Below are positions 1-64,000 of a stretch of 64,000 bases of DNA, one piece after another (position 1 is the first letter of the stretch; each line of letters starts with the position of its first letter). Both the position numbers and the translations under genes were made by a program. The DNA is from Branchiostoma floridae. Its lineage: Eukaryota; Chordata; Leptocardii; Amphioxiformes; Branchiostomatidae. The stretch is taken from contig NC_049991.1 of assembly GCF_000003815.2 (NCBI RefSeq), forward strand, positions 8,409,921 to 8,473,920. Direction: 5' to 3'. Below the pieces are notes generated by a model. The model worked only from the letters and a program-made list of their open reading frames with translations, ran no database searches and was not told where the DNA came from.

Positions 1-1069
1 TTTGTAGAAATGACTATAAACTCTACCTGCTTCGCTCTCGTTATTTTCGGCGACCGGTAAGCCTCAAAACGCGTAAATTCCTGATCATATAATCCGTTTA
101 ATTTCTAATAGGTCCAACATCCGGTCCACCTAATTTTTTCAGGTCCAGTTTTTGAGGTACAATAAGAAAAGCCGGTTTTGTATTGGTACACCGTACCGGT
201 ACCCACCTCTAGAAGGCAGTAATGTAATCCCACTGTTTAGCTGTATGGATCAGATTCTGTAGATCCATAGGCAATGTTGTGGTCTTATATTCCAGTGCCT
301 GTTCAGGGATTGTGGCAGCTTCCTTAGGCACTCCTGCAGACGTGGTGAAGACTAGGATAATGAACCAACCAACAGACAGCATGGGCAGGTGAGGTACAAG
401 GGTACACACATGCAGCACACATGTACACTCACACATATACACACACACATACACATACGCACAAAGACGTGCACGCAAATACATGTACATGCACACTATC
501 GTCTACTGTGAATTGTTAATCAATTTAATAGCTGGTGTTAAAGAAATGTCCCTTCATCACCAAGGACATGTTTGAGTGTGAATGACTCATACCAGCTTAG
601 CATTTCTAATTAGACTTCAGGGTCTTAAAATGTGTGTCTATAGGTGGCTTTATTGAATAGCAAAATGTATGATACTTATCCACCAAGATGATAATTTCAA
701 GCAACAGTCTCTGCTGTATACCCAGGATTTGTCTTCTAGATAGATCTGGTGTGTGAAATTTATTGACAGTTTATCTCTGGACCAATCAGATCACTCTACG
801 CTCTTGTCACATGACGGGGCATCTGTTACAAATTACTAAGAAACCAGAATTCCTTGCTGCTCAAAACTTATTTACATGTGTAGAAATCCTCATTATGTAA
901 TTTACCAACTCAGATGACCTAATAGGATGTTGTGTGTCTGTAGAATGTGTCCTCTAAAAACTTGGAATTAGGGCCTAGGGATTTGGAGATGTGCTATTTT
1001 GTTCTATTGTTGGCTTGTTTTTATTACATCATGACTGCATTATGTGAGCATGACCTTGTTGTGTTTCAG
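1..1069 (+). other. Intron of the UCP4-like gene, no feature recognised
   Basis: Contains a CA-rich simple-sequence stretch at about 408-470. No preceding carrier exon (with the P-x-D/E-x-x-K/R signature) was found here, so it must lie before the window. Confidence 0.6.
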
Positions 1070-1112
1070 GGGAACATTGTATAGGTCGTCTGTAGACTGC
1101 CTTGTTAAAACG
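1070..1112 (+). CDS. SLC25A27: SLC25A27-like exon: third-repeat matrix segment
   Basis: A 43-bp exon after a TTTCAG acceptor and before a GTGAGC donor. It begins with the last base of a codon split with an exon outside the window and ends phase 0. It encodes G-T-L-Y-R-S-S-V-D-C-L-V-K-T, the stretch that follows the third P-x-D/E-x-x-K/R signature in UCP4. The other two frames contain stops. Confidence 0.8.
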
Positions 1113-4100
1113 GTGAGCTGTAGTACAATTAACTGTGCCTTTTGTCACACAAATTCATTTGTTTTTAATTATGATTGATAACTGTTTATAATTACTTTTC
1201 AGCCATACAAAACAAGTAGAAGGCAAGACCATTGCACCAATTTAAGTTTTTAATAAGGTGTTCCACAAGGGGTAATCCTGGGACCATTACTGTCCCTCTT
1301 GTATCTGCCTTTTTTTTTCATACTTCTACATGTATGGAAGTCCTGAAGCAGCCTTACTGTCAACACTTGCCATTCTTCTTGAAGTTCTTCATACTTCACT
1401 CATGTGGGTGCTCCAAATAGCATTGCCTATTCTGTATCTGTATATCCGATTTAACTCAGCCTTCCAGCACAACACACCAGCTTGAAAAAGTTCTGGCAAA
1501 TCAGTGGAATTGTTTTTATTGTAAAGTTTTATGATCTTTCTCTTTTGCTTGATCAAAGATACAAAAATTACACCTACTTCAGCCAGACCTATTTGATTCA
1601 AAAATTGAATCACATAACATCAAACCAATCAGCTCTTGGATGACCAATCACTGACAGCTTCAAAGAAATTTGGTTTTGTCTGAAAAAAAAATCTGGTTTT
1701 GTTCCCAAATTTAGGTGAGACATGAAGGATTCCTGGCTTTGTACAAAGGCTTCATACCCATATGGGGGAGATTGGTGAGTGTTGGCTTCTTTGTTGTCAG
1801 GCCAGTGTCACGTGTTGTGACTTGAACATGTTGTGTTGTCCTTTTACAGGTCAGAAAAGAAGGTGTCATGGCACTGTATAAAGGCTTCATCCCCATATGG
1901 TCACGAATGGTGAGTCCCATCTTTTTTTTATACCCATACTAGTACTGTAGTGTTGTGTACCTTGAAGTTCCTGTTTTATTACTTCAGTGAAAACAGATTG
2001 TTTTCGGTGTACTGTCAAACCTGTATTAGCGGCCACCTTTGCATAGCGACCACCTGGCCATTGCGGTGACTTTTTTTCAGTCCCTTGGATTTTTCCCATT
2101 GACCTAAGCATTAAGAGAGTCTATAGCGGCCACCTCTCCAACGCGGCTACGGCCACACGATTTCCCGTCCTATAGATACAGAAACTCATACAGCGGCCGT
2201 ATGTTACCCTGTGCCAGGTTTAAAATCGTTTGCGAGGATTTGGAGTTCCTGACAGGGTCATTTTGGCGGTAGCGGAAGGTACGTGTGACTTGAACGTTAG
2301 AGTGCAACTCATTGCCGGTGAATTTATCAACGTTCCGCCTGGCAATTGATCAAAATTTCCTCTATAGTGGCATTTTGTCTATAGTGGCCACACAGTGTTT
2401 GGAGCGGCCATATTTCTCCAGTCCCTCGAGTGGCCGCTACATGTATAGACAGGTTTGACTGTACATACAATCATGACTGTTTGTTTATCTTGGTGTCTAG
2501 GAAGTGTTATCTGAATATTGTAGAGTGACAGGATATGACATGGATAACTGTGTAAATGCCACGGTGGCCAGAAGGAATGAAAGGTAACGGTTTTGCCCTT
2601 TTCCAAAGCTGCTAGGCATGTCAGTGACACTGACAGGACCTTTTGAACTAATTTAAAAGGGAAAGGTCCCAAGATAGGAGATGAAAGGTTGTCTCATTTC
2701 CTGTCTTCCTGCTATGTCAGGGCTCAAAATACCACCTGTATATGCAGGTTAGTGCAAGTAAAATTTGAGCTGTGTAGGTACATGTATTTCTGATGTCTAC
2801 CTGCACCTAACCTGCACTGGTCCACGTACTGGGTTTTATACACAATGTCCTATGATTTAGGTGTATGTGAATTGTAATTAGCTGCATTGACTGTTACCGC
2901 CTATTAAGTATAAAAGAAAAAAATAGCAATGGTTCCTCAACAATTTTAGTATGATCTATTCTTTCTAAATTCAGAGTGGTGCAGGTAATTTTCAATGTTA
3001 CCTGCACCAGTGCAGGTATGCAGAAAAAAGTATTTTGAGCCCTGTATGTGGATGTTGCCCTATGGGAGCCAGAGGGAAATGCTTTAGACAGAATCAGGGG
3101 ATTATTTACAATGATTATTGATAATGAACTAAACAAAAATTCACAAACATTCCAAATATTTCATAGACATACATGTACAAATGTACCAGATCTTTGATTA
3201 TTTGATTTGAACAAGTCCCAAATAGTACTGTAAATCTTGAAATATTGATAGTTTTATGTTGAACTTCAGATTTACATTATATATGTTACCCTCATCACCT
3301 CAGCAAGCGCCTCCTTTTCCCCAAACTGAAAAACTGAAGAATCAGCCTTTTCAAACTCATGCAAATTAATTTTTGTCACCATGCAATATTTATATGGCCT
3401 AGGATCGCAAAAGCAAATTTAAAGATTTTTCTTCCTCTTCCTCTTTGAAAATGTGTATCCCACAGTTAAATTGTGAACTTGTTGATTTGTAGTTGAAGTT
3501 TGCAAGCCTACTTTGTGTCTTGTAAGATTGATTAAGAATTATACAAGTTATAACAAGACCTGAAGCCACATTAATCAGGCAGTATTTCCGTCAGCATTTT
3601 AAATCAGGGATAAAGTCCACTAGCCCTATTGTCCAGGGCAAGTGAAAGTGCTGTTCGGGCAAGTGCATGTCCTACCTCACTTGTCCGATCGGGCAAGTAA
3701 GATTTTTCCATTGATTTTAGTGCAATTTTGATATACTTGTTACTTTTTACAGTCATGACATCAAGCAATTGTCTACAGAGAATTCCATTGATGGAAGTGA
3801 AAATGCATGAACTAGAATTTTGGGCAAGTGAAAAATTNNNNNNNNNNNNNNNNNNNNNNNNNNNNNNNNNNNNNNNNNNNNNNNNNNNNNNNNNNNNNNN
3901 NNNNNNNNNNNNNNNNNNNNNNNNNNNNNNNNNNNNNGCTTGGAGAGTACATTTTTTATGTGCTTGCCCGATAGGACAAGTGGATTTTAGAAAACTTGTT
4001 CAACCCTGTAAATCATCCTTTTTTTGCAGTTTTAACTTTGCCATTTTCCCAGTGACTTGTAAAATTATGACACTATGAATACTGTAAATGCATTTAAGTT

Positions 4101-7100
4101 CGCTGGGATTTAAGTTCGCCGTAGCGGGAAAAGGGACTTTTCGTGGTGGATTTAACTTCGCGGTAACACCATAGACTGCAGTCTAATACCATAATAGAAA
4201 AATGTTCGCGGTGCAGTTCAGGGTAAAGTGGTCAATGCAAAAAACCGCGAACATTTCTTCAATTACAGTATGTGTTTCTATTGTATAACAGTTACTACTG
4301 TACTACAGTACTAGTATTGCTTTAACTGTCAACACAATACACAGGTTATAGCCTTCTTTTTTATCCTACTGCAAAACCAAAGCCTGCAAAAATCAATAAA
4401 TTTACTGTTACAGTACAGTCATGCTTCAGTTTGGCCTGTGCTTGAAGTCATCCCCTAGGGTTTAATTAAAAGTTTGCAATTTTGATATCTCAGTCTGAGC
4501 CATAACAATCTTGAATTATTAAAGGCCACAGTAGCATCGTTTCTGACTTATCAGCTTTTTCCACAATTTTGCCAAATTATCAAAATTATTCCAATTGTCT
4601 TCTTTGGTTTATTCTTGTACTTAAGCTTGGCGTTTGTCCCAGTTGATACCAAAGGAAAGTTTTATGTGCAGATTTAAGCTGTGCTACTGTGTTTGTAGTA
4701 TCTAGCCAATATGAAAAGCAGCTAGGGCATTTGCAGTATAACTTGCAGCCATATCTTATTTCACCCCTTGAAACTGTACAAGGTACGGAAGTTTTCCTCA
4801 GACTCTGTTTTATGCTTAACACATGTCTTCACATGTCTTCCAGCTTAACACAAAGTCTTTAAATATGAGAAGCAAAGATTAGCCTAAGGAATGGACTTTC
4901 TAAGAAAAAATTCTGTAAAGAAAAATCAACTAGACATGCTTCATAATGCATTCTACATGCTAAGCATACAAGTCCCTAGCACAAAATTAATATGTTTCAA
5001 AGTATTCATCACTTTAAATCTTAATTTGAGAGCAATGCATGTACAGGCCAACCCTCTTTAATATGTATTACTTAAAGACAGATTATGCAGTTGTGATTAG
5101 GATGGCTATAAGCTTCCCCCTAATCCATTTCTGGTGATTGCCCCTTAAGCTTCAAAGACAATTTTCTTCAAGATTAGAAATCCTTGAAAATGGTTGTTAA
5201 ACGAGCCCACCCTCGGGAAAAGACCTGAAGGTTCTTATGTAAACCACAATCATCATCTTAATTGGGAACTCTCGACAAGGCTTCAAGGCATAACTGGAAT
5301 GCAACAAGTTAATTTTGCAAGATAAAAGTTTGACAAATAAGAAAGACGTGTATCCCTCTCTTAAGTTGGACTGGAAAATTGGCGATTAGTTTATAAATCC
5401 ATATAATATAGCAACCAGGTCTGACAGTACATAAAGGATTATATCTAGTATGCACCTGTCAGTATATGGATAATGAGAAATGGTTTTGGGCATGGTCCAA
5501 CTCAACATGTAGACATGAAAGTATGATGACAAACCACATGGATACTCAGATATCCTGTAGGATTTGGGGGTACTTAATCATACGTCTACATGTAAGCTTT
5601 TAATTATGAATGTTTGTCAGAAGAGTTCTTAAAAAGACAATAAGTTTCTGGTAACTTAGAAAGTTTAAGGGTCAGTAACACTAGGTTCAAGTTCTTGATT
5701 GTCAGATTTTTTAACATCATTTTTTTCAGATTTAACAAGAAAGACCATTTATGATGTAAATCAAATACATGTTGTATTATGGCACCAACATTGGTTAAGC
5801 CAACATAGGGGTCCAAATTTCTTATTTACTCAAATTCACACGAGTAGGGTGGTCGGGGTATCATCCTGCAATGGTTCTGAGTTTTAGTAAATTTCGAATT
5901 AAAATGGTGCATTCTAAGGTATCTTGAGGGGCAAATTATTGTCAGAGAGGTCACATGCAGTTGAAGACTGAGTGGCAGCCCTGGTCAATCAGAATTTTAT
6001 GCTTGTCAGAGGATCTGCTTCCCAGTGGAAGGGCTTCTATTTTTTATTAAATTTAGAACAAATTGACACCTGGACACATGCCTGTCAGTGTTGTACATGT
6101 AGGTTCTTTATCATGCTTGAGGTGTGGCTTTTCTTAAACAAAGGATTTCCAGATTAACATTCTATCCCAGAAAACATTGAGGGAGTGGCTAGGTCGTAAG
6201 TGCCTTTCCCAAGGGCACATCACTAGAGCCTCAGCAGCCCAGTCTATACATGTATATGATTGTATGATTGTTCTAAACAATTTGTTTATTTCTCCTGCAG
6301 GCCCCCTGGTCACTGACCTTCTGGCTGTCCTATGAGCAGGTCCGACGGTTGTCAGGGACAACGTCCTTCTGATGATTGACATCTGTCCATCACAGTCATG
6401 TGACCAGCTGCCATCATGCCAACCTTTGTGTTGACTGATGTTGACACTCTTTTCCTCTACCTCTCATAGAACTAATAAGCCAGTTCTGATGTTGAATTTT
6501 GCGTGACATGTGAAGCATTATGCATAATATATGTCAAAGTTGAAGCCCCCTGAGACATAGCCTAGTTACATCTGGACATGGTATCAAGCATGGCAAAGAC
6601 AGGTCTTATTTATAGCGTCACCTTTGACCTGTTGCATATGCAGTTCTAACTGTGAACTTACTTATTAAAGTAGTGGCTGGTTCTATAGTCTATGAGTTAG
6701 ATATTCATGACAGCCTAACATGAACTGGCAGATATTTCTAAAATGACAGTTTCAATGTAAATATGGTGACCTTATCTCAACATTGATTTGTCTCCAATAT
6801 CATAAGAATTTATGTTAATGCAAAGCATATCAGAATAATGTTGAATAATTTTCAAACTGCATTTCATTATGCATTCCTTTTTTTCCCTTCAAACAGTGCA
6901 ATGTTGTATTTTGCATTTGATTATGGAAGTCTTTTAGTCAACAAAGAAGACACAGAGGAGACGTAGAAAATTGGCTAACCTTCCGTATTTGTATAAATTT
7001 GCCTAAAGGTCCCTAGAACCATGATGTCCCACAAAAAAAAGCCTACATCATAGTACCTAAACATGATCACAAGATTTAGGGAGTGGGCTATGATAATAGA

Positions 7101-7482
7101 TTTGTTTCTTCCTGGCCTCTCTTCCTAGACTGTTGTTTATTATATTACTATGACTGTTATATAAATGCAACTGCTGCCCCCAAAAGGAAAGAGACTGGCA
7201 GTTTGAAGACAGGCCTTCCAAACTGTATATGTCCATTAGATGTGTACGATTTCAAAAGTTACTGAACACAAGACATCCCCCCCCCAAAAAAAAATGCAAG
7301 TTTAACCATTCTATACTGTCTGTTGTTTTTCATTTCTTGGAAGCGAGGATTTGTACATTGTGTGAAGGACATGAGTCATTCCACTAACACAGCTCCTTTT
7401 GCCACCACAGGCCCCATGGTACATAGTGTTCTGGATGTCGTATGAGAAGTTACTACAGGCTGCCGGGTCACAGTCATTTTGA
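1070..7482 (+). CDS. SLC25A27: UCP4-like mitochondrial carrier (SLC25A27), 3' part with duplicated exons
   Basis: Seen: five coding segments on the plus strand, all flanked by AG/GT, join in frame: 1070-1112, then either 1715-1774 or 1850-1909, then either 6301-6372 or 7411-7482. The joined product is the end of the third mitochondrial-carrier repeat: a YRSSVDCL segment, EG-x-x-ALYKGF, P-I-W-x-R, then APW-x3-FW-x-SYE and a short tail ending SF. Known: this arrangement and the short tail after the YE motif match the C-terminus of UCP4, an inner-mitochondrial-membrane six-helix carrier of the uncoupling-protein branch. Other UCPs and SLC25A14/A30 share the ALYKGF and PW motifs but fit the tail less well. 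The N-terminal two thirds lie before the window. The gene converges on PARN. Oddity: the last two coding positions are each present twice. Orthology to SLC25A27 is a strong family call; alternative splicing is inferred. Confidence 0.85.
1257..1310 (+). mobile_element. LINE reverse-transcriptase remnant in carrier intron
   Basis: Translates to GVPQGVILGPLL followed by S-L-L-Y-L, the strand/turn motif of non-LTR reverse transcriptases. Flanking frames are broken, so only a short degenerate piece is recognisable. Confidence 0.6.
1715..1774 (+). CDS. SLC25A27: SLC25A27-like duplicated exon, copy A1
   Basis: A 60-bp phase 0-0 exon (acceptor TTTAG, donor GTGAGT) encoding 20 residues: V-R-H-E-G-F-L-A-L-Y-K-G-F-I-P-I-W-G-R-L. 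It aligns without gaps to copy A2, which starts 75 bp after A1 ends. The two copies share 15 of 20 residues and 45 of 60 bases, and seven codons differ only silently, which suggests both have been kept under selection. Either copy can follow the exon at 1070-1112 and precede either terminal exon without changing frame. Confidence 0.82.
1850..1909 (+). CDS. SLC25A27: SLC25A27-like duplicated exon, copy A2
   Basis: A 60-bp phase 0-0 exon (acceptor TTTTACAG, donor GTGAGT) encoding V-R-K-E-G-V-M-A-L-Y-K-G-F-I-P-I-W-S-R-M. The final R-M followed by a PW exon is closest to the vertebrate UCP4 pattern, so A2 may be the ancestral-type copy. Including A1 and A2 together would also stay in frame but would insert 20 extra residues into a conserved helix-loop, so I infer they are alternatives. 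Confidence 0.85.
2011..2463. mobile_element. MITE-like element, ACAGTCAAACCTGT family, copy 1
   Basis: A 453-bp block bounded by inverted ACTGTCAAACCTGT and ACAGGTTTGACTGT. Inside are repeated GCGGCCAC motifs close to the ends. Same family as 14939-15827. No coding capacity seen. Confidence 0.75.
2718..3044. mobile_element. MITE-like element with CAGGGCTCAAAATA ends
   Basis: A 327-bp imperfect palindrome: CAGGGCTCAAAATACC at the left and TATTTTGAGCCCTG at the right, with internal inverted TGCAGGT motifs. A 5-bp TATGT direct repeat abuts both ends. CAGGG termini are common in hAT-type elements, but the class is inferred. A related half element ends near 59463. Confidence 0.65.
3600..4000. repeat. 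GGGCAAGTG-rich inverted repeat interrupted by a gap
   Basis: Left of the gap, CACTAGCCC and several GGGCAAGTG motifs; right of it, CTTGCCCGATAGGACAAGTGGA in the opposite sense. Probably one MITE-like copy whose centre is missing. Confidence 0.45.
3838..3937. other. Assembly gap, 100 N
   Basis: Exactly 100 N, probably a placeholder of unknown true size. Confidence 1.
4080..4270. mobile_element. MITE-like element with TACTGTAA ends, copy 1
   Basis: 191 bp bounded by TACTGTAAATG and its near-complement ATTACAGTA, containing TTCGCGGT and GCGGGAAAA(G)GGAC blocks. Clearly the same family as 59053-59249. Confidence 0.75.
4271..6300 (+). other. Long intron between carrier exons A and B, otherwise unremarkable
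   Basis: AT-rich sequence without recognisable coding motifs, RNA genes or clear repeats. Confidence 0.5.
6301..6372 (+). CDS. SLC25A27: SLC25A27-like terminal exon, copy B1
   Basis: Acceptor TCTCCTGCAG, then 23 codons and TGA: APW-S-L-T-FW-L-SYE, followed by a basic QVRR stretch and a tail ending T-S-F. This is the sixth transmembrane helix and C-terminus of the carrier and the better match to vertebrate UCP4. No AATAAA lies close to the stop; an ATTAAA is present near 6664. Confidence 0.88.
   Translation, partial: APWSLTFWLSYEQVRRLSGTTSF
7411..7482 (+). CDS. SLC25A27: SLC25A27-like alternative terminal exon, copy B2
   Basis: Same length and phase as B1 (23 codons plus TGA) after the acceptor CACCACAG: APW-Y-I-V-FW-M-SYE, then a neutral tail ending Q-S-F. 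It shares 11 of 23 residues with B1, all at the family's conserved positions (APW, FW, SYE, G, SF). The basic tail of B1 is replaced by K-L-L-Q-A-A. Using B2 requires skipping B1. An AATAAA follows the stop by 15 bp, so this copy has its own candidate polyadenylation signal. Confidence 0.78.
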   Translation, partial: APWYIVFWMSYEKLLQAAGSQSF

Positions 7483-7497
7483 CGGCTTCTCATCAAC

Positions 7498-7503
7498 AAT
7501 AAA
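7498..7503 (+). promoter_or_regulatory. Candidate polyadenylation signal AATAAA after exon B2
   Basis: An exact AATAAA 15 bp after the B2 stop. Position is plausible but the 3' UTR would be very short; another plus-strand AATAAA occurs at about 11,173 and could serve a longer UTR. Confidence 0.35.
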
Positions 7504-10500
7504 CTTTTATAATACGAAGTATACAGTACATGGTTGTAATTATTATAGTAACCACATGGTTGTATGTACCTGTAACAGCATTCATCTGTCAATATTCTGT
7601 ATGTATGTAAGATTTTTCTGTGAGTTGTTTCACTATTACTTTTGATTAGCATTTTGTAGCAAATGGAAATCAATGTATTTGGCTGAAAATCTAGGTATTT
7701 GTCCTAAGTCACTGTTTAAGTGTGAAATCAGGGTTTACCACAGCTTAAGATTTAATGCTCTAGTTTCAGCTCCTGGCGTGATTTGACCTAATTTGACGAT
7801 ATCTTTTTTTTTTGTCATATTAGACATTAATTTTGACTGTCAAGATGACAAAGTGGTCATGATTTTTCACTTTGATAAACACAAAAATCCTAAAAAATTA
7901 CAGAATATTGGGGGAAATTCTTGTTCCCCACTTTAGAATAGCTGATTTATAATCTGACATTAACTCTACCATTGCATCAGTGTACATATTGTGATGTTGT
8001 AAATTTTGTATACGTGTCAGTGTTAGTGTATGGATTGCAATCTTGGATAAGTGCCAAATTCTAGATCAAAGTCTCTCAGTAGAGATAAATATCAGGATCC
8101 TTACCAAAGGAATGGGCCATTCTGCATCGGTAGATTTCCCAAGTGGAGACTGAATTTTAAGATCAATTCACCAAGAAGGTAGAACTTTTCAACTTCGGTT
8201 TGTGTCACTTCAGATTGATGGAATGACTAGAAACTCTGGATTTATGAATTGGAATTCACCCTAACACATTCCTAAATGTAGCATCTCAATTGGAGTCTCT
8301 TATAGGGAGAATCAAGGATACCAGCAGAATCAAGAATTCACCCAGATTGCAATCTCTGCCCAAAGATATACATGTATAACGGTATATTGTTAGTGCAATA
8401 TTTGCTTCATGTTGAAGATGAGTAGTATGTGATGTAACATCAGACTGTAATACTCAGGGAGGAAAACCCAAGATCTGTCTGACTGTATATCAGTGATGGA
8501 AGATTGTAATTACCAATCAAACTATAACGCAAACCTGTATTTTTGTGACACAAAAGTTTGAATTATTCCTTTTCCTTGTTCTTACAACACATGGATATCT
8601 ACAAAACAACTGAGTGTGCCACAAATGTATAGTAGATTGGAATTATACAATTGTATGTGAAAACAGTCTTTAGAATATTGTCAGTTGTAGTAGGGAAGGA
8701 AAGTACACACATTAAATCACACACCTGAGATGCGCAATGTTTTTTAGTTGAATGGGTTTTATCACTTATCAGCTTATGAAATAATGGTTGTCCATGAACC
8801 TGTTTTATTTTTATCTCTCTAAATTGTTCTGGATTCCAGTCATGCTCCTTTGAGGGACATGAAACAGGGTACATGAATTTGGGGATCACATATAATGGAC
8901 ATCATCATCTGGGAGGTACATTTTACATGTCTCACATATGACATGCAATTCTTCACAAAGCTTACATATATATACTAATAATTGGTTTATTTGTTCAAAG
9001 CAAGAACAGTAAAATACATGGCGTCTTATAGGAGAAGACGCTTAATTGTGCACTTTAGAATGATTCTTATGCAAACATCGATACAATTACAAGGAATAGA
9101 ATAACAACTACAAAAACCTCTTCTGATACAAAGTAGTGAAAGAAAACTGCAATACATGTAGTTGATAAATAGATATGAGAGACGTTTTCAGGTACTTGTA
9201 TTCAAAAGTTGTGTGAAATATGGGATGGGGCTGTTTTATAACAGCATCCTAACACCATACCGATGTAAAAGTATTGCTGAGCTGGAATAATCATCAACGT
9301 GAAATAAGAATTCAAGTTTGACCATGAACCTGTTTTATCTTGATCTCTCCTTTCAGCCTTCTATTTCTATCATGACTTGCCCAACCTAAAAGACGTACAA
9401 TCTAAAGAAGTGAATTATAGTGGTCTGATATGTTCCCATTTGCACGTTTTTTTTTGTAACAGAATGGTAATGGGTGTTCGGAAATTAACCATTGTTTTAC
9501 ACTGCTTATGACAAATATTTTATATCCAAGCTACATGTATCTAACAACGTAAGAAGCAGAAGTCTTTATGTGCACATTGGTGCCAAATTATATTGTAGAG
9601 AAGCAATCAGAGGTCCAATCTAGAGCTAGGATAGATACCAGGCTACTTAAAGATGCAACGTTAACCCCTTCTTGGGACACGCACCACGAGAGATGCAATC
9701 ACGTATCATCCACCTATCTCCTGAGAACACATTCCAGTCATTTCCTGTAGCCAGATATAGCAAGGCCAGTCCTGGAGAGTCGATAACAACCCTCACAGGG
9801 CAGATTAAGGCTGCTGACCCAGCTATGGTCTCTGCACTCCTTAAAAGCTTTTACACCTGCGGGAGAAGGTCTACTTTATCTTTAGGTCCCTAGGAACACA
9901 CCTGTGGTAGGTACGGGCTCTTATTGTAATGTTTTGGTGCTGGATTGCCTTTATGGCACGCACTTGTCTTTAATCGAAACAATTTCAAGGAAGCGAGACG
10001 TTAACGTATCACTCCCACAAAGGGCCAATGACTTCTTGTCTTATTTCCAATCCTAAAGAGTTTTTTTTTGCAAAACAGACAAGCAAACACAGACACAGAG
10101 AGGATGCTTTGTAATCATAGTTTGTAAATACTATTGCTTAGTTATTGCAACCGATGCACACTAACATTAAAAGAAGCAGACTTCCGTTGAAGTGCTACAA
10201 ATTGGCAGCAGCATCAAATTCAGCACCATGGCTAGTGTCACATCAAGTATATGGCTACATCAGGATTTTCTACTGTTATCTCGACCATGGTCACTTCTTG
10301 GTGTGATTTGACCTAATTCTGATGTTCCTTACAAGACACACCAATTAGGGTCATGGTTTTTATTCATCATTAGCGGCAAGGAGAGCACACGCAAACATTG
10401 GAACAAGTTGAAACAAGGGTTCGGGGACATTATTGGGTTTTGTAACCATTGCAACTATTTTTTGGCTCATTCACAATTATCTGGTTTAAAACAGTGGTTA

Positions 10501-11040
10501 CCCTTTGGCTTTCGTCTTCAGTCAGGTATTGGTCTATGGGGAGAAGTCGGCCTAGAAATAGATCTAACCCACCTTATTCCTTTGTTGCTAAAATTATGTG
10601 TAGAAAAGAACATGTGGTCATACCCGCAGCCTTCCTTGTGTGAAATGAAAAAAACAAAACAATATTAAAGAGTTCATCTTTTTTATTATCTCATCGTTTG
10701 ATTATGGAAAAAAGATAAAGTGAAACGGTGGCATATTGAGGAAGTATCCTATGAAACCAAGCATTCAAAAACCGTTGAATTTACCAGAGTATTGTAATTT
10801 CAGAAACTTCCCTTGGAACTGCAGTGACACCTCGAGGCTTTTTTGGAAACTGCAGCCTTGAATGTGTTAGTCAAATGTGGTATATTGACTAAATTGTGTA
10901 GTAATGTTTGTACCTGCATTGCTATTTAATGCAGATATTATTGAAGACATGTACCCTAGAATTGTAGTACATAAATACTCGGTTTGGCATATTTCTACAA
11001 TATTGTAAGGACGACTGACACTGGACTGTCCACCATCAAT
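7504..11040. other. Convergent intergenic region between carrier and PARN
   Basis: Possible 3' UTR of the carrier followed by AT-rich sequence. Two loosely similar segments occur at about 8795-8830 and 9322-9357 (both include GAACCTGTTTTAT and ATCTCTC), and another pair at 7773 and 10297 (GTGATTTGACCTAATT). No gene recognised. Confidence 0.5.
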
Positions 11041-11105
11041 GTTTATTGTTCTGTCTTGCCATACAAATATGTTCTTATTCCATGTAACATATAGATGATT
11101 GTGCT

Positions 11106-11111
11106 TTTATT
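11106..11111 (-). promoter_or_regulatory. Candidate PARN polyadenylation signal
   Basis: AATAAA on the minus strand, the first exact hexamer downstream of the PARN stop (about 0.85 kb). Another lies at 11042-11047. No cleavage site can be confirmed. Confidence 0.35.
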
Positions 11112-11954
11112 TGACAGTAAATTTCCAACAACCTGATTCTTGCGACCATAAAAAGTATCATTTCCAGTGTTAATAAACAAAAATTGTTGAAATGGTTGAT
11201 TAAATGTTGATTGATTTGGTTGTAAAGAACTTCTTTTCTAACACGGTGTCTTTAAACAGTGTTGTGTAAATTTGTCTGAAACTTGATTGGGTAAACTGAA
11301 CATATCAGTCCACAATATGACAAATGTAAAACTTTTTGACGCCACCTCGTGGGTGGAGCCTTTGTCATCACTGCCTCTCATGGTTACAAGAAAACCTTAT
11401 ATTTATCAAAGTACAAAATCTGATGGTCCATACATGTATTAAGCACATACTATGATGACAATAATACTAAAAAATATAGGGCTGTAACAAAAAGAAAAAC
11501 ATAAATATTCATAACACTCAATTGTTGTCGTCTTGGAGGGACTTTTAGGTTTTTCCCCACCACAACAATATGTACTAAACCAGGCCAGCAGATTTGTGTA
11601 GAGCCATAAATGATTGTTTCAAAGACTGTTCCACTTACCAAAAGGGGACAAATGTCACACTCCACATTTCCTTTACCATCTACTGTGTAGACTGCTTAGT
11701 AACTCCCCCACCAAGAAGGTAATTTGGTACAGTCCTAACTAGCCCTTTCACCAGTTACACAGCAGCTGTCTTAAATCAGTTTCCTCACCAGCCTTAAGTT
11801 GCTGTGTTTAGAATCATCCCTAACATCTTTTCACAGGGTATTCATAATGATTCTTTCACTAGCTGTGGAAAAACTTCACACTGCTGTTCCAAGTCAACAG
11901 CTGTACAGCTGTTCTCTTCTTCTGCTGTGAAGCCTGCTATACCAGCTGTTCCCC

Positions 11955-11992
11955 TCACCATGCCTCAGGCTCCTCAAACAATGCCTTTGGAG
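11955..11992 (-). CDS. PARN: PARN exon 24 (C-terminus)
   Basis: CT-CCA-AAG then ALFEEPEAW and TGA. The vertebrate protein ends in a very similar ATLFEVPDTW. Acceptor TTGGCCAG; phase 1 junction with exon 23 fits exactly. Confidence 0.93.
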
Positions 11993-14900
11993 CTGGCCAA
12001 AGAGGTAAAGAATATAACATGTCTTAATGAGGTATACAACATTATCATGATCAGACATAATACTTCAATCTGTGAAATGCAAGACTATAACTTTTCTTTA
12101 AGCTTTATGGAGCCAACGACTAGCAACACTAATGTCTGTTATACATAGAAAAATGTAAGACTGTGGTTCAACAGTCTGTGTTACTCAAACTATTCTGTCA
12201 AGGGCTACAGTTTAATCTGAAAATTGGCTGAATAATTAAAAAGAAATGATAACAAATACCAATGTTCCACATCTAGATAACACATGACTTACCTTCATTT
12301 GTTTTCTCTTCCGACTTTTCTTCTTTCATTTCATCCCCATTTTCATCTTCATCCCCATCTTCCTCCGGATGTTCCTCCCCCTCCCCCCCTGCCTCAGTAG
12401 TGGGTTTGTCCTCTGCCTCCTCCAGGATGGTGGTGATGCACCGCTGGGTCACTGGTGACACTCTTCTTTGGAACAGCCAATCAACAAAGGAACAGCTTAA
12501 ATCCAATTAACATGTATACAGCTTCAAATGTCCAAACAATGGTACAAAACGTATGAACAACAGGAAAGCAAACATTGGATAAAGAATATGTACTTTTGTA
12601 AAAGAAAAAGTCATAAATCTGATAAATTATATACTTTTGATACTGGCGCAGAAACTAGCATAGTGATACTATGTCCTGTGTGCTAGAGATACAACTCGAG
12701 CCAAAAGTACTAAATGTTAATTTCCAGCATGTTGCCTCATGCCAACGAATCTTTCACATCATTTTCTTGTCATTGTCTAAGTTTACAGTTACTGTAGTAG
12801 CACAATCATAGTTGATTCATTATTCTTTATTGATTTTGTCTTTTCAGAAACATTATCATTTTCAAGATGTTATAAAGAATAACTGACCTGCCCACATCCG
12901 AACTGGTGACCTTTAACCTTTTTCCTTCCCCGTTCCAAGGTGCAAAGGTCTCTGGGAGTGACAGGGGTCTCTTCCGCCCATGAGAAGTGTTTGGATCTTT
13001 GTGATCTCCGTACCGCCTTACTCGGTAGCTCACTCCCTCACATAGCATTTTGTAGGCTAGAGGCACAACATTGAATTGATTAATACATCTTTCCTAGATT
13101 GGGTGAATAAAATTGTATTATGATATTACGATTGAATTAGTTTTAACTTCCAAAGCGTCTCTGTTTTAGAATACCTGTATGGTTAAGATGGCTAAATTGT
13201 ACATGTATGAATGATAACTTGTTTACTGCTTATTATAATAGGTCTACAGTTAGACTCAAGTGTGATACGTAAAAAGTATGCAATATTCAGCCTGGGCAGC
13301 ATGATACTTTTCATAGCATATCATAATGATCATGATAAACCATTCATTCTATGATTTTGTATCATTTTAGGGAGAAATGAACAATCTTCTAAGATTTTAC
13401 GTAAGGTAATCATTAAAAAGAACTTAAAACCATAAGGATGACGTTACCTAAACTCAAATTTTCCGTAACTATTCTGTAAACTCTGAATGATGCATATCAT
13501 GAGAAAACTTACCCAGATCTGACTGGTCCTTCTTATTCAGAGCAACAAAAGCTGAAACATCGTCAATCCAGGCAATGTAGATTGGTCCTGGGGAGAGACA
13601 ATAACAAAAGTATCAATAACAGAACATAAAATAATGACACATGCTGTTGTCAATCTTTTACTCTATTTTTTAGACCTAAAATCATGTAATAGAATAAGAC
13701 TAGTGCTCCAATTTCTTAATAAAAAAATAGCATCTTAACAACATGTATTAAAAAGCAGTCTTACCAAATGGTCGGAAGAGTTGGTACAAGTCGTTAGACT
13801 TCCACTCCTTGGGGAAGGTCACATGGAAGACATGGTCTCTGTTGGGTTTTACTGAATAAACAACAACAAAACAACAAAGTCATTTCGGAGTCTTTAAAAT
13901 TAGTGGAGAGGCACACCCACACTCAATACATATAATTTTCATGATCACAATTTTAAATGCATATACTATAGGAAAGAATCTTTAGAACATTTCCTAGCCA
14001 ATCCCAACCCTAAAGGCTCTTCTCTGGGGTGTTCATATCACAATCTTTCTACAACATTTTGTGATACATTGTATAGTCTATTGTGCAGGATATTTTACAA
14101 ATGAATAGATGAAAAACATTTTATCTATATTTCATTCAAAAACTTGACTGTGCAAATTCAGCTATCGTTTCTTTGCTGTGCATAACAAAATATGAAATTT
14201 AAACCTAAGACTGTACAACTTTAAGTTTTCCCATACACATACGATGCATGCAGAACCAAGGCCACTTACAGTCCTGTCCTGTAAGATTGACGTATGGAAT
14301 GTCTTGTACTCTCATCAGGTAGAGTCTGGAATGACATAGGATGCACAAGTATGATATTATGTGACTGTATAGTCCAAAGAGATATCGTATGTGACAGCCA
14401 TTATTCTGCTTGACCATTCAACACTAACCAAATAAAGAGCACAAAACTTAGCAACTTTTATAGATTTGGATACCAGGCTATCTATTGTACATCTGTATGT
14501 TCTGGATACGTGCCATGATGATTCATATAATTATATAATGACTCTATGTTTATAGAAAAATGTAAAATTTTCCAATGGCATTTCATCCTGATGAAGCTAT
14601 TTAAATACTTACTAAACTTATTAAGTATGACAGTAATGTTAGTACCATTATCAATAATATTTACAGTTAAAACTCACTTGTTCACAAAAGGCTCCAAAAG
14701 TGCTGATCCAGGCAGTGCAGGTTTGGACTGGGACTTGAATTTACCTAAAATATATTATATAATACTTTATGTGCAAATGTATATAATATATTACATGTAC
14801 AAGCATTGCTATTAAAGTAGCCCCATTAACTACATACGAACTGGAAGTTTTATACTAAGTCTTGTTGACTCATTTTGTGCATGGCTGATTATAGCTGTAG

Positions 14901-17900
14901 ATGTGCAGAAGGAGAAAGGTGGTAGCTGTTATTTGTGTACAGTCAAACCTGTCTATAGTGACCACTCAAGGGACTGGTCAAAATTGGCCACTATAGAGAG
15001 GTGGCCACTATAGAGAATATGCTAATTAATTGACCACAAGCAATAAGTTACACATGGTTTTAGTACCCACTGATCTTTATTCACATAATACAGTACTGTA
15101 CATGTACTGCAATGGTTTTTACACTATATGTATTAAGAAAACAAAAGCTATAAAAAGTTTTAAATGTTCTACAGTTGATATTGTTTGAAGAGACCGGTAT
15201 CGTCATATTTCTTTGATCTTTCGCGTTCACACGTCAGATTCGCCCATTATGCTAATGTGGTACTCACAAGAAAAGTCTCGTCATTTTAGACTTATCTCTT
15301 TATAAATCTAAGAATAAAATCCACCATAGTCTGAAGTTCATATCATTTTGTCTTTGTAACAATTTATTTTTTAGAAAGTTTTTGTGATGTAAATCAATAA
15401 AAGCTCCTTGTGTAAATTAACCTCAGCGATAGTGTATTAGAACGTAACTTTAACACAATAATCCGTAATATTGGTGTCATCTATTGATCTTATATGACCT
15501 CGTTTGTCAGCGGGTATGGGTAGCGCCAGTTTACGAAGTTTTGTTTTGAAAATAAATCAAAGAGGTTTTAAATCCGGCGTAGGGTGACGATACGGCTGCT
15601 GTATATGGCCGAACGCGTGCCGAAACATAGGTCAGCGGTCCGCGTGGCCGTAATCGGCAGTGTTTTTGTACCTGCGGGACCGAAAATCGTGTGGCCGTGG
15701 CCGCGTTGGACAGGTGGCCGCTAAGCCTATTTCTTAATCATTACGAATCCAAGGGACCGCTAAAATGTGGCCACTATGGGCAGGTGGCCGGTATGCAGAG
15801 GTGGCCGCTAATACAGGTTTGACTGTAATAACTAAGTGAATGATAAGAAATCAAGGAATTCTTAACTTCCAGAAACTTACACTTTTGTTGACTTTTAAAT
15901 TTACACTGCAGTCCTGTATTTTCAAGAGTATCATATGTAACAGTTAAGTAAATGCTTCAAAATCATGCAACATATAATATAATTTTCTTGAATGATATTT
16001 GGCAGATTTCCGAGGTAATTAAGTGGAGAATATATACATTATGTACATAAGTATACAGTAAGATTATTCTAATAATTCTATAATTCTAAACATAAAACTG
16101 TATATCCGACCTAAGTAGTTGGCCATGATAGTGAAGCACCTCCCCGTGATGTAGGCATCATACCCAGCCTGGTGCTCCTGGGCTGTCTCATAGCCTGGGA
16201 AGTCTTCAGGGAACACTGGGGGACAGTTGGTCAATAGGTTAGATCATGGTTTCAACTGCACATGACACCTTACATCAGCCATGGTCTACACAATCCCTGT
16301 TTACAAGTGAGGGGCCTACAAGTTTAGACCTCATGATTAAACTAAACTTTAACGGACCAACACTATAATATTGATTGGGACTTACCCCAAATTTTCAACC
16401 GACTCCGTCAACCTTGTTCACAGGATGGACCGTCTACTGTAGCTTCTGGAACGTGACACAGTCTGCAGCAGAGGGTCGTAAATAGCAGATAACCTGTGTC
16501 ACCCCCCGTCTCTGTTCAGCGATGGACACGGATGTACACAGCCTTGCCCAGAGACAGGGGCGACACAGGTTATCTGCCATTTACGACACTCTGCTGCAGC
16601 CACGTGTCTGCGACATCACATTCTGGAAGCTACAGTAGACGTGTCCATTGTGTGAACAAGGCTGATGGAGTTGGTCACAATCACATAATTTATATGTAGC
16701 TCAAATGCATGGCTCAAACCTTTGGCCTTTGGATCCATGGACTTATATTAATGCAATAAATGATTATCTATACATGGCTATAAGCATTACTATTGTGGTG
16801 CACTGACCTATGACAGGCACTTTGAATGGTTCTTTCCCTAAAGTAGCCTCCAGGTCTCCCAGAGTAGTGTTAGAGACAAGTTCCTGAAAAAATGCCACAT
16901 TTTCCAACATCACAACCATCAAATGAGTAAAACATTAGTCACAGAAAATACAATTCTTGTTCTTTAAAGCAGACCAACACAATTCATCAATAAGTTAAGC
17001 AAGGGATGCAGGGATGGTTTAAATAGATACATGTACATGTACACCTGTGCAGGTGTGACCAATGGGTCTAATGACTTACATGGAACCTAAAAATTAATCA
17101 TGATTGACATTTAAAGCAAACTACATTCAATTTTATATACAACAGCCATAGAATAGAAAAAAACTGTAACTAACAGTGACTGCTTGTTATGAACAAACCT
17201 TAAAGTTAAGGTTGAAGGAGTTTCAACACAGCTTAGTGTTGTAACAAATTAGCTAATTCTAAACCTTATAGGTGTTTTTATCATTAACATATTGTAAAAA
17301 TACAATTACACAATAATAAATACTACTGAAGATCATATTGGGCTGTTTTATCTATATGAAAGCACAGTACCTTAAATGGATGCATGCTGGCCATCAGTTT
17401 GGTGTCCAGTAATCTGCAGAGGGACAAAAGAGAGAAAACATGTGAAAACAAGGACATTTGTAACCTATTATCATTCATTGTTTATCATCCACAATACATA
17501 TGAATGCCAACTATCATAATGCTGTTGATTACCACATTGATAAAATCAGAATTAGAGATCAGCATCTGTAGTCCCTTAGGTTTGTGCACTTAAGATATCC
17601 AGACATCATCAAGAACATATTTATCAATATCATTGCTCTTGGGTGAAATAATTTTTGAGATTTATCAAATTTTGTTAACTATCACTCACCTTGGGAAGAG
17701 ACAGTTTACAAGAGACTTGAACTCATCTATTTCCTGTTGAAACACAATTATTGAAAACAACAAGCAAACGATGTTATCAATCAAGAATAATATTGATCTT
17801 GTTTACATAACCTTAACAACTTGGCTAAGGTTTAAAGTTGTCACATTTGACTTACAGTTACAGGGTTCCTGTTTATTGTAGATACTGTTTTGAATAGTAC

Positions 17901-20900
17901 AGCTCCTCCTTTTGTCCATAACCACAAAAGCGCCTCTTGTGGGAATTACTTGAAGTGCAGTTTGTAAAATGCATTTACAAAGAGATTTAGTATGTGTAGA
18001 TGTTGCAGGTACTAACCTGAGGCAGTGGGTAGCTGAACTTATGGACAAGGTGGAGAACATCCAGTAGCATGTTGTGACCAATGACAAGTTTCCCCTGTGT
18101 GGGTTCAGAACAGTTGACAATGAAAATCATTCATACCACACATAACATTTAATACAGTGCTTGGTCATTGTGCTACATGGAATGGCAAGATATATTTGTT
18201 TTAGTTTAATGCTTTTCAAAAGTGATGTTTTACAAAAACTGCTAGGTGAGTTTCCGAACAGGTAGCTGTGTTCACTAATAGTATTCATTTATGACATTTG
18301 GGAGTCGTAATTGTTGCAACAAAAACTGAAGAGCATTTTGTTACAGTTTATAGGTACTTGTACATTACGTTCTTTGATGAATATGTTCATTGTGGGAAAT
18401 ACAATCAAGAAATGTCGTATCTTAAGTGGTCTTGAAGCTCAAAAGCAGACTTTTAAAAGTTTGAATTTTGCAATCTCACCGACTGACAAATCATCCTGAT
18501 GATTTTAGACATCCCAACAGCATCGTCCAGTTCATCCTGAAAATTCATAAAGGTTCATAAATGTGTTTGATCAAACTGTGGTACTGTATACAAAGTATAA
18601 CTTTTTACTATGTAAAAGTACAACAGTTATTACAGTGAGTGGCAAATAATTTATAGCAACCAAATAAACCACCGAGTGAGCAAGGCAAATAAACACCAAG
18701 TGAGCGGGGTGAACAAGGTGGTTTATTTGGTATGTACAGGTTACTGACTAAGCATTGTGTTTCAGTAACCTGATAAGTGGGTCATCAACCTTGAATCAAT
18801 GGCAAAATCACGATTCTGTTTACCTCATGAAAGGAAATACCCCTAGAAACCTTGAATATAGAAAATTATCCCACCAGTTCTTGTTGTCTTTTTTCCTCTC
18901 CTCTCTTTTTCAGCACTTCCTCATTTGCTTTGCTGACTTCAATGAAGTAGTGTTGGTTCTATATAATGAGATAAAAACAGTTAGAGCTCTTGCAGAAATT
19001 TGAAAAATCTCAGGGGCCCAACATGCATGGAATCTATGAAAATTGAAGGCACAACCAGCAAGTAGTGATTTCTACTTACAGCGTCTTTAAGGCAGGTTGA
19101 TGTATAACCTAATCTATTCTAGCAAATGGTATGACTACCTCAAGATCATCTGAAGCCAAATACTAGCAATATGTCAGATGAAGCGCTTGGACTGATCATT
19201 ACCTCTGAGCCCATACATGTACCTTTGGTGTGACTATGCAAACTTAATCTAAGTCATGACAATTGTTTTAGCTTCAGATGATCCTGAGAAGCTCTACTCA
19301 TATCATATACATTTTTGTACTTGAGAAAAAGTTTACCCTATACCCCAATATATATCTATATAACTCAACTTAAAAAACATAACATGTATTGATTCTGTAT
19401 CAGATTAAGAAAAAAACTCATAACAGTAAGTGAATGATCACCTGCTCTCCTACTTTGGTTTCCAGATAAACAGAAGATGAAAACCTGCAGAGACAAAATT
19501 TTTCATCTATTCAGCTTAAGTCACTTTAATACATGCCAGATTCTATAGGTAATTAACTAGTATTCTACAGATACTCTGATATCAAAGTCTGCAAATTTCA
19601 AGATTTGTCTTAAAAGGCAGTAAGAATTTTCAATGTCGATAAATGTCACATTACATATTCACTTGAAATAAAAAATTTACTAAGAGACCACCAAAACATC
19701 CTGATTACAATCTCTGTCGACAGATAAGATTGAGGATGTCGAGTGGTAGAATCGTTGTTTCTGCCAGGTTGTAATTTCCACCATGAAATGGTTATATATT
19801 TTGTATCATCATAAGTAACATGTTCCTTGTACATACAGCCTTGCAAGTTCAATAAGTAGTTCCTAAGATTTACCCAAATATGCAGTTTTACTAAATGCAC
19901 ACTCAACCATGTGTATTTAGATTTTGTGACTTCTGAATTTGTTTGCAAAAACCAAAAACCTACGAACAATCGGGTGTAGCTAATTTCATTGGAACCTTGA
20001 TTGAATATTGCATGGAAACATGACCACCATCATTTGATGAGAACCTTAACTGTATTTAGCTATGTTACTCACTTGTTTTTAACTGTTGAGTAGATCAGCT
20101 TTCGCAAATATCTATGGAGAAAACATGGTACTTGTTAAAATATTTCAACATTTAAAAGAACTGAGAAATGACAAACTTCAGAGCTCTTAACATCACATCA
20201 TCATGGTTACATCAAAATTCCATCAAACAGTATGATAGACATTAACTAACTTTCATTCATATTTCAACACATTCAAAGCCAGTTTCTTATTAAATGTAGT
20301 ACTAATATGCAGTTAAACATCATACACAGAAGGACCTACGCATTGCAGGGCTCCAACTGAAGACTCTCCTCCTCACTGTCTATGAAGGACTGTATTCTGG
20401 TGCTGTATGGAAACATATACATGTCAGAGAACATGTTGTTATCATACAAGTCTTAAAAAACAGATAACAAAGTTTCTTTTGACTAGGCAAGCTTTTTGTG
20501 ACACTCTTTCACCTTCTTTAAGGCAATACTGATGGTACTGGTTCTACTTAGTACTACATGTACATTCACAAACTGCAAATTTTGCAATGCAGCAGTGCCC
20601 CCTATCTGCAGTGTACAGTATTGCACCAAGGCGACATGGTCATTGAAAAATTGCCTACATGAAAAAATCACTTGGTTGTGTACAGTGAACTTTACAATGC
20701 AGTGATTTATCTGTTGAACTACATGTACTCTTGGAAGTCTCATACTGAAACAATCTTATGATTTACCTCAAAGAAAACTCAAGAAAGCCCATCTACATGT
20801 ACATGTACATGTAATGTCTATCTTGCCGCGTTTAGACCAAGTTTGTTACATGTCCAGACATGCTTTGCTTATGTCTCAGGGGCCATCACCTTTAACACAT

Positions 20901-23348
20901 TACCAACAATGTATCATATTGCACATGGTTCAAACCATGACTTTAAGGTTATGATTGTAAAAAACACAGAAATGTTGCTAACTACAGTTTTGAGAATGTC
21001 ACCACCACTTTTGTCCCAAGAGAGTGGTGTATGATGGGGAGGCACAATTTTGATGTGCTTAAACGATGACATGGAATGTTACAAGCGTGTTGTTGCCATC
21101 TTGTCAGAAATAAAGAAACAACAGCTACAAGGATGAAAGATTAGTCTCTTTTATGGTGGAATGTTTTGTTTTTTATTAGCCTGCTTAATATTTTTGCTTG
21201 CTCCATGGTTAGCAAGCAAAAGTATTAAGCCAGTGGTCACTACGGAGGATGGTACTCAGGCTTTTTTGTATGTGATTTTGAGGTGTTGTGGTCTTGTTGA
21301 TATGTTGATCTTAATTTCTTACAGAGTCTGCTGAATGAAGTCCTTGTGTTCAGCTGGGACCTGGATGGATCTGCTGGAGTCGGAGGTCTGGGATGTACCA
21401 CTAGTGAAGGGAGGGGAGTGCAGCTGCTGTGTGGCGTGTTTTTGGTCCAGGGTGTCTCTCATCTGCTGCTCATCAACAGGAGACAAGTACGGAATGCCTG
21501 TCCATGGGGAAACCAACAGAAACAATAAATTTCCCTCCCTTATAATGGCTGACAAAGTGAAATATAAAAAGTGATGATTGTCCTCCTATAAGCATAGTAA
21601 GAACATTTACATTATTATCATATCAGCAGTATATTCTTTTTCATTAAATCAAAAGACAACTTTCCTCTTTCTTGTAAAAGCAAAATATTCCAGATTTCAA
21701 ATATTTCATATTTGATTTCATTTGATATGCCAACTTGTTCAAAACTGAAACAGTTGAACAAGAAATTCACAAATCATGCAAGTATGTTTTTGACATGTAT
21801 TACTCTTACAGTTTGCAGATGAGCTTCCCTATCAGGCAAAGATCATTATGATAATTAAGTTCATGAATATGTATAAGCTAGGATGGGAGTATGTACACAT
21901 GTTAAAATCCTCACCATCTCTGAAGACTTTGTTGAAATCCATCCCCTGAGAAGCAAGAAAATGCAAACTGGAGGCCTGATAGGAGGAAAAAAGAGGAAAT
22001 GTAAGTAGTACATCTTTAATTTGTCTTCTTTGGGGGTAGGTGACAACATCGACGAGGCGATTGTTATACAATAATAAGGGAAAGAGCAATGCTATAAACA
22101 TTCAGTTGATACTTGGTCTGAATTACATGTTGTACTAAGTTTCTATCTCTGTCAGTGTGTATATTTAAAGAACAACCCATGAATGACGTCCTATTCAAGT
22201 CTTCTTGCTATTCATTGACAGTTCAAACATCTGCCATTTTTATTGCTCATTCTGCTTCCAGAAGCACATTTGTATTTGTTACAGCTGGCAGAAGGTTAAA
22301 ACATTTACTAAATTCGTCACCATGACTTTAATACCTGGCACAGAAATCGGCAGTCCGGAGCATTTCGGTTCAACGGTCGAGGGAAGATGTAGAAATTGAA
22401 CGGTCTGGCCACAAACCTGGACAGGGAAAATTGTGATTTCATCTCAGATACTACAAGTCTGTCATAAATGTAACATTACGATTCATATATACATGATATA
22501 GTAAGTTATCGTGTTTTATGTATTTTTGAAGTAAAAACTGAAATGATTACAGTATACATTTCAAAATAGTATAGCTTGACACCTCTGTAAATAGTATGGA
22601 GCTATAACTGTGTCAATTTCAAAATAGTTACTACTTTAGAAACATGTTCATTAGCTTATTACAAAATGTACTAAATGTTAGTATGATGGTGCCTTCAAAT
22701 GGCTATGCTAGAGAACACAAGATAAAAAGATCATGGGTTTCTGATTCCTGCCATCCTGGTTAGATGTTTACACAACTTTCCTCACACCACCCAGGTGTAA
22801 AAAATGGGTACCTGACTTTGGTTGGGAAGGTAAAAGGCGGTGGAAGGAGAGGGATGGGCTCTGCCTTCCAATACCATACCCTAGACACAGTGTACAACAA
22901 CTTACTGCCCCTATGGCCTCAAAAAGGCCATGGGAGTCTACATCTACCTTAACCTTACCTTTAGTTCAGAACAATGAATAATATTTACCTGGATTCTTCA
23001 GTCTCATATTTGAAAGCACACAGTCCGAACTGGACAAAGAGGAAATCCAAAGAGCCCTGGGGTGGAAGGAATCATTAGTAAAACAGTGACAGTATGAAAA
23101 TGGGGAAGGGAACAAGTCCGCCATCTTTGTATAACCCCTCTTTAAATTTGTTCACAAAAGCCAGACACAATGCATGCATAATGTGATGTTTTGGGCATTC
23201 CTGACAACGACTAACATTAACAAGTCAACAACCCCTCTTTCTTTTATAGGGTATAATTAGACTTCTTTCATATAGTGAGTCAAGATTTTGTCCAACGTGC
23301 ACATGCACACACATGTACATACATACGCGGCGCATGTACATACATACG

Positions 23349-23384
<36 letters not shown>

Positions 23385-24175
23385 ACACACACCAACCAAC
23401 CAATAAATACAACAATTTTCATATTCCATTTCTAGAAAAGCTTGTTGCATACGTACCTTTCTAAGTTTGTCGTATCGTTCTTGAGGTGTGTCGAACCCAT
23501 GTAGAGCTGGACCATTGTTCAAACCTAGTAATAAGAATAAACATTAAGAGATGAGAATGCAAAATAGTGCCATATGATAATAATGGTGTCATTCCACTTT
23601 TTTGTACTAAGTCTTGCCTTTTGTATCAAAATAGCCAGCCAACTTTAAAGATGATATATTTTCAATTTTAGGCACTTCTTACATCAAGCATATAACATGA
23701 AAATAGGACTGTGTTCTCGATGCCCTCTTAAGAACACCTGGCATCTGAAGTGTGCATATCTTGGGGATTACTGATGCTGCATTTAACTTAGTATATTCAA
23801 TGTTTGTTTCTTAAGTCAGTGAAAGTCACTCTTTAGGTACCCAGCAGGGCTAGGAGAGTTCATCATGTTAGTGTTTGTAACGTTACTGCAGAAGTGAGAT
23901 TCAGCTAAACAAAAAGCTCACCTGTGAATTCTCCATCAATGCACAGAAATGAAGCTTCATCCACAGCTTCTGACACCTGGTCTATCACCTGCTTAAAGTC
24001 TGGAATACATGAAAACTTGGCAATCAGAGATAGAAGACTTTGCAAAGCTTTAAGGAATCAAAAGATTACAAACTGACTGCGCATTTTATCATTTCAAAAT
24101 TCAATGCATAATAGTCCACTGCGTTTATTAGAGGAACCAAAACATAAGAAACTTACTGTGTCTTGTGATCTCCAT
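11955..24175 (-). CDS. PARN: Poly(A)-specific ribonuclease PARN, complete, 24 coding exons
   Basis: PARN is a 3'-5' exoribonuclease of the DEDD family that removes poly(A) tails and trims small RNAs; it binds the 5' cap to increase processivity. The spliced minus-strand reading frame is 1,848 nt (615 residues; human 639). Catalytic residues are all present: D28 and E30 in IDGEF, D291 in GHNMLLD, H374 and D379 in [11 protein letters not shown]. In order: N-terminal nuclease half, R3H region (about 173-240, exons 7-11), second nuclease half, RRM (about 428-505, exons 19-22) with the cap-contacting Trp at 471, then a tail. All 24 junctions are GT-AG and phase-consistent. An in-frame TGA 18 nt upstream (24191-24193) supports the start. 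Oddity: the tail exon is strongly acidic and lacks the lysine-rich block of human PARN, although NLS-like GRKRP and GKRLK motifs occur in exon 22. The final residues, ALFEEPEAW, mirror the vertebrate C-terminus. Confidence 0.98.
12293..12465 (-). CDS. PARN: PARN exon 23 (acidic tail)
   Basis: Residues 546-604: RRVSPVTQR[11 protein letters not shown] then about 40 residues dominated by Glu/Asp/Gly/Lys. The acceptor TTCCAAAG is pyrimidine-poor, so the exon start is the least certain in the gene, but it is the one that keeps frame. Donor GTAAGT. Confidence 0.82.
12888..13056 (-). CDS. PARN: PARN exon 22 (RRM end, basic linker)
   Basis: Residues 490-546: [19 protein letters not shown], then a divergent linker with GRKRPLSLP and GKRLKV, which look like nuclear-localisation-type basic clusters. 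Acceptor CTCTAG, donor GTCAGT. Phase fits exons 21 and 23. Confidence 0.88.
13513..13587 (-). CDS. PARN: PARN exon 21 (RRM, cap-binding Trp)
   Basis: Residues 465-490: [15 protein letters not shown]471 aligns with human W475, the residue that stacks on the m7G cap. Confidence 0.96.
13765..13851 (-). CDS. PARN: PARN exon 20 (RRM)
   Basis: Residues 436-465: [14 protein letters not shown] then DLYQLF-x-PFG, the first RNP strand and helix of the RRM. Confidence 0.97.
14270..14325 (-). CDS. PARN: PARN exon 19
   Basis: Residues 417-436: [18 protein letters not shown], matching LFLMRVMDIPYLNLEG at the entry to the RRM. Confidence 0.95.
14678..14744 (-). CDS. PARN: PARN exon 18
   Basis: Residues 395-417: a divergent linker then LLEPFVNK, matching the LIEPFFNKL end of the nuclease domain. 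The upstream intron contains the 889-bp inverted-repeat element at 14939-15827. Confidence 0.9.
14939..15827. mobile_element. MITE-like element, ACAGTCAAACCTGT family, copy 2
   Basis: 889 bp inside a PARN intron, bounded by ACAGTCAAACCTGT and its complement. Subterminal regions are rich in GTGGCCACT/GTGGCCGCT motifs like those in copy 1. Longer than copy 1 because of a unique AT-rich centre; no transposase frame. Confidence 0.75.
16111..16215 (-). CDS. PARN: PARN exon 17 (fourth catalytic motif)
   Basis: Residues 360-395: [11 protein letters not shown] then MANYLG. H374 and D379 correspond to human H377 and D382, completing the DEDDh active site. Confidence 0.97.
16397..16675. repeat. Long inverted repeat in PARN intron between exons 17 and 16
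   Basis: Two arms of roughly 110-115 bp, highly complementary, separated by about 50-60 bp. Matching landmarks: CCTTGTTCACA / TGTGAACAAGG, CTACTGTAGCTTC / GAAGCTACAGTAG, CTGCAGCAGAG / CTCTGCTGCAG, and GATAACCTGTGTC / GACACAGGTTATC. Either a MITE or a structured intronic hairpin. Confidence 0.85.
16808..16883 (-). CDS. PARN: PARN exon 16
   Basis: Residues 335-360: [16 protein letters not shown], matching the NTSLAELEKRL helix. The downstream intron (16216-16807) carries a long inverted repeat. Confidence 0.94.
17371..17413 (-). CDS. PARN: PARN exon 15
   Basis: Residues 320-334: [10 protein letters not shown], an invariant PARN motif, then MHPFK. Confidence 0.96.
17690..17733 (-). CDS. PARN: PARN exon 14
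   Basis: Residues 306-320, [15 protein letters not shown]. Short exon with clear acceptor CAACAG and donor GTGAGT. Confidence 0.94.
18017..18094 (-). CDS. PARN: PARN exon 13 (third catalytic motif)
   Basis: Residues 280-305: [21 protein letters not shown]291 is the third active-site acid (human D292). Donor GTTAGT. Confidence 0.97.
18480..18536 (-). CDS. PARN: PARN exon 12
   Basis: Residues 261-279: [19 protein letters not shown], matching the ELNDAVGFSRVI helix of vertebrate PARN. Confidence 0.94.
18659..18731. repeat. Mini inverted repeat ACCAAATAAACCACC
   Basis: A 73-bp element in a PARN intron whose first and last 15 bases are exact reverse complements. The centre repeats AGTGAGC motifs. 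Confidence 0.65.
18875..18958 (-). CDS. PARN: PARN exon 11 (end of R3H, charged helix)
   Basis: Residues 233-260: HYFIEVSK then a charged stretch [12 protein letters not shown], equivalent to the Glu/Lys-rich helix after the human R3H domain. Acceptor ATATAG, donor GTGGGA. Confidence 0.88.
19442..19484 (-). CDS. PARN: PARN exon 10 (R3H)
   Basis: Residues 218-232, [14 protein letters not shown]. Weakly conserved; supported by the LET motif, splice sites and phase. Confidence 0.85.
20073..20111 (-). CDS. PARN: PARN exon 9 (R3H)
   Basis: A 39-bp exon encoding [12 protein letters not shown]; the RKLIY core is the conserved R3H element. Phase fits both neighbours. Confidence 0.92.
20340..20402 (-). 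CDS. PARN: PARN exon 8 (R3H)
   Basis: Residues 184-205 with [12 protein letters not shown], matching the vertebrate DLEPC block. Acceptor TACAG, donor GTAGGT. Confidence 0.92.
21323..21497 (-). CDS. PARN: PARN exon 7 (start of R3H region)
   Basis: Residues 126-184. Begins [11 protein letters not shown]; the middle is a Ser/Thr/Gln-rich variable linker of similar length to human; ends in the HKDFIQQ helix that leads into the R3H domain. Confidence 0.94.
21915..21975 (-). CDS. PARN: PARN exon 6
   Basis: Residues 106-126: [16 protein letters not shown], an almost invariant PARN motif. Donor GTGAGG. Confidence 0.97.
22335..22416 (-). CDS. PARN: PARN exon 5
   Basis: Residues 78-105: [13 protein letters not shown] then FLCQ, matching the vertebrate FNFYVFPKPFNR segment. 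Acceptor TGTCCAG, donor GTATTA. Confidence 0.96.
22989..23056 (-). CDS. PARN: PARN exon 4
   Basis: Residues 56-78, with the family core QFGLC-x-FKYE. Acceptor CCCCAG, donor GTAAAT. Confidence 0.96.
23342..23392. repeat. CA/TG microsatellite in PARN intron
   Basis: A nearly pure (CA)n run after two copies of ATGTACATACATACG. It produces Cys/Val-rich spurious frames on the minus strand. Confidence 0.9.
23457..23524 (-). CDS. PARN: PARN exon 3
   Basis: Residues 33-55, including [13 protein letters not shown], the conserved helix after the first active-site motif. Ends phase 0 at GTACGT. Confidence 0.95.
23922..23999 (-). CDS. PARN: PARN exon 2 (first catalytic motif)
   Basis: Residues 7-33, ending IDGEFTG. 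D28 and E30 are the first two acidic metal ligands of the DEDD active site, at the same residue numbers as in human PARN. Donor CAG/GTGAGC. Confidence 0.96.
24157..24175 (-). CDS. PARN: PARN exon 1 (start codon)
   Basis: ATG GAG ATC ACA AGA CAC plus one base, then GTAAGT. Encodes MEITRH; start context GTCAACATGG is good and an in-frame stop lies 18 nt upstream. Confidence 0.93.
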
Positions 24176-24560
24176 GTTGACAAAGGAACTTCACAGCAAA
24201 CGCTAGGAAATCCCAGTCGGTATCTTTAAGATAAGAAGCGTTATATCAATGTTAACTTGCAGGAATTTGTGCATGCATGTGTTAACTTTGACTTTTTCTC
24301 AAGTTGAGTCAAAATCGAAAATCCTTTTGCTTTCTTTCTCGTGCAATAGACTACAGAATCATTTATTCATGCAAGTTGCAAACGATTTAAAATTGTGTTT
24401 AGACCTCTATAAAGCTTCTTCACGAATAGTCTTTACATGGTAGTATTGTGAAGAAACAGGTACCACACCTGGGTTGTGAAGAGAGTTGATGATAGACGTT
24501 CAGGATTCCCGGGGACTTCTCCTTACTTGCTGCATCGTGACCCCTGGAGTTGAAAGTTGA
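24176..24560 (-). promoter_or_regulatory. Probable PARN 5' UTR and promoter
   Basis: Directly upstream of the PARN start. The TGA at 24191-24193 is in frame with the start codon. No TATA box is evident; a CCCGGGG-containing stretch lies near 24510. Extent is a guess from position. Confidence 0.35.
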
Positions 24561-25020
24561 AAGTTTACGCACAGTGCACGAGCGACATCTAGCGATTTGT
24601 ATAGGAAGTTGTCAACATTGCAACGCACATGGGATTGACGTCAGCCTTCTCTGTACATGAAATGCTCACATGTGTTCTGAATGTCATGTGATATTTAATA
24701 GTTAGAATAAAAAAATCTTTAAAAACAAATCGGTAGTAACATACCACAAAGCAGATCATTTAAAGATCTTTACAGCTGAAGCAATTATGTGATAGTCGGA
24801 GAAGGGGTCAAATCATTATTAGAGGAGCTAGAGAACAACAAATGCACTCATTGGATAAGGAGGCTGTATGGCTAAGAAAATCTACTCCATTCATGAACCG
24901 TGATAAGTATTACTTTGGGCCTTTTGATATCGTCTTACGCCAGCGGTAAATTTGCTTGGAGATTTGGTGACGAAGGAATGGAACAGAATCTGTCTCGTTT
25001 TGGAGCGCATTTTCTTCTAT

Positions 25021-25700
25021 AATGCAGCAGCGACACCTAGCTGCAATGCGTAGCAGTGCGATGTAGAAGCAGTTTGCCCTGAGGAACGGGATTGTCGTCC
25101 ATTCAGACAATGCACACATGTTGAGGCGCATAATGCAAAAGCCAATTCTAGCAAGAAAGAACGATATACTAGTAACATTACGTATGTGCATGATCCTTAT
25201 TTTTCATGTTCATATGCAATTCGACACCGCGTATCCTACCCGTTTCACTGGCTAGCACGATAGCATCTTTGGAAACAGATGATTTATCTAATGACAGTTC
25301 AATTCTAATCTTACGAGAGCCTACATTCAATATACCTTCGCAAGGTAAAAAGTAACAACTTATTCCATACACTTCAGCATTGTAAGAGTGCCGACTTGAA
25401 TCTTATGGTTTCCCTGTCATTTAGGGCTTGAACTGACCCTCCTATTTCGCCGTATTACATTTTATCACCACATTATTTTGTAATCCCTCGCAATTTCGTC
25501 CCGACGACGATATATAAAATCGCCGTCAGGTAGCTATATATTGTTTCTAAACGGTCAGTTATTTCCGCCGTGCCGATTCCCCAATCTGTATAGCGATCGA
25601 TGGACCGGTAGACACCACACTGACAATTCCACCTCAGGGCGCACAGTGGGTCAAATGTCATGATGAGGGGGAAATAAACGCAATAATGTATCTGACCGCA
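25021..25700. repeat. Tandem duplication upstream of PARN, unit 1
   Basis: Starts AATGCAGCAGCGACACCTAG. The strongest match to unit 2 is 25223-25666 against 26078-26511, including GACACCGCGTAT, GTAACAACTTATTCCATACA, CGACGACGATATATAAAA and GATCGATGGACCGGTAGA. Contains a TATATAAA at 25511-25518. Confidence 0.85.
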
Positions 25701-26520
25701 TTCCTTACAACGCAGCAGCGACACCTAGCTGCAGTGTGAAGTAAAACATTTCGTTCTTTGCGTCATACACACATGTCGAGGTGTACTGGTATTATACAAA
25801 AAGCGAGTCAGCACCTTTTACAACACGATTCCGAATCACCTACTATAGTCCCGAGTCCTTTCATCCATAACCACTGTTAAAGACTGTTGTAAAAGTTGGG
25901 AGAAACGTTAACGGGCTTCGCGTTTTACTCACTGCTCAATGCTTCATGCCATCAAGTCTAGCAATAGAGAACGGTGTTAGTAAGATTCTTATTCTTGATA
26001 CTCCTTCATACAAAATCGTTAATTTAGCGACACAGGCTGCGTGCAAACGTCATGCATGAGGTATTTCACATTTTATTTGACACCGCGTATTCTATCCGTT
26101 TTTACTGGCTAGCACGAGAACATCTTTTAAAAGCAGATGATTTACCTTATAATTGATATGATATTATTACAATTCTAATGTACATTCATACTTCGCAAGG
26201 TAGAAAGTAACAACTTATTCCATACACTTCAGCATTGTAATAGTGCCGACTTAAATCTTATGCTTTCCCTGTCATTGAAGGCTTGAACTGGCCCTTCCAT
26301 TTCGCCGTATCACATTTTATCACCACATTATTTTGTGATCCCTCGCAATTTCCTACCGACGACGATATATAAAATCGCCGTCAGGTAGCTATTGTTTCTA
26401 AACGGTCAGTTATTTCCGCCGTGCCGCTTCCCCAATCTATGAGGCGATCGATGGACCGGTAGACACCACACTGACAATTCCACCTCAGGGCACACAGTGG
26501 GTCAAAAGTCATGAATAGGA
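25701..26520. repeat. Tandem duplication upstream of PARN, unit 2
   Basis: Starts AACGCAGCAGCGACACCTAG and follows unit 1 directly; co-linear with it but with an expanded middle. TATATAAA recurs at 26366-26373. No frame is conserved between units, so it does not look coding. Confidence 0.85.
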
Positions 26521-26931
26521 GTGATCCACGATTCGTACATCATGACTACAACTGTGCAGCCGTGCGACTTTGGGGCGAGATGGGATTTGCACAATCAGAC
26601 AATATCCGCCCGCGGCTTCAAGTAAATGAATTCGACCAAATTGTAAATCAGGGCACGTTGTAGAAATGTTGAGCTAGATCACTTCCTCTGCCACGGCGTG
26701 CACCTGTTTGAGTGCGGCTGGATATGGCAATGTTTATGATGCAAATCTATATGATAACCGGTTAGAGCTTCCACCACTAAAATATCCCAACAGAGGTGAA
26801 CCCATTGTAACAGTTATGACGTTTCAGCCGTTTGTGTACGACAAGCAGTCGGTGACAATGTTGTGATGTGTGAAAATATCTAACTACAGTTGTATATAAT
26901 GTACTTTTAGCGACCCATAAGTGTTTGAACT

Positions 26932-26976
26932 CAGTTGACTATGACGTAAGTATTGTCCGCCATGTTGGATGGTTAA
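26932..26976 (+). promoter_or_regulatory. ATF/CREB-like plus YY1-like composite, degenerate copy
   Basis: CAGTTGAC, two bases, TGACGTAA (26942-26949), then GTCCGCCATGTTGGATGG. The same order and spacing occur twice near 48.5 kb, where the first element is CACGTGAC. Confidence 0.35.
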
Positions 26977-28243
26977 ATGTTTAGGTAATAACAATCACGT
27001 ATTCATTTCCACATTATCTGGGAGGAGACATATCATTATTTTCTCGCAGTATAAAAAGCACTCTAAATTTTGTATTAAGGAAACGATCAGTCATTAGACG
27101 TGCCTCCCCGAGTTCTGTTTAAAAGATATTTTTGTAAGGAGATATGTAACGTTTGCTTGCAAATGTTGGCGCCTTTCCGATCTTCTCATTGCATTAATGG
27201 AATTGTCTGCCCTTGGATGTACCGAGTTTATACCCTAAAGGATTGAAATGAAGGCATCACTCTCTGTGGCATCTTCCTGTATGCCGCACGTACAGAAATA
27301 CGTTAGAGGAGTTCGAGTATCTCATACCTTCGTGAAATATACTAAAAGTTTCTCACATGCCTTATTTTATTGCTTGCGCAAAAGTTTTTTTATTGATAAG
27401 AAATGTGTCCATTGATCACTTCCTGTATAGTGTATGGACATTGAACATTACTTGCACGTGTAAGATATGAATTGATTTATTTGCAATTGGTTCAATCAAT
27501 GAGCACTGAAATACAAGGCTACAGAAGACGATTAATGTACAAAATCTAGCTTAAATCAAACGTACAGTTACAGGAGAATGCTCAGCATACGAGGAATAAA
27601 ACAAACAAATACAAAAATTCTTATTATACAAAATATACAAAACTACAAAAACGCAGACCAAAAACAATACCTCCCCGTGAGCTGGTAGCTTCTTCCGTTG
27701 ACCTCATGACCTGGAATGTCTGTCAGCTGTCAGAGAAGCTTAATAAAGGACTAATTCTGCCAACTCTAAACTCTACTTCCTGTCACTGTCCCAAGTATTA
27801 TCTTTATCTCTTGTCATACTGTGGTGATCATGATACGTGTATATACATTTATACATGTATATCTAAATTTTTATATACTATTGGAAATAACTGCAGATTA
27901 TGGTCAATCTGTTTAAAGATATATAGGTATATACTATTGATAGAGAAATAGATAGATAGATAAAAGTACAAAATGAGGTCACACTGTCATATAAATGAAT
28001 TAACCATGTCAGTAACTTGGTTATAGAACTAGTTCACACAGCTATTGCACTGCATGGGTGAGACGACCTCTGACCATGACAAACTAGATCATAGCTTTAT
28101 GATGTTTCAACTAAACGCATTTGCTTTTATCTACGGCAGTACAGATGCTGAAATAATCGAGTTATGGTATGCATTAGCAACGACAGAAATATATCCAATC
28201 GTTTGTTTCAATATGAATCTGTATCCTACGATTTGGCAGATTA

Positions 28244-28294
28244 TTTCTGCACAATAATCAACAAGGGGTCCAATATAATGCCTTGTGGTACACC
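28244..28294 (-). mobile_element. LINE reverse-transcriptase remnant
   Basis: Minus strand reads GVPQGIILDPLL, the conserved motif of non-LTR reverse transcriptases, then runs into a stop. Surrounding sequence is too decayed to extend. Confidence 0.55.
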
Positions 28295-29096
28295 TCAAGA
28301 ACTATCAATAAATTCCATAAAACCTATTCCCGACAAACCTAATGAAACACTCCCATGAGTGCGCTTAAAGGGAATCATTACTGGAGTAGTGTAAGAAAGA
28401 TTAGATTGAAAAGGCATCCTCCGATTTTATTCCAGGACTTTAATTATGGCTATTTCGCCTACGTTATGACCAAGAAGTCAATAGGTTTTATTTTCATATT
28501 TTTATTTCAGGATTTTCACTGGCCGGAAGAGACACCTCAGTCGCAACGTGACCTAGTTCCAACCACTGTAGCCTGGCGGCTACATTTATGTCATGGCGCT
28601 ATATTTTAATCCAATTATGGTGCTCAGTACGTACAGATGGTTGTGTTAGAAAAAAACGTCTACAGCTACGTGTGGTGATCCAAAATAAACGCGCGGTGAG
28701 GAAGTACCTATACCGCGGGCTGGAAGCCAACCATTTAACGGGCTACAATCGGAAATACCATTACCTGGGTTTGTAGGAAATACTGCTCATTGCTTGTGTT
28801 TTCCCAACTCCAATAAATGTGACCCGATCCCATTCATTTGCTGGTCTGCCTATTGATTATCCTGCAAGTGTTATTGAGTTTTTCCGCTGCTGGGGTAAAG
28901 TGAGGGGTAATTTTTAGGACGACATAACCCACCACCAGTGGCCTATACGGAGGCCGCGAACGGGTAGAAAACAAACCAACAAACAAACTAGGTGGTAAAC
29001 ACTGCTCCGTGCCACCTGAGCACAAAGTCACCAACCGCAAGGCTCTAATTTGATGAGACTTCTTTGGGAATTGTGGGAGGAAATTCCGGACTGTCG

Positions 29097-29267
29097 TGAC
29101 GTCAGATGGTGTGAGATTTTTTTGGCGGGACCCTGAGAGAGAAGAGAGAGATTGGAGCGATGTTGAATGTGTCTATGGCGACGTCGGAAGTGCGGTATGA
29201 TCAGCATTTTACAGTTCCAATATACGATGAGACAGAGAATACCGATGCTAAGTGTTGCATGATATAG
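29097..29267 (+). other. CRE and small open frame, possible orphan first exon
   Basis: A perfect palindromic CRE (TGACGTCA, 29097-29104) about 56 bp before an ATG at 29160 that opens 35 codons to a stop at 29265-29267. The peptide (MLNVSMATSEVRYDQHF, then VPIYDETENTD) is not recognised. No downstream splice donor stands out, so this may be chance. Confidence 0.18.
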
Positions 29268-29980
29268 CGTTGGCGCTGATCCAGACGTCCTATTAACCGT
29301 ACCTATAGGTGACGCCAGTATTCGATGGGTAAGAAGACGACCTCTCCACGACGATTCCTACCTATGGGATGAGTACCTGCACGTGACGCGAATATCACTT
29401 TAGCAGGGGGCCGCGGCTTGGGGATTGGGGGGAAGCCAAGTGTTCTGTGATAGTCGAGAGCAAAATCAAGAGCATTTTGGCTCCCGGCCATATCATAGAT
29501 ACATAGCTTCCATTAGGGAGGAACGCGCTCTTCTGAATCTGTTAATAGCTTCATTACAGTTGAAGTATTTAGGGCGAGCTTAGCGAGATCAGGACGGCAG
29601 CTGTGAGCTGTCCGTAAATATGAGTGACTATTTACAGGCGAGGCAAGGCGTAAAAGGTATGATGTCATAGCGCGCATTCCTTGTTTATTAGCTGTGGCAA
29701 CAGCGTTAGGTTTTGCCCAATGCCCTGCTGCGTGGAATGAAATATATCTTGTCACCAAACGCCCTTGTTACACCAGGAACGAATAAAGACAACGCTTGAA
29801 CCATTTTTCTTTAACGTTGCTTGGGTGCGGTCGTCTGCAATTTCAAATGGGCATGTACATATAGATACTACAACGGCTTTTCCATATTTGATGAAAGAAG
29901 AAAGGTTCATTCTCGGTGCTAAATGTTCCAATGTACTTAACACATCGATATGATGCAGGGAAAATAAAGCTTCACATCTG
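29268..29980. other. Intergenic, unrecognised
   Basis: A 62-codon minus-strand open frame (29303-29491) with a Pro/Arg-rich middle is not recognised. No other signal. Confidence 0.3.
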
Positions 29981-29981
29981 C

Positions 29982-30165
29982 GTTGATGAAGGTTAGACAT
30001 CCAGGTAATAAGACACGCAAAGTAGTATTCACTCAAGCAACTGGATATAATTTGGGAAACGGTTAGCCGTTTTAGTGTCACTGGTGAAAGAGCCACGAAA
30101 GGTAGTGGATTCTGACTGAAACGTCTGACTGTTTCCAAAATCATATCCAGTTGCTTGAGTAATTG
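29982..30165 (-). repeat. Palindromic dispersed repeat (AAGCAACTGGATAT family), copy 1
   Basis: Read on the minus strand: ACTCAAGCAACTGGATAT, an AAACGG/CCGTTT core, then the inverse ATATCCAGTTGCTTGAGT, a GTGTCTTATT spacer and ACCTGGATGTCTAACCTTCATCAACG. The same order occurs on the plus strand at 51180-51345, and the last part alone at 47001. Confidence 0.7.
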
Positions 30166-30469
30166 CTATTTGACGCTTCACACTATGTATTTCTTTTGAC
30201 CATATTGCACAAATATGTCGTCCCTTAACCATTTACACGCTGAGAAAAAAACAAGACAAAATTAAAAGCGAGGTTATTTCGAGTGCATGGCCGCATGGGG
30301 TTAACTCCATTCGTCCTAAAGATATCGACAAAGTGCACATTTCCCCAGAGGGAGACCTTATCCGTCATCCGTTGGTGACCTGTTATTATCTTTGCTGTGT
30401 CAATCTCAGGTCGATCATTGTAGCAACCGCTATCTATGAATATCCCATGTATTATGCGAGCTGTAATAT

Positions 30470-30622
30470 CTTGATAAAATTCTGAAGGAGAAATAGTTTT
30501 AAAAGACGAGTATATCTCCCGCATCAATGCGTTTTCTTGAAACCCTCTATATGACTATGTCTGTTTGAATCGGAAATGTGCCTGGAGCATATGAACGCGT
30601 TTAACGTGATCCTCCAGCCGTG
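30470..30622. repeat. Direct duplicate at left edge of gap
   Basis: A 153-bp block ending CTCCAGCCGTG at the first N is repeated at 31190-31341 with a single-base deletion in the T-run. The near-identity suggests an assembly overlap or a very recent duplication. Confidence 0.9.
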
Positions 30623-31125
30623 NNNNNNNNNNNNNNNNNNNNNNNNNNNNNNNNNNNNNNNNNNNNNNNNNNNNNNNNNNNNNNNNNNNNNNNNNNNNNN
30701 NNNNNNNNNNNNNNNNNNNNNNNNNNNNNNNNNNNNNNNNNNNNNNNNNNNNNNNNNNNNNNNNNNNNNNNNNNNNNNNNNNNNNNNNNNNNNNNNNNNN
30801 NNNNNNNNNNNNNNNNNNNNNNNNNNNNNNNNNNNNNNNNNNNNNNNNNNNNNNNNNNNNNNNNNNNNNNNNNNNNNNNNNNNNNNNNNNNNNNNNNNNN
30901 NNNNNNNNNNNNNNNNNNNNNNNNNNNNNNNNNNNNNNNNNNNNNNNNNNNNNNNNNNNNNNNNNNNNNNNNNNNNNNNNNNNNNNNNNNNNNNNNNNNN
31001 NNNNNNNNNNNNNNNNNNNNNNNNNNNNNNNNNNNNNNNNNNNNNNNNNNNNNNNNNNNNNNNNNNNNNNNNNNNNNNNNNNNNNNNNNNNNNNNNNNNN
31101 NNNNNNNNNNNNNNNNNNNNNNNNN
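30623..31125. other. Assembly gap, 503 N
   Basis: Run of N; long apparent open frames across it are artefacts. Confidence 1.
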
Positions 31126-31189
31126 TCTGATGTTCTGCTAAATGTGTTAAGATACACAGGTAACAGGTTATATATTGACTTATAGACAG

Positions 31190-31341
31190 CTTGATAAAAT
31201 TCTGAAGGAGAAATAGTTTAAAAGACGAGTATATCTCCCGCATCAATGCGTTTTCTTGAAACCCTCTATATGACTATGTCTGTTTGAATCGGAAATGTGC
31301 CTGGAGCATATGAACGCGTTTAACGTGATCCTCCAGCCGTG
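31190..31341. repeat. Direct duplicate right of gap
   Basis: Second copy of 30470-30622; sequence continues past the duplicated part with TCTTATGTCC. Confidence 0.9.
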
Positions 31342-31649
31342 TCTTATGTCCTGTCAGGTAATATTAAGGCCAGAACGCTTTACAGGTGCATCCATAAGCA
31401 CCCGGGATAGGCAACATATATAGCTTCACAGGCATACAGGAGGCAATGGACAAGTGTTGAATATTACTCTCGATCTTGAGATAAACAGATTAATTCTCTC
31501 TTTGTTGAAAACATAAGCCTTAGAGAGGCTGCATCTCACAGCCTTTTGCTATTTCAAAAAGCATAATTATAGTTTCCCGCAATTGAGAATAAAATAACGG
31601 CTGTACCGTTAATATGTCATTGGGTCTAGCTAAGTCTTAGATCTCAATT

Positions 31650-31960
31650 GCACTGGTGCCTGTCAGGGATGTAACCCCGGCCGGGCTCCGAAGCCACAAA
31701 TTTGTCCCGTCGGACTGCCGGATACCGGGGGGACCCCTCGGTGTTCCTCACGGGTAGGTCACGATGTTTATTTGTTACTGGGACATGGGTTCATTTCAAG
31801 TCAACATTGAATTCAAACCGGTGCCCGGCCGGGCCCCAAATTACCCTGGGAGCAGCAAGGTGTCCCGTAAGGGCCGCGTAGGGGTCACGCCCGAAAGTGC
31901 AAAAAAGTCCGTGAACTGTCCGGCGGGGCTCCTTATTCCAATTTGGACCCAAGCCTAAGA
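31650..31960. other. Locally GC-rich, CpG-rich block of unknown nature
   Basis: Contrasts with its AT-rich surroundings. Contains two CCGGCCGGG palindromes (near 31678 and 31828) and repeated GTCCCG motifs. No coding frame recognised. Could be a repeat fragment or an unmethylated island. Confidence 0.4.
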
Positions 31961-32589
31961 CAGGAGGGACGTAAGATCGAGAGAACAAGGGATAGAGCAA
32001 GCGCAAGAGAGAGCACAAGGTTACCATCAGAATGGACACAATCATGAGGAAAAAAGTCGCAGATACAAGTCATTTGCCAGATATACGAGCGCAAACGTAT
32101 TCAGTACCGTGATACACACGATATCTAAACAAGTAAGTAACGGTATATAATGAACATGGTGCTAGAAGTTAATTAAAAAAAAAACGACGATATCGAAACT
32201 CCCAAACTCCATACGCTGTGGTCGATCGTGAGTTGTCTAATATTATAGATTTCGGAGAAGCGACACATAATTAACGAAGTCTTGTCAGTGTAAGATAATC
32301 AAAACCCAGTAGCCTGAGGTTAGATCTAATCTCAGCCCGATAATACAATCACGTCAATCGTTATGATCGCAGATATCGATCCAGTATAACGTTACGTTGC
32401 GCAGGGTCATCTGCCACAAGTCTTCCATGGACTACGGGGTATCACTCCAGTTCAGATTACTCAACAAATCCGTACTCATTACCTCCATAAGGTTGGTAAT
32501 GAATAAGAGATTTGTGTTTATCTGTATCTTGTTACGGTGTCCACCAATCTTCACTTTCTTCTGTTGGTATCAATTGTGGCTGATACCAA

Positions 32590-33250
32590 GTCTATGGCTG
32601 CTGCTGCTGTTGTTACCAGATGCTGTTCCTGTCTGTATTGCATGCTGGTACTGCCAGAGCTGGTGGTGATGCTGCTGATGCTGTAATTGATTTTCTAGTT
32701 TGCAGCTACTGTTACAATCATTGCTGTTGCTGCTTGCGATTCTCAGATTCTATCAGCACTACTGTTGCTACTGTAATAGTGCTGCTGTTGCTAGTGCTGT
32801 CACTGATTCTACGCTTCTGCTGCTTCTACTAGTGTTACTGATTGTACTTCCACTGATGCTGATGCAGCTGTTACCAGCACTTATATAACAGCACTGCTGT
32901 TGCTGCAACTGCTACTGCTGTTACAGGTTCTGTGCTTTTACTGGCACTGCTGCTTCTACGGCTGTTACCATAACTACAATGGCTGCTGTAAACAGCAATG
33001 CTGTTGCTGCAGCTAGCACTGCTGCTGTTGTTACTGCTGTTACCAGCACTGTTGTCCGAGTCTTCTGTTGTTGCTGCTTCTACTACTACTACCATTGTCT
33101 GCCGCCGGCTGTCATTCGTGCCACTGCCGTTGAACACGTTTCATTTACTTGAGCTCCTGTTGCTATTGCCTACTGTTGCCTCTGATTTTGACCCTACTAT
33201 TGCATCTAGACACCACTGCTGCTACTACTGCTGTTTTTATGCTGTAATAT
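32590..33250. repeat. Degenerate CTG/TTG trinucleotide tract
   Basis: About 660 bp built of CTG, TTG, GCT and TAC triplets in near-constant register (GCTGCTGTTGTTACTGCTG and similar). It gives Leu-, Ser/Asn- or Thr/Ala-rich frames depending on frame. Looks like an old expanded simple repeat rather than a gene. Confidence 0.8.
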
Positions 33251-33662
33251 GATTCTGTTACATACGCCCACTTAGAGATGACAGGCAAATGCATATATTT
33301 CTATAAGACTTCCATACAGTACTAATATGTGAAAATGATTCTATTTATAGCTCATTTAGCCATTTACATTTTTATCAAAGGTCATAATAATCACTGCATA
33401 TCTTCTACTCTGGTGCAACGATAAGAAAAGTAATCATGATGACAAATAAAACAGCATTGCTCTTTTGAAAGTCTGACACAGTTATATATTTTGGAATCTC
33501 AGGTACTATTATATCAAAGGGGTCCGCAAATCCTTCCATAACCAGCTATTGAGAAGCCCGACTAGCTGATGAGATGCATGATAAAGCCTTTTCCCCATTA
33601 CCCCGCGAATCTCAACTTTAATTGAGGTTCGAATAGCCGACGCCAAAGGTTAAGACCTCTTG

Positions 33663-33813
33663 GGGGCAAGCTGATGGCCTTAGGGAACAGTGAACATGCC
33701 TAGGCTGTAGTTGACCCTGTGGGAAGTCAGCGACTCCTGTAGGGCAGCCGTTGCCTCATCAGGTTCACTGTAGAGGTCATACAGCCGGTTTCTTGCTCGA
33801 AATTTAAATGTGC
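33663..33813 (-). repeat. 151-bp tandem duplication, copy 1 (open-frame derived)
   Basis: Begins GGGGCAAGCTGATGGCCTT. On the minus strand it reads YDLYSEPDEATAALQESLTS, then a TAA where copy 2 has GAA, then GHQLAP. It looks like a decayed copy of coding sequence. Confidence 0.8.
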
Positions 33814-33965
33814 GGGGCAAGCTGATGGCCTTCGGGAACAGTGAACATATCTAGGCGGTGGTTGACCCTCTGGGAAGTCAACGAGTCCTGTAGGGCAGCA
33901 TTTGTCTCATCAGGTTCACTGTAGAGGTCATAGCCCGTTTCTTGCTCGAAATTCAAATGTGCGGA
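33814..33965 (-). repeat. 151-bp tandem duplication, copy 2 (open-frame derived)
   Basis: Minus strand reads YDLYSEPDETNAALQDSLTS then RLDMFTVPEGHQLAP without a stop. The period (151) is not a multiple of three, so the two copies cannot form one continuous frame. The protein family is not recognised. Confidence 0.8.
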
Positions 33966-33987
33966 TGTTGACCTTACAGAACTGCTG

Positions 33988-34509
33988 TCATCGGCAACAT
34001 GCAGGACGAATTTTCGAACGCGTGGAATGGGTTTGAAAACTGCCTGGCCATGGAGCATTTTCCTTCATGAAAAGGCAAACTGAGGATGGTTTATAACCAT
34101 TTTCGCTATATTCTGGCAAGTACATTTTTTGTATACAATGGTGCCTTAATGTTAGTACAGTACAAGTTTTTGAGGCTGCACGGATATCGATGTTTTTTTT
34201 TTGCAATATCTGCTTGTCACAAGCGTCACGAAAGAAGCTGTGTACTGAGAGTACAACAGAGTGCGGCGTTCTTTTTGGCTGCGGTTTAGCTAGGGTGAAA
34301 GGCATCTTAAAAGTAGTTACAACATCATATATATGAGAAGTACTGGCTGTAGTCATTGTGAAAAGGTTAGGTGTGGCAGCTGCAGGTCGGCTAGTGTATA
34401 ACCAGCTGCTGCCGCGCTGTGTACCTGAGAAGCCGGTGAACAAACATGTGTTACGCCGAAGTGCAGATACACCAGCTATACATGCAGATACAGTTGCCAA
34501 CTTATTCAT
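33988..34509 (-). other. Unrecognised 173-codon open frame
   Basis: Begins MNKLATVSACIAGVSALRR and overlaps, in another frame, the frame of the 33.8-34.06 kb repeat. Composition is ordinary and no domain is recognised. Its length exceeds most chance frames here, but there is no supporting splice or promoter signal. Confidence 0.15.
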
Positions 34510-35819
34510 CAGCCTTAGGTACGTTGTCTGGATCCAAACTGGCTCGCAAAATTAGAACGCTACCTCCGTACCCTTTTTGGCAGGGCATCAGATTACGGGA
34601 AAAACCTCAACATCATCCTTTGTATGGCACGTGCCCAAACTGGCAGACAACAGATGGTCCGTCTGGTGGCAGCTTGTAACGGTCAGATTTTGAATGTTGG
34701 GTCAACGAGGTCAGACGCAATGATTGTGCAGTATCCTGGATGTCTATTGAGGAAATTTGACAATGCATACTGACATTGCCCGAAGTAGAAACAGTGTCAT
34801 GATCGCTGATTGGTGTATATAATTCAGCCAATGAAGACTCTTAAATCATCTACACTGCTAGAGATTCGTCCGTGGCTAGGTCATGTGACTCGTCATAAGC
34901 ATTGCTTGCTTTTGCTAATAGAGCATTCAACTTGCCACCAGGTTGCCGCAAGGATTAAAATATGGGTGTGGCGATTTTAGCGATCCTCCACACGCACGAA
35001 ACGTGAAGAATAAAGTGATGCCTGTTTCTTTCTGCTTCTTTCTTAACTTTCTTTCTCAAAGAATGAAAATGTATAATTGGAAAATTTCTAGGGCTGAATA
35101 AGAGACTACTTTGAATTTAGCAAACATTTTAGTTTGAAATGTTGAACAAAACTGCTTTGCTGTAACAAGCATACATCTCGTCATTATCAAATTAATTTTT
35201 CTTGGTTTTCATAGCTATCTTACTGTGCATTATCATGGAAAATTTGCATAAGATTCTACTTTTAGAGACGGTAGATTTGTACTATTTATTAGTTAGAAGT
35301 TACTGAAGTATCATCATTACATTCGCATCTGATGTTGGCAATGGTAGAAATATGAAATTCCGAACATCCCGTAGCCATTGCCATCATAAACAACAACATA
35401 TATGGTCAAACTTAAATGAGCTGGAAAAAAACTTGTAAAACATTTTCAGTGTAATTTACGATCCTCTTCCGTAAACACGTCCACAATTTTGGAAAATGTC
35501 TTTTTTTTTTTGAAAAATATCGATATACAGAAAACAAGAAAATGACTGCAGTGCGTTTGGTGGTGTATTATACTGATGGCTATTGGAGGATATATTTATG
35601 TCGAAACTAACCTTATATCCTCATTTTACACCATGCCCAAAACTGCCATAACATCAAACACAACTGCACATTTTGCAATAACACCTAATAGAAAGTAAAG
35701 GGATGGATTGTTAAGGAGGGACAATGCTGTAAATGGCATCTTAAGGATTCTTAATGTCGATAGCCAGTGTGTTGTAACAGAGATAGATTGGACAGTGAAT
35801 CGGACGTGAAGACTGCGGT

Positions 35820-37000
35820 ATTTTCAATATTGACTTTGTCACTTGTCATTTAGCTATACATTCGACTCTGTTTCATGGTATAAGCATCAGTGGTATTTGC
35901 AACGTTTATACAAGGAGGTTCAGTATAACATGATTGGCATAGGCAAAATGAAATATAGAAACGTTTATGATTATGTCTTCTAAGTATTGGTGATATTGCC
36001 TGTCATTTACTCTTTGGTTAGACATTTGCCTCTGTTACTTAGTATAAACCTCAATTGGCGGTTTTATATGCGTAGGTAGATTAAAAAAACGATTCAATAA
36101 AAATATATATAGTTTCGTATTAGTTTATGAAGCTTCGTATATTCTTCTATATATTTTGTAAAATTGACTTTGCCAGTTGATCTTTGGACTCTTACATAAT
36201 ACAAAGATAAGCGATATTCTACATCTTCATAAGAGGACCTAACACAATTCTTATATGCTATAAGTGTGTTATGTAACATTATTTCTTCTGAAATGTCACT
36301 TCATTTCTATCATGGTATCGCTAATATTAACTTTGGCTCTTTTCCATTGGGCAAACGTTTGATTCTATTATCTAATATAGAATTGCCATTTTGATACGAG
36401 GAACTTAGGTAATTTTGATTAAGTTACGTGCGGGCTAGTGTAGCTTTATGTTTCAAAACAAGTTTTAGCTTATTACATGTATGTAATCTGGCACTGTCTA
36501 TATTGATTGTCATTCATCATTTAGTTAGAAATATGGAAATGTTATAAATATGAGTGTTATTTGCCGGTTTTGTGCGAGAAGGTTGATTCTAACACGATTC
36601 TAGTTTAAAATGTAAAATAGCTACGTGTGGGTTTGTGTAATTTTGTGTCTTCTTCATAATCTGGTTTTGCGGATGTTGACTCTGTCACTTGGCGTTCGAG
36701 CAATCACTTTAGTCTGTTACATCAGAATGTAAGTAGTTGCCATTTGATAAGGGGAAGCGTCGTCTGCAGAATATGATCTTGTCTATATTGACCGTAAGTT
36801 CTTAAACAGGCATCTGCTTCTAAAACAAAAATCGATAAAATCCGGCGGTATTTGCTATTTAATAAGTGGAGCTCATATGATCCTAAAATAAAGTTACGTG
36901 TAGGTTTTTGTTTATCTTGTATGTTTATGTTGACTTTTTGTCCCTTATTTGAGTTAATCTTTGACTACACTATTTTTGACCCAACAAGCTTAGATCTAAA
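35820..37000. repeat. Degenerate ~165-175 bp tandem array
   Basis: Recurring block: (A)TATTGACTTTGTCAC, a TTAG region, CTCTGTTAC-TATAA, CGGT-TTTGC, ACACGATT, then AAGTTACGTG-GGGTTTGTG and TGTCTTC. Recognisable starts near 35829, 35992, 36160, 36322, 36497, 36671, 36781 and 36921. Units are diverged, two are short, and no frame is kept. Confidence 0.55.
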
Positions 37001-37818
37001 CAATTGAAATTAGAGTTGGCTTATATCCTTCAGTGTAACTGTTTGTTTTTTATTAACTGTATCCATCTTATTAATTCAAAAGATTTGGGCAAAACGTTGC
37101 AATAAGCGTATCATTATTATCAATATCATCATCATTATTCATATTAATAAGAGGACGTGTGATTATGCTTTGGTTCTTTATGACTTTGTGTCTTAAAGTC
37201 GTCAAACGGACTAATTGCCATCAGGATCTGAGGTAGTTTGCCACAATTGAAGAGGGATTCTTGATTGATCTTCTAAATTTTCCTTTTCATACGCCAAAGA
37301 TGTCCACAAATGTCACAATCTATTGGCAATCATACTTGATCACACGACTGGTTCCCACTCTACAGACGATTAACAAATTTATCTTATGATATGTGTACGA
37401 CCCGTGTACGATCCGACTCACATATCCACGGTAACTTTTCATGGTGAGAAATACTTAAATTGATTTTACAGACATCGTCTACAGATGTGTCTCTTAGCAT
37501 CTTCCAGCATAAGTTGTACATAACTTGAAATTGAATAAGCCGTCGTTATTACCATCCTCATCTCTGCTTTTACACCAGATGTATTTGGAGATATTCGTGT
37601 GTATTCATGTACATGTACATTTGGCAACTGGCAAAGATTAACCAGTGATGGCTGTACATATTGTCCAACACCACCATAAAACTTTTTCCCCAAGGGCGCC
37701 CCATGTACACATAGCTGATATGAAGATTTCTTCTAGACGAGACCTTCACGCTTAGGCTGCGGATAAGCAATGCGTGAGGCAGTCCCTGCAAATACTAAAC
37801 ATATCTTCCTCCGTACGC

Positions 37819-37826
37819 GCCTTGAC
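37819..37826 (+). repeat. Target-site duplication of foldback element, left
   Basis: GCCTTGAC immediately before the element; repeated at 39345-39352. Confidence 0.75.
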
Positions 37827-39344
37827 GGGTCTACCGAAAGTGCGAAAAGGAACGAAAAGGAACGAAAAGGAACGAAAAGGAACGAAAAGGAACGAAAAGG
37901 AACGAAAAGGAACGAAAAGGAACGAAAAGGAACGAAAAGGAACGAAAAGGAACGAAGTATGAAGCAAATTCAAATAAAATCGATGGAAATATTAGGAAAA
38001 CTGTGATCGGCAAATGCATTTTGCGGCTTGTTCCACGAAATTCCTATAGCAATGGTTCAATGGAGGAATGAATATTGATGAGACCTATCTATGCATATCT
38101 ATGTTCATGTACGTGTTAATGTGGTTATAACATTCCTTAGAATATCCATATTACATTTATATTATAAAATTTCACAAGAAGAAATGGATTATGTTGAGAA
38201 CGATTGCGCATATTTTATCATAAAAAGCCATGCTATGTGGATATAGTTGTTTAAAAAATGCAATGATAGCAAAGTTACAAGTATATGTATTGCACAATTT
38301 GTAAGAACTTGACCTTAGAGAAATTTAGGTCGAATGTTCGAACCCAGGGAAGTCGACGATCGGAAGTTCGAGCCCAGCATGTTGGGAATTATTCTTCCTT
38401 CCTTTTTTTTCACACTTTCATTAATATCAATACAACGCCTTAAATTTGTTTTGCAACCAGGACATCTAAACCCGGCATTGGGATTTTTTTATCATCAGCT
38501 AGGGCCTGATGTCGGTCGCAAGAGGCAGAAATTTATTTGTATTGAATATGACGGAAAATTGTTGACAGAAATTGTATTTCCCAATATCCTTTGCACAAAT
38601 TCCTCACGTTGGCACCTTTCTTCCCGCCAAAATGATGAATACTCATTGTACAACTTGATGAAATCTCTTTGGTACAATGTATATATGTCTCTCCTTTTAC
38701 AGCTTTTCTTTCGTTGTGAACGAGCGAGAAGATATGTCTCCAGTCTCCAGAAAACCATGTTGTTGGCCCTGTTGAAAGGAGCTGTCATGCTCGTGGGGCA
38801 GCAGTTTATTAGCATATCTTTCCTGACCGGATTTCGCGGGTCATTTGCATGCGGCGCTCCCCTCTAGGGAGAATAAAAGCCACCCAAATACAACAACAAC
38901 GTTACAATCTTGCCTCATCCTGAAAATGTATAATAATCGATATTCATCTACCACCCACTGAATTTTAGTCCTTACTTTCTTATCTCAGTTCCGTTTCTTT
39001 GTATTTCGCAGATCTTCAAAGAATAATTTAGCCACACAAAAACAACAGCCTGAAACATAAACAGCGCTGTAAAAATTTGATAATGTCAAATTCTCGGTAA
39101 AATAAAACACGTTTTATAGGCTTCTAACGCCCGCAGTACCGATTCCTTATATTCTCATTGATTTTATTTAAGTTTGCTTCATACTCCATTCCTTTTCGCT
39201 CCTTTTCGTTCCTTTTCGTTCCTTTTCGTTCCTTTTCGTTCCTTTTCGTTCCTTTTCGTTCCTTTTCGTTCCTTTTCGTTCCTTTTCGTTCCTTTTCGTT
39301 CCTTTTCGTTCCTTTTCGTTCCTTTTCGCACTTTCGGTACACCG
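37827..39344. mobile_element. Foldback-type DNA transposon, 1,518 bp, with subrepeat arms
   Basis: Ends GGGTCTACCGAAAGTGCG (left) and, reverse-complemented, CGGTGTACCGAAAGTGCG (right): 16 of 18 match. Each arm then carries a 10-bp tandem repeat, AACGAAAAGG at the left (ten units, 37851-37950) and CCTTTTCGTT at the right (twelve units, 39201-39320), followed by a matching inner part with GTATGAAGCAAA and AATAAAATC. Arms are about 180-200 bp. An 8-bp duplication GCCTTGAC flanks it. Long arms made of tandem subrepeats are the hallmark of foldback (FB/TU-like) elements; 8-bp duplications occur in hAT and a few other superfamilies. No transposase is recognised, so it is probably non-autonomous. 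Confidence 0.85.
38334..38867 (+). other. 177-codon open frame inside foldback element
   Basis: Starts MFEPREVDDRKFEPSML and contains hydrophobic stretches (PSFFFTLSLISI; LLLQLFF). No DDE or other transposase motif is seen. May be chance, or an unknown cargo frame. Confidence 0.15.
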
Positions 39345-39352
39345 GCCTTGAC
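39345..39352 (+). repeat. Target-site duplication of foldback element, right
   Basis: GCCTTGAC immediately after the element, identical to 37819-37826. Confidence 0.75.
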
Positions 39353-42300
39353 TGCATCCTCAAAAACCACATTGATGAGGCAGCACTTCCTGTAGTTGAA
39401 AAAAAGACCTCTCTCAGCATGAATGACATCTTTTCATGTAGTATTCGACAAAGGCAACCGGTCGGAAAGACTTGATTGGAATCGATCAGTTAGAAATGCC
39501 TTCCACACAGAGCTCGGCTAAAAACACCATTAGTGAGAAATGCACAGTACGCACTCCGCATGTTGAATTACGGTTTCAATTCACATCGACTTCACAAGCT
39601 CTCTTTCAGTGAAGCTGACCGTATGTCTGGACATGGCGGTGGAAAAGCTATTGAAATGGGCTAATTAGTGTTGTAAATGCCTTCATACATGCTTTCATTA
39701 CGCGATGTAAATGGTAGTCTTGAGTGGACGGCATATGGTGCACTCACACTCCAATACAGGGCCATAATTATTACACGGCATCTTCCTTTTCAAGTATAAC
39801 GGCTCCCGCTACTCTACTTATTACCCATCCTTGATGCCCACAAAAATGGACATTCCAAGTTCCTTGCAGTAAATCGAGTTTATCGCAAGCGATTCCCTAT
39901 AAGACTCGTATAACAGGAAGATAGTTTGGTAATTCTGTCACGAATCTTCAGGGCCATTAAGTTAAGTAGTTTTTCGAGGGTCGAACAAAGTCGTACCGCC
40001 CATCAGGAAAAATAGTATTGACGTCATTTACGGATGCTTGTCGCTTCAGAAGAACGTAATGTTCCGTACGTGGCTGGACCTGGCAAATCGGATCAACTTG
40101 CTTGGTTGGCTCTCTTTTTTTTCCATACTTACGGGCCAAGGAGATACATATAGCGACAACCTATTCGTTTACCCTGTCAACTTCCTCAAGACGTTTATGT
40201 TTTCGTTGCCGTGTGTTTGGGGTGTTTTTTTGTAGTCTCGAGTATATATATGTGCTTAACAAATCTATACGATATAACTAGGAAAGAAGCCGTGGATTGA
40301 TATGTATGATATTTACCTGTGCTAAGGATGTTTAGGGTTTATCTGACTTTATCTCTGTCTCTGTCTCTCTGTCTTTTCCTGGCTCTCTGTGTCTCTCTCT
40401 TTCTGCGCCTCTCTGTCTCTCTCTCCATCTCTCGTTCAATAGTGTTTATTCTTTCTAATCATAATTCCAAACCCATATTCACACATACACGCGTAAAACA
40501 AGCTATACAAACTGCTGAGTCTAGATGAAACATTGCTGAAGTCCAGATATCATCTTCATGATATTTAGATATCTGCAAACCAGTTTTCCCATTTCAGGGA
40601 GTGTCGATAGGTTCGCGAGATAGAGATATATAGTAGCCAAAGAGAGATATGGATATCTTTTTGCACTATGAATAGATCCTCACAGCAAAGTCAGGAGTAG
40701 TTTTGCTCAGCGTAGAGATATGGAGCGTGCACTCTTAACACTCAATGCGGTTTGGTTCGGGCATGCGCGCCTGCTTCTTAGGGTAACGTCCTCATCAGAA
40801 GATTTGATGACTTCCCATTTCCAGTTCGGCATCGCCCTTGCTCCATCGGTAGCCTGTGACGGGTTCCGAGCAGCGGGGTTTGGTGGCTGTACCTCGGTGT
40901 TATTTATCACAGGGTTCGGAGACAGGTCCTCCGGCTGTACCAACGTGTGCAGGGTGTTGAACGTGATGGTTTGGCATTTGGTATGACCTTGCTGTCGGTC
41001 GGCGTAACGTCTCCAAAACCATGTCTCAGGGAGATTGATGCCTGTTGATGGTGTTTGGTGATAGCGCCCTTGAGGCCCGGGCCCAACCGATCAAAGCACG
41101 ATTGAGTGAGTCCACTTGAAGTGACTGCATTGAGTCTTATACGTACACAAACACACATTTTTTCATATATTCTTCCGTTCAACTGAAAAAAAACAACACA
41201 CGGTAGCCACATCAAAATTTCACCACCGTTTTTAGACTACTTTCATTAAAGCTGCGACTGAAAATAACCTGATGTCGTTGTAAAATAACCAGTTTGATAT
41301 GGAGTTTACGAATAAGACATATATACATATCATTATCATCATCCGGGCGATGCATCGTTAACCAAGACGAAAGTTTATAGTCTGATGTTAGAAACAAATT
41401 AGTATAGATCATTGATTCCCAATCAAAATGGTCGTAATACAATAAACTACTTAGAGCTTCCTTACCACGCACACCTTGTATGTCTACTCGACATATTGAT
41501 ATGCGTTCTTCAAAAACACTATACATGCTAATTTTGCTTAATGTTCTTGAGATTGATAGTTCAGTTGGCAATCTGGTTGTGATGCGAAGCGTTCTTCTTT
41601 AGGGACAGTATTAGCAATAGGTATTATGAAGAATCTCGCATTGTGAAGTAAAAGTGCTTCCTTTTAGTCAATTCTACACTATGATTTTATCTAAACGCTA
41701 CAACTTTTCTTCTGTTTCTTCGATGTTTTGAACTTCATTAACTGAACATTTTATACGCGGTGGCGAAAACTGTTGTTAGGTAAATGAACTGAAACGTTCC
41801 ATCAAAGAGGCAGGCAACACGAGGCAACATATCAACCACCAGGCTTCGTTATTATTCACATCTAATATCAATAGAACAGACAGATGCTGACAACCATGTT
41901 GGTGTCACTATTTGTATTTAAATAGATCACTGCACAAGCGTACATAAATCTCTGTTTCCATCGTCCAGTTTTGAAGTGTTCCACTGGTATTTTTTCTTTG
42001 AGCTGTAATATTAGGCATTTCATATTTGAGAGGACCAGAAGATGCCTGAAAATTTAGAGCTACGATTCGTTAAATTGCAAATTTGGACACCAGCATGGCG
42101 GTAGACACACCGATGACGTTACGTTGAAAACGTTCTATTGCATGGCTGAAGCTGGCGGACGTAGCCTATCACCTACGTGCTGCTGGTTTTGATTTGATCA
42201 CAGTCTTCTTGAGTTCATCCGCAGCCCTTGCGAAGAGACACCGCCTCCGGCCACAAATATCCCACCTATGAGTAGTCAAATTACAGTCACCAGCGTTTGA

Positions 42301-42900
42301 AATCTACAACCATCCATTGCCAGAAGGACAGTGGTATTTGACACTACCTCGGCGTCTTGCATATTGCATTTTCCAGCCTTCACCACAGGCAACTGCATAT
42401 AACTGGTTTATTTTCTGCCATCGTAGAACATAATGCCTTTGAGAGACAAGCTGGCTCCATCTATATGCGCATCTGCTATTGGCATGCACCACAGGATCTT
42501 GTGTATTTTCATACTTATGTGTATCCTTACCGGAACGCAACACAGGTGACCTATCTAGTTTGAATGTTGAATGATTGAATGATTCATGGAACATTGCACG
42601 TCGTAAATGGGGAGGAGTGGAGAAGGAAGGAAAGGTCCAACTTCTCAGTGTCTAACCCTGTTGATCTGGCTGTGCGATAAAGACTTAATGATAACTACCG
42701 TCGGTTCAACGACAACGGGGAATAAAACAAAACGTGTACCTTGTATTTATTCGTTTTTTTTCTTTTCCCGTGAACTAAAGCATCAATTTTAGTGACACTA
42801 GCAGATCCGATTATCTTCATCTTACTGTGTATGAGCACCTCAGGCGTACTGGTTTACAACTCCTTTGTGCAAATTAAGGCTTAAATTACATTATGTATAC
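39353..42900. other. Intergenic, no gene recognised
   Basis: Holds a CT-rich simple repeat (about 40343-40435) and an unrecognised minus-strand open frame (40707-40943, Pro/Asn/Ser-rich, extendable a little upstream). No other supported feature. Confidence 0.4.
40343..40435. repeat. CT-rich (TCTCTG-type) simple repeat
   Basis: Imperfect run of CTCTGT and CTCTCT words. Confidence 0.8.
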
Positions 42901-42918
42901 AGTGCGTTAAGAGTAGCA

Positions 42919-43032
42919 GGTAAAAGGTTAGTCTCGGTCCGTGTATTCTAAGAAAGACTCTGTGCAGGTATTCTAAGAAAGACTCTGTGTAGGTAAAAGG
43001 TTAGACCCGGTCCTTGTATTCTAAGAAAGAGA
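42919..43032. repeat. Short local duplications, TATTCTAAGAAAGA
   Basis: TATTCTAAGAAAGACTCTGTG occurs twice and TATTCTAAGAAAGAG once; GGTAAAAGGTTAG and CGGTCC are also duplicated, giving interleaved units of about 30-70 bp. Confidence 0.8.
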
Positions 43033-43419
43033 TGAGGCCAATTACTGTATAGCCCACAAATTAATGTCAATCATCCTCGCGGCAATTCTTTGGTAAATTG
43101 GTAGATACTGTGCATCAAAGCTTACCACCATTAAGCTTAAGTTGTGCTTATAGATAAGCCTTTTCTTCTCTACCTGCTGATGTTCCCTGATCGTACATGT
43201 AGCCTGCATCGTGGATCACACTATTGTTGTAGGTGACGAGATCCCGCAGTGTCCCAAGCTGTCTGATGTGGAAATTAGCTGGCGTGGGAATATAGCCCCC
43301 AACAGAGCAATGGGGGCAGAAAGACCGCTCATGGTGCACATTTACTTTGATTGCTTCCGGCAAGCATGTTATGATTTTACTTGCGTCTGTTGGTTTGAGG
43401 ACCACGTCTACGTAACTGT

Positions 43420-44360
43420 TGATGTAGTACTTACCGGATATTGATAACGTCATGACCATCTATGGCATCTACTGCATCATGTTGGCGAATATGGGGAATA
43501 GCACTGGTCCCAGGACGCTGCCCTGTGGACTGCAGGACACCGTTGGCGACTGGGGATGGTTCAGAAAGGGCCATGCCATCTATTTACCTTGGTCAGGCTT
43601 GGTCTTTTTAAAATCAATTATACAACTGGACGACCATACTGAGGATCTGTGGTAGACAGCAGAGTTGAAGACCATAATAACAATAGCTTTTTCATGTTCA
43701 TGGTGTCAAACGCTTTGGCAAAATCAACAAACGTCGATATCTTGCTCAAGACCTTTTTGTGAAGTGTCCACCATGTCAAATCAGCATGGGTTATGTGGAC
43801 CCTGAAGCTACGCTTCCTCTTCAAGTCTTGTAGTTTATGCAGGTGGCAGTGGTCACTTGTCCAGTTCTGAACGACTCTTGCAGGGATAAAACGGAAATCA
43901 GTATGATACCATGATTGTTGGACTTCTCTGTCTNNNNNNNNNNNNNNNNNNNNNNNNNNNNNNNNNNNNNNNNNNNNNNNNNNNNNNNNNNNNNNNNNNN
44001 NNNNNNNNNNNNNNNNNNNNNNNNNNNNNNNNNNNNNNNNNNNNNNNNNNNNNNNNNNNNNNNNNNNNNNNNNNNNNNNNNNNNNNNNNNNNNNNNNNNN
44101 NNNNNNNNNNNNNNNNNNNNNNNNNNNNNNNNNNNNNNNNNNNNNNNNNNNNNNNNNNNNNNNNNNNNNNNNNNNNNNNNNNNNNNNNNNTGACAGCGGA
44201 CTGCCATTAAATAGAATTCTGAGGAGGTGGTGAATGTATTCTGAATATTCTGTTCTATCTTTAACTTTTCCCAGCTTCATGCAAAAATCATCTGTTGTGT
44301 AATACAGGGCGCAACTATTTCCAAAATACTTTCTCTGGCAAAACTTACCATGTATCAAGT
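43420..44360 (-). mobile_element. Degenerate LINE (non-LTR retrotransposon) with RT motifs
   Basis: On the minus strand two RT blocks lie in order and at a plausible distance: TFVDFAKAFDTMN (43696-43734) and SPQGSVLGPVLF (43478-43531), about 165 bp apart. They are in different frames and a stop follows the second block, so the copy is dead. The 5' part is interrupted by a 257-bp gap. CR1/L2/Jockey-like by motif, not resolved further. Confidence 0.75.
43934..44190. other. Assembly gap, 257 N
   Basis: Run of N within the LINE remnant. Confidence 1.
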
Positions 44361-45400
44361 CTTATATTGCCTTGGGTTTCCTGGTAGTGGGATAACAAGT
44401 ATACCGCTGGGACCTCTAGCTCAATTAATTGGTCCTGAAGAACATGTGGTGACTACTCGTCTACCTTGTCACACATGGTGTGGGTGTTTCCTGTCTCGTG
44501 TGCCTCACCCGCCGGCTATGTAACATACCTTGGGGAGACTAATACAGTATGTGGAGAAGGACAACCTCAAGCCAACCGTTCACACTTACGCCACATCCTC
44601 AGAAAAGACGCTGGAGCCGCATGTTCCCCGTTTAGGAACTTTATTCGAACCGACACACAACAAACATGTTTCGCCGTGTGGCTTCCTCAGTGTTGTGGGC
44701 TCAAATGAGCATAGTACAGCATGTCCTTGCTTTTATAGGCCGGGTGCATAGTGCCCTGACTGGGTACAAGGTGCCCTAGGTGGCTTAACCAATCACAGTA
44801 CAGCAAAGTAGTGCAATCTGCTCTAGCTGTGAGCATTACATGACCTCTGACCTTTAAGAAATGACATCATCTATTGTTCTAGAACAATCATTCTTGTCAG
44901 AAAAATGCAAATACATAAAGAAGATAGCCCGATGTTGTTTCTCGTGTTGTCTGTGCCGCAGTTGTGCTGTCTTCTTGCTCTGGCATTGAAGCTCTGGCGT
45001 ATCAGCGCTGCAGGCTTTACCAACAGTGGCCATACCTTGGGGAGACTGTTTAACAGGGCTGAGATTTCCACTTTTGTGGACGTGACCTCTGACCAACTGT
45101 CAACCAATCAGAGAATCGCCTTAATGCTTTCTTCAGGCAAAACTGATTCTCCGGCTGCATAACAGCTGTTCAGAGGCCTCTTAGAAACCTCAGACCGGTA
45201 TATTTTATAGGCTGTGGTTAGAAGCAAGGAGCTTTTATTATGTTGATCATTGTTAGAAGGGACTTTATGAAGTCTTCATGCAAATCGTTTATCGCTACAA
45301 GGTACGGATGAGGCTCTGTGCATACGAAGTCTTGACACAAAGGTCTGGAGAAACATTGTCACGTACATGACAGTCATTATGTACATTGAATCGTTACAGA
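44361..45400. other. Intergenic, possible decayed element
   Basis: CATACCTTGGGGAGACT occurs identically near 44526 and 45030, and CCAATCA near 44792 and 45104. A plus-strand segment reading TYLGET resembles the GIY-YIG core of Penelope-like elements but lacks further support. Confidence 0.25.
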
Positions 45401-45404
45401 TATA

Positions 45405-45965
45405 CGAGGGGCGTTCAATAAGTAATAACTCTGACTCATTTCCCATAGAAGGAGATTAATGAAACTTGGCACAGTTATTAGTCTTTCTCTTCATAGGAAC
45501 CACACAGAGTTATGCATTTCTCCCATCGTTTGATGCAGCTCTGGACACCGTTTTTGTAGGACACCCCAGGTTGGTCCTCCAACAGATGCCTCATCAATGA
45601 CAGAATGGGAGCTGTTTCCACAGACTTTCGGCCATGTTTGAATTCAGGATGCCAGCGTTTTACAAGGTCATATGATGGGGCATCATCACCATAAGTTTCT
45701 TTCATTTCATCAAAAGTCTCCTTTGGTGTGCGTCCTTTCAAGTACAAAAATCGGATCACTGCGCGACACTCAACTGGCTCCATTTCACACCTGGTCCATT
45801 TCACACCGAACTCAGTTCAAACACCAGTAAATCAGAAACCACAATTAGTTCAAAGCTCTTTTTTGCAACATAAACTGTAGAGATATGAATCATTACACAT
45901 ACAAAATTTCATCTAGATCAGACAACTGGAAGTTGGTCAGAGTTATTACTTATTGAATGCCCCTC
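45405..45965 (-). mobile_element. Internally deleted mariner element, 561 bp, TA-flanked
   Basis: Inverted ends CGAGGGGCGTTCAATAAGTA and, at the right in reverse, CGAGGGGCATTCAATAAGTA, continuing through ATAACTCTGAC; both ends are flanked by TA, the mariner/Tc1 target duplication. The minus strand carries an open frame of 108 codons (45478-45804): an N-terminal helix-turn-helix (CRAVIRFLYLKGRTPKE, YGDDAPSY, VKRW) joined directly to the C-terminal end of the transposase (IKRWEKCITLCGSY). The catalytic DDD domain is missing, so it cannot transpose by itself. Confidence 0.9.
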
Positions 45966-45969
45966 GTAT

Positions 45970-46510
45970 TACAGACATGACTCTGTGAGTGTAACACATT
46001 TGTACGTACAGGTGTACAACAGGCGTGTCTCTGTTGTGTGTAACACACCTGTACATACATGCGTATGACAGACGTGTCCCTGTTGTGTGTAACACCTCTG
46101 TACGTACAGGCGTATGGCAGACGTGTCCCTGTTGTGTGTAACACACCTGTACGTACAGGTGCATGATAGACGTGTCCCTGTTGAGTATAACACACCTGTA
46201 CACACAGGCGTGTGACAGACGTGTCCCTGTTGTGTGTAACACATCTGTACACACAGGCGTATGACAGACGTGTCCCTGTTCTGTGTAACACATCTGTACA
46301 CACATGCGCATGGCAGACGTGGCCTATTGAGTGTAACGCACATGTACGTACAGGTGTGGGACAGGCGTGTCCCTCTTAAGTGTAACACATCTGTACGTAC
46401 AGGTGTGGGACAGACGTGTCTCTCTTGAGTGTAGCACATCTGTACGTGCAACTGTACGACAGGCGTGTTTCTGTGCACTGAATACTCTGTACATACAGCT
46501 ATGTGCCACC
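45970..46510. repeat. 49-bp minisatellite, about ten units
   Basis: The word GTGTCCCT recurs at 46074, 46123, 46172, 46221 and 46270, exactly 49 bp apart; units contain GTAACACA-CTGTACGTACAG and GACAGACGTGTCCCTGTTG. Flanking units are more diverged. As 49 is not a multiple of three, all three minus frames stay open, which produces spurious Cys/Val/Thr-rich frames. It abuts the mariner's right end. Confidence 0.92.
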
Positions 46511-48470
46511 CTTGAGTTCATCTGCACGCACAGACGTCGATGTGACAGATGTATCGAAGGGTAATTAATCCATTTCTGGTACCGACAAGTAGCAGACGAC
46601 AATGTGTCTATGTTAAAGTGCGTGTCACATATCTGAGGGGGTAAAATCTGATGCATATCCAGATAGCAACACACAGCCTCGAGCGCATTGGTGGGGCTCA
46701 GGAATCCAGCGTTATCTGGAGGACTAAGATAAGGGTACTTACGGTTAAACACGACAGTCAATAAATCTCTCCAAATCGCGGCAGAGAATATGAATAAGTG
46801 GTTAGACAACGTGCGTGGTATGTTATTGAGGACATGCCGCCTCATTTAATATTGGTAAACTATAATATCAGCATTTATTGAATTATTTCTGCCAGTCCAT
46901 TCTAATGACGCTGAAGAGTGATGGATGTCACTCGAAACGTCCGGAAGTAAATTTCCGTTTTTATCCAGTTGTAGAGATTGAAATGCATTTGAGTATTGTT
47001 TACCTGGATGCCTAACCTTCATAAACGTACAATATTAGCAACATTGTATCAGAACCATTTGGTGATACATGACAACATTTGATGGAAAATTCTCTAATGA
47101 ATTCCAATCAGCTAGAAACATTCAGTATGTACAAAGTAGAAATAATACTTTTTGGAGCATCTTTTTGTGGAAACTGATTTTGATAGGAGTTACGATATAT
47201 ATGTCAGTTTACTAACAACCAAAAATGTGATTAAGAGGGGTTGACAAATTACAAACGATCTAAAAGAGCTACGAATGTAATAAAGATATAGAACCAAAAA
47301 GGTGGAGCATTCAGAAATCAAAGTAAAAGAGAACGACGGATGATAGCTCTTTAGTCTTTAGCTTTCGTATTAGAATATGCACTACATTTGGAATTGATTC
47401 AGTTTTCTTCTTAACACTTAAAAGTCCCAAGCCATGAAGTTGACCCTGATTGACCCTAGGTCGATATAGTAGCCTTGGTGGAGTAAATCTAATTAGGGCT
47501 GGGGCCAATCAGATCGTTTCGTCTCTTCGGTATATCGTCCCAGAAACAAGGACATGTCTTGAAATCACTCTAATGAGGACTGCGGGGACAATAACGGCCT
47601 CTTATTCAATCGTTTATCCTTACGTTAGTAAGGAATTACCGTCCATTTTCCTGAAATGAATTTTGTCCTTGGTTTATAGCCTGTAATTGTTATTTTGTTA
47701 CTTTTGTGACAATCTTAACAGGTTGTATTATCTATCCAGCTGATGACACTATCCCACATTTCTGGAAATTTAATTCCAGTCCAATTCTTTATGCCTGTCA
47801 TATTGGTTATGACACATATTATCTTAAAGGTACAATACAGTGTACGTATAGTCACATGGCAACAAATACATCTCATGTCAATTTCAATTACATGTCTTTG
47901 ACGTCCTTGAACTAACTAGAAACATTGACGAAGCCCATGTTATAAATTTGTACAACTCTCACAATTAACTATGGTTATAACGTTATATGCCCCAGTCAAT
48001 GCAATCCATCTTTTAGATATAGTCTTTTGATGACACCTATATTTTGAAAATGCAGCGAATGTGTACTTAGAACAACACATACATTTGTCTTGGACAACTA
48101 TAAACTGAAAAGAATTGATGAAACTCATGTCTATCTTTTTTGATATTTGACACTAAAACTAATACAATCAAAGAGTATCCAGTTGACATTGACTTCAATG
48201 TTTTCATTTACATATATACTTAAGGATATGCTACTGTGCGCAGCACGTACATAAAGGAGAGGCAAGCAGAGGGGAGAAAATGAATCGATTTGTTTGGTAT
48301 TCTACGTGTAGCAGGTGGTGGGCTACATGGCCGTCGCAATATATGGTAACGTCTGACGTGGGTTGCAATTGTGTAGGCGCGGCACCTAGAGGGCTCTGAC
48401 GAGAGTGGCAGAATTAATGAGCAGAGGTGAGAGAGGGTCCGACTTAGAGAAATACAATGTAACAGGGTGT
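46511..48470. other. Intergenic, repeat fragment, no gene recognised
   Basis: A stretch at 46900-47035 (GTCACTCGAAACGTCCGG, then TTATCCAGTTG and ACCTGGATGCCTAACCTTCAT) belongs to the dispersed family seen at 29982 and 51180. The rest shows nothing recognisable. Confidence 0.4.
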
Positions 48471-48478
48471 TTTGTAAT

Positions 48479-48640
48479 CACGTGACTATGACGTAATGAT
48501 AATTCGCCAGTGGCTGATTGGTCAAACCTGGAAGTCGGCTTCTCTGAAGTAATTAGCGTAGGTGAAAGAGAGGTGGATTCACGTGACTTTGACGTAAGTA
48601 ATGCCCGCCATGTCGGGTGGTTAATCCTGGCAGTTTTGTG
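48479..48640 (+). promoter_or_regulatory. Tandem E-box/ATF composite block
   Basis: CACGTGAC (48479-48486) then TGACGTAA (48489-48496), repeated as CACGTGAC (48580-48587) then TGACGTAA (48590-48597) with the same 10-bp start-to-start spacing. An inverted CCAAT box (GATTGGT) lies near 48519, and the second copy continues into CCGCCATG. No gene start follows within reach, so function is unknown. Confidence 0.4.
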
Positions 48641-49299
48641 ATAAGTCTTTAATTTCTATTCACAAGTTGACCAAGAAAAGATTATCTTAAAGCTTAGAGA
48701 CTTATCATACCGTACGTACCGACTCATAAAGCGCATCACGATAATACATTTAGCACAAGTTTGGAAACGTAAACTCTGGCCAGTGATAGAGTCGTTGTTA
48801 CTCTATCAATTATTTTTAATAGTATCGCGTATCATGAGAAAACTTATGTTGTTGCCATTTACAACGATATCATATTTGTCATGATCCCCCATTAAAAAGT
48901 CGAACACCAGGGCGCGAGACTTTTGTGGCGACCCACTGACAAATTTAGTCATAGTGCTTGTTACACAAAAGGACAATACTTAAGTTTTATAATGACAAAA
49001 CACCTAAAGCTAAATATAGAAAATAATTGATCAACGGAAATTTGGAATGTGCTCAAATATAAGATATCAGAAAATGCCCAAACAAGGACAGTATCAATTT
49101 AGGGTATTTCTTTTCAGATCATGTATGTATATGCTTCAACTTTTTGAATAATCGATACCCAGACCTTGTCTAGTCTCCTGTACCTTGACCTCAGTACATG
49201 TGTCAGCTGTCGTGAACCACGCCCGCGGCCACACTCGCTTCTAACCGCACACTGGCGTCAGCCGTTGTCGCCGCTATCGTCACACAGCCTACGTCAAAC

Positions 49300-49536
49300 C
49301 TCGGGCTCATCCGTTTGAAACGATCCGAAAACTCCCGATTGCCTGCCGATTACGCTCCGAACGTCTTGCGTAGGTGCGTCATTGTGCCATACTGTATATG
49401 CCTGCCGATTACGCTCCGAACGTCTTGCGTAGGTGCGTCATTGTGCCATACTGTATATGGAAATGTTGCGCGTGGCTATAAAAGGAGTTTTGATGATGCA
49501 ACAAGAAGCAGGGTGACGAAATAGGAATAAAAATAA
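49300..49536 (+). repeat. TATA-containing tandem unit, copy 1
   Basis: TCCGTTTGAAACGATCCGAAAA, GATTACGCTCCGAACGTCTT, GGTGCGTCA, then GGCTATAAAAGGAG (TATA at 49477-49483). Within this copy the CCTGCCGATTACGC to CTGTATATG part is itself duplicated (about 63 bp). Confidence 0.85.
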
Positions 49537-49715
49537 ACCGGGCTCCTCCGTTTGAAACGATCCGAAAACTCCCGATTGCCTGCATGCCGATTACGCTCCG
49601 AACGTCTTCCGTAGGTGCGTCAATGTGCCATATATGGAAACGATGCGCGTGGCTATAAAAGGAGCTTTGGTGACGCACCAAGACGTAGGGTGACGAAACT
49701 GAAGTAAAAATAGAT
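49537..49715 (+). repeat. TATA-containing tandem unit, copy 2
   Basis: Repeats copy 1 about 237 bp downstream without the internal duplication; TATA at 49654-49660 in the same GGCTATAAAAGGAG setting, followed again by GGGTGACGAAA. Confidence 0.85.
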
Positions 49716-51179
49716 CTTATATCCGTAATATCCATAACATCATAATACAATCGTGGTTTTCGATATCTTTCCTGATAACAAAGCAGATCTTTTGAGTCTC
49801 TTGAACGTAAGTTAAAGTCAGTCTTCACATAAGTTACACACGAAATAAAAGTTATAGAAATCCATTAATTCCTTCTTGAGTTATCTTATCTTAAAATCTC
49901 TAAGATAACTTCGCCTGGAGTTTAAAAAAACTCTGTTAGGAAGCCTAGACCTATTTAATCTATGTCTGATTCGACTGTTGGCATAAATATCACCATAGCA
50001 CGATAAGACGTCCAAAACACAAGCTACAAAAGTATAAGTTCTGTTGCAGTACCACTAGGGGCCCCTAAATGTAATAATTCCTTCGATACTAGTACAAAAT
50101 GTACTTCATTACCTAACAACATACCAAATATTATGACTTCTTGAGTTATGCAGTTCAATCAAATCGCAAAAGAAAATAGAAAACCAAAGCGCTACCACGC
50201 TAAAGAATTCATAAATGTCTTTGCGAAGGTAAAAAGAAAGCGCGAGTCCCCTAACATCTGCTTGGACATACATGTAGCACTGGCGACGTGCCCTGTGGCG
50301 TGACCCCATTTAACCCCTTTCTACACCCACCAGGTCGATGGGGCAAACACGTCAATGCAGATAGCCCAACGACACGGGTAGCTAAGAGACAAAGTCTTAT
50401 TATATCACAAACATGGTGTTTCTGCTCATAAAATACACTAAATTAATCTATACCGATATAAATATCGTGAACTCACGTCATAAAAAAATTATACCGTGAA
50501 CCCACGTCATCAAAATAATAATAAACGGCTTGACATGACGAATCAGAAATGGCATTTTCCATAAGCGCTGAGTCCCATCATAACGTCGTTGGTCCCATTG
50601 AAGGTAACCTTCTGGAGAGGGGTCACTGACTCTTGTAAACAGGGTCGTAGTTTCTAAGAATAGAAAGCTTTGTCATTTAAATTTCATCTGGGCGAAGTTA
50701 TCAACGCGGAAATCTCAGCCTTCAACCTTTGGGGTAAAATATCATCTCCAAGCAGATACAACGTTACAGCGGCTTATAGATGTTCTTTTGGCGTTGTGTT
50801 AGTCTTTCAAGTAGTCTTTCAACATATGTAGTTAGCAGCCCTTAAACACTATACGTTATAGGCAAGCAAAGGGTTAAAATTGCGGAGTACTAGAAATACG
50901 TTGAACTTATACCAAAGCGGACCTCAGTCACGTCTACTTGGAGGAGAGGGAGATAGACGAAAGCAATGACCATTGTATTTTTTTAAATTTCGTGTCCGCC
51001 ACGGCACTTTATTCAGTCAACTCTGTACAGAGAGCAGAAGCACAAAAATTCTTCGCGCTTTATTCGCTTGAACCGTCCTTAGAATGGACGAAGTCCCGGG
51101 TCAAAGAAGAATGGCATTCCCTGGACGAGTTACTTGTAGAATTAGCGTAGGCAATAATTATTATGTACGCCAAAAAGCA
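49716..51179. other. Intergenic, with one unrecognised open frame
   Basis: A 70-codon plus frame at 50938-51150 (KFFALYSLEPSLEW, KEEWHSLDELLVELA) has ordinary protein-like composition and lies next to the palindromic repeat at 51180; it may be the end of a retroelement frame. Not recognised. Confidence 0.25.
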
Positions 51180-51345
51180 GTTACTCAAGCAACTGGATAT
51201 ATTTTTGGAAACGGTCAGACGTTTCAGACAACATCCATTGTCTTTCGTCATTGACACTTTACCGCAAACGTTTCCAAAATCATATCCAGTTGCTTGACTG
51301 CTTTTGGGCGTGTCTTATTACCTGGATGTCTCACATTCATCGACG
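51180..51345 (+). repeat. Palindromic dispersed repeat (AAGCAACTGGATAT family), copy 2
   Basis: ACTCAAGCAACTGGATAT, then GGAAACG and its inverse CGTTTCC, then ATATCCAGTTGCTTGA, GTGTCTTATT and ACCTGGATGTC. Same order as the minus-strand copy at 29982-30165. Confidence 0.7.
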
Positions 51346-53219
51346 TCATACTGATTACTTATGATGGGACTCAGATTCAGACTATATGACCTTATGCAGA
51401 TAAGGGTTTATTAGTTCTTTGATGTGATGTTGAGACTTCACAAAATTCTCTCCCTCTCTTTTTAACTTCCTTACTTCCTTCCTGTTTGTTTAAATGTCAC
51501 GAGAAAATGACGACATTTCCTTACTTCCCTGTTGTTGTTGTTGGCTCTTCCCCGAAGTTTGACTCCGGAAACAGGCGCTTCAAGGTAGGGTAAGGTATAG
51601 GGCAAAAACCGGTTGGTTTGGTTGTTGTTCAGGTCACGGGGCTTGATCACGAAGCGTTGGGCTGCCACCGTATATGTGTGTGTATCTATATGATCTGTAC
51701 TTACGAATAATCCTCCTTTATCCGCCATAATCTGGACGTGAGTTGTGCACCTGTAAGCGTTCTAAGGGATTACGACGATGAAACTAGGATGGAACCTGAT
51801 AAAAAGAGACAGGTCGAGGTAAAGCGCACACATGCCTGGTGTGAAAGGATCTGCGCCGCCTGTGCAGTTGGTTATGTAAATGAATCCTAAACCAATCTCT
51901 CTCTCTGCATATATGCATTTAAACCTGCTATATGGTGACAACTAGTGACCACCTCTGCGTAAGAACCACCTGACCACCTGACAGTGTTTGGTGGGCCCCT
52001 AAGATTATAATTCTTCCTGATTCAAAACAATTTGAATCCCGTACTAAAATGGCTACCTGTGACTCTACTTTGCCTTCTTTGTTCACTATAGACAGGTCTA
52101 CTGGTTGTGTGGCAGAATTTTTTTAAATCTGCCAAACTGCAAAATTGATTCTTTTATGATTAAGCTTATAAACTTACCGCTTAAATGCCACATAGTAAAT
52201 GCCACTCTCCTTCTAGAATAACTGCCTTAGCCCTCCCCAACATAACGTTCACATGTCTCGCACAGGCTTCACTTTGATAGTTGCATTTAAGTATGAATGT
52301 GACTTAGTCATAAATATATTCACCTTGCACTAATTTTTCTTATAACATGATAAAAATCTTGTTTATAGATGCCATGCTATTACGTTAAAACTGGACACAT
52401 AGGCGTTGCACATTAAGAAAACAATGTAGATTATATTTCATTGCCGCATGAAATACCAACCACCGTGTTGGTAAATGTCACAGACGTATTTTCACACAAT
52501 CGCATCTCAAGCGACAATAGATTTATTAATAAGCACCACTTATATAAGTACGCATTCTAATACGAGAATGTATGCAAAACCCGGAATGCATATTTCACAC
52601 ATAAATCTGTCTGGCTATGACGTAACGGAAAGGTGGGTATTTTGAGGCTCCACGTAATACCTATACAGATAAGAAACATGTTTAGAATTCCGCATTGCCT
52701 ATTACGCTTGCACTGATGTTGCATTTGGTTAATATCCGCTTAAGCTATGTACGTGTGTAATCTAATTTCTCTACTCATTGTCCTCTAACCTTGAATTAAT
52801 GTTCAGTCACTGAGCGCTGACACGCACGTGAAATTATTCACCATTTTTAGCGGTCATTTCTAATGTCAGACACAGGGCAAAACAGAATGCGTTTCCTGAA
52901 CTGACACTATATACTTGCATGCCACCATTGCCTCAAGCATTTCAATGCCCCTTTGCGCTAGCTTGGTGACAGCATATAGCTCACCTGTGACCTATGACCC
53001 CTCTCTGTCTCTGTGTAAACGCGATTGCTAACACTCACAGTAACACAATCAGTGTTGCGGATTGTGCTCATTTCAAGTAAAACGCTAAAATGTTGACTTC
53101 GTAAGCATTTTTAGAAGAAGGAAATATTTTCAAGGGTAAAGCAAGGTGGGATCTATGAAAGGTTGGACGTGACAAGTTTTTAAAGTGATATTTTGATATG
53201 CTAGGTGACGGGAAACGAT
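51346..53219. other. Upstream region of the PKC gene, nothing recognised
   Basis: AT-rich sequence without recognisable repeats or coding motifs. Distal regulatory elements may be here but cannot be identified by eye. Confidence 0.4.
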
Positions 53220-54223
<1,004 letters not shown>

Positions 54224-54708
54224 GTACGTTCATTTCCCCCCCTAGCAATATATAATACATCCACCATTGCTTCCTTTTTGTAATGCAAACCTCATCCTAC
54301 CACCTTCATTGCTTATGCATCACAATCCTTTGCCTTCTGTCTGCTTTACCAGTAAAAATATATAGGAAACGCAAAACCCTTGACCCAAAATTTACCACAA
54401 TAGATAACACTTGCCTGAAATTAATTTCAGTCATATTCATAATCAAATTTGAATGGGGGTATACGGTGTGGTGTTAGCAATAAATTGTCCGTTGCAGATG
54501 CGGATTATCTTATTACGAGTGTCCTTGGCAGGTGGGTTGTCATCACTGCACCAGTCAAAACATATTGTATGTCCACACCTGTAAATCAGCATCCATTCCC
54601 ACAAACTCACTCCCTACCATGATATACTGACACGCCATTGTATAAAATTCCCAGTCGATTGCCATATGATATTCAGTTATTCCCCAGGTGTATACATCTT
54701 ATAGATAT

Positions 54709-55017
54709 GGTAATATGAATATTACTGGTGATTGCTACATGGTCTTCTGTGTTGAAAGCTTTGAGATTGTATGCTCTTGTTGTTGAGTATTTTGAAGCCC
54801 TGTCCCAAAAATATACATTTATAATTGCCCACTGCTCTAACAGGTGGTTAAATGTTGGGTGGTTAGGTGGTAATATGAATATTACTGGTGATTGCTACAT
54901 GGTCTTCGGTGCTCAAAACTTGGAGATTATATGTTCTTGTTGTGTAGTATTTTGAAGCCCTGTCCCAAAAATATACATTTATAATTGCCCACTGCTCTAA
55001 CAGGTGGTTAAATGTTG
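54709..55017. repeat. 160-bp tandem duplication in PKC intron
   Basis: Two units (54709-54868 and 54869-55017) both start GGTAATATGAATATTACTGG and share ATTTTGAAGCCCTGTCCC and ACAGGTGGTTAAATGTTGG. Only a few differences separate them. Confidence 0.9.
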
Positions 55018-57159
55018 GAAGGCTCTCTGTGTTTTTCATGCCTTTAGGGTGATTTTTATGCTGTAAAACTGCCTTGTGTGTTTCCTGTGTATGCGTTGGA
55101 TAAAATCAGGGATTTCTTGTAGAGAAATTTGACCTTTCTTTCTTTGTTTTTGTCGGAAAGAGTTTTTTTCTTTTAAACATCCTGTTTAAACTGTGACACT
55201 GAATAGGATCAGATTGAACCATTTGCTTTGAAACAGTTCTGTGAAAAATGCAGTATGTTTCTTATGTGTTTTACTGATAGGAGTTAGGTTAGATGAGTAT
55301 TGTGAAATGATATTATGGAAAAAATGCTAGTGAGATGAATGTAATAAAAAAATTGCAAAAATGCACGAAATAGAAATTTAGGCCAAGGTTTTCCTGGTTG
55401 ATTTGTTAGACATTAGAAGATATGTCAGAGTCAGACATACATTTGCATTTCATGTCTCTCTCACCCAAGCTGCATATTATTGTGAAGATATGAAATTAGC
55501 TAATCTTTAATGTCTTAAGATAATCCCAAAGTCTCAAGTTCAAGTTAGTATATTTTTGACCAACAAGAGGTCACCCCAATTTTAGTTATTGTTTCTGGAA
55601 TTTTTGAAACTGTTGATGCCAAAATATGAGCTTTCTGGGGTTGTTTTATAACCTGATTGGGATTTTTAAAATTCATATCACAGAAATTGAAACGAGAACC
55701 ATGACATTAAATTTTCATTGCCTTAAAGCAGGAAAGGTTGTTTCAAGTAGTACATTGGGATATTGAGGCTTGATAGCAAGAAATAAAGCTGTTAGCAAGG
55801 AATTAAAAATATTCCATGGCTTTCAGTTCTTAGTAACAGGCCCTCCCCCGCAATGCGTCTTCTATACTCAGGCTTTTATAGCTTAAAGGTCTAAACAAAA
55901 ACTAGCTGCGGTAGCAAAGACGTTGAAGGCTGTTTGGCTTTTTTGTGGATCAATATTGATCCATGAGACACATTAACAGTATTTCTTCGTTATTACGGTA
56001 TGTTCAGCTAAGTGAACTGTGATTGCTTGGATCTGTCAATACACAATTCTAAGTGGGACATAATTTATGTGGTCCAGCATTTGGGTGGGCCAATAGGACA
56101 TTGGATTTGGAACTGTTGGTATGGTTCTCCGTATTCTAGTACTGTAAATAAAGGTATCTGATGTATTCATACACATAACCTGTACTGGTCAGTGTACGTG
56201 ACAAAACCAGCGTTCGCAACTAGTAAGGACAACAAACACTAACATACTTTGCATTCTTTGAAATAATAGAGAGTGATTCTTTAAAGAAGCACCATTTAAT
56301 GTGTAGATAACATGATTCAAAATGGTAGTATTAGGGTTACATCTTCAAAACATTGTTGGTCTATGCCACACATGTTCATTCTTTGTAGTAGACAAACTAA
56401 GAATACACCTAAGATTACAACATTTTGAATGGTTATGTAGTATTACAGAAGAAGTACTGTAGAAGCAGCTTGAGAACATCACTAGATCATAGTAAATGGT
56501 GAAGAAAAAAAGTTGATTGTTTGATGCAGTTTTGTTTAGGTGCTACCTACAAAAAAAGTACAGTACTTAATAATACTTGCATAAAGTTTCTGTTTCCTGG
56601 TAGGAGGGACAGGGAGATTTTTGTTTGTTTTAATAGCTCTGTAGTACATTAAAAGACATATTTGCAGTGTCACGAAGTTGTTGTGAAATTAGGTCACCCC
56701 ACAAAAAGAAGAAAAAGAAAAGATTTTAACTACCATGAAAGTGTCAAGATTTACGTTTCAGCTTCAACATAAACCATTAAACGTGAAACATAAACGTTAA
56801 ATTTTTTCAACCCTGTACATTTAGAACACCAAATATAGAGAAGTGTAGAGTGCATCTAAGAGTTATATGTCCAATCAAAAACAGGTTCTTGCAATTTTGT
56901 TATAGGTGTATGTAAGATTTGTTGTGCAGGTGTGTAGGTTTACATGCAGGTGGATTACTAGGACAATTGGTGAAGGTACTTATCTCTTCATACCATCTTC
57001 TTTTCTTGTTGTGTCTGTGTACTGTTGCTAAGGGCTTACACTAATCTTGTGCAGATAATCTCTGAGCCCAAGGATAGCAATGTTATCTGTCAAGGAAAGA
57101 ACAGGGGACAACTGGAGCTATGAATCACTGATAAGAGTAAAAACATTGCTAAACGCTAG
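55018..57159 (+). other. PKC intron 3, no feature recognised
   Basis: AT-rich intronic sequence. No C1B exon and no clear repeat found. Confidence 0.5.
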
Positions 57160-57247
57160 TTCACCTTTATCCGTAGGGTAACCTAGCTATATCTGTTGTT
57201 TTTAAAAACAATTGAAGGTATTTAGGGATACCAAGTCAACAATCGGT
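57160..57247. mobile_element. Half copy of the TTCACCTTTATCCG MITE
   Basis: TTCACCTTTATCCGTAGGGT through TATTTAGGGATACCAAGTC matches the left arm of the complete copy at 63286-63490; the opposite arm is missing. Confidence 0.65.
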
Positions 57248-57960
57248 CAAAATATTGGAATCACCACCAATATCAAAACACTGATATTTTTGTGGTGTCA
57301 TGCACAAGTAATATTTTAAATCCCAGATTTGTTGATTGTCATCACATTTGACAACAGGTGCTCTTCTTGTATGCCCCCCTCCCACCATCTCAGCTAAAGT
57401 ACTCATAAGTAGTTGTAAAGTTATTATTGAAATAAAAAGTGACACTGTATATATCATTCAAGACATTTTTCTACATAAATTCCATTTTATGTATGTAGTA
57501 ATACCTAACTAGAACTTCAAAATGCCACATAACCCAAATATAGTACCCTTCAAAGGCGAGCGACATTTGAGGTGTGTATTTGCTAACAAGTCATTGTTGT
57601 GACTTAATGTACGTCACTGTTGCAGTTAGTTTGGCAGGGAACTAAATCCAGTGTTTTGGATTCTTTTCAATAGCTAAAAGTAGATCAGCCATTTCAGATG
57701 GACTTGATAAGAGTTTGCCAAGGTTCCCATGTAGTCTCTGGGGAGTTGTGGTTTAGTTCTGATGTCAGTTTGTTGGTATGGTTTATGTGGTCTTGTTGTG
57801 GCTTCCGTAGGGATTGGAATGGTACTCTAGTTGACATGCCTTTGTATCTCTAGCTTAGGTCATACAAGTGAGCTTTAAAAGTTTGAAATTCCTTCACTGA
57901 TTCAACTTAATCCAAGCCTGCTGTCTTGATCAAACTCAAGGCTAATGTTGTTGCAGTTAC

Positions 57961-58232
57961 TTACTTGTTACTTGATAAGGTCTCCTCATCACGAGTGGCC
58001 TGCGTCCAGGAATTTGCGTCTCTTGCGTAACATCCTTCGCCATTCCAGGCGGTTCTGGGCCTTCTTTTTTTGTTTCCCGTGGTTATTCTGGCATCTTCAA
58101 GAGCAATGTTGAGCCATGACTTCCTGGGTCTCCCCCTGGATCTTTTACCATAATTTGGGTCCCAGTCCCAGTTCAGGAGGAATCTGGGCAGCATTTCTTT
58201 AAGGCATCCTTAAGATGTGGCCCAGCCACCTG
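57961..58232 (-). mobile_element. LINE C-terminal fragment in PKC intron
   Basis: Minus strand reads RWLGHILRMP, a stop and frame shift, then GKRSRGRPRKSWLNIALEDA and ARDANSW. WLGHxLRMP followed by a GRPRxxW block is typical of the end of LINE ORF2-type proteins. Inactive. Confidence 0.7.
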
Positions 58233-59052
58233 TTGTTGCAGTACTAGTACTTAAATGTTGTTATGGGATCAGGAATATTAGGCCCTTTACCAACCTGGCA
58301 CAGTCGAGTCCAGTGGCCCAACACTAGTACCCTGGTCAAGAATGGCCCAATGACCTGGTCAGTTGGTAATTAGCTAATGGCACACGTACAGGTGGTATTT
58401 CTCACTGCTGTTACATAAACCACGTTTATGACGTGAGTCGGAATCATGCTGTATTAGATTTGTTCAAGAAGAAACGTTACATGTACTTTGCAATCAAAAT
58501 TGACGTGACCTTTATATATATCGGATATTAAGGCTAAGATTGATTACATGGCTAGAAAGAGCCACCTGCGAACTCGATTTGCAGACAAATATTTGCCAAG
58601 AAAACATCTGTTTCAGCAACTTGCAATTCAGCAACCTGAAGGAAAGAATGTTTGCTCCATATTCAGCCACATATTTCAGACGGGATTTAAGAGCAGTATT
58701 AGTCTTCAGGAGGTTACATGTCAGGTTGACAACTCCCAGCTTGTGATCTAGTGGTATGTTAGACTGAGGGCAGGAGGGGGCTGTGTAAAAACAGATGTGT
58801 GCACATTTCTTTGCCTTGTCGCTAGACCAGGAAGAAAGTGTGTTACGGTTGCTTGGCATTTGAAACGGTTCAGCTGAGGTACAAGTCTGGGCTCAGCTTA
58901 ACTATTTGATTGTTTGAGTTCATGTTTAGAAAGTCCATTAACATTTATTTATGTCATAATTTACAGCGGAGGAAGTATTGACATGAGTGATGAACAGTCG
59001 GGTCGTAATTTTTGCCCAGGGCAAGGAAAAAAGTGGCTTTTATATAAGAGAA

Positions 59053-59249
59053 TACTGTAAATGCATTTAAGTTTGCAGGGATTTGATTTCAAGGTAGCGG
59101 GAAAAAGGACGGTGGTTTTAGGTTCACGGTAGCACCATGCACTGCAGTCTCTTAGTCTTACTGTTCGCGGTGGTTTTAAGTTTGCAATGAATTGGCAACG
59201 CAAAAATCGCCAACATAAACCCACCACGAAAATTTCTGCATTTACAGTA
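59053..59249. mobile_element. MITE-like element with TACTGTAA ends, copy 2
   Basis: 197 bp, TACTGTAAATGCATTTAAGT at one end and TGCATTTACAGTA at the other. Shares GTAGCGGGAAAA, GTAGCACCAT and ACTGCAGTCT with copy 1 at 4080-4270. A further fragment lies near 59970-60025. Confidence 0.8.
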
Positions 59250-59344
59250 CTACCTGGTTGTTATGTGTATTAAGTTGTCAGCCTATATGGGCTTGTCCCG
59301 ATTTATGCCTTAATACTACTGTGAATTCAGAATGGTTGAATCTC

Positions 59345-59465
59345 ATGGGCTAGTACCCACACATGCATATGGGCTAGTACCCACACATGGGCTAGTACCC
59401 ACACAGCTCCAATTTTACATGCACTAAATCACATAATTCATGCAGGTGGTATTTCAAGCCCTACA
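59345..59465. repeat. Short tandem GGGCTAGTACCCACACA plus half MITE
   Basis: GGGCTAGTACCCACACA occurs three times, followed by CAGGTGGTATTTCAAGCCCT, which is the right-end form of the MITE at 2718-3044. Confidence 0.65.
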
Positions 59466-62400
59466 ACCGGTTGAGCATACATGTACACAAGTCTGAATGA
59501 AATTTGATAACCATTTGATCTGGCACCTAAACTGGTTTAAAGCTAACATGACTTTTTGTATGTCTGGGAGGACTCAGTAAGCAATGAAAGTAGTTTCCTG
59601 ATGATGCAAGTGACGGAAGGCGTTGCATTATTGCCTGGCCTTGTTTGGATTGCCTGAGGTCAAGCAATATCGTAAACAGTTGGATTGATCGCAAGGATTC
59701 TCAGGTGCTGCAACAAAGTTATTCATTTACAGACAATTTCGTACTGACCCAGATTAAAACAAGTTTGACAGGCATCGAATTATGTCAGAAGGCAGCAGAG
59801 AAAAAGATTTTTTGAAATGAAAATTACTGTAATTACGGTAAAACATAATTTATGCGTATATTGTGCATCTTTATACAAGTTTTAGAATGTGACCTTAGCC
59901 TGGATTAAAAACGTGACCTTAGCAGAGAACATTAGTCATTTTAGTGCCCAATATGACTATAACTATAGCAGATTACCTTAAATGCAGAAACATTCGGGGT
60001 GGTTTTATGTTCACGGTTTTCACATTTTTTCTGTTCAAACAGAATATCTGAATAAAGATGTTGAGATTCAAAGAAAAATCTGAAGATTAAAAAAAAATCT
60101 TGGAATGTCTTGAATAAATGTTGAGATGTTTTTCAAAAAACCTGAGATATAACTGCATATTTTCAGTGGTTAAGATTTTCTTTTAGCTGCATATTATATA
60201 ACACTATACATGTATATAAAGACCCTGTTTCAATGTCAATTTTACAGTTTAACTCTTTTTGTTCAAAAATGTGTGAGCTAAAAAATTGGATTGGTCTGGC
60301 CTAAGCACTAGAAAGAGGGGAATAAAGTATGGGCTTAGAGATTAAAAGACTCATTAATATGGAAATCCTCAGGCAGGGGAAGAGGACTTGTTTATGGCAG
60401 AATACCAATTTGCAGTTAGCCTCTCCACAGGTTCCGCAAGTTATGATGTACAATGTCATGTTTTTATATTATATATTTGTGATCTGTAATTAAGACCACA
60501 AGTCATCAAAATATTTGATATCTTTAATATATATGAATTGTACGGTAACTTATTTAGTCCAAATTGTGCATGAATGAATGCATAGTCTGAAAATTCAGAC
60601 TTCATTTTTTTCTGTTTCTGTAAAAATTGTCTGAAACCATCACTAACAACTTGGTGACTTTGGCAGCTGTCTGATCTTAATGTTTAGTACAATTTTGTCA
60701 AACATAACTGTTACTTTTAGTAGAAAAAACTGAATATTAGCCCAACTGTGCTTTAGAACTGCAGCTTTTAAACACAGGAAAAGGACAATATTTGCACTGT
60801 AAACTAATGACTGTTGATCAAATGGACACCAAAAGATTTATAACTTTTGTGGTCATTGGATAAATTTACCCGAGTGTAAAGTACATTTTGTAAAGTCAAA
60901 TCAAGTTTACAAAACCAACAATCGATGAGTTTTCTTGGTGTTTGAAAATTTCAAACGCTACAGTAAAAAACCTCTGTTTTGAAGCAATCTTTGAATTCCT
61001 CTCGAGCTCTTCCTGCAATTTAGTGCAAACGTTTCCTCATAGTTGGATAACACAATGACTGTTTGCTGTATTGTCTAAACTCTAATTTAAGCTATACTAG
61101 TAAGGCGACCCGTGCCATTTCCGCATAGTTGTCTTGTCAATGCATAAGTCAACTGGAGGTCAGGTGAAAATCAGAATCTGATGTTGTCAATAATGAAGCT
61201 ATATAACAGTCAAGGACGTTGGCATGATAATGCAAAGTCCATATAGTAATTTCTTAGCAACAAGAATTAGTCAATGGGGATGGGGAGTCAGCCATATGGT
61301 ATTAGATTTTAAATTTTGTACAAATCTACATGTTCAATGTAAAGATATGTTGTTTGAGAGATGTATAGGTTGACATGTGCACGTGTCAGTCAGCATGTGT
61401 ACTCAGTTGACGGAATGAGCAGTGAAGAGTTGCTGTAAATTTGTTCAGTCAGAACTTAAAGTTTGCTGCATGAATCCAGAGTTTACAATGTTTACCATTG
61501 ATACAATGATAGTAATACAATTCAAGATATGCTATTATGATATATGTATAATCTTTGTGGTGAAAGATCACTTCAAAAACACTACAAATATTCAAAAATT
61601 TACTTGAAATGGTGTTTACAAATTTCTAGAGGGTTCAAGGTGGATGATTTTATGATTTGCCATATATTTTACCAAGTGTACATGGCACTTGAATTTCAAG
61701 GCAATAAAGTAGATGAATGAAGTGTAAAATAATAATGCTTGTCTCAGTAAATGCTTCAGCTAGGAACAAACATATTAGGCCTAGGGTTAAAGCAAATTTA
61801 TTTGTCTGGAACCGTTATACATTTGCAATCAAACTGGACATCATGATACGACTCCCTATGTTTCATATAAAACTGCAAGTACGAAATGCAGATAATCATA
61901 AATATGGCCCTGATACTCTAACATTCAAAAGAAGTCATTAGTGAAGACTCCACCTCTGTATTCTGTAAAAACGCTCATGGCGAAATTGCAAGGACCATGA
62001 TATAACTCACGTAGACAGCTACCTGGTTTTGACAGATGAAACATTTTGTGCTGTAAGTATGAAGTATTATTTCCATCAAGGCCTGTCACTATTTCACTGT
62101 AGCCCACACTATATGGATGTGGCTGCCTCTGGCATCCAATGGTCTAACTGTTGAGATAAAATCTATCCTCCAGTCAGTGTAAGGATTAGATTTATGTACT
62201 CTTGTCAAAACATGCTTTTATTGGCCCAGAGTCTTTTCATGTTGGCTTGAGGACCTGAAAAGGGATGATAGTCCCAGGGCTTTTGAACGTTCATCAACAT
62301 GTGGATCTATTAAAGGAAGGTCGTAAGTGGGTCTGATATGTAGGTATTGCCCCGAGACGTTTCAGGGTATTTTTATGATTGTGACATCTTTGTAGATGTA

Positions 62401-63285
62401 CAGAAACTACAGGCGGACGAAAAGAAAACCTGGCAAAGTGGAAACCTGACAAAATTGCCTAAAATAAGATGTCAAAATTCAGTCGAATGTACAAGGCACA
62501 ATTTTTTTTTCCAAAATTAGGATAACATTTTTTGGTTTGGGTATCTTTCCTTTTGCAATTGTAAGCCTTAATTTGGTTTGATTTTTTTGGCAACACCTCA
62601 GGGATGGAACCAATTACAGATATATGTATTAGGTCCAATTTGAGATATTCATTCCCAAGGGAGCTAGTTTGTAGATCTGTTTTCCAAATGGTGTGGCACA
62701 TTTGCACACCTAACTCCAGGTGTACGAAACTATCTAGTAAGGATGCCCCCAGGTTATATTTGGTGCCAATGATTTCCACTCTACTAGAGATTTTTTTAAC
62801 GCCTGGATTCTATTAGTTGATATCTACAGGTGGCACTTGTAGTCTTGACTCAGTTGCTAAGCCTTACTCTTTTCTGAGCTACCAGTGCTAAGTTCAAGTA
62901 GTATTGAATACTAAGTTAGTGGTGCAACAAGTTTTTTTTTACGTTATTTTCTACAGATCACTGCCTGCAATGATTAGGATTCTTTTTCTGTATTCGAGTG
63001 GCTAATACATGTACCCTGCCACAATTTGTGTCACTCTGCAGACTGAATAATTGTGCTATTATTATTCATAGTATTAACGTTACTGCTTTTGACCAATAGG
63101 TACATATAAGGGAGTTTTTTTGCGGAAAGTACAACACTCCTCGGCCAGGAGTGGGATCATGGGAAAATTCCCTAGCTCTGCTGGGTAGGTTAACGTCTGC
63201 CCCGATCGCGTGCGGACCTCAGTGGCAGCCAGAACATGAGGTTTGCGTCGCTAGCTCGTACCAAACAGCACCTGTATAACACCAA
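59466..63285 (+). other. PKC intron 3 continued
   Basis: AT-rich; apart from a MITE fragment near 59970 no exon or repeat is recognised. Confidence 0.45.
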
Positions 63286-63490
63286 TTCACCTTTATCCGC
63301 GGGGTAACCTATATCCGTTGTTCTTAAAACAGGGCATTTAGGGATATCAAGTCGACGGACAGTGGTTTCAAATTGCAATTTTTTTAAATACAATATTTCA
63401 GTTTGAAACCACCGTCTGTCGACTTGCTATCACACTAAACGCCTGTCTTTGAAAACGACGAATATAGGTTATCCTGCGGATAAAGGTGAA
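63286..63490. mobile_element. Near-perfect palindromic MITE, TTCACCTTTATCCGC ends
   Basis: 205 bp with about 90-bp arms meeting at an AT-rich centre. Landmarks pair as TTCACCTTTATCCGC / GCGGATAAAGGTGAA, AAGTCGAC / GTCGACTT and GTGGTTTCAAA / TTTGAAACCAC. No coding capacity. Confidence 0.85.
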
Positions 63491-64000
63491 CTAGCGTTAC
63501 AGCTGTAGGTAGCTGCACTATAGCAGCTAGTCTCACGCAAAGGTGGAGCATTTAATGATGGTGAATAAAACGTGACGTTATCACTCTGACTGTGACCATG
63601 TTGGTGTCAGGGAATCAGGTTTTTTTAATCAATCAATTGTTCGCAAGCATCATTAGTGGCAGCTGCAGACAGTTCAGACTTTTTTGAGAATGTAAATATA
63701 CAATGTAGTACCTGACAGTGCATTTTGTCTCTTTTCAAAATACCACTATAAAATGTATATTAAGCTGTACATCTAATATATACTTCAAAATGCTTCGTAC
63801 ACATACGCTTCAGTCTATTGAAATAATGTAAATAGAGACACCAACTTGGCAGTCAGCACCTTCCTGCTTCAAATTCATTAGATTAAATGTGGAAAGTGAA
63901 TACTCTCCAAGCAGAGGTTAGGCTATAGCTGTGTTTTTTTAATGTCTTTTTTAGGTGGGTTTATAGTGCTTTCTATTTTGTACAGTTTTCTTTATGTTTT
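63491..64000 (+). other. PKC intron 3, end of window
   Basis: No exon or repeat recognised up to the window end. Confidence 0.5.

Follow-up and report, generated by a model that had tools for sequence, protein, structure and literature searches.

Does a mitochondrial carrier gene of the lancelet choose between two versions of one internal exon, and is this the only such choice that the gene makes? The question arises at the 5′ end of the stretch of DNA analysed here (64 kb, hereafter the window), which falls within a carrier gene on the plus strand that we take to be UCP4-like (SLC25A27). An initial annotation had singled out two adjacent exons, A1 and A2, as having the form of a mutually exclusive pair, and their coordinates (1715..1774 and 1850..1909), 60-bp lengths, 0-0 phase and AG/GT borders all hold on recomputation. 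Its exon set and junction list were incomplete, in that a homologue of the last exon at 7411-7482 had been overlooked and the junctions 1774-7411 and 1909-7411 were absent. Judged from the exons, the gene looks like one carrier in which an internal exon has been doubled and alternative last exons come after it.

Specifically, we propose that a single uncoupling-type gene of the SLC25 family underwent tandem duplication of an internal exon, A, and likewise of its neighbour, the terminal exon, B, that the A copies would be used exclusively of one another and the B copies as alternative last exons, and that up to four carriers could result. We consider this scheme as a whole probable, though well short of certain.

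Layout of the gene and its duplicated exons

The anatomy, the homology, the reading frames and the lack of a second copy of the other exons tested are direct observations. Upstream of the A pair, the window holds two shared exons on the plus strand. The first (296..388) encodes helix 5 with the PADVVK motif and is open in the frame set by the preceding exon; its start is placed at 296 because that exon, once joined, ends in phase 2. The second (1070..1112) encodes GTLYRSSVDCLVKT, including a split codon. Then follow, on the same strand and in the order A1-A2-B1-B2, exon A1, encoding VRHEGFLALYKGFIPIWGRL, an intron of 75 nt (1775..1849), exon A2, encoding VRKEGVMALYKGFIPIWSRM, and the two last exons, B1 (6301..6372), which encodes APWSLTFWLSYEQVRRLSGTTSF and then a stop, and B2 (7411..7482), which encodes APWYIVFWMSYEKLLQAAGSQSF and then a stop. 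Each last exon has its own acceptor and stop codon, and each is followed on the plus strand by a candidate poly(A) signal, recognized as a motif match only: a variant proximal ATTAAA for B1 (6664..6669), one of several variant matches there, and a canonical distal AATAAA for B2 (7498..7503), which starts 16 nt beyond the B2 stop codon and is the sole AATAAA within 6301-9500.

Both pairs are clearly homologous. A1 and A2 agree at 15 of 20 residues and differ at 15 of 60 bases, spread over 12 of the 20 codons, so that the identity and the seven silent codon differences given in the initial annotation were reproduced, with five replacement codons alongside; by codon position the base differences number 7, 1 and 7. 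The likeness is not due to chance, since A1 finds A2 in a tblastn search of the 64-kb window with E = 3.4e-8 while its next match has E = 0.45. B1 and B2 are more diverged, with 11 of 23 residues identical (47.8%), 12 different, 25 of 72 bases changed and the stop at the identical place; here B1 finds B2 with E = 1.3e-6 and its next match in the window has E = 0.16. The same tblastn searches of the 64-kb window gave no further copy of the A or B exons (next matches E 0.16 or worse).

Splice sites were scored with approximate human weight matrices, by which the acceptor and donor of A1 score 5.0 (among the highest 10% of AG dinucleotides in the window) and 8.9, those of A2 score 11.4 and 10.3, and the acceptor of B2 scores 9.3. 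The earlier description of the splice sites as good suits A2 and both donors, the A1 acceptor less so. Because its acceptor is the stronger, A2 is perhaps used by default and A1 under regulation, but this is a guess, since the acceptors of the other exons range from 1.0 to 12.2 and two of them, belonging to presumably constitutive exons, are no better than that of A1 (5.0 and 1.0). Adjacent, homologous, equal in length and phase and bordered by intact splice sites, A1 and A2 have the anatomy of a mutually exclusive pair, and on sequence grounds this is the best reading of them. The form proposed in the initial annotation is thus retained, with the shared exons single-copy in our searches; exclusivity itself is a prediction, which the frame would not enforce.

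Carrier family, divergent residues and possible selection

As in other members of the SLC25 family, PF00153 recognizes repeat 3, along with portions of repeats 1 and 2. The family is marked by the motifs Px[DE]xx[KR], [YWF][RK]G and, at the gate, [YF][DE]xx[RK] (PMC7611780). The lancelet gene has PADVVK and YKG, and its gate motif reads YEQVR in B1 and YEKLL in B2. All four pairings of A and B copies are recognized by the Pfam Mito_carr model, with 68.9 bits for A1-B1, 66.3 for A1-B2, 71.0 for A2-B1 and 68.4 for A2-B2, and without exon A the score falls to 30 bits in two pieces. The closest solved relatives by sequence are the UCP1 and UCP2 chains 8g8w, 9fzq, 8hbv and 2lck, which are other members of the uncoupling-protein group than the lancelet carrier and from which our residue map was drawn. 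Against the UCP2 chain (2lck) A2-B1 scores 84.2 bits, followed by A2-B2 (82.2), A1-B1 (74.8) and A1-B2 (73.2); against UCP1 it scores 62.9 bits and the other three 59.1, 59.1 and 55.8. The inner copies, A2 and B1, are by these alignments the more canonical, and we infer that they may be the ancestral ones.

In human UCP1 numbering, in the HMMER register that places the exon A arginine on R277, exon A corresponds to residues 259-278, which comprise the matrix helix h56, the second cardiolipin motif and the beginning of helix 6. The two copies, A1 and A2, diverge at 261 (H/K), 264 (F/V), 265 (L/M), 276 (G/S) and 278 (L/M), and have in common E262-G263, the cardiolipin motif II Y268-K269-G270 and the contact point R277; all four A/B combinations accordingly retain E-G, Y-K-G and an arginine at the place of R277. 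The changes had been described as falling beside the last helix, which does not hold for all of them, since in the UCP1 alignment G/S and L/M flank R277 within helix 6. Exon B runs from residue 279 to the end and supplies the rest of helix 6, the cytoplasmic gate and the C-terminus. In its alignable part B1 and B2 differ at 282 (S/Y), 283 (L/I), 284 (T/V), 287 (L/M), 291 (Q/K), 292 (V/L), 293 (R/L) and 294 (R/Q), so that the gate pair E290/K293 is an acid with a base in B1 and Glu-Leu, with the base gone, in B2.

Some of these places have known roles in UCP1, where R277 binds a GTP phosphate and N282 hydrogen-bonds guanine; the hydrophobic cavity residues include L278 and W281, and the cytoplasmic salt-bridge network includes E290 and K293 (PMC10413660). 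Two successive and independent splice choices might, in consequence, let the animal exchange a carrier that is nucleotide-controlled and tightly gated for one that is nucleotide-insensitive and loosely gated, a reading that we regard as doubtful. If true, B2 would swap the position that contacts the guanine of the inhibitor (N282: Ser to Tyr) and remove the salt-bridge base (K293: Arg to Leu). It is tempered by UCP1 itself, where the corresponding gate place of repeat 1 is occupied by the non-basic Q100 (PMC10413660); the loss of one gate base is evidently tolerated in the family and is by itself no sign of decay. For carriers of the UCP4 type, both the transported substrate and nucleotide control are still debated.

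The number of silent differences had been taken to suggest that both A copies are maintained. A simple Nei-Gojobori count gives dN/dS of 0.14 for the A pair and 0.47 for the B pair. We also calculated the chance that one copy, evolving neutrally from either copy as the starting point, would show no stop and no more replacements than observed. When the neutral copy takes all the changes, this chance is 0.0021 and 0.0011 for the 15 changes of the A pair, and 0.068 and 0.031 for the 25 changes of the B pair; when it takes 8 of the 15 (A) or 12 of the 25 (B), the rest being silent, it is 0.32-0.35 and 0.41-0.48, respectively. The claim of maintenance is therefore upheld against a neutral copy that took all 15 changes (P 0.001-0.002), but not against one that took 8 of them (P 0.32-0.35). 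Selection on both A copies is, from these counts, likely but not proven, and selection on both B copies, for which even the all-changes test is weak (P 0.03-0.07), is no more than possible.

Four comparisons of the flanks gave no significant homology (P 0.08-0.43), and for this reason neither duplication looks fresh. We also considered a single event that copied A-B as a block and rejected it on the order A-A-B-B and on these same four flank comparisons; two separate exon duplications would be the simpler history.

The main rival to the proposed scheme is that A2-B1 is the only working carrier, A1 and B2 being remnants of the duplications that are seldom, if ever, spliced in. A2-B1 indeed tops all three comparisons (UCP2, UCP1 and Pfam), and A1 or B2 could be a decaying copy because the acceptor of A1 is weaker than that of A2 and because B2 lacks the basic gate residue; nor is neutrality rejected for a copy on which roughly half of the changes fell. 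However, A1 and B2 are free of stops and have kept their exon ends, their lengths, the position of the stop and the family motifs save the gate base, B2 has a good acceptor as well as the closely following AATAAA, and the missing base has its counterpart in Q100 of UCP1. Taken together, we find it unlikely that only A2-B1 works.

Proposed exclusivity and choice of last exon

In the scheme that we favour, usage, exclusivity, its steric mechanism and the functional effect are inferred. Frame or nonsense-mediated decay would not enforce exclusivity, since joint inclusion of 60 + 60 bp stays in frame, and joint inclusion and joint skipping would simply add or remove 20 residues. A1 and A2 would probably be kept apart by the intron between them, whose 75 nt would leave too little room between the A1 donor and the branch point. 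Of the eight introns measured in the gene none is shorter, the next being 155 nt. With an approximate matrix, the top predicted branch point is A1820, 45 nt past the A1 donor and 30 nt short of A2; the runner-up is 50 nt from the donor and other candidates 35 and 51 nt. In the mammalian spliceosome the minimum distance from donor to branch point is about 50 nt (PMC6692369), and among 629 human clusters of exclusive exons 57 had a distance below 50 nt and were classed as potentially subject to steric interference (PMC5740500); this limit comes from mammalian and viral introns and may not be that of the lancelet. The predicted short distance is nevertheless the best available reason for exclusivity. 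A similar mechanism operates in alpha-tropomyosin and in OGDH exons 4a/4b, where too short a donor-branch point distance enforces exclusivity (PMC6692369, PMC7969005); as these sources describe it, the branch point there was mapped experimentally and lies unusually far from the acceptor, whereas in the lancelet it is predicted and the intron itself is short.

RNA pairing of the docking/selector kind was rejected as the cause of exclusivity, the region 1640-1940 folding no better than its shuffled versions (z -0.02, 100 shuffles). Three inverted repeats are listed for 1113-2600; one of them, 1751-1767 with 1891-1907, joins A1 to A2 at 82% complementarity and lies inside the homologous coding sequence, centred about a palindromic CATATG.

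It could also be argued that A1 and A2 are cassette exons, both includable, and that the carrier may then be 20 residues longer. Joint inclusion would be in frame, and the 75-nt intron is not impossibly short, with branch-point candidates at 50-51 nt from the donor. Against this, the joint product would carry the matrix helix twice, and the beginning of helix 6 twice as well, in the middle of a folded repeat, and Pfam splits it into two stretches, where the higher total (86.4 bits, or 81.7 bits with B2) arises from counting exon A twice. We hold joint inclusion to be improbable.

Returning to exclusive use of A1 and A2, the choice between B1 and B2 would be made differently, by splicing in competition with cleavage and polyadenylation. 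The up to four resulting carriers would have a common fold, with cavities that vary at UCP1 positions 278 and 282 and outer gates that vary at 293. Tropomyosin genes likewise combine an internal exclusive pair with alternative last exons, the same order of choices in one gene, in an unrelated protein. A gene whose splicing altered, within the last helix, the cavity and the gate and nothing else would amount to a natural mutagenesis experiment on gating.

Within the carrier family, exon choice is already known from the mitochondrial phosphate carrier SLC25A3, which like the gene described here has a mutually exclusive pair (exons 3A/3B) and whose two isoforms are unlike in their affinity for substrate, their transport rate and the tissues that use them (PMC2636774, PMC7611780). 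SLC25A3 is another carrier, its choice concerns exon 3 and not the end of helix 6, and the parts of these sources that deal with it mention no second duplicated exon. The lancelet gene would thus be a further candidate for exon duplication in a family for which an effect of exon choice on kinetics is known. A double exon choice in one carrier gene is, on the sequence, a well-supported candidate, and the kind of choice is one that the family already shows (PMC2636774); the arrangement A1-A2-B1-B2 was not described in the titles and abstract openings among the literature matches listed.

Rest of the gene, copy number and neighbouring features

Genome searches were made in the window's own assembly (513 Mb, 431 contigs) and score the best candidates only, so that the match counts given here are lower bounds. 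Five further carrier exons lie upstream of the window on contig C13. Three of them (8395722-8395835, 8395991-8396053 and 8399320-8399404) connect in a single open frame, and the other two (8403767-8403879 and 8407969-8408053), joined to 296-388 and 1070-1112, form an open frame into all six of the A/B products tried. The first exon was not found when sought by one motif only, and neither was the helix-3 exon upstream, where a 198-N gap (C13:8399887-8400084) lies within its expected interval.

Between C13:8380000 and window position 8000, a span of 38 kb, there is no second copy of the seven other exons tested; the strongest extra matches are those of exons 3 and 6, which occupy equivalent places of repeats 1 and 2 and find each other (E 0.003-0.008), followed by E 0.04. 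Nor is there a second copy of 296-388 or 1070-1112 in the window (next matches E 0.03 or worse). In the 513-Mb assembly the A1-A2 DNA has one place only among the matches listed, and exon 6 finds its own place at 100% and at least three others at 43-54% identity. A query of repeat 3 gave, up to E 1, at least 33 matches; beyond the gene, the best three listed are 42, 50 and 42% identical; as context for the UCP4-like label, the best-scoring other carriers listed here are therefore 42-50% identical to repeat 3. With A1+B2 as query and E values up to 10 there were at least nine matches, four within the gene, and among the non-gene matches listed a piece on contig C12 is 62% identical over 26 residues. 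A second UCP4-like gene was rejected, none having been found among the genome matches listed, and one gene with two duplicated exons rather than a second gene would be the simplest reading of the searches.

The linkage of A to B rests on the scaffold, because a gap of 100 N (3838-3937) parts the two pairs. That B2, or A2 plus B2, belongs to a second tandem carrier gene or is an assembly artefact such as a misplaced allele, as this gap, two more further upstream and the two expected exons not found might be taken to hint, is highly improbable given the single copies of the shared exons in these searches, the one listed genome place of A1-A2, the mere 75 nt between A1 and A2, and base differences of 25% (A1/A2) and 35% (B1/B2), which exceed the expectation for alleles.

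Elsewhere in the genome, the repeat-3 query meets two carrier sequences in C14:16625800-16633798, both at 42% identity; they share a strand, are separated by about 7.5 kb and are possibly a tandem gene pair. In the window, 110 of the 274 open frames (58 aa or more) were scanned for domains and gave one match each to HTH_48 (Mos1 transposase), C1_1, CAF1 and DUF4408, and ten plus-strand frames rescanned singly gave no match. The window has no Rfam match at gathering scores and no tRNA according to ARAGORN. It does contain several tandem repeats: two arrays of one 10-nt unit (CGAAAAGGAA, complement TTCCTTTTCG) at 37843-37956 and 39189-39328, 1.2 kb apart and in opposite orientation, with 100% and 98% matches; a minisatellite at 45965-46468 with 10.3 copies of 49-nt units (82% matches), through which open reading frames pass; and at 54708-55018 a tandem pair of a 160-nt unit whose members are 94% alike.
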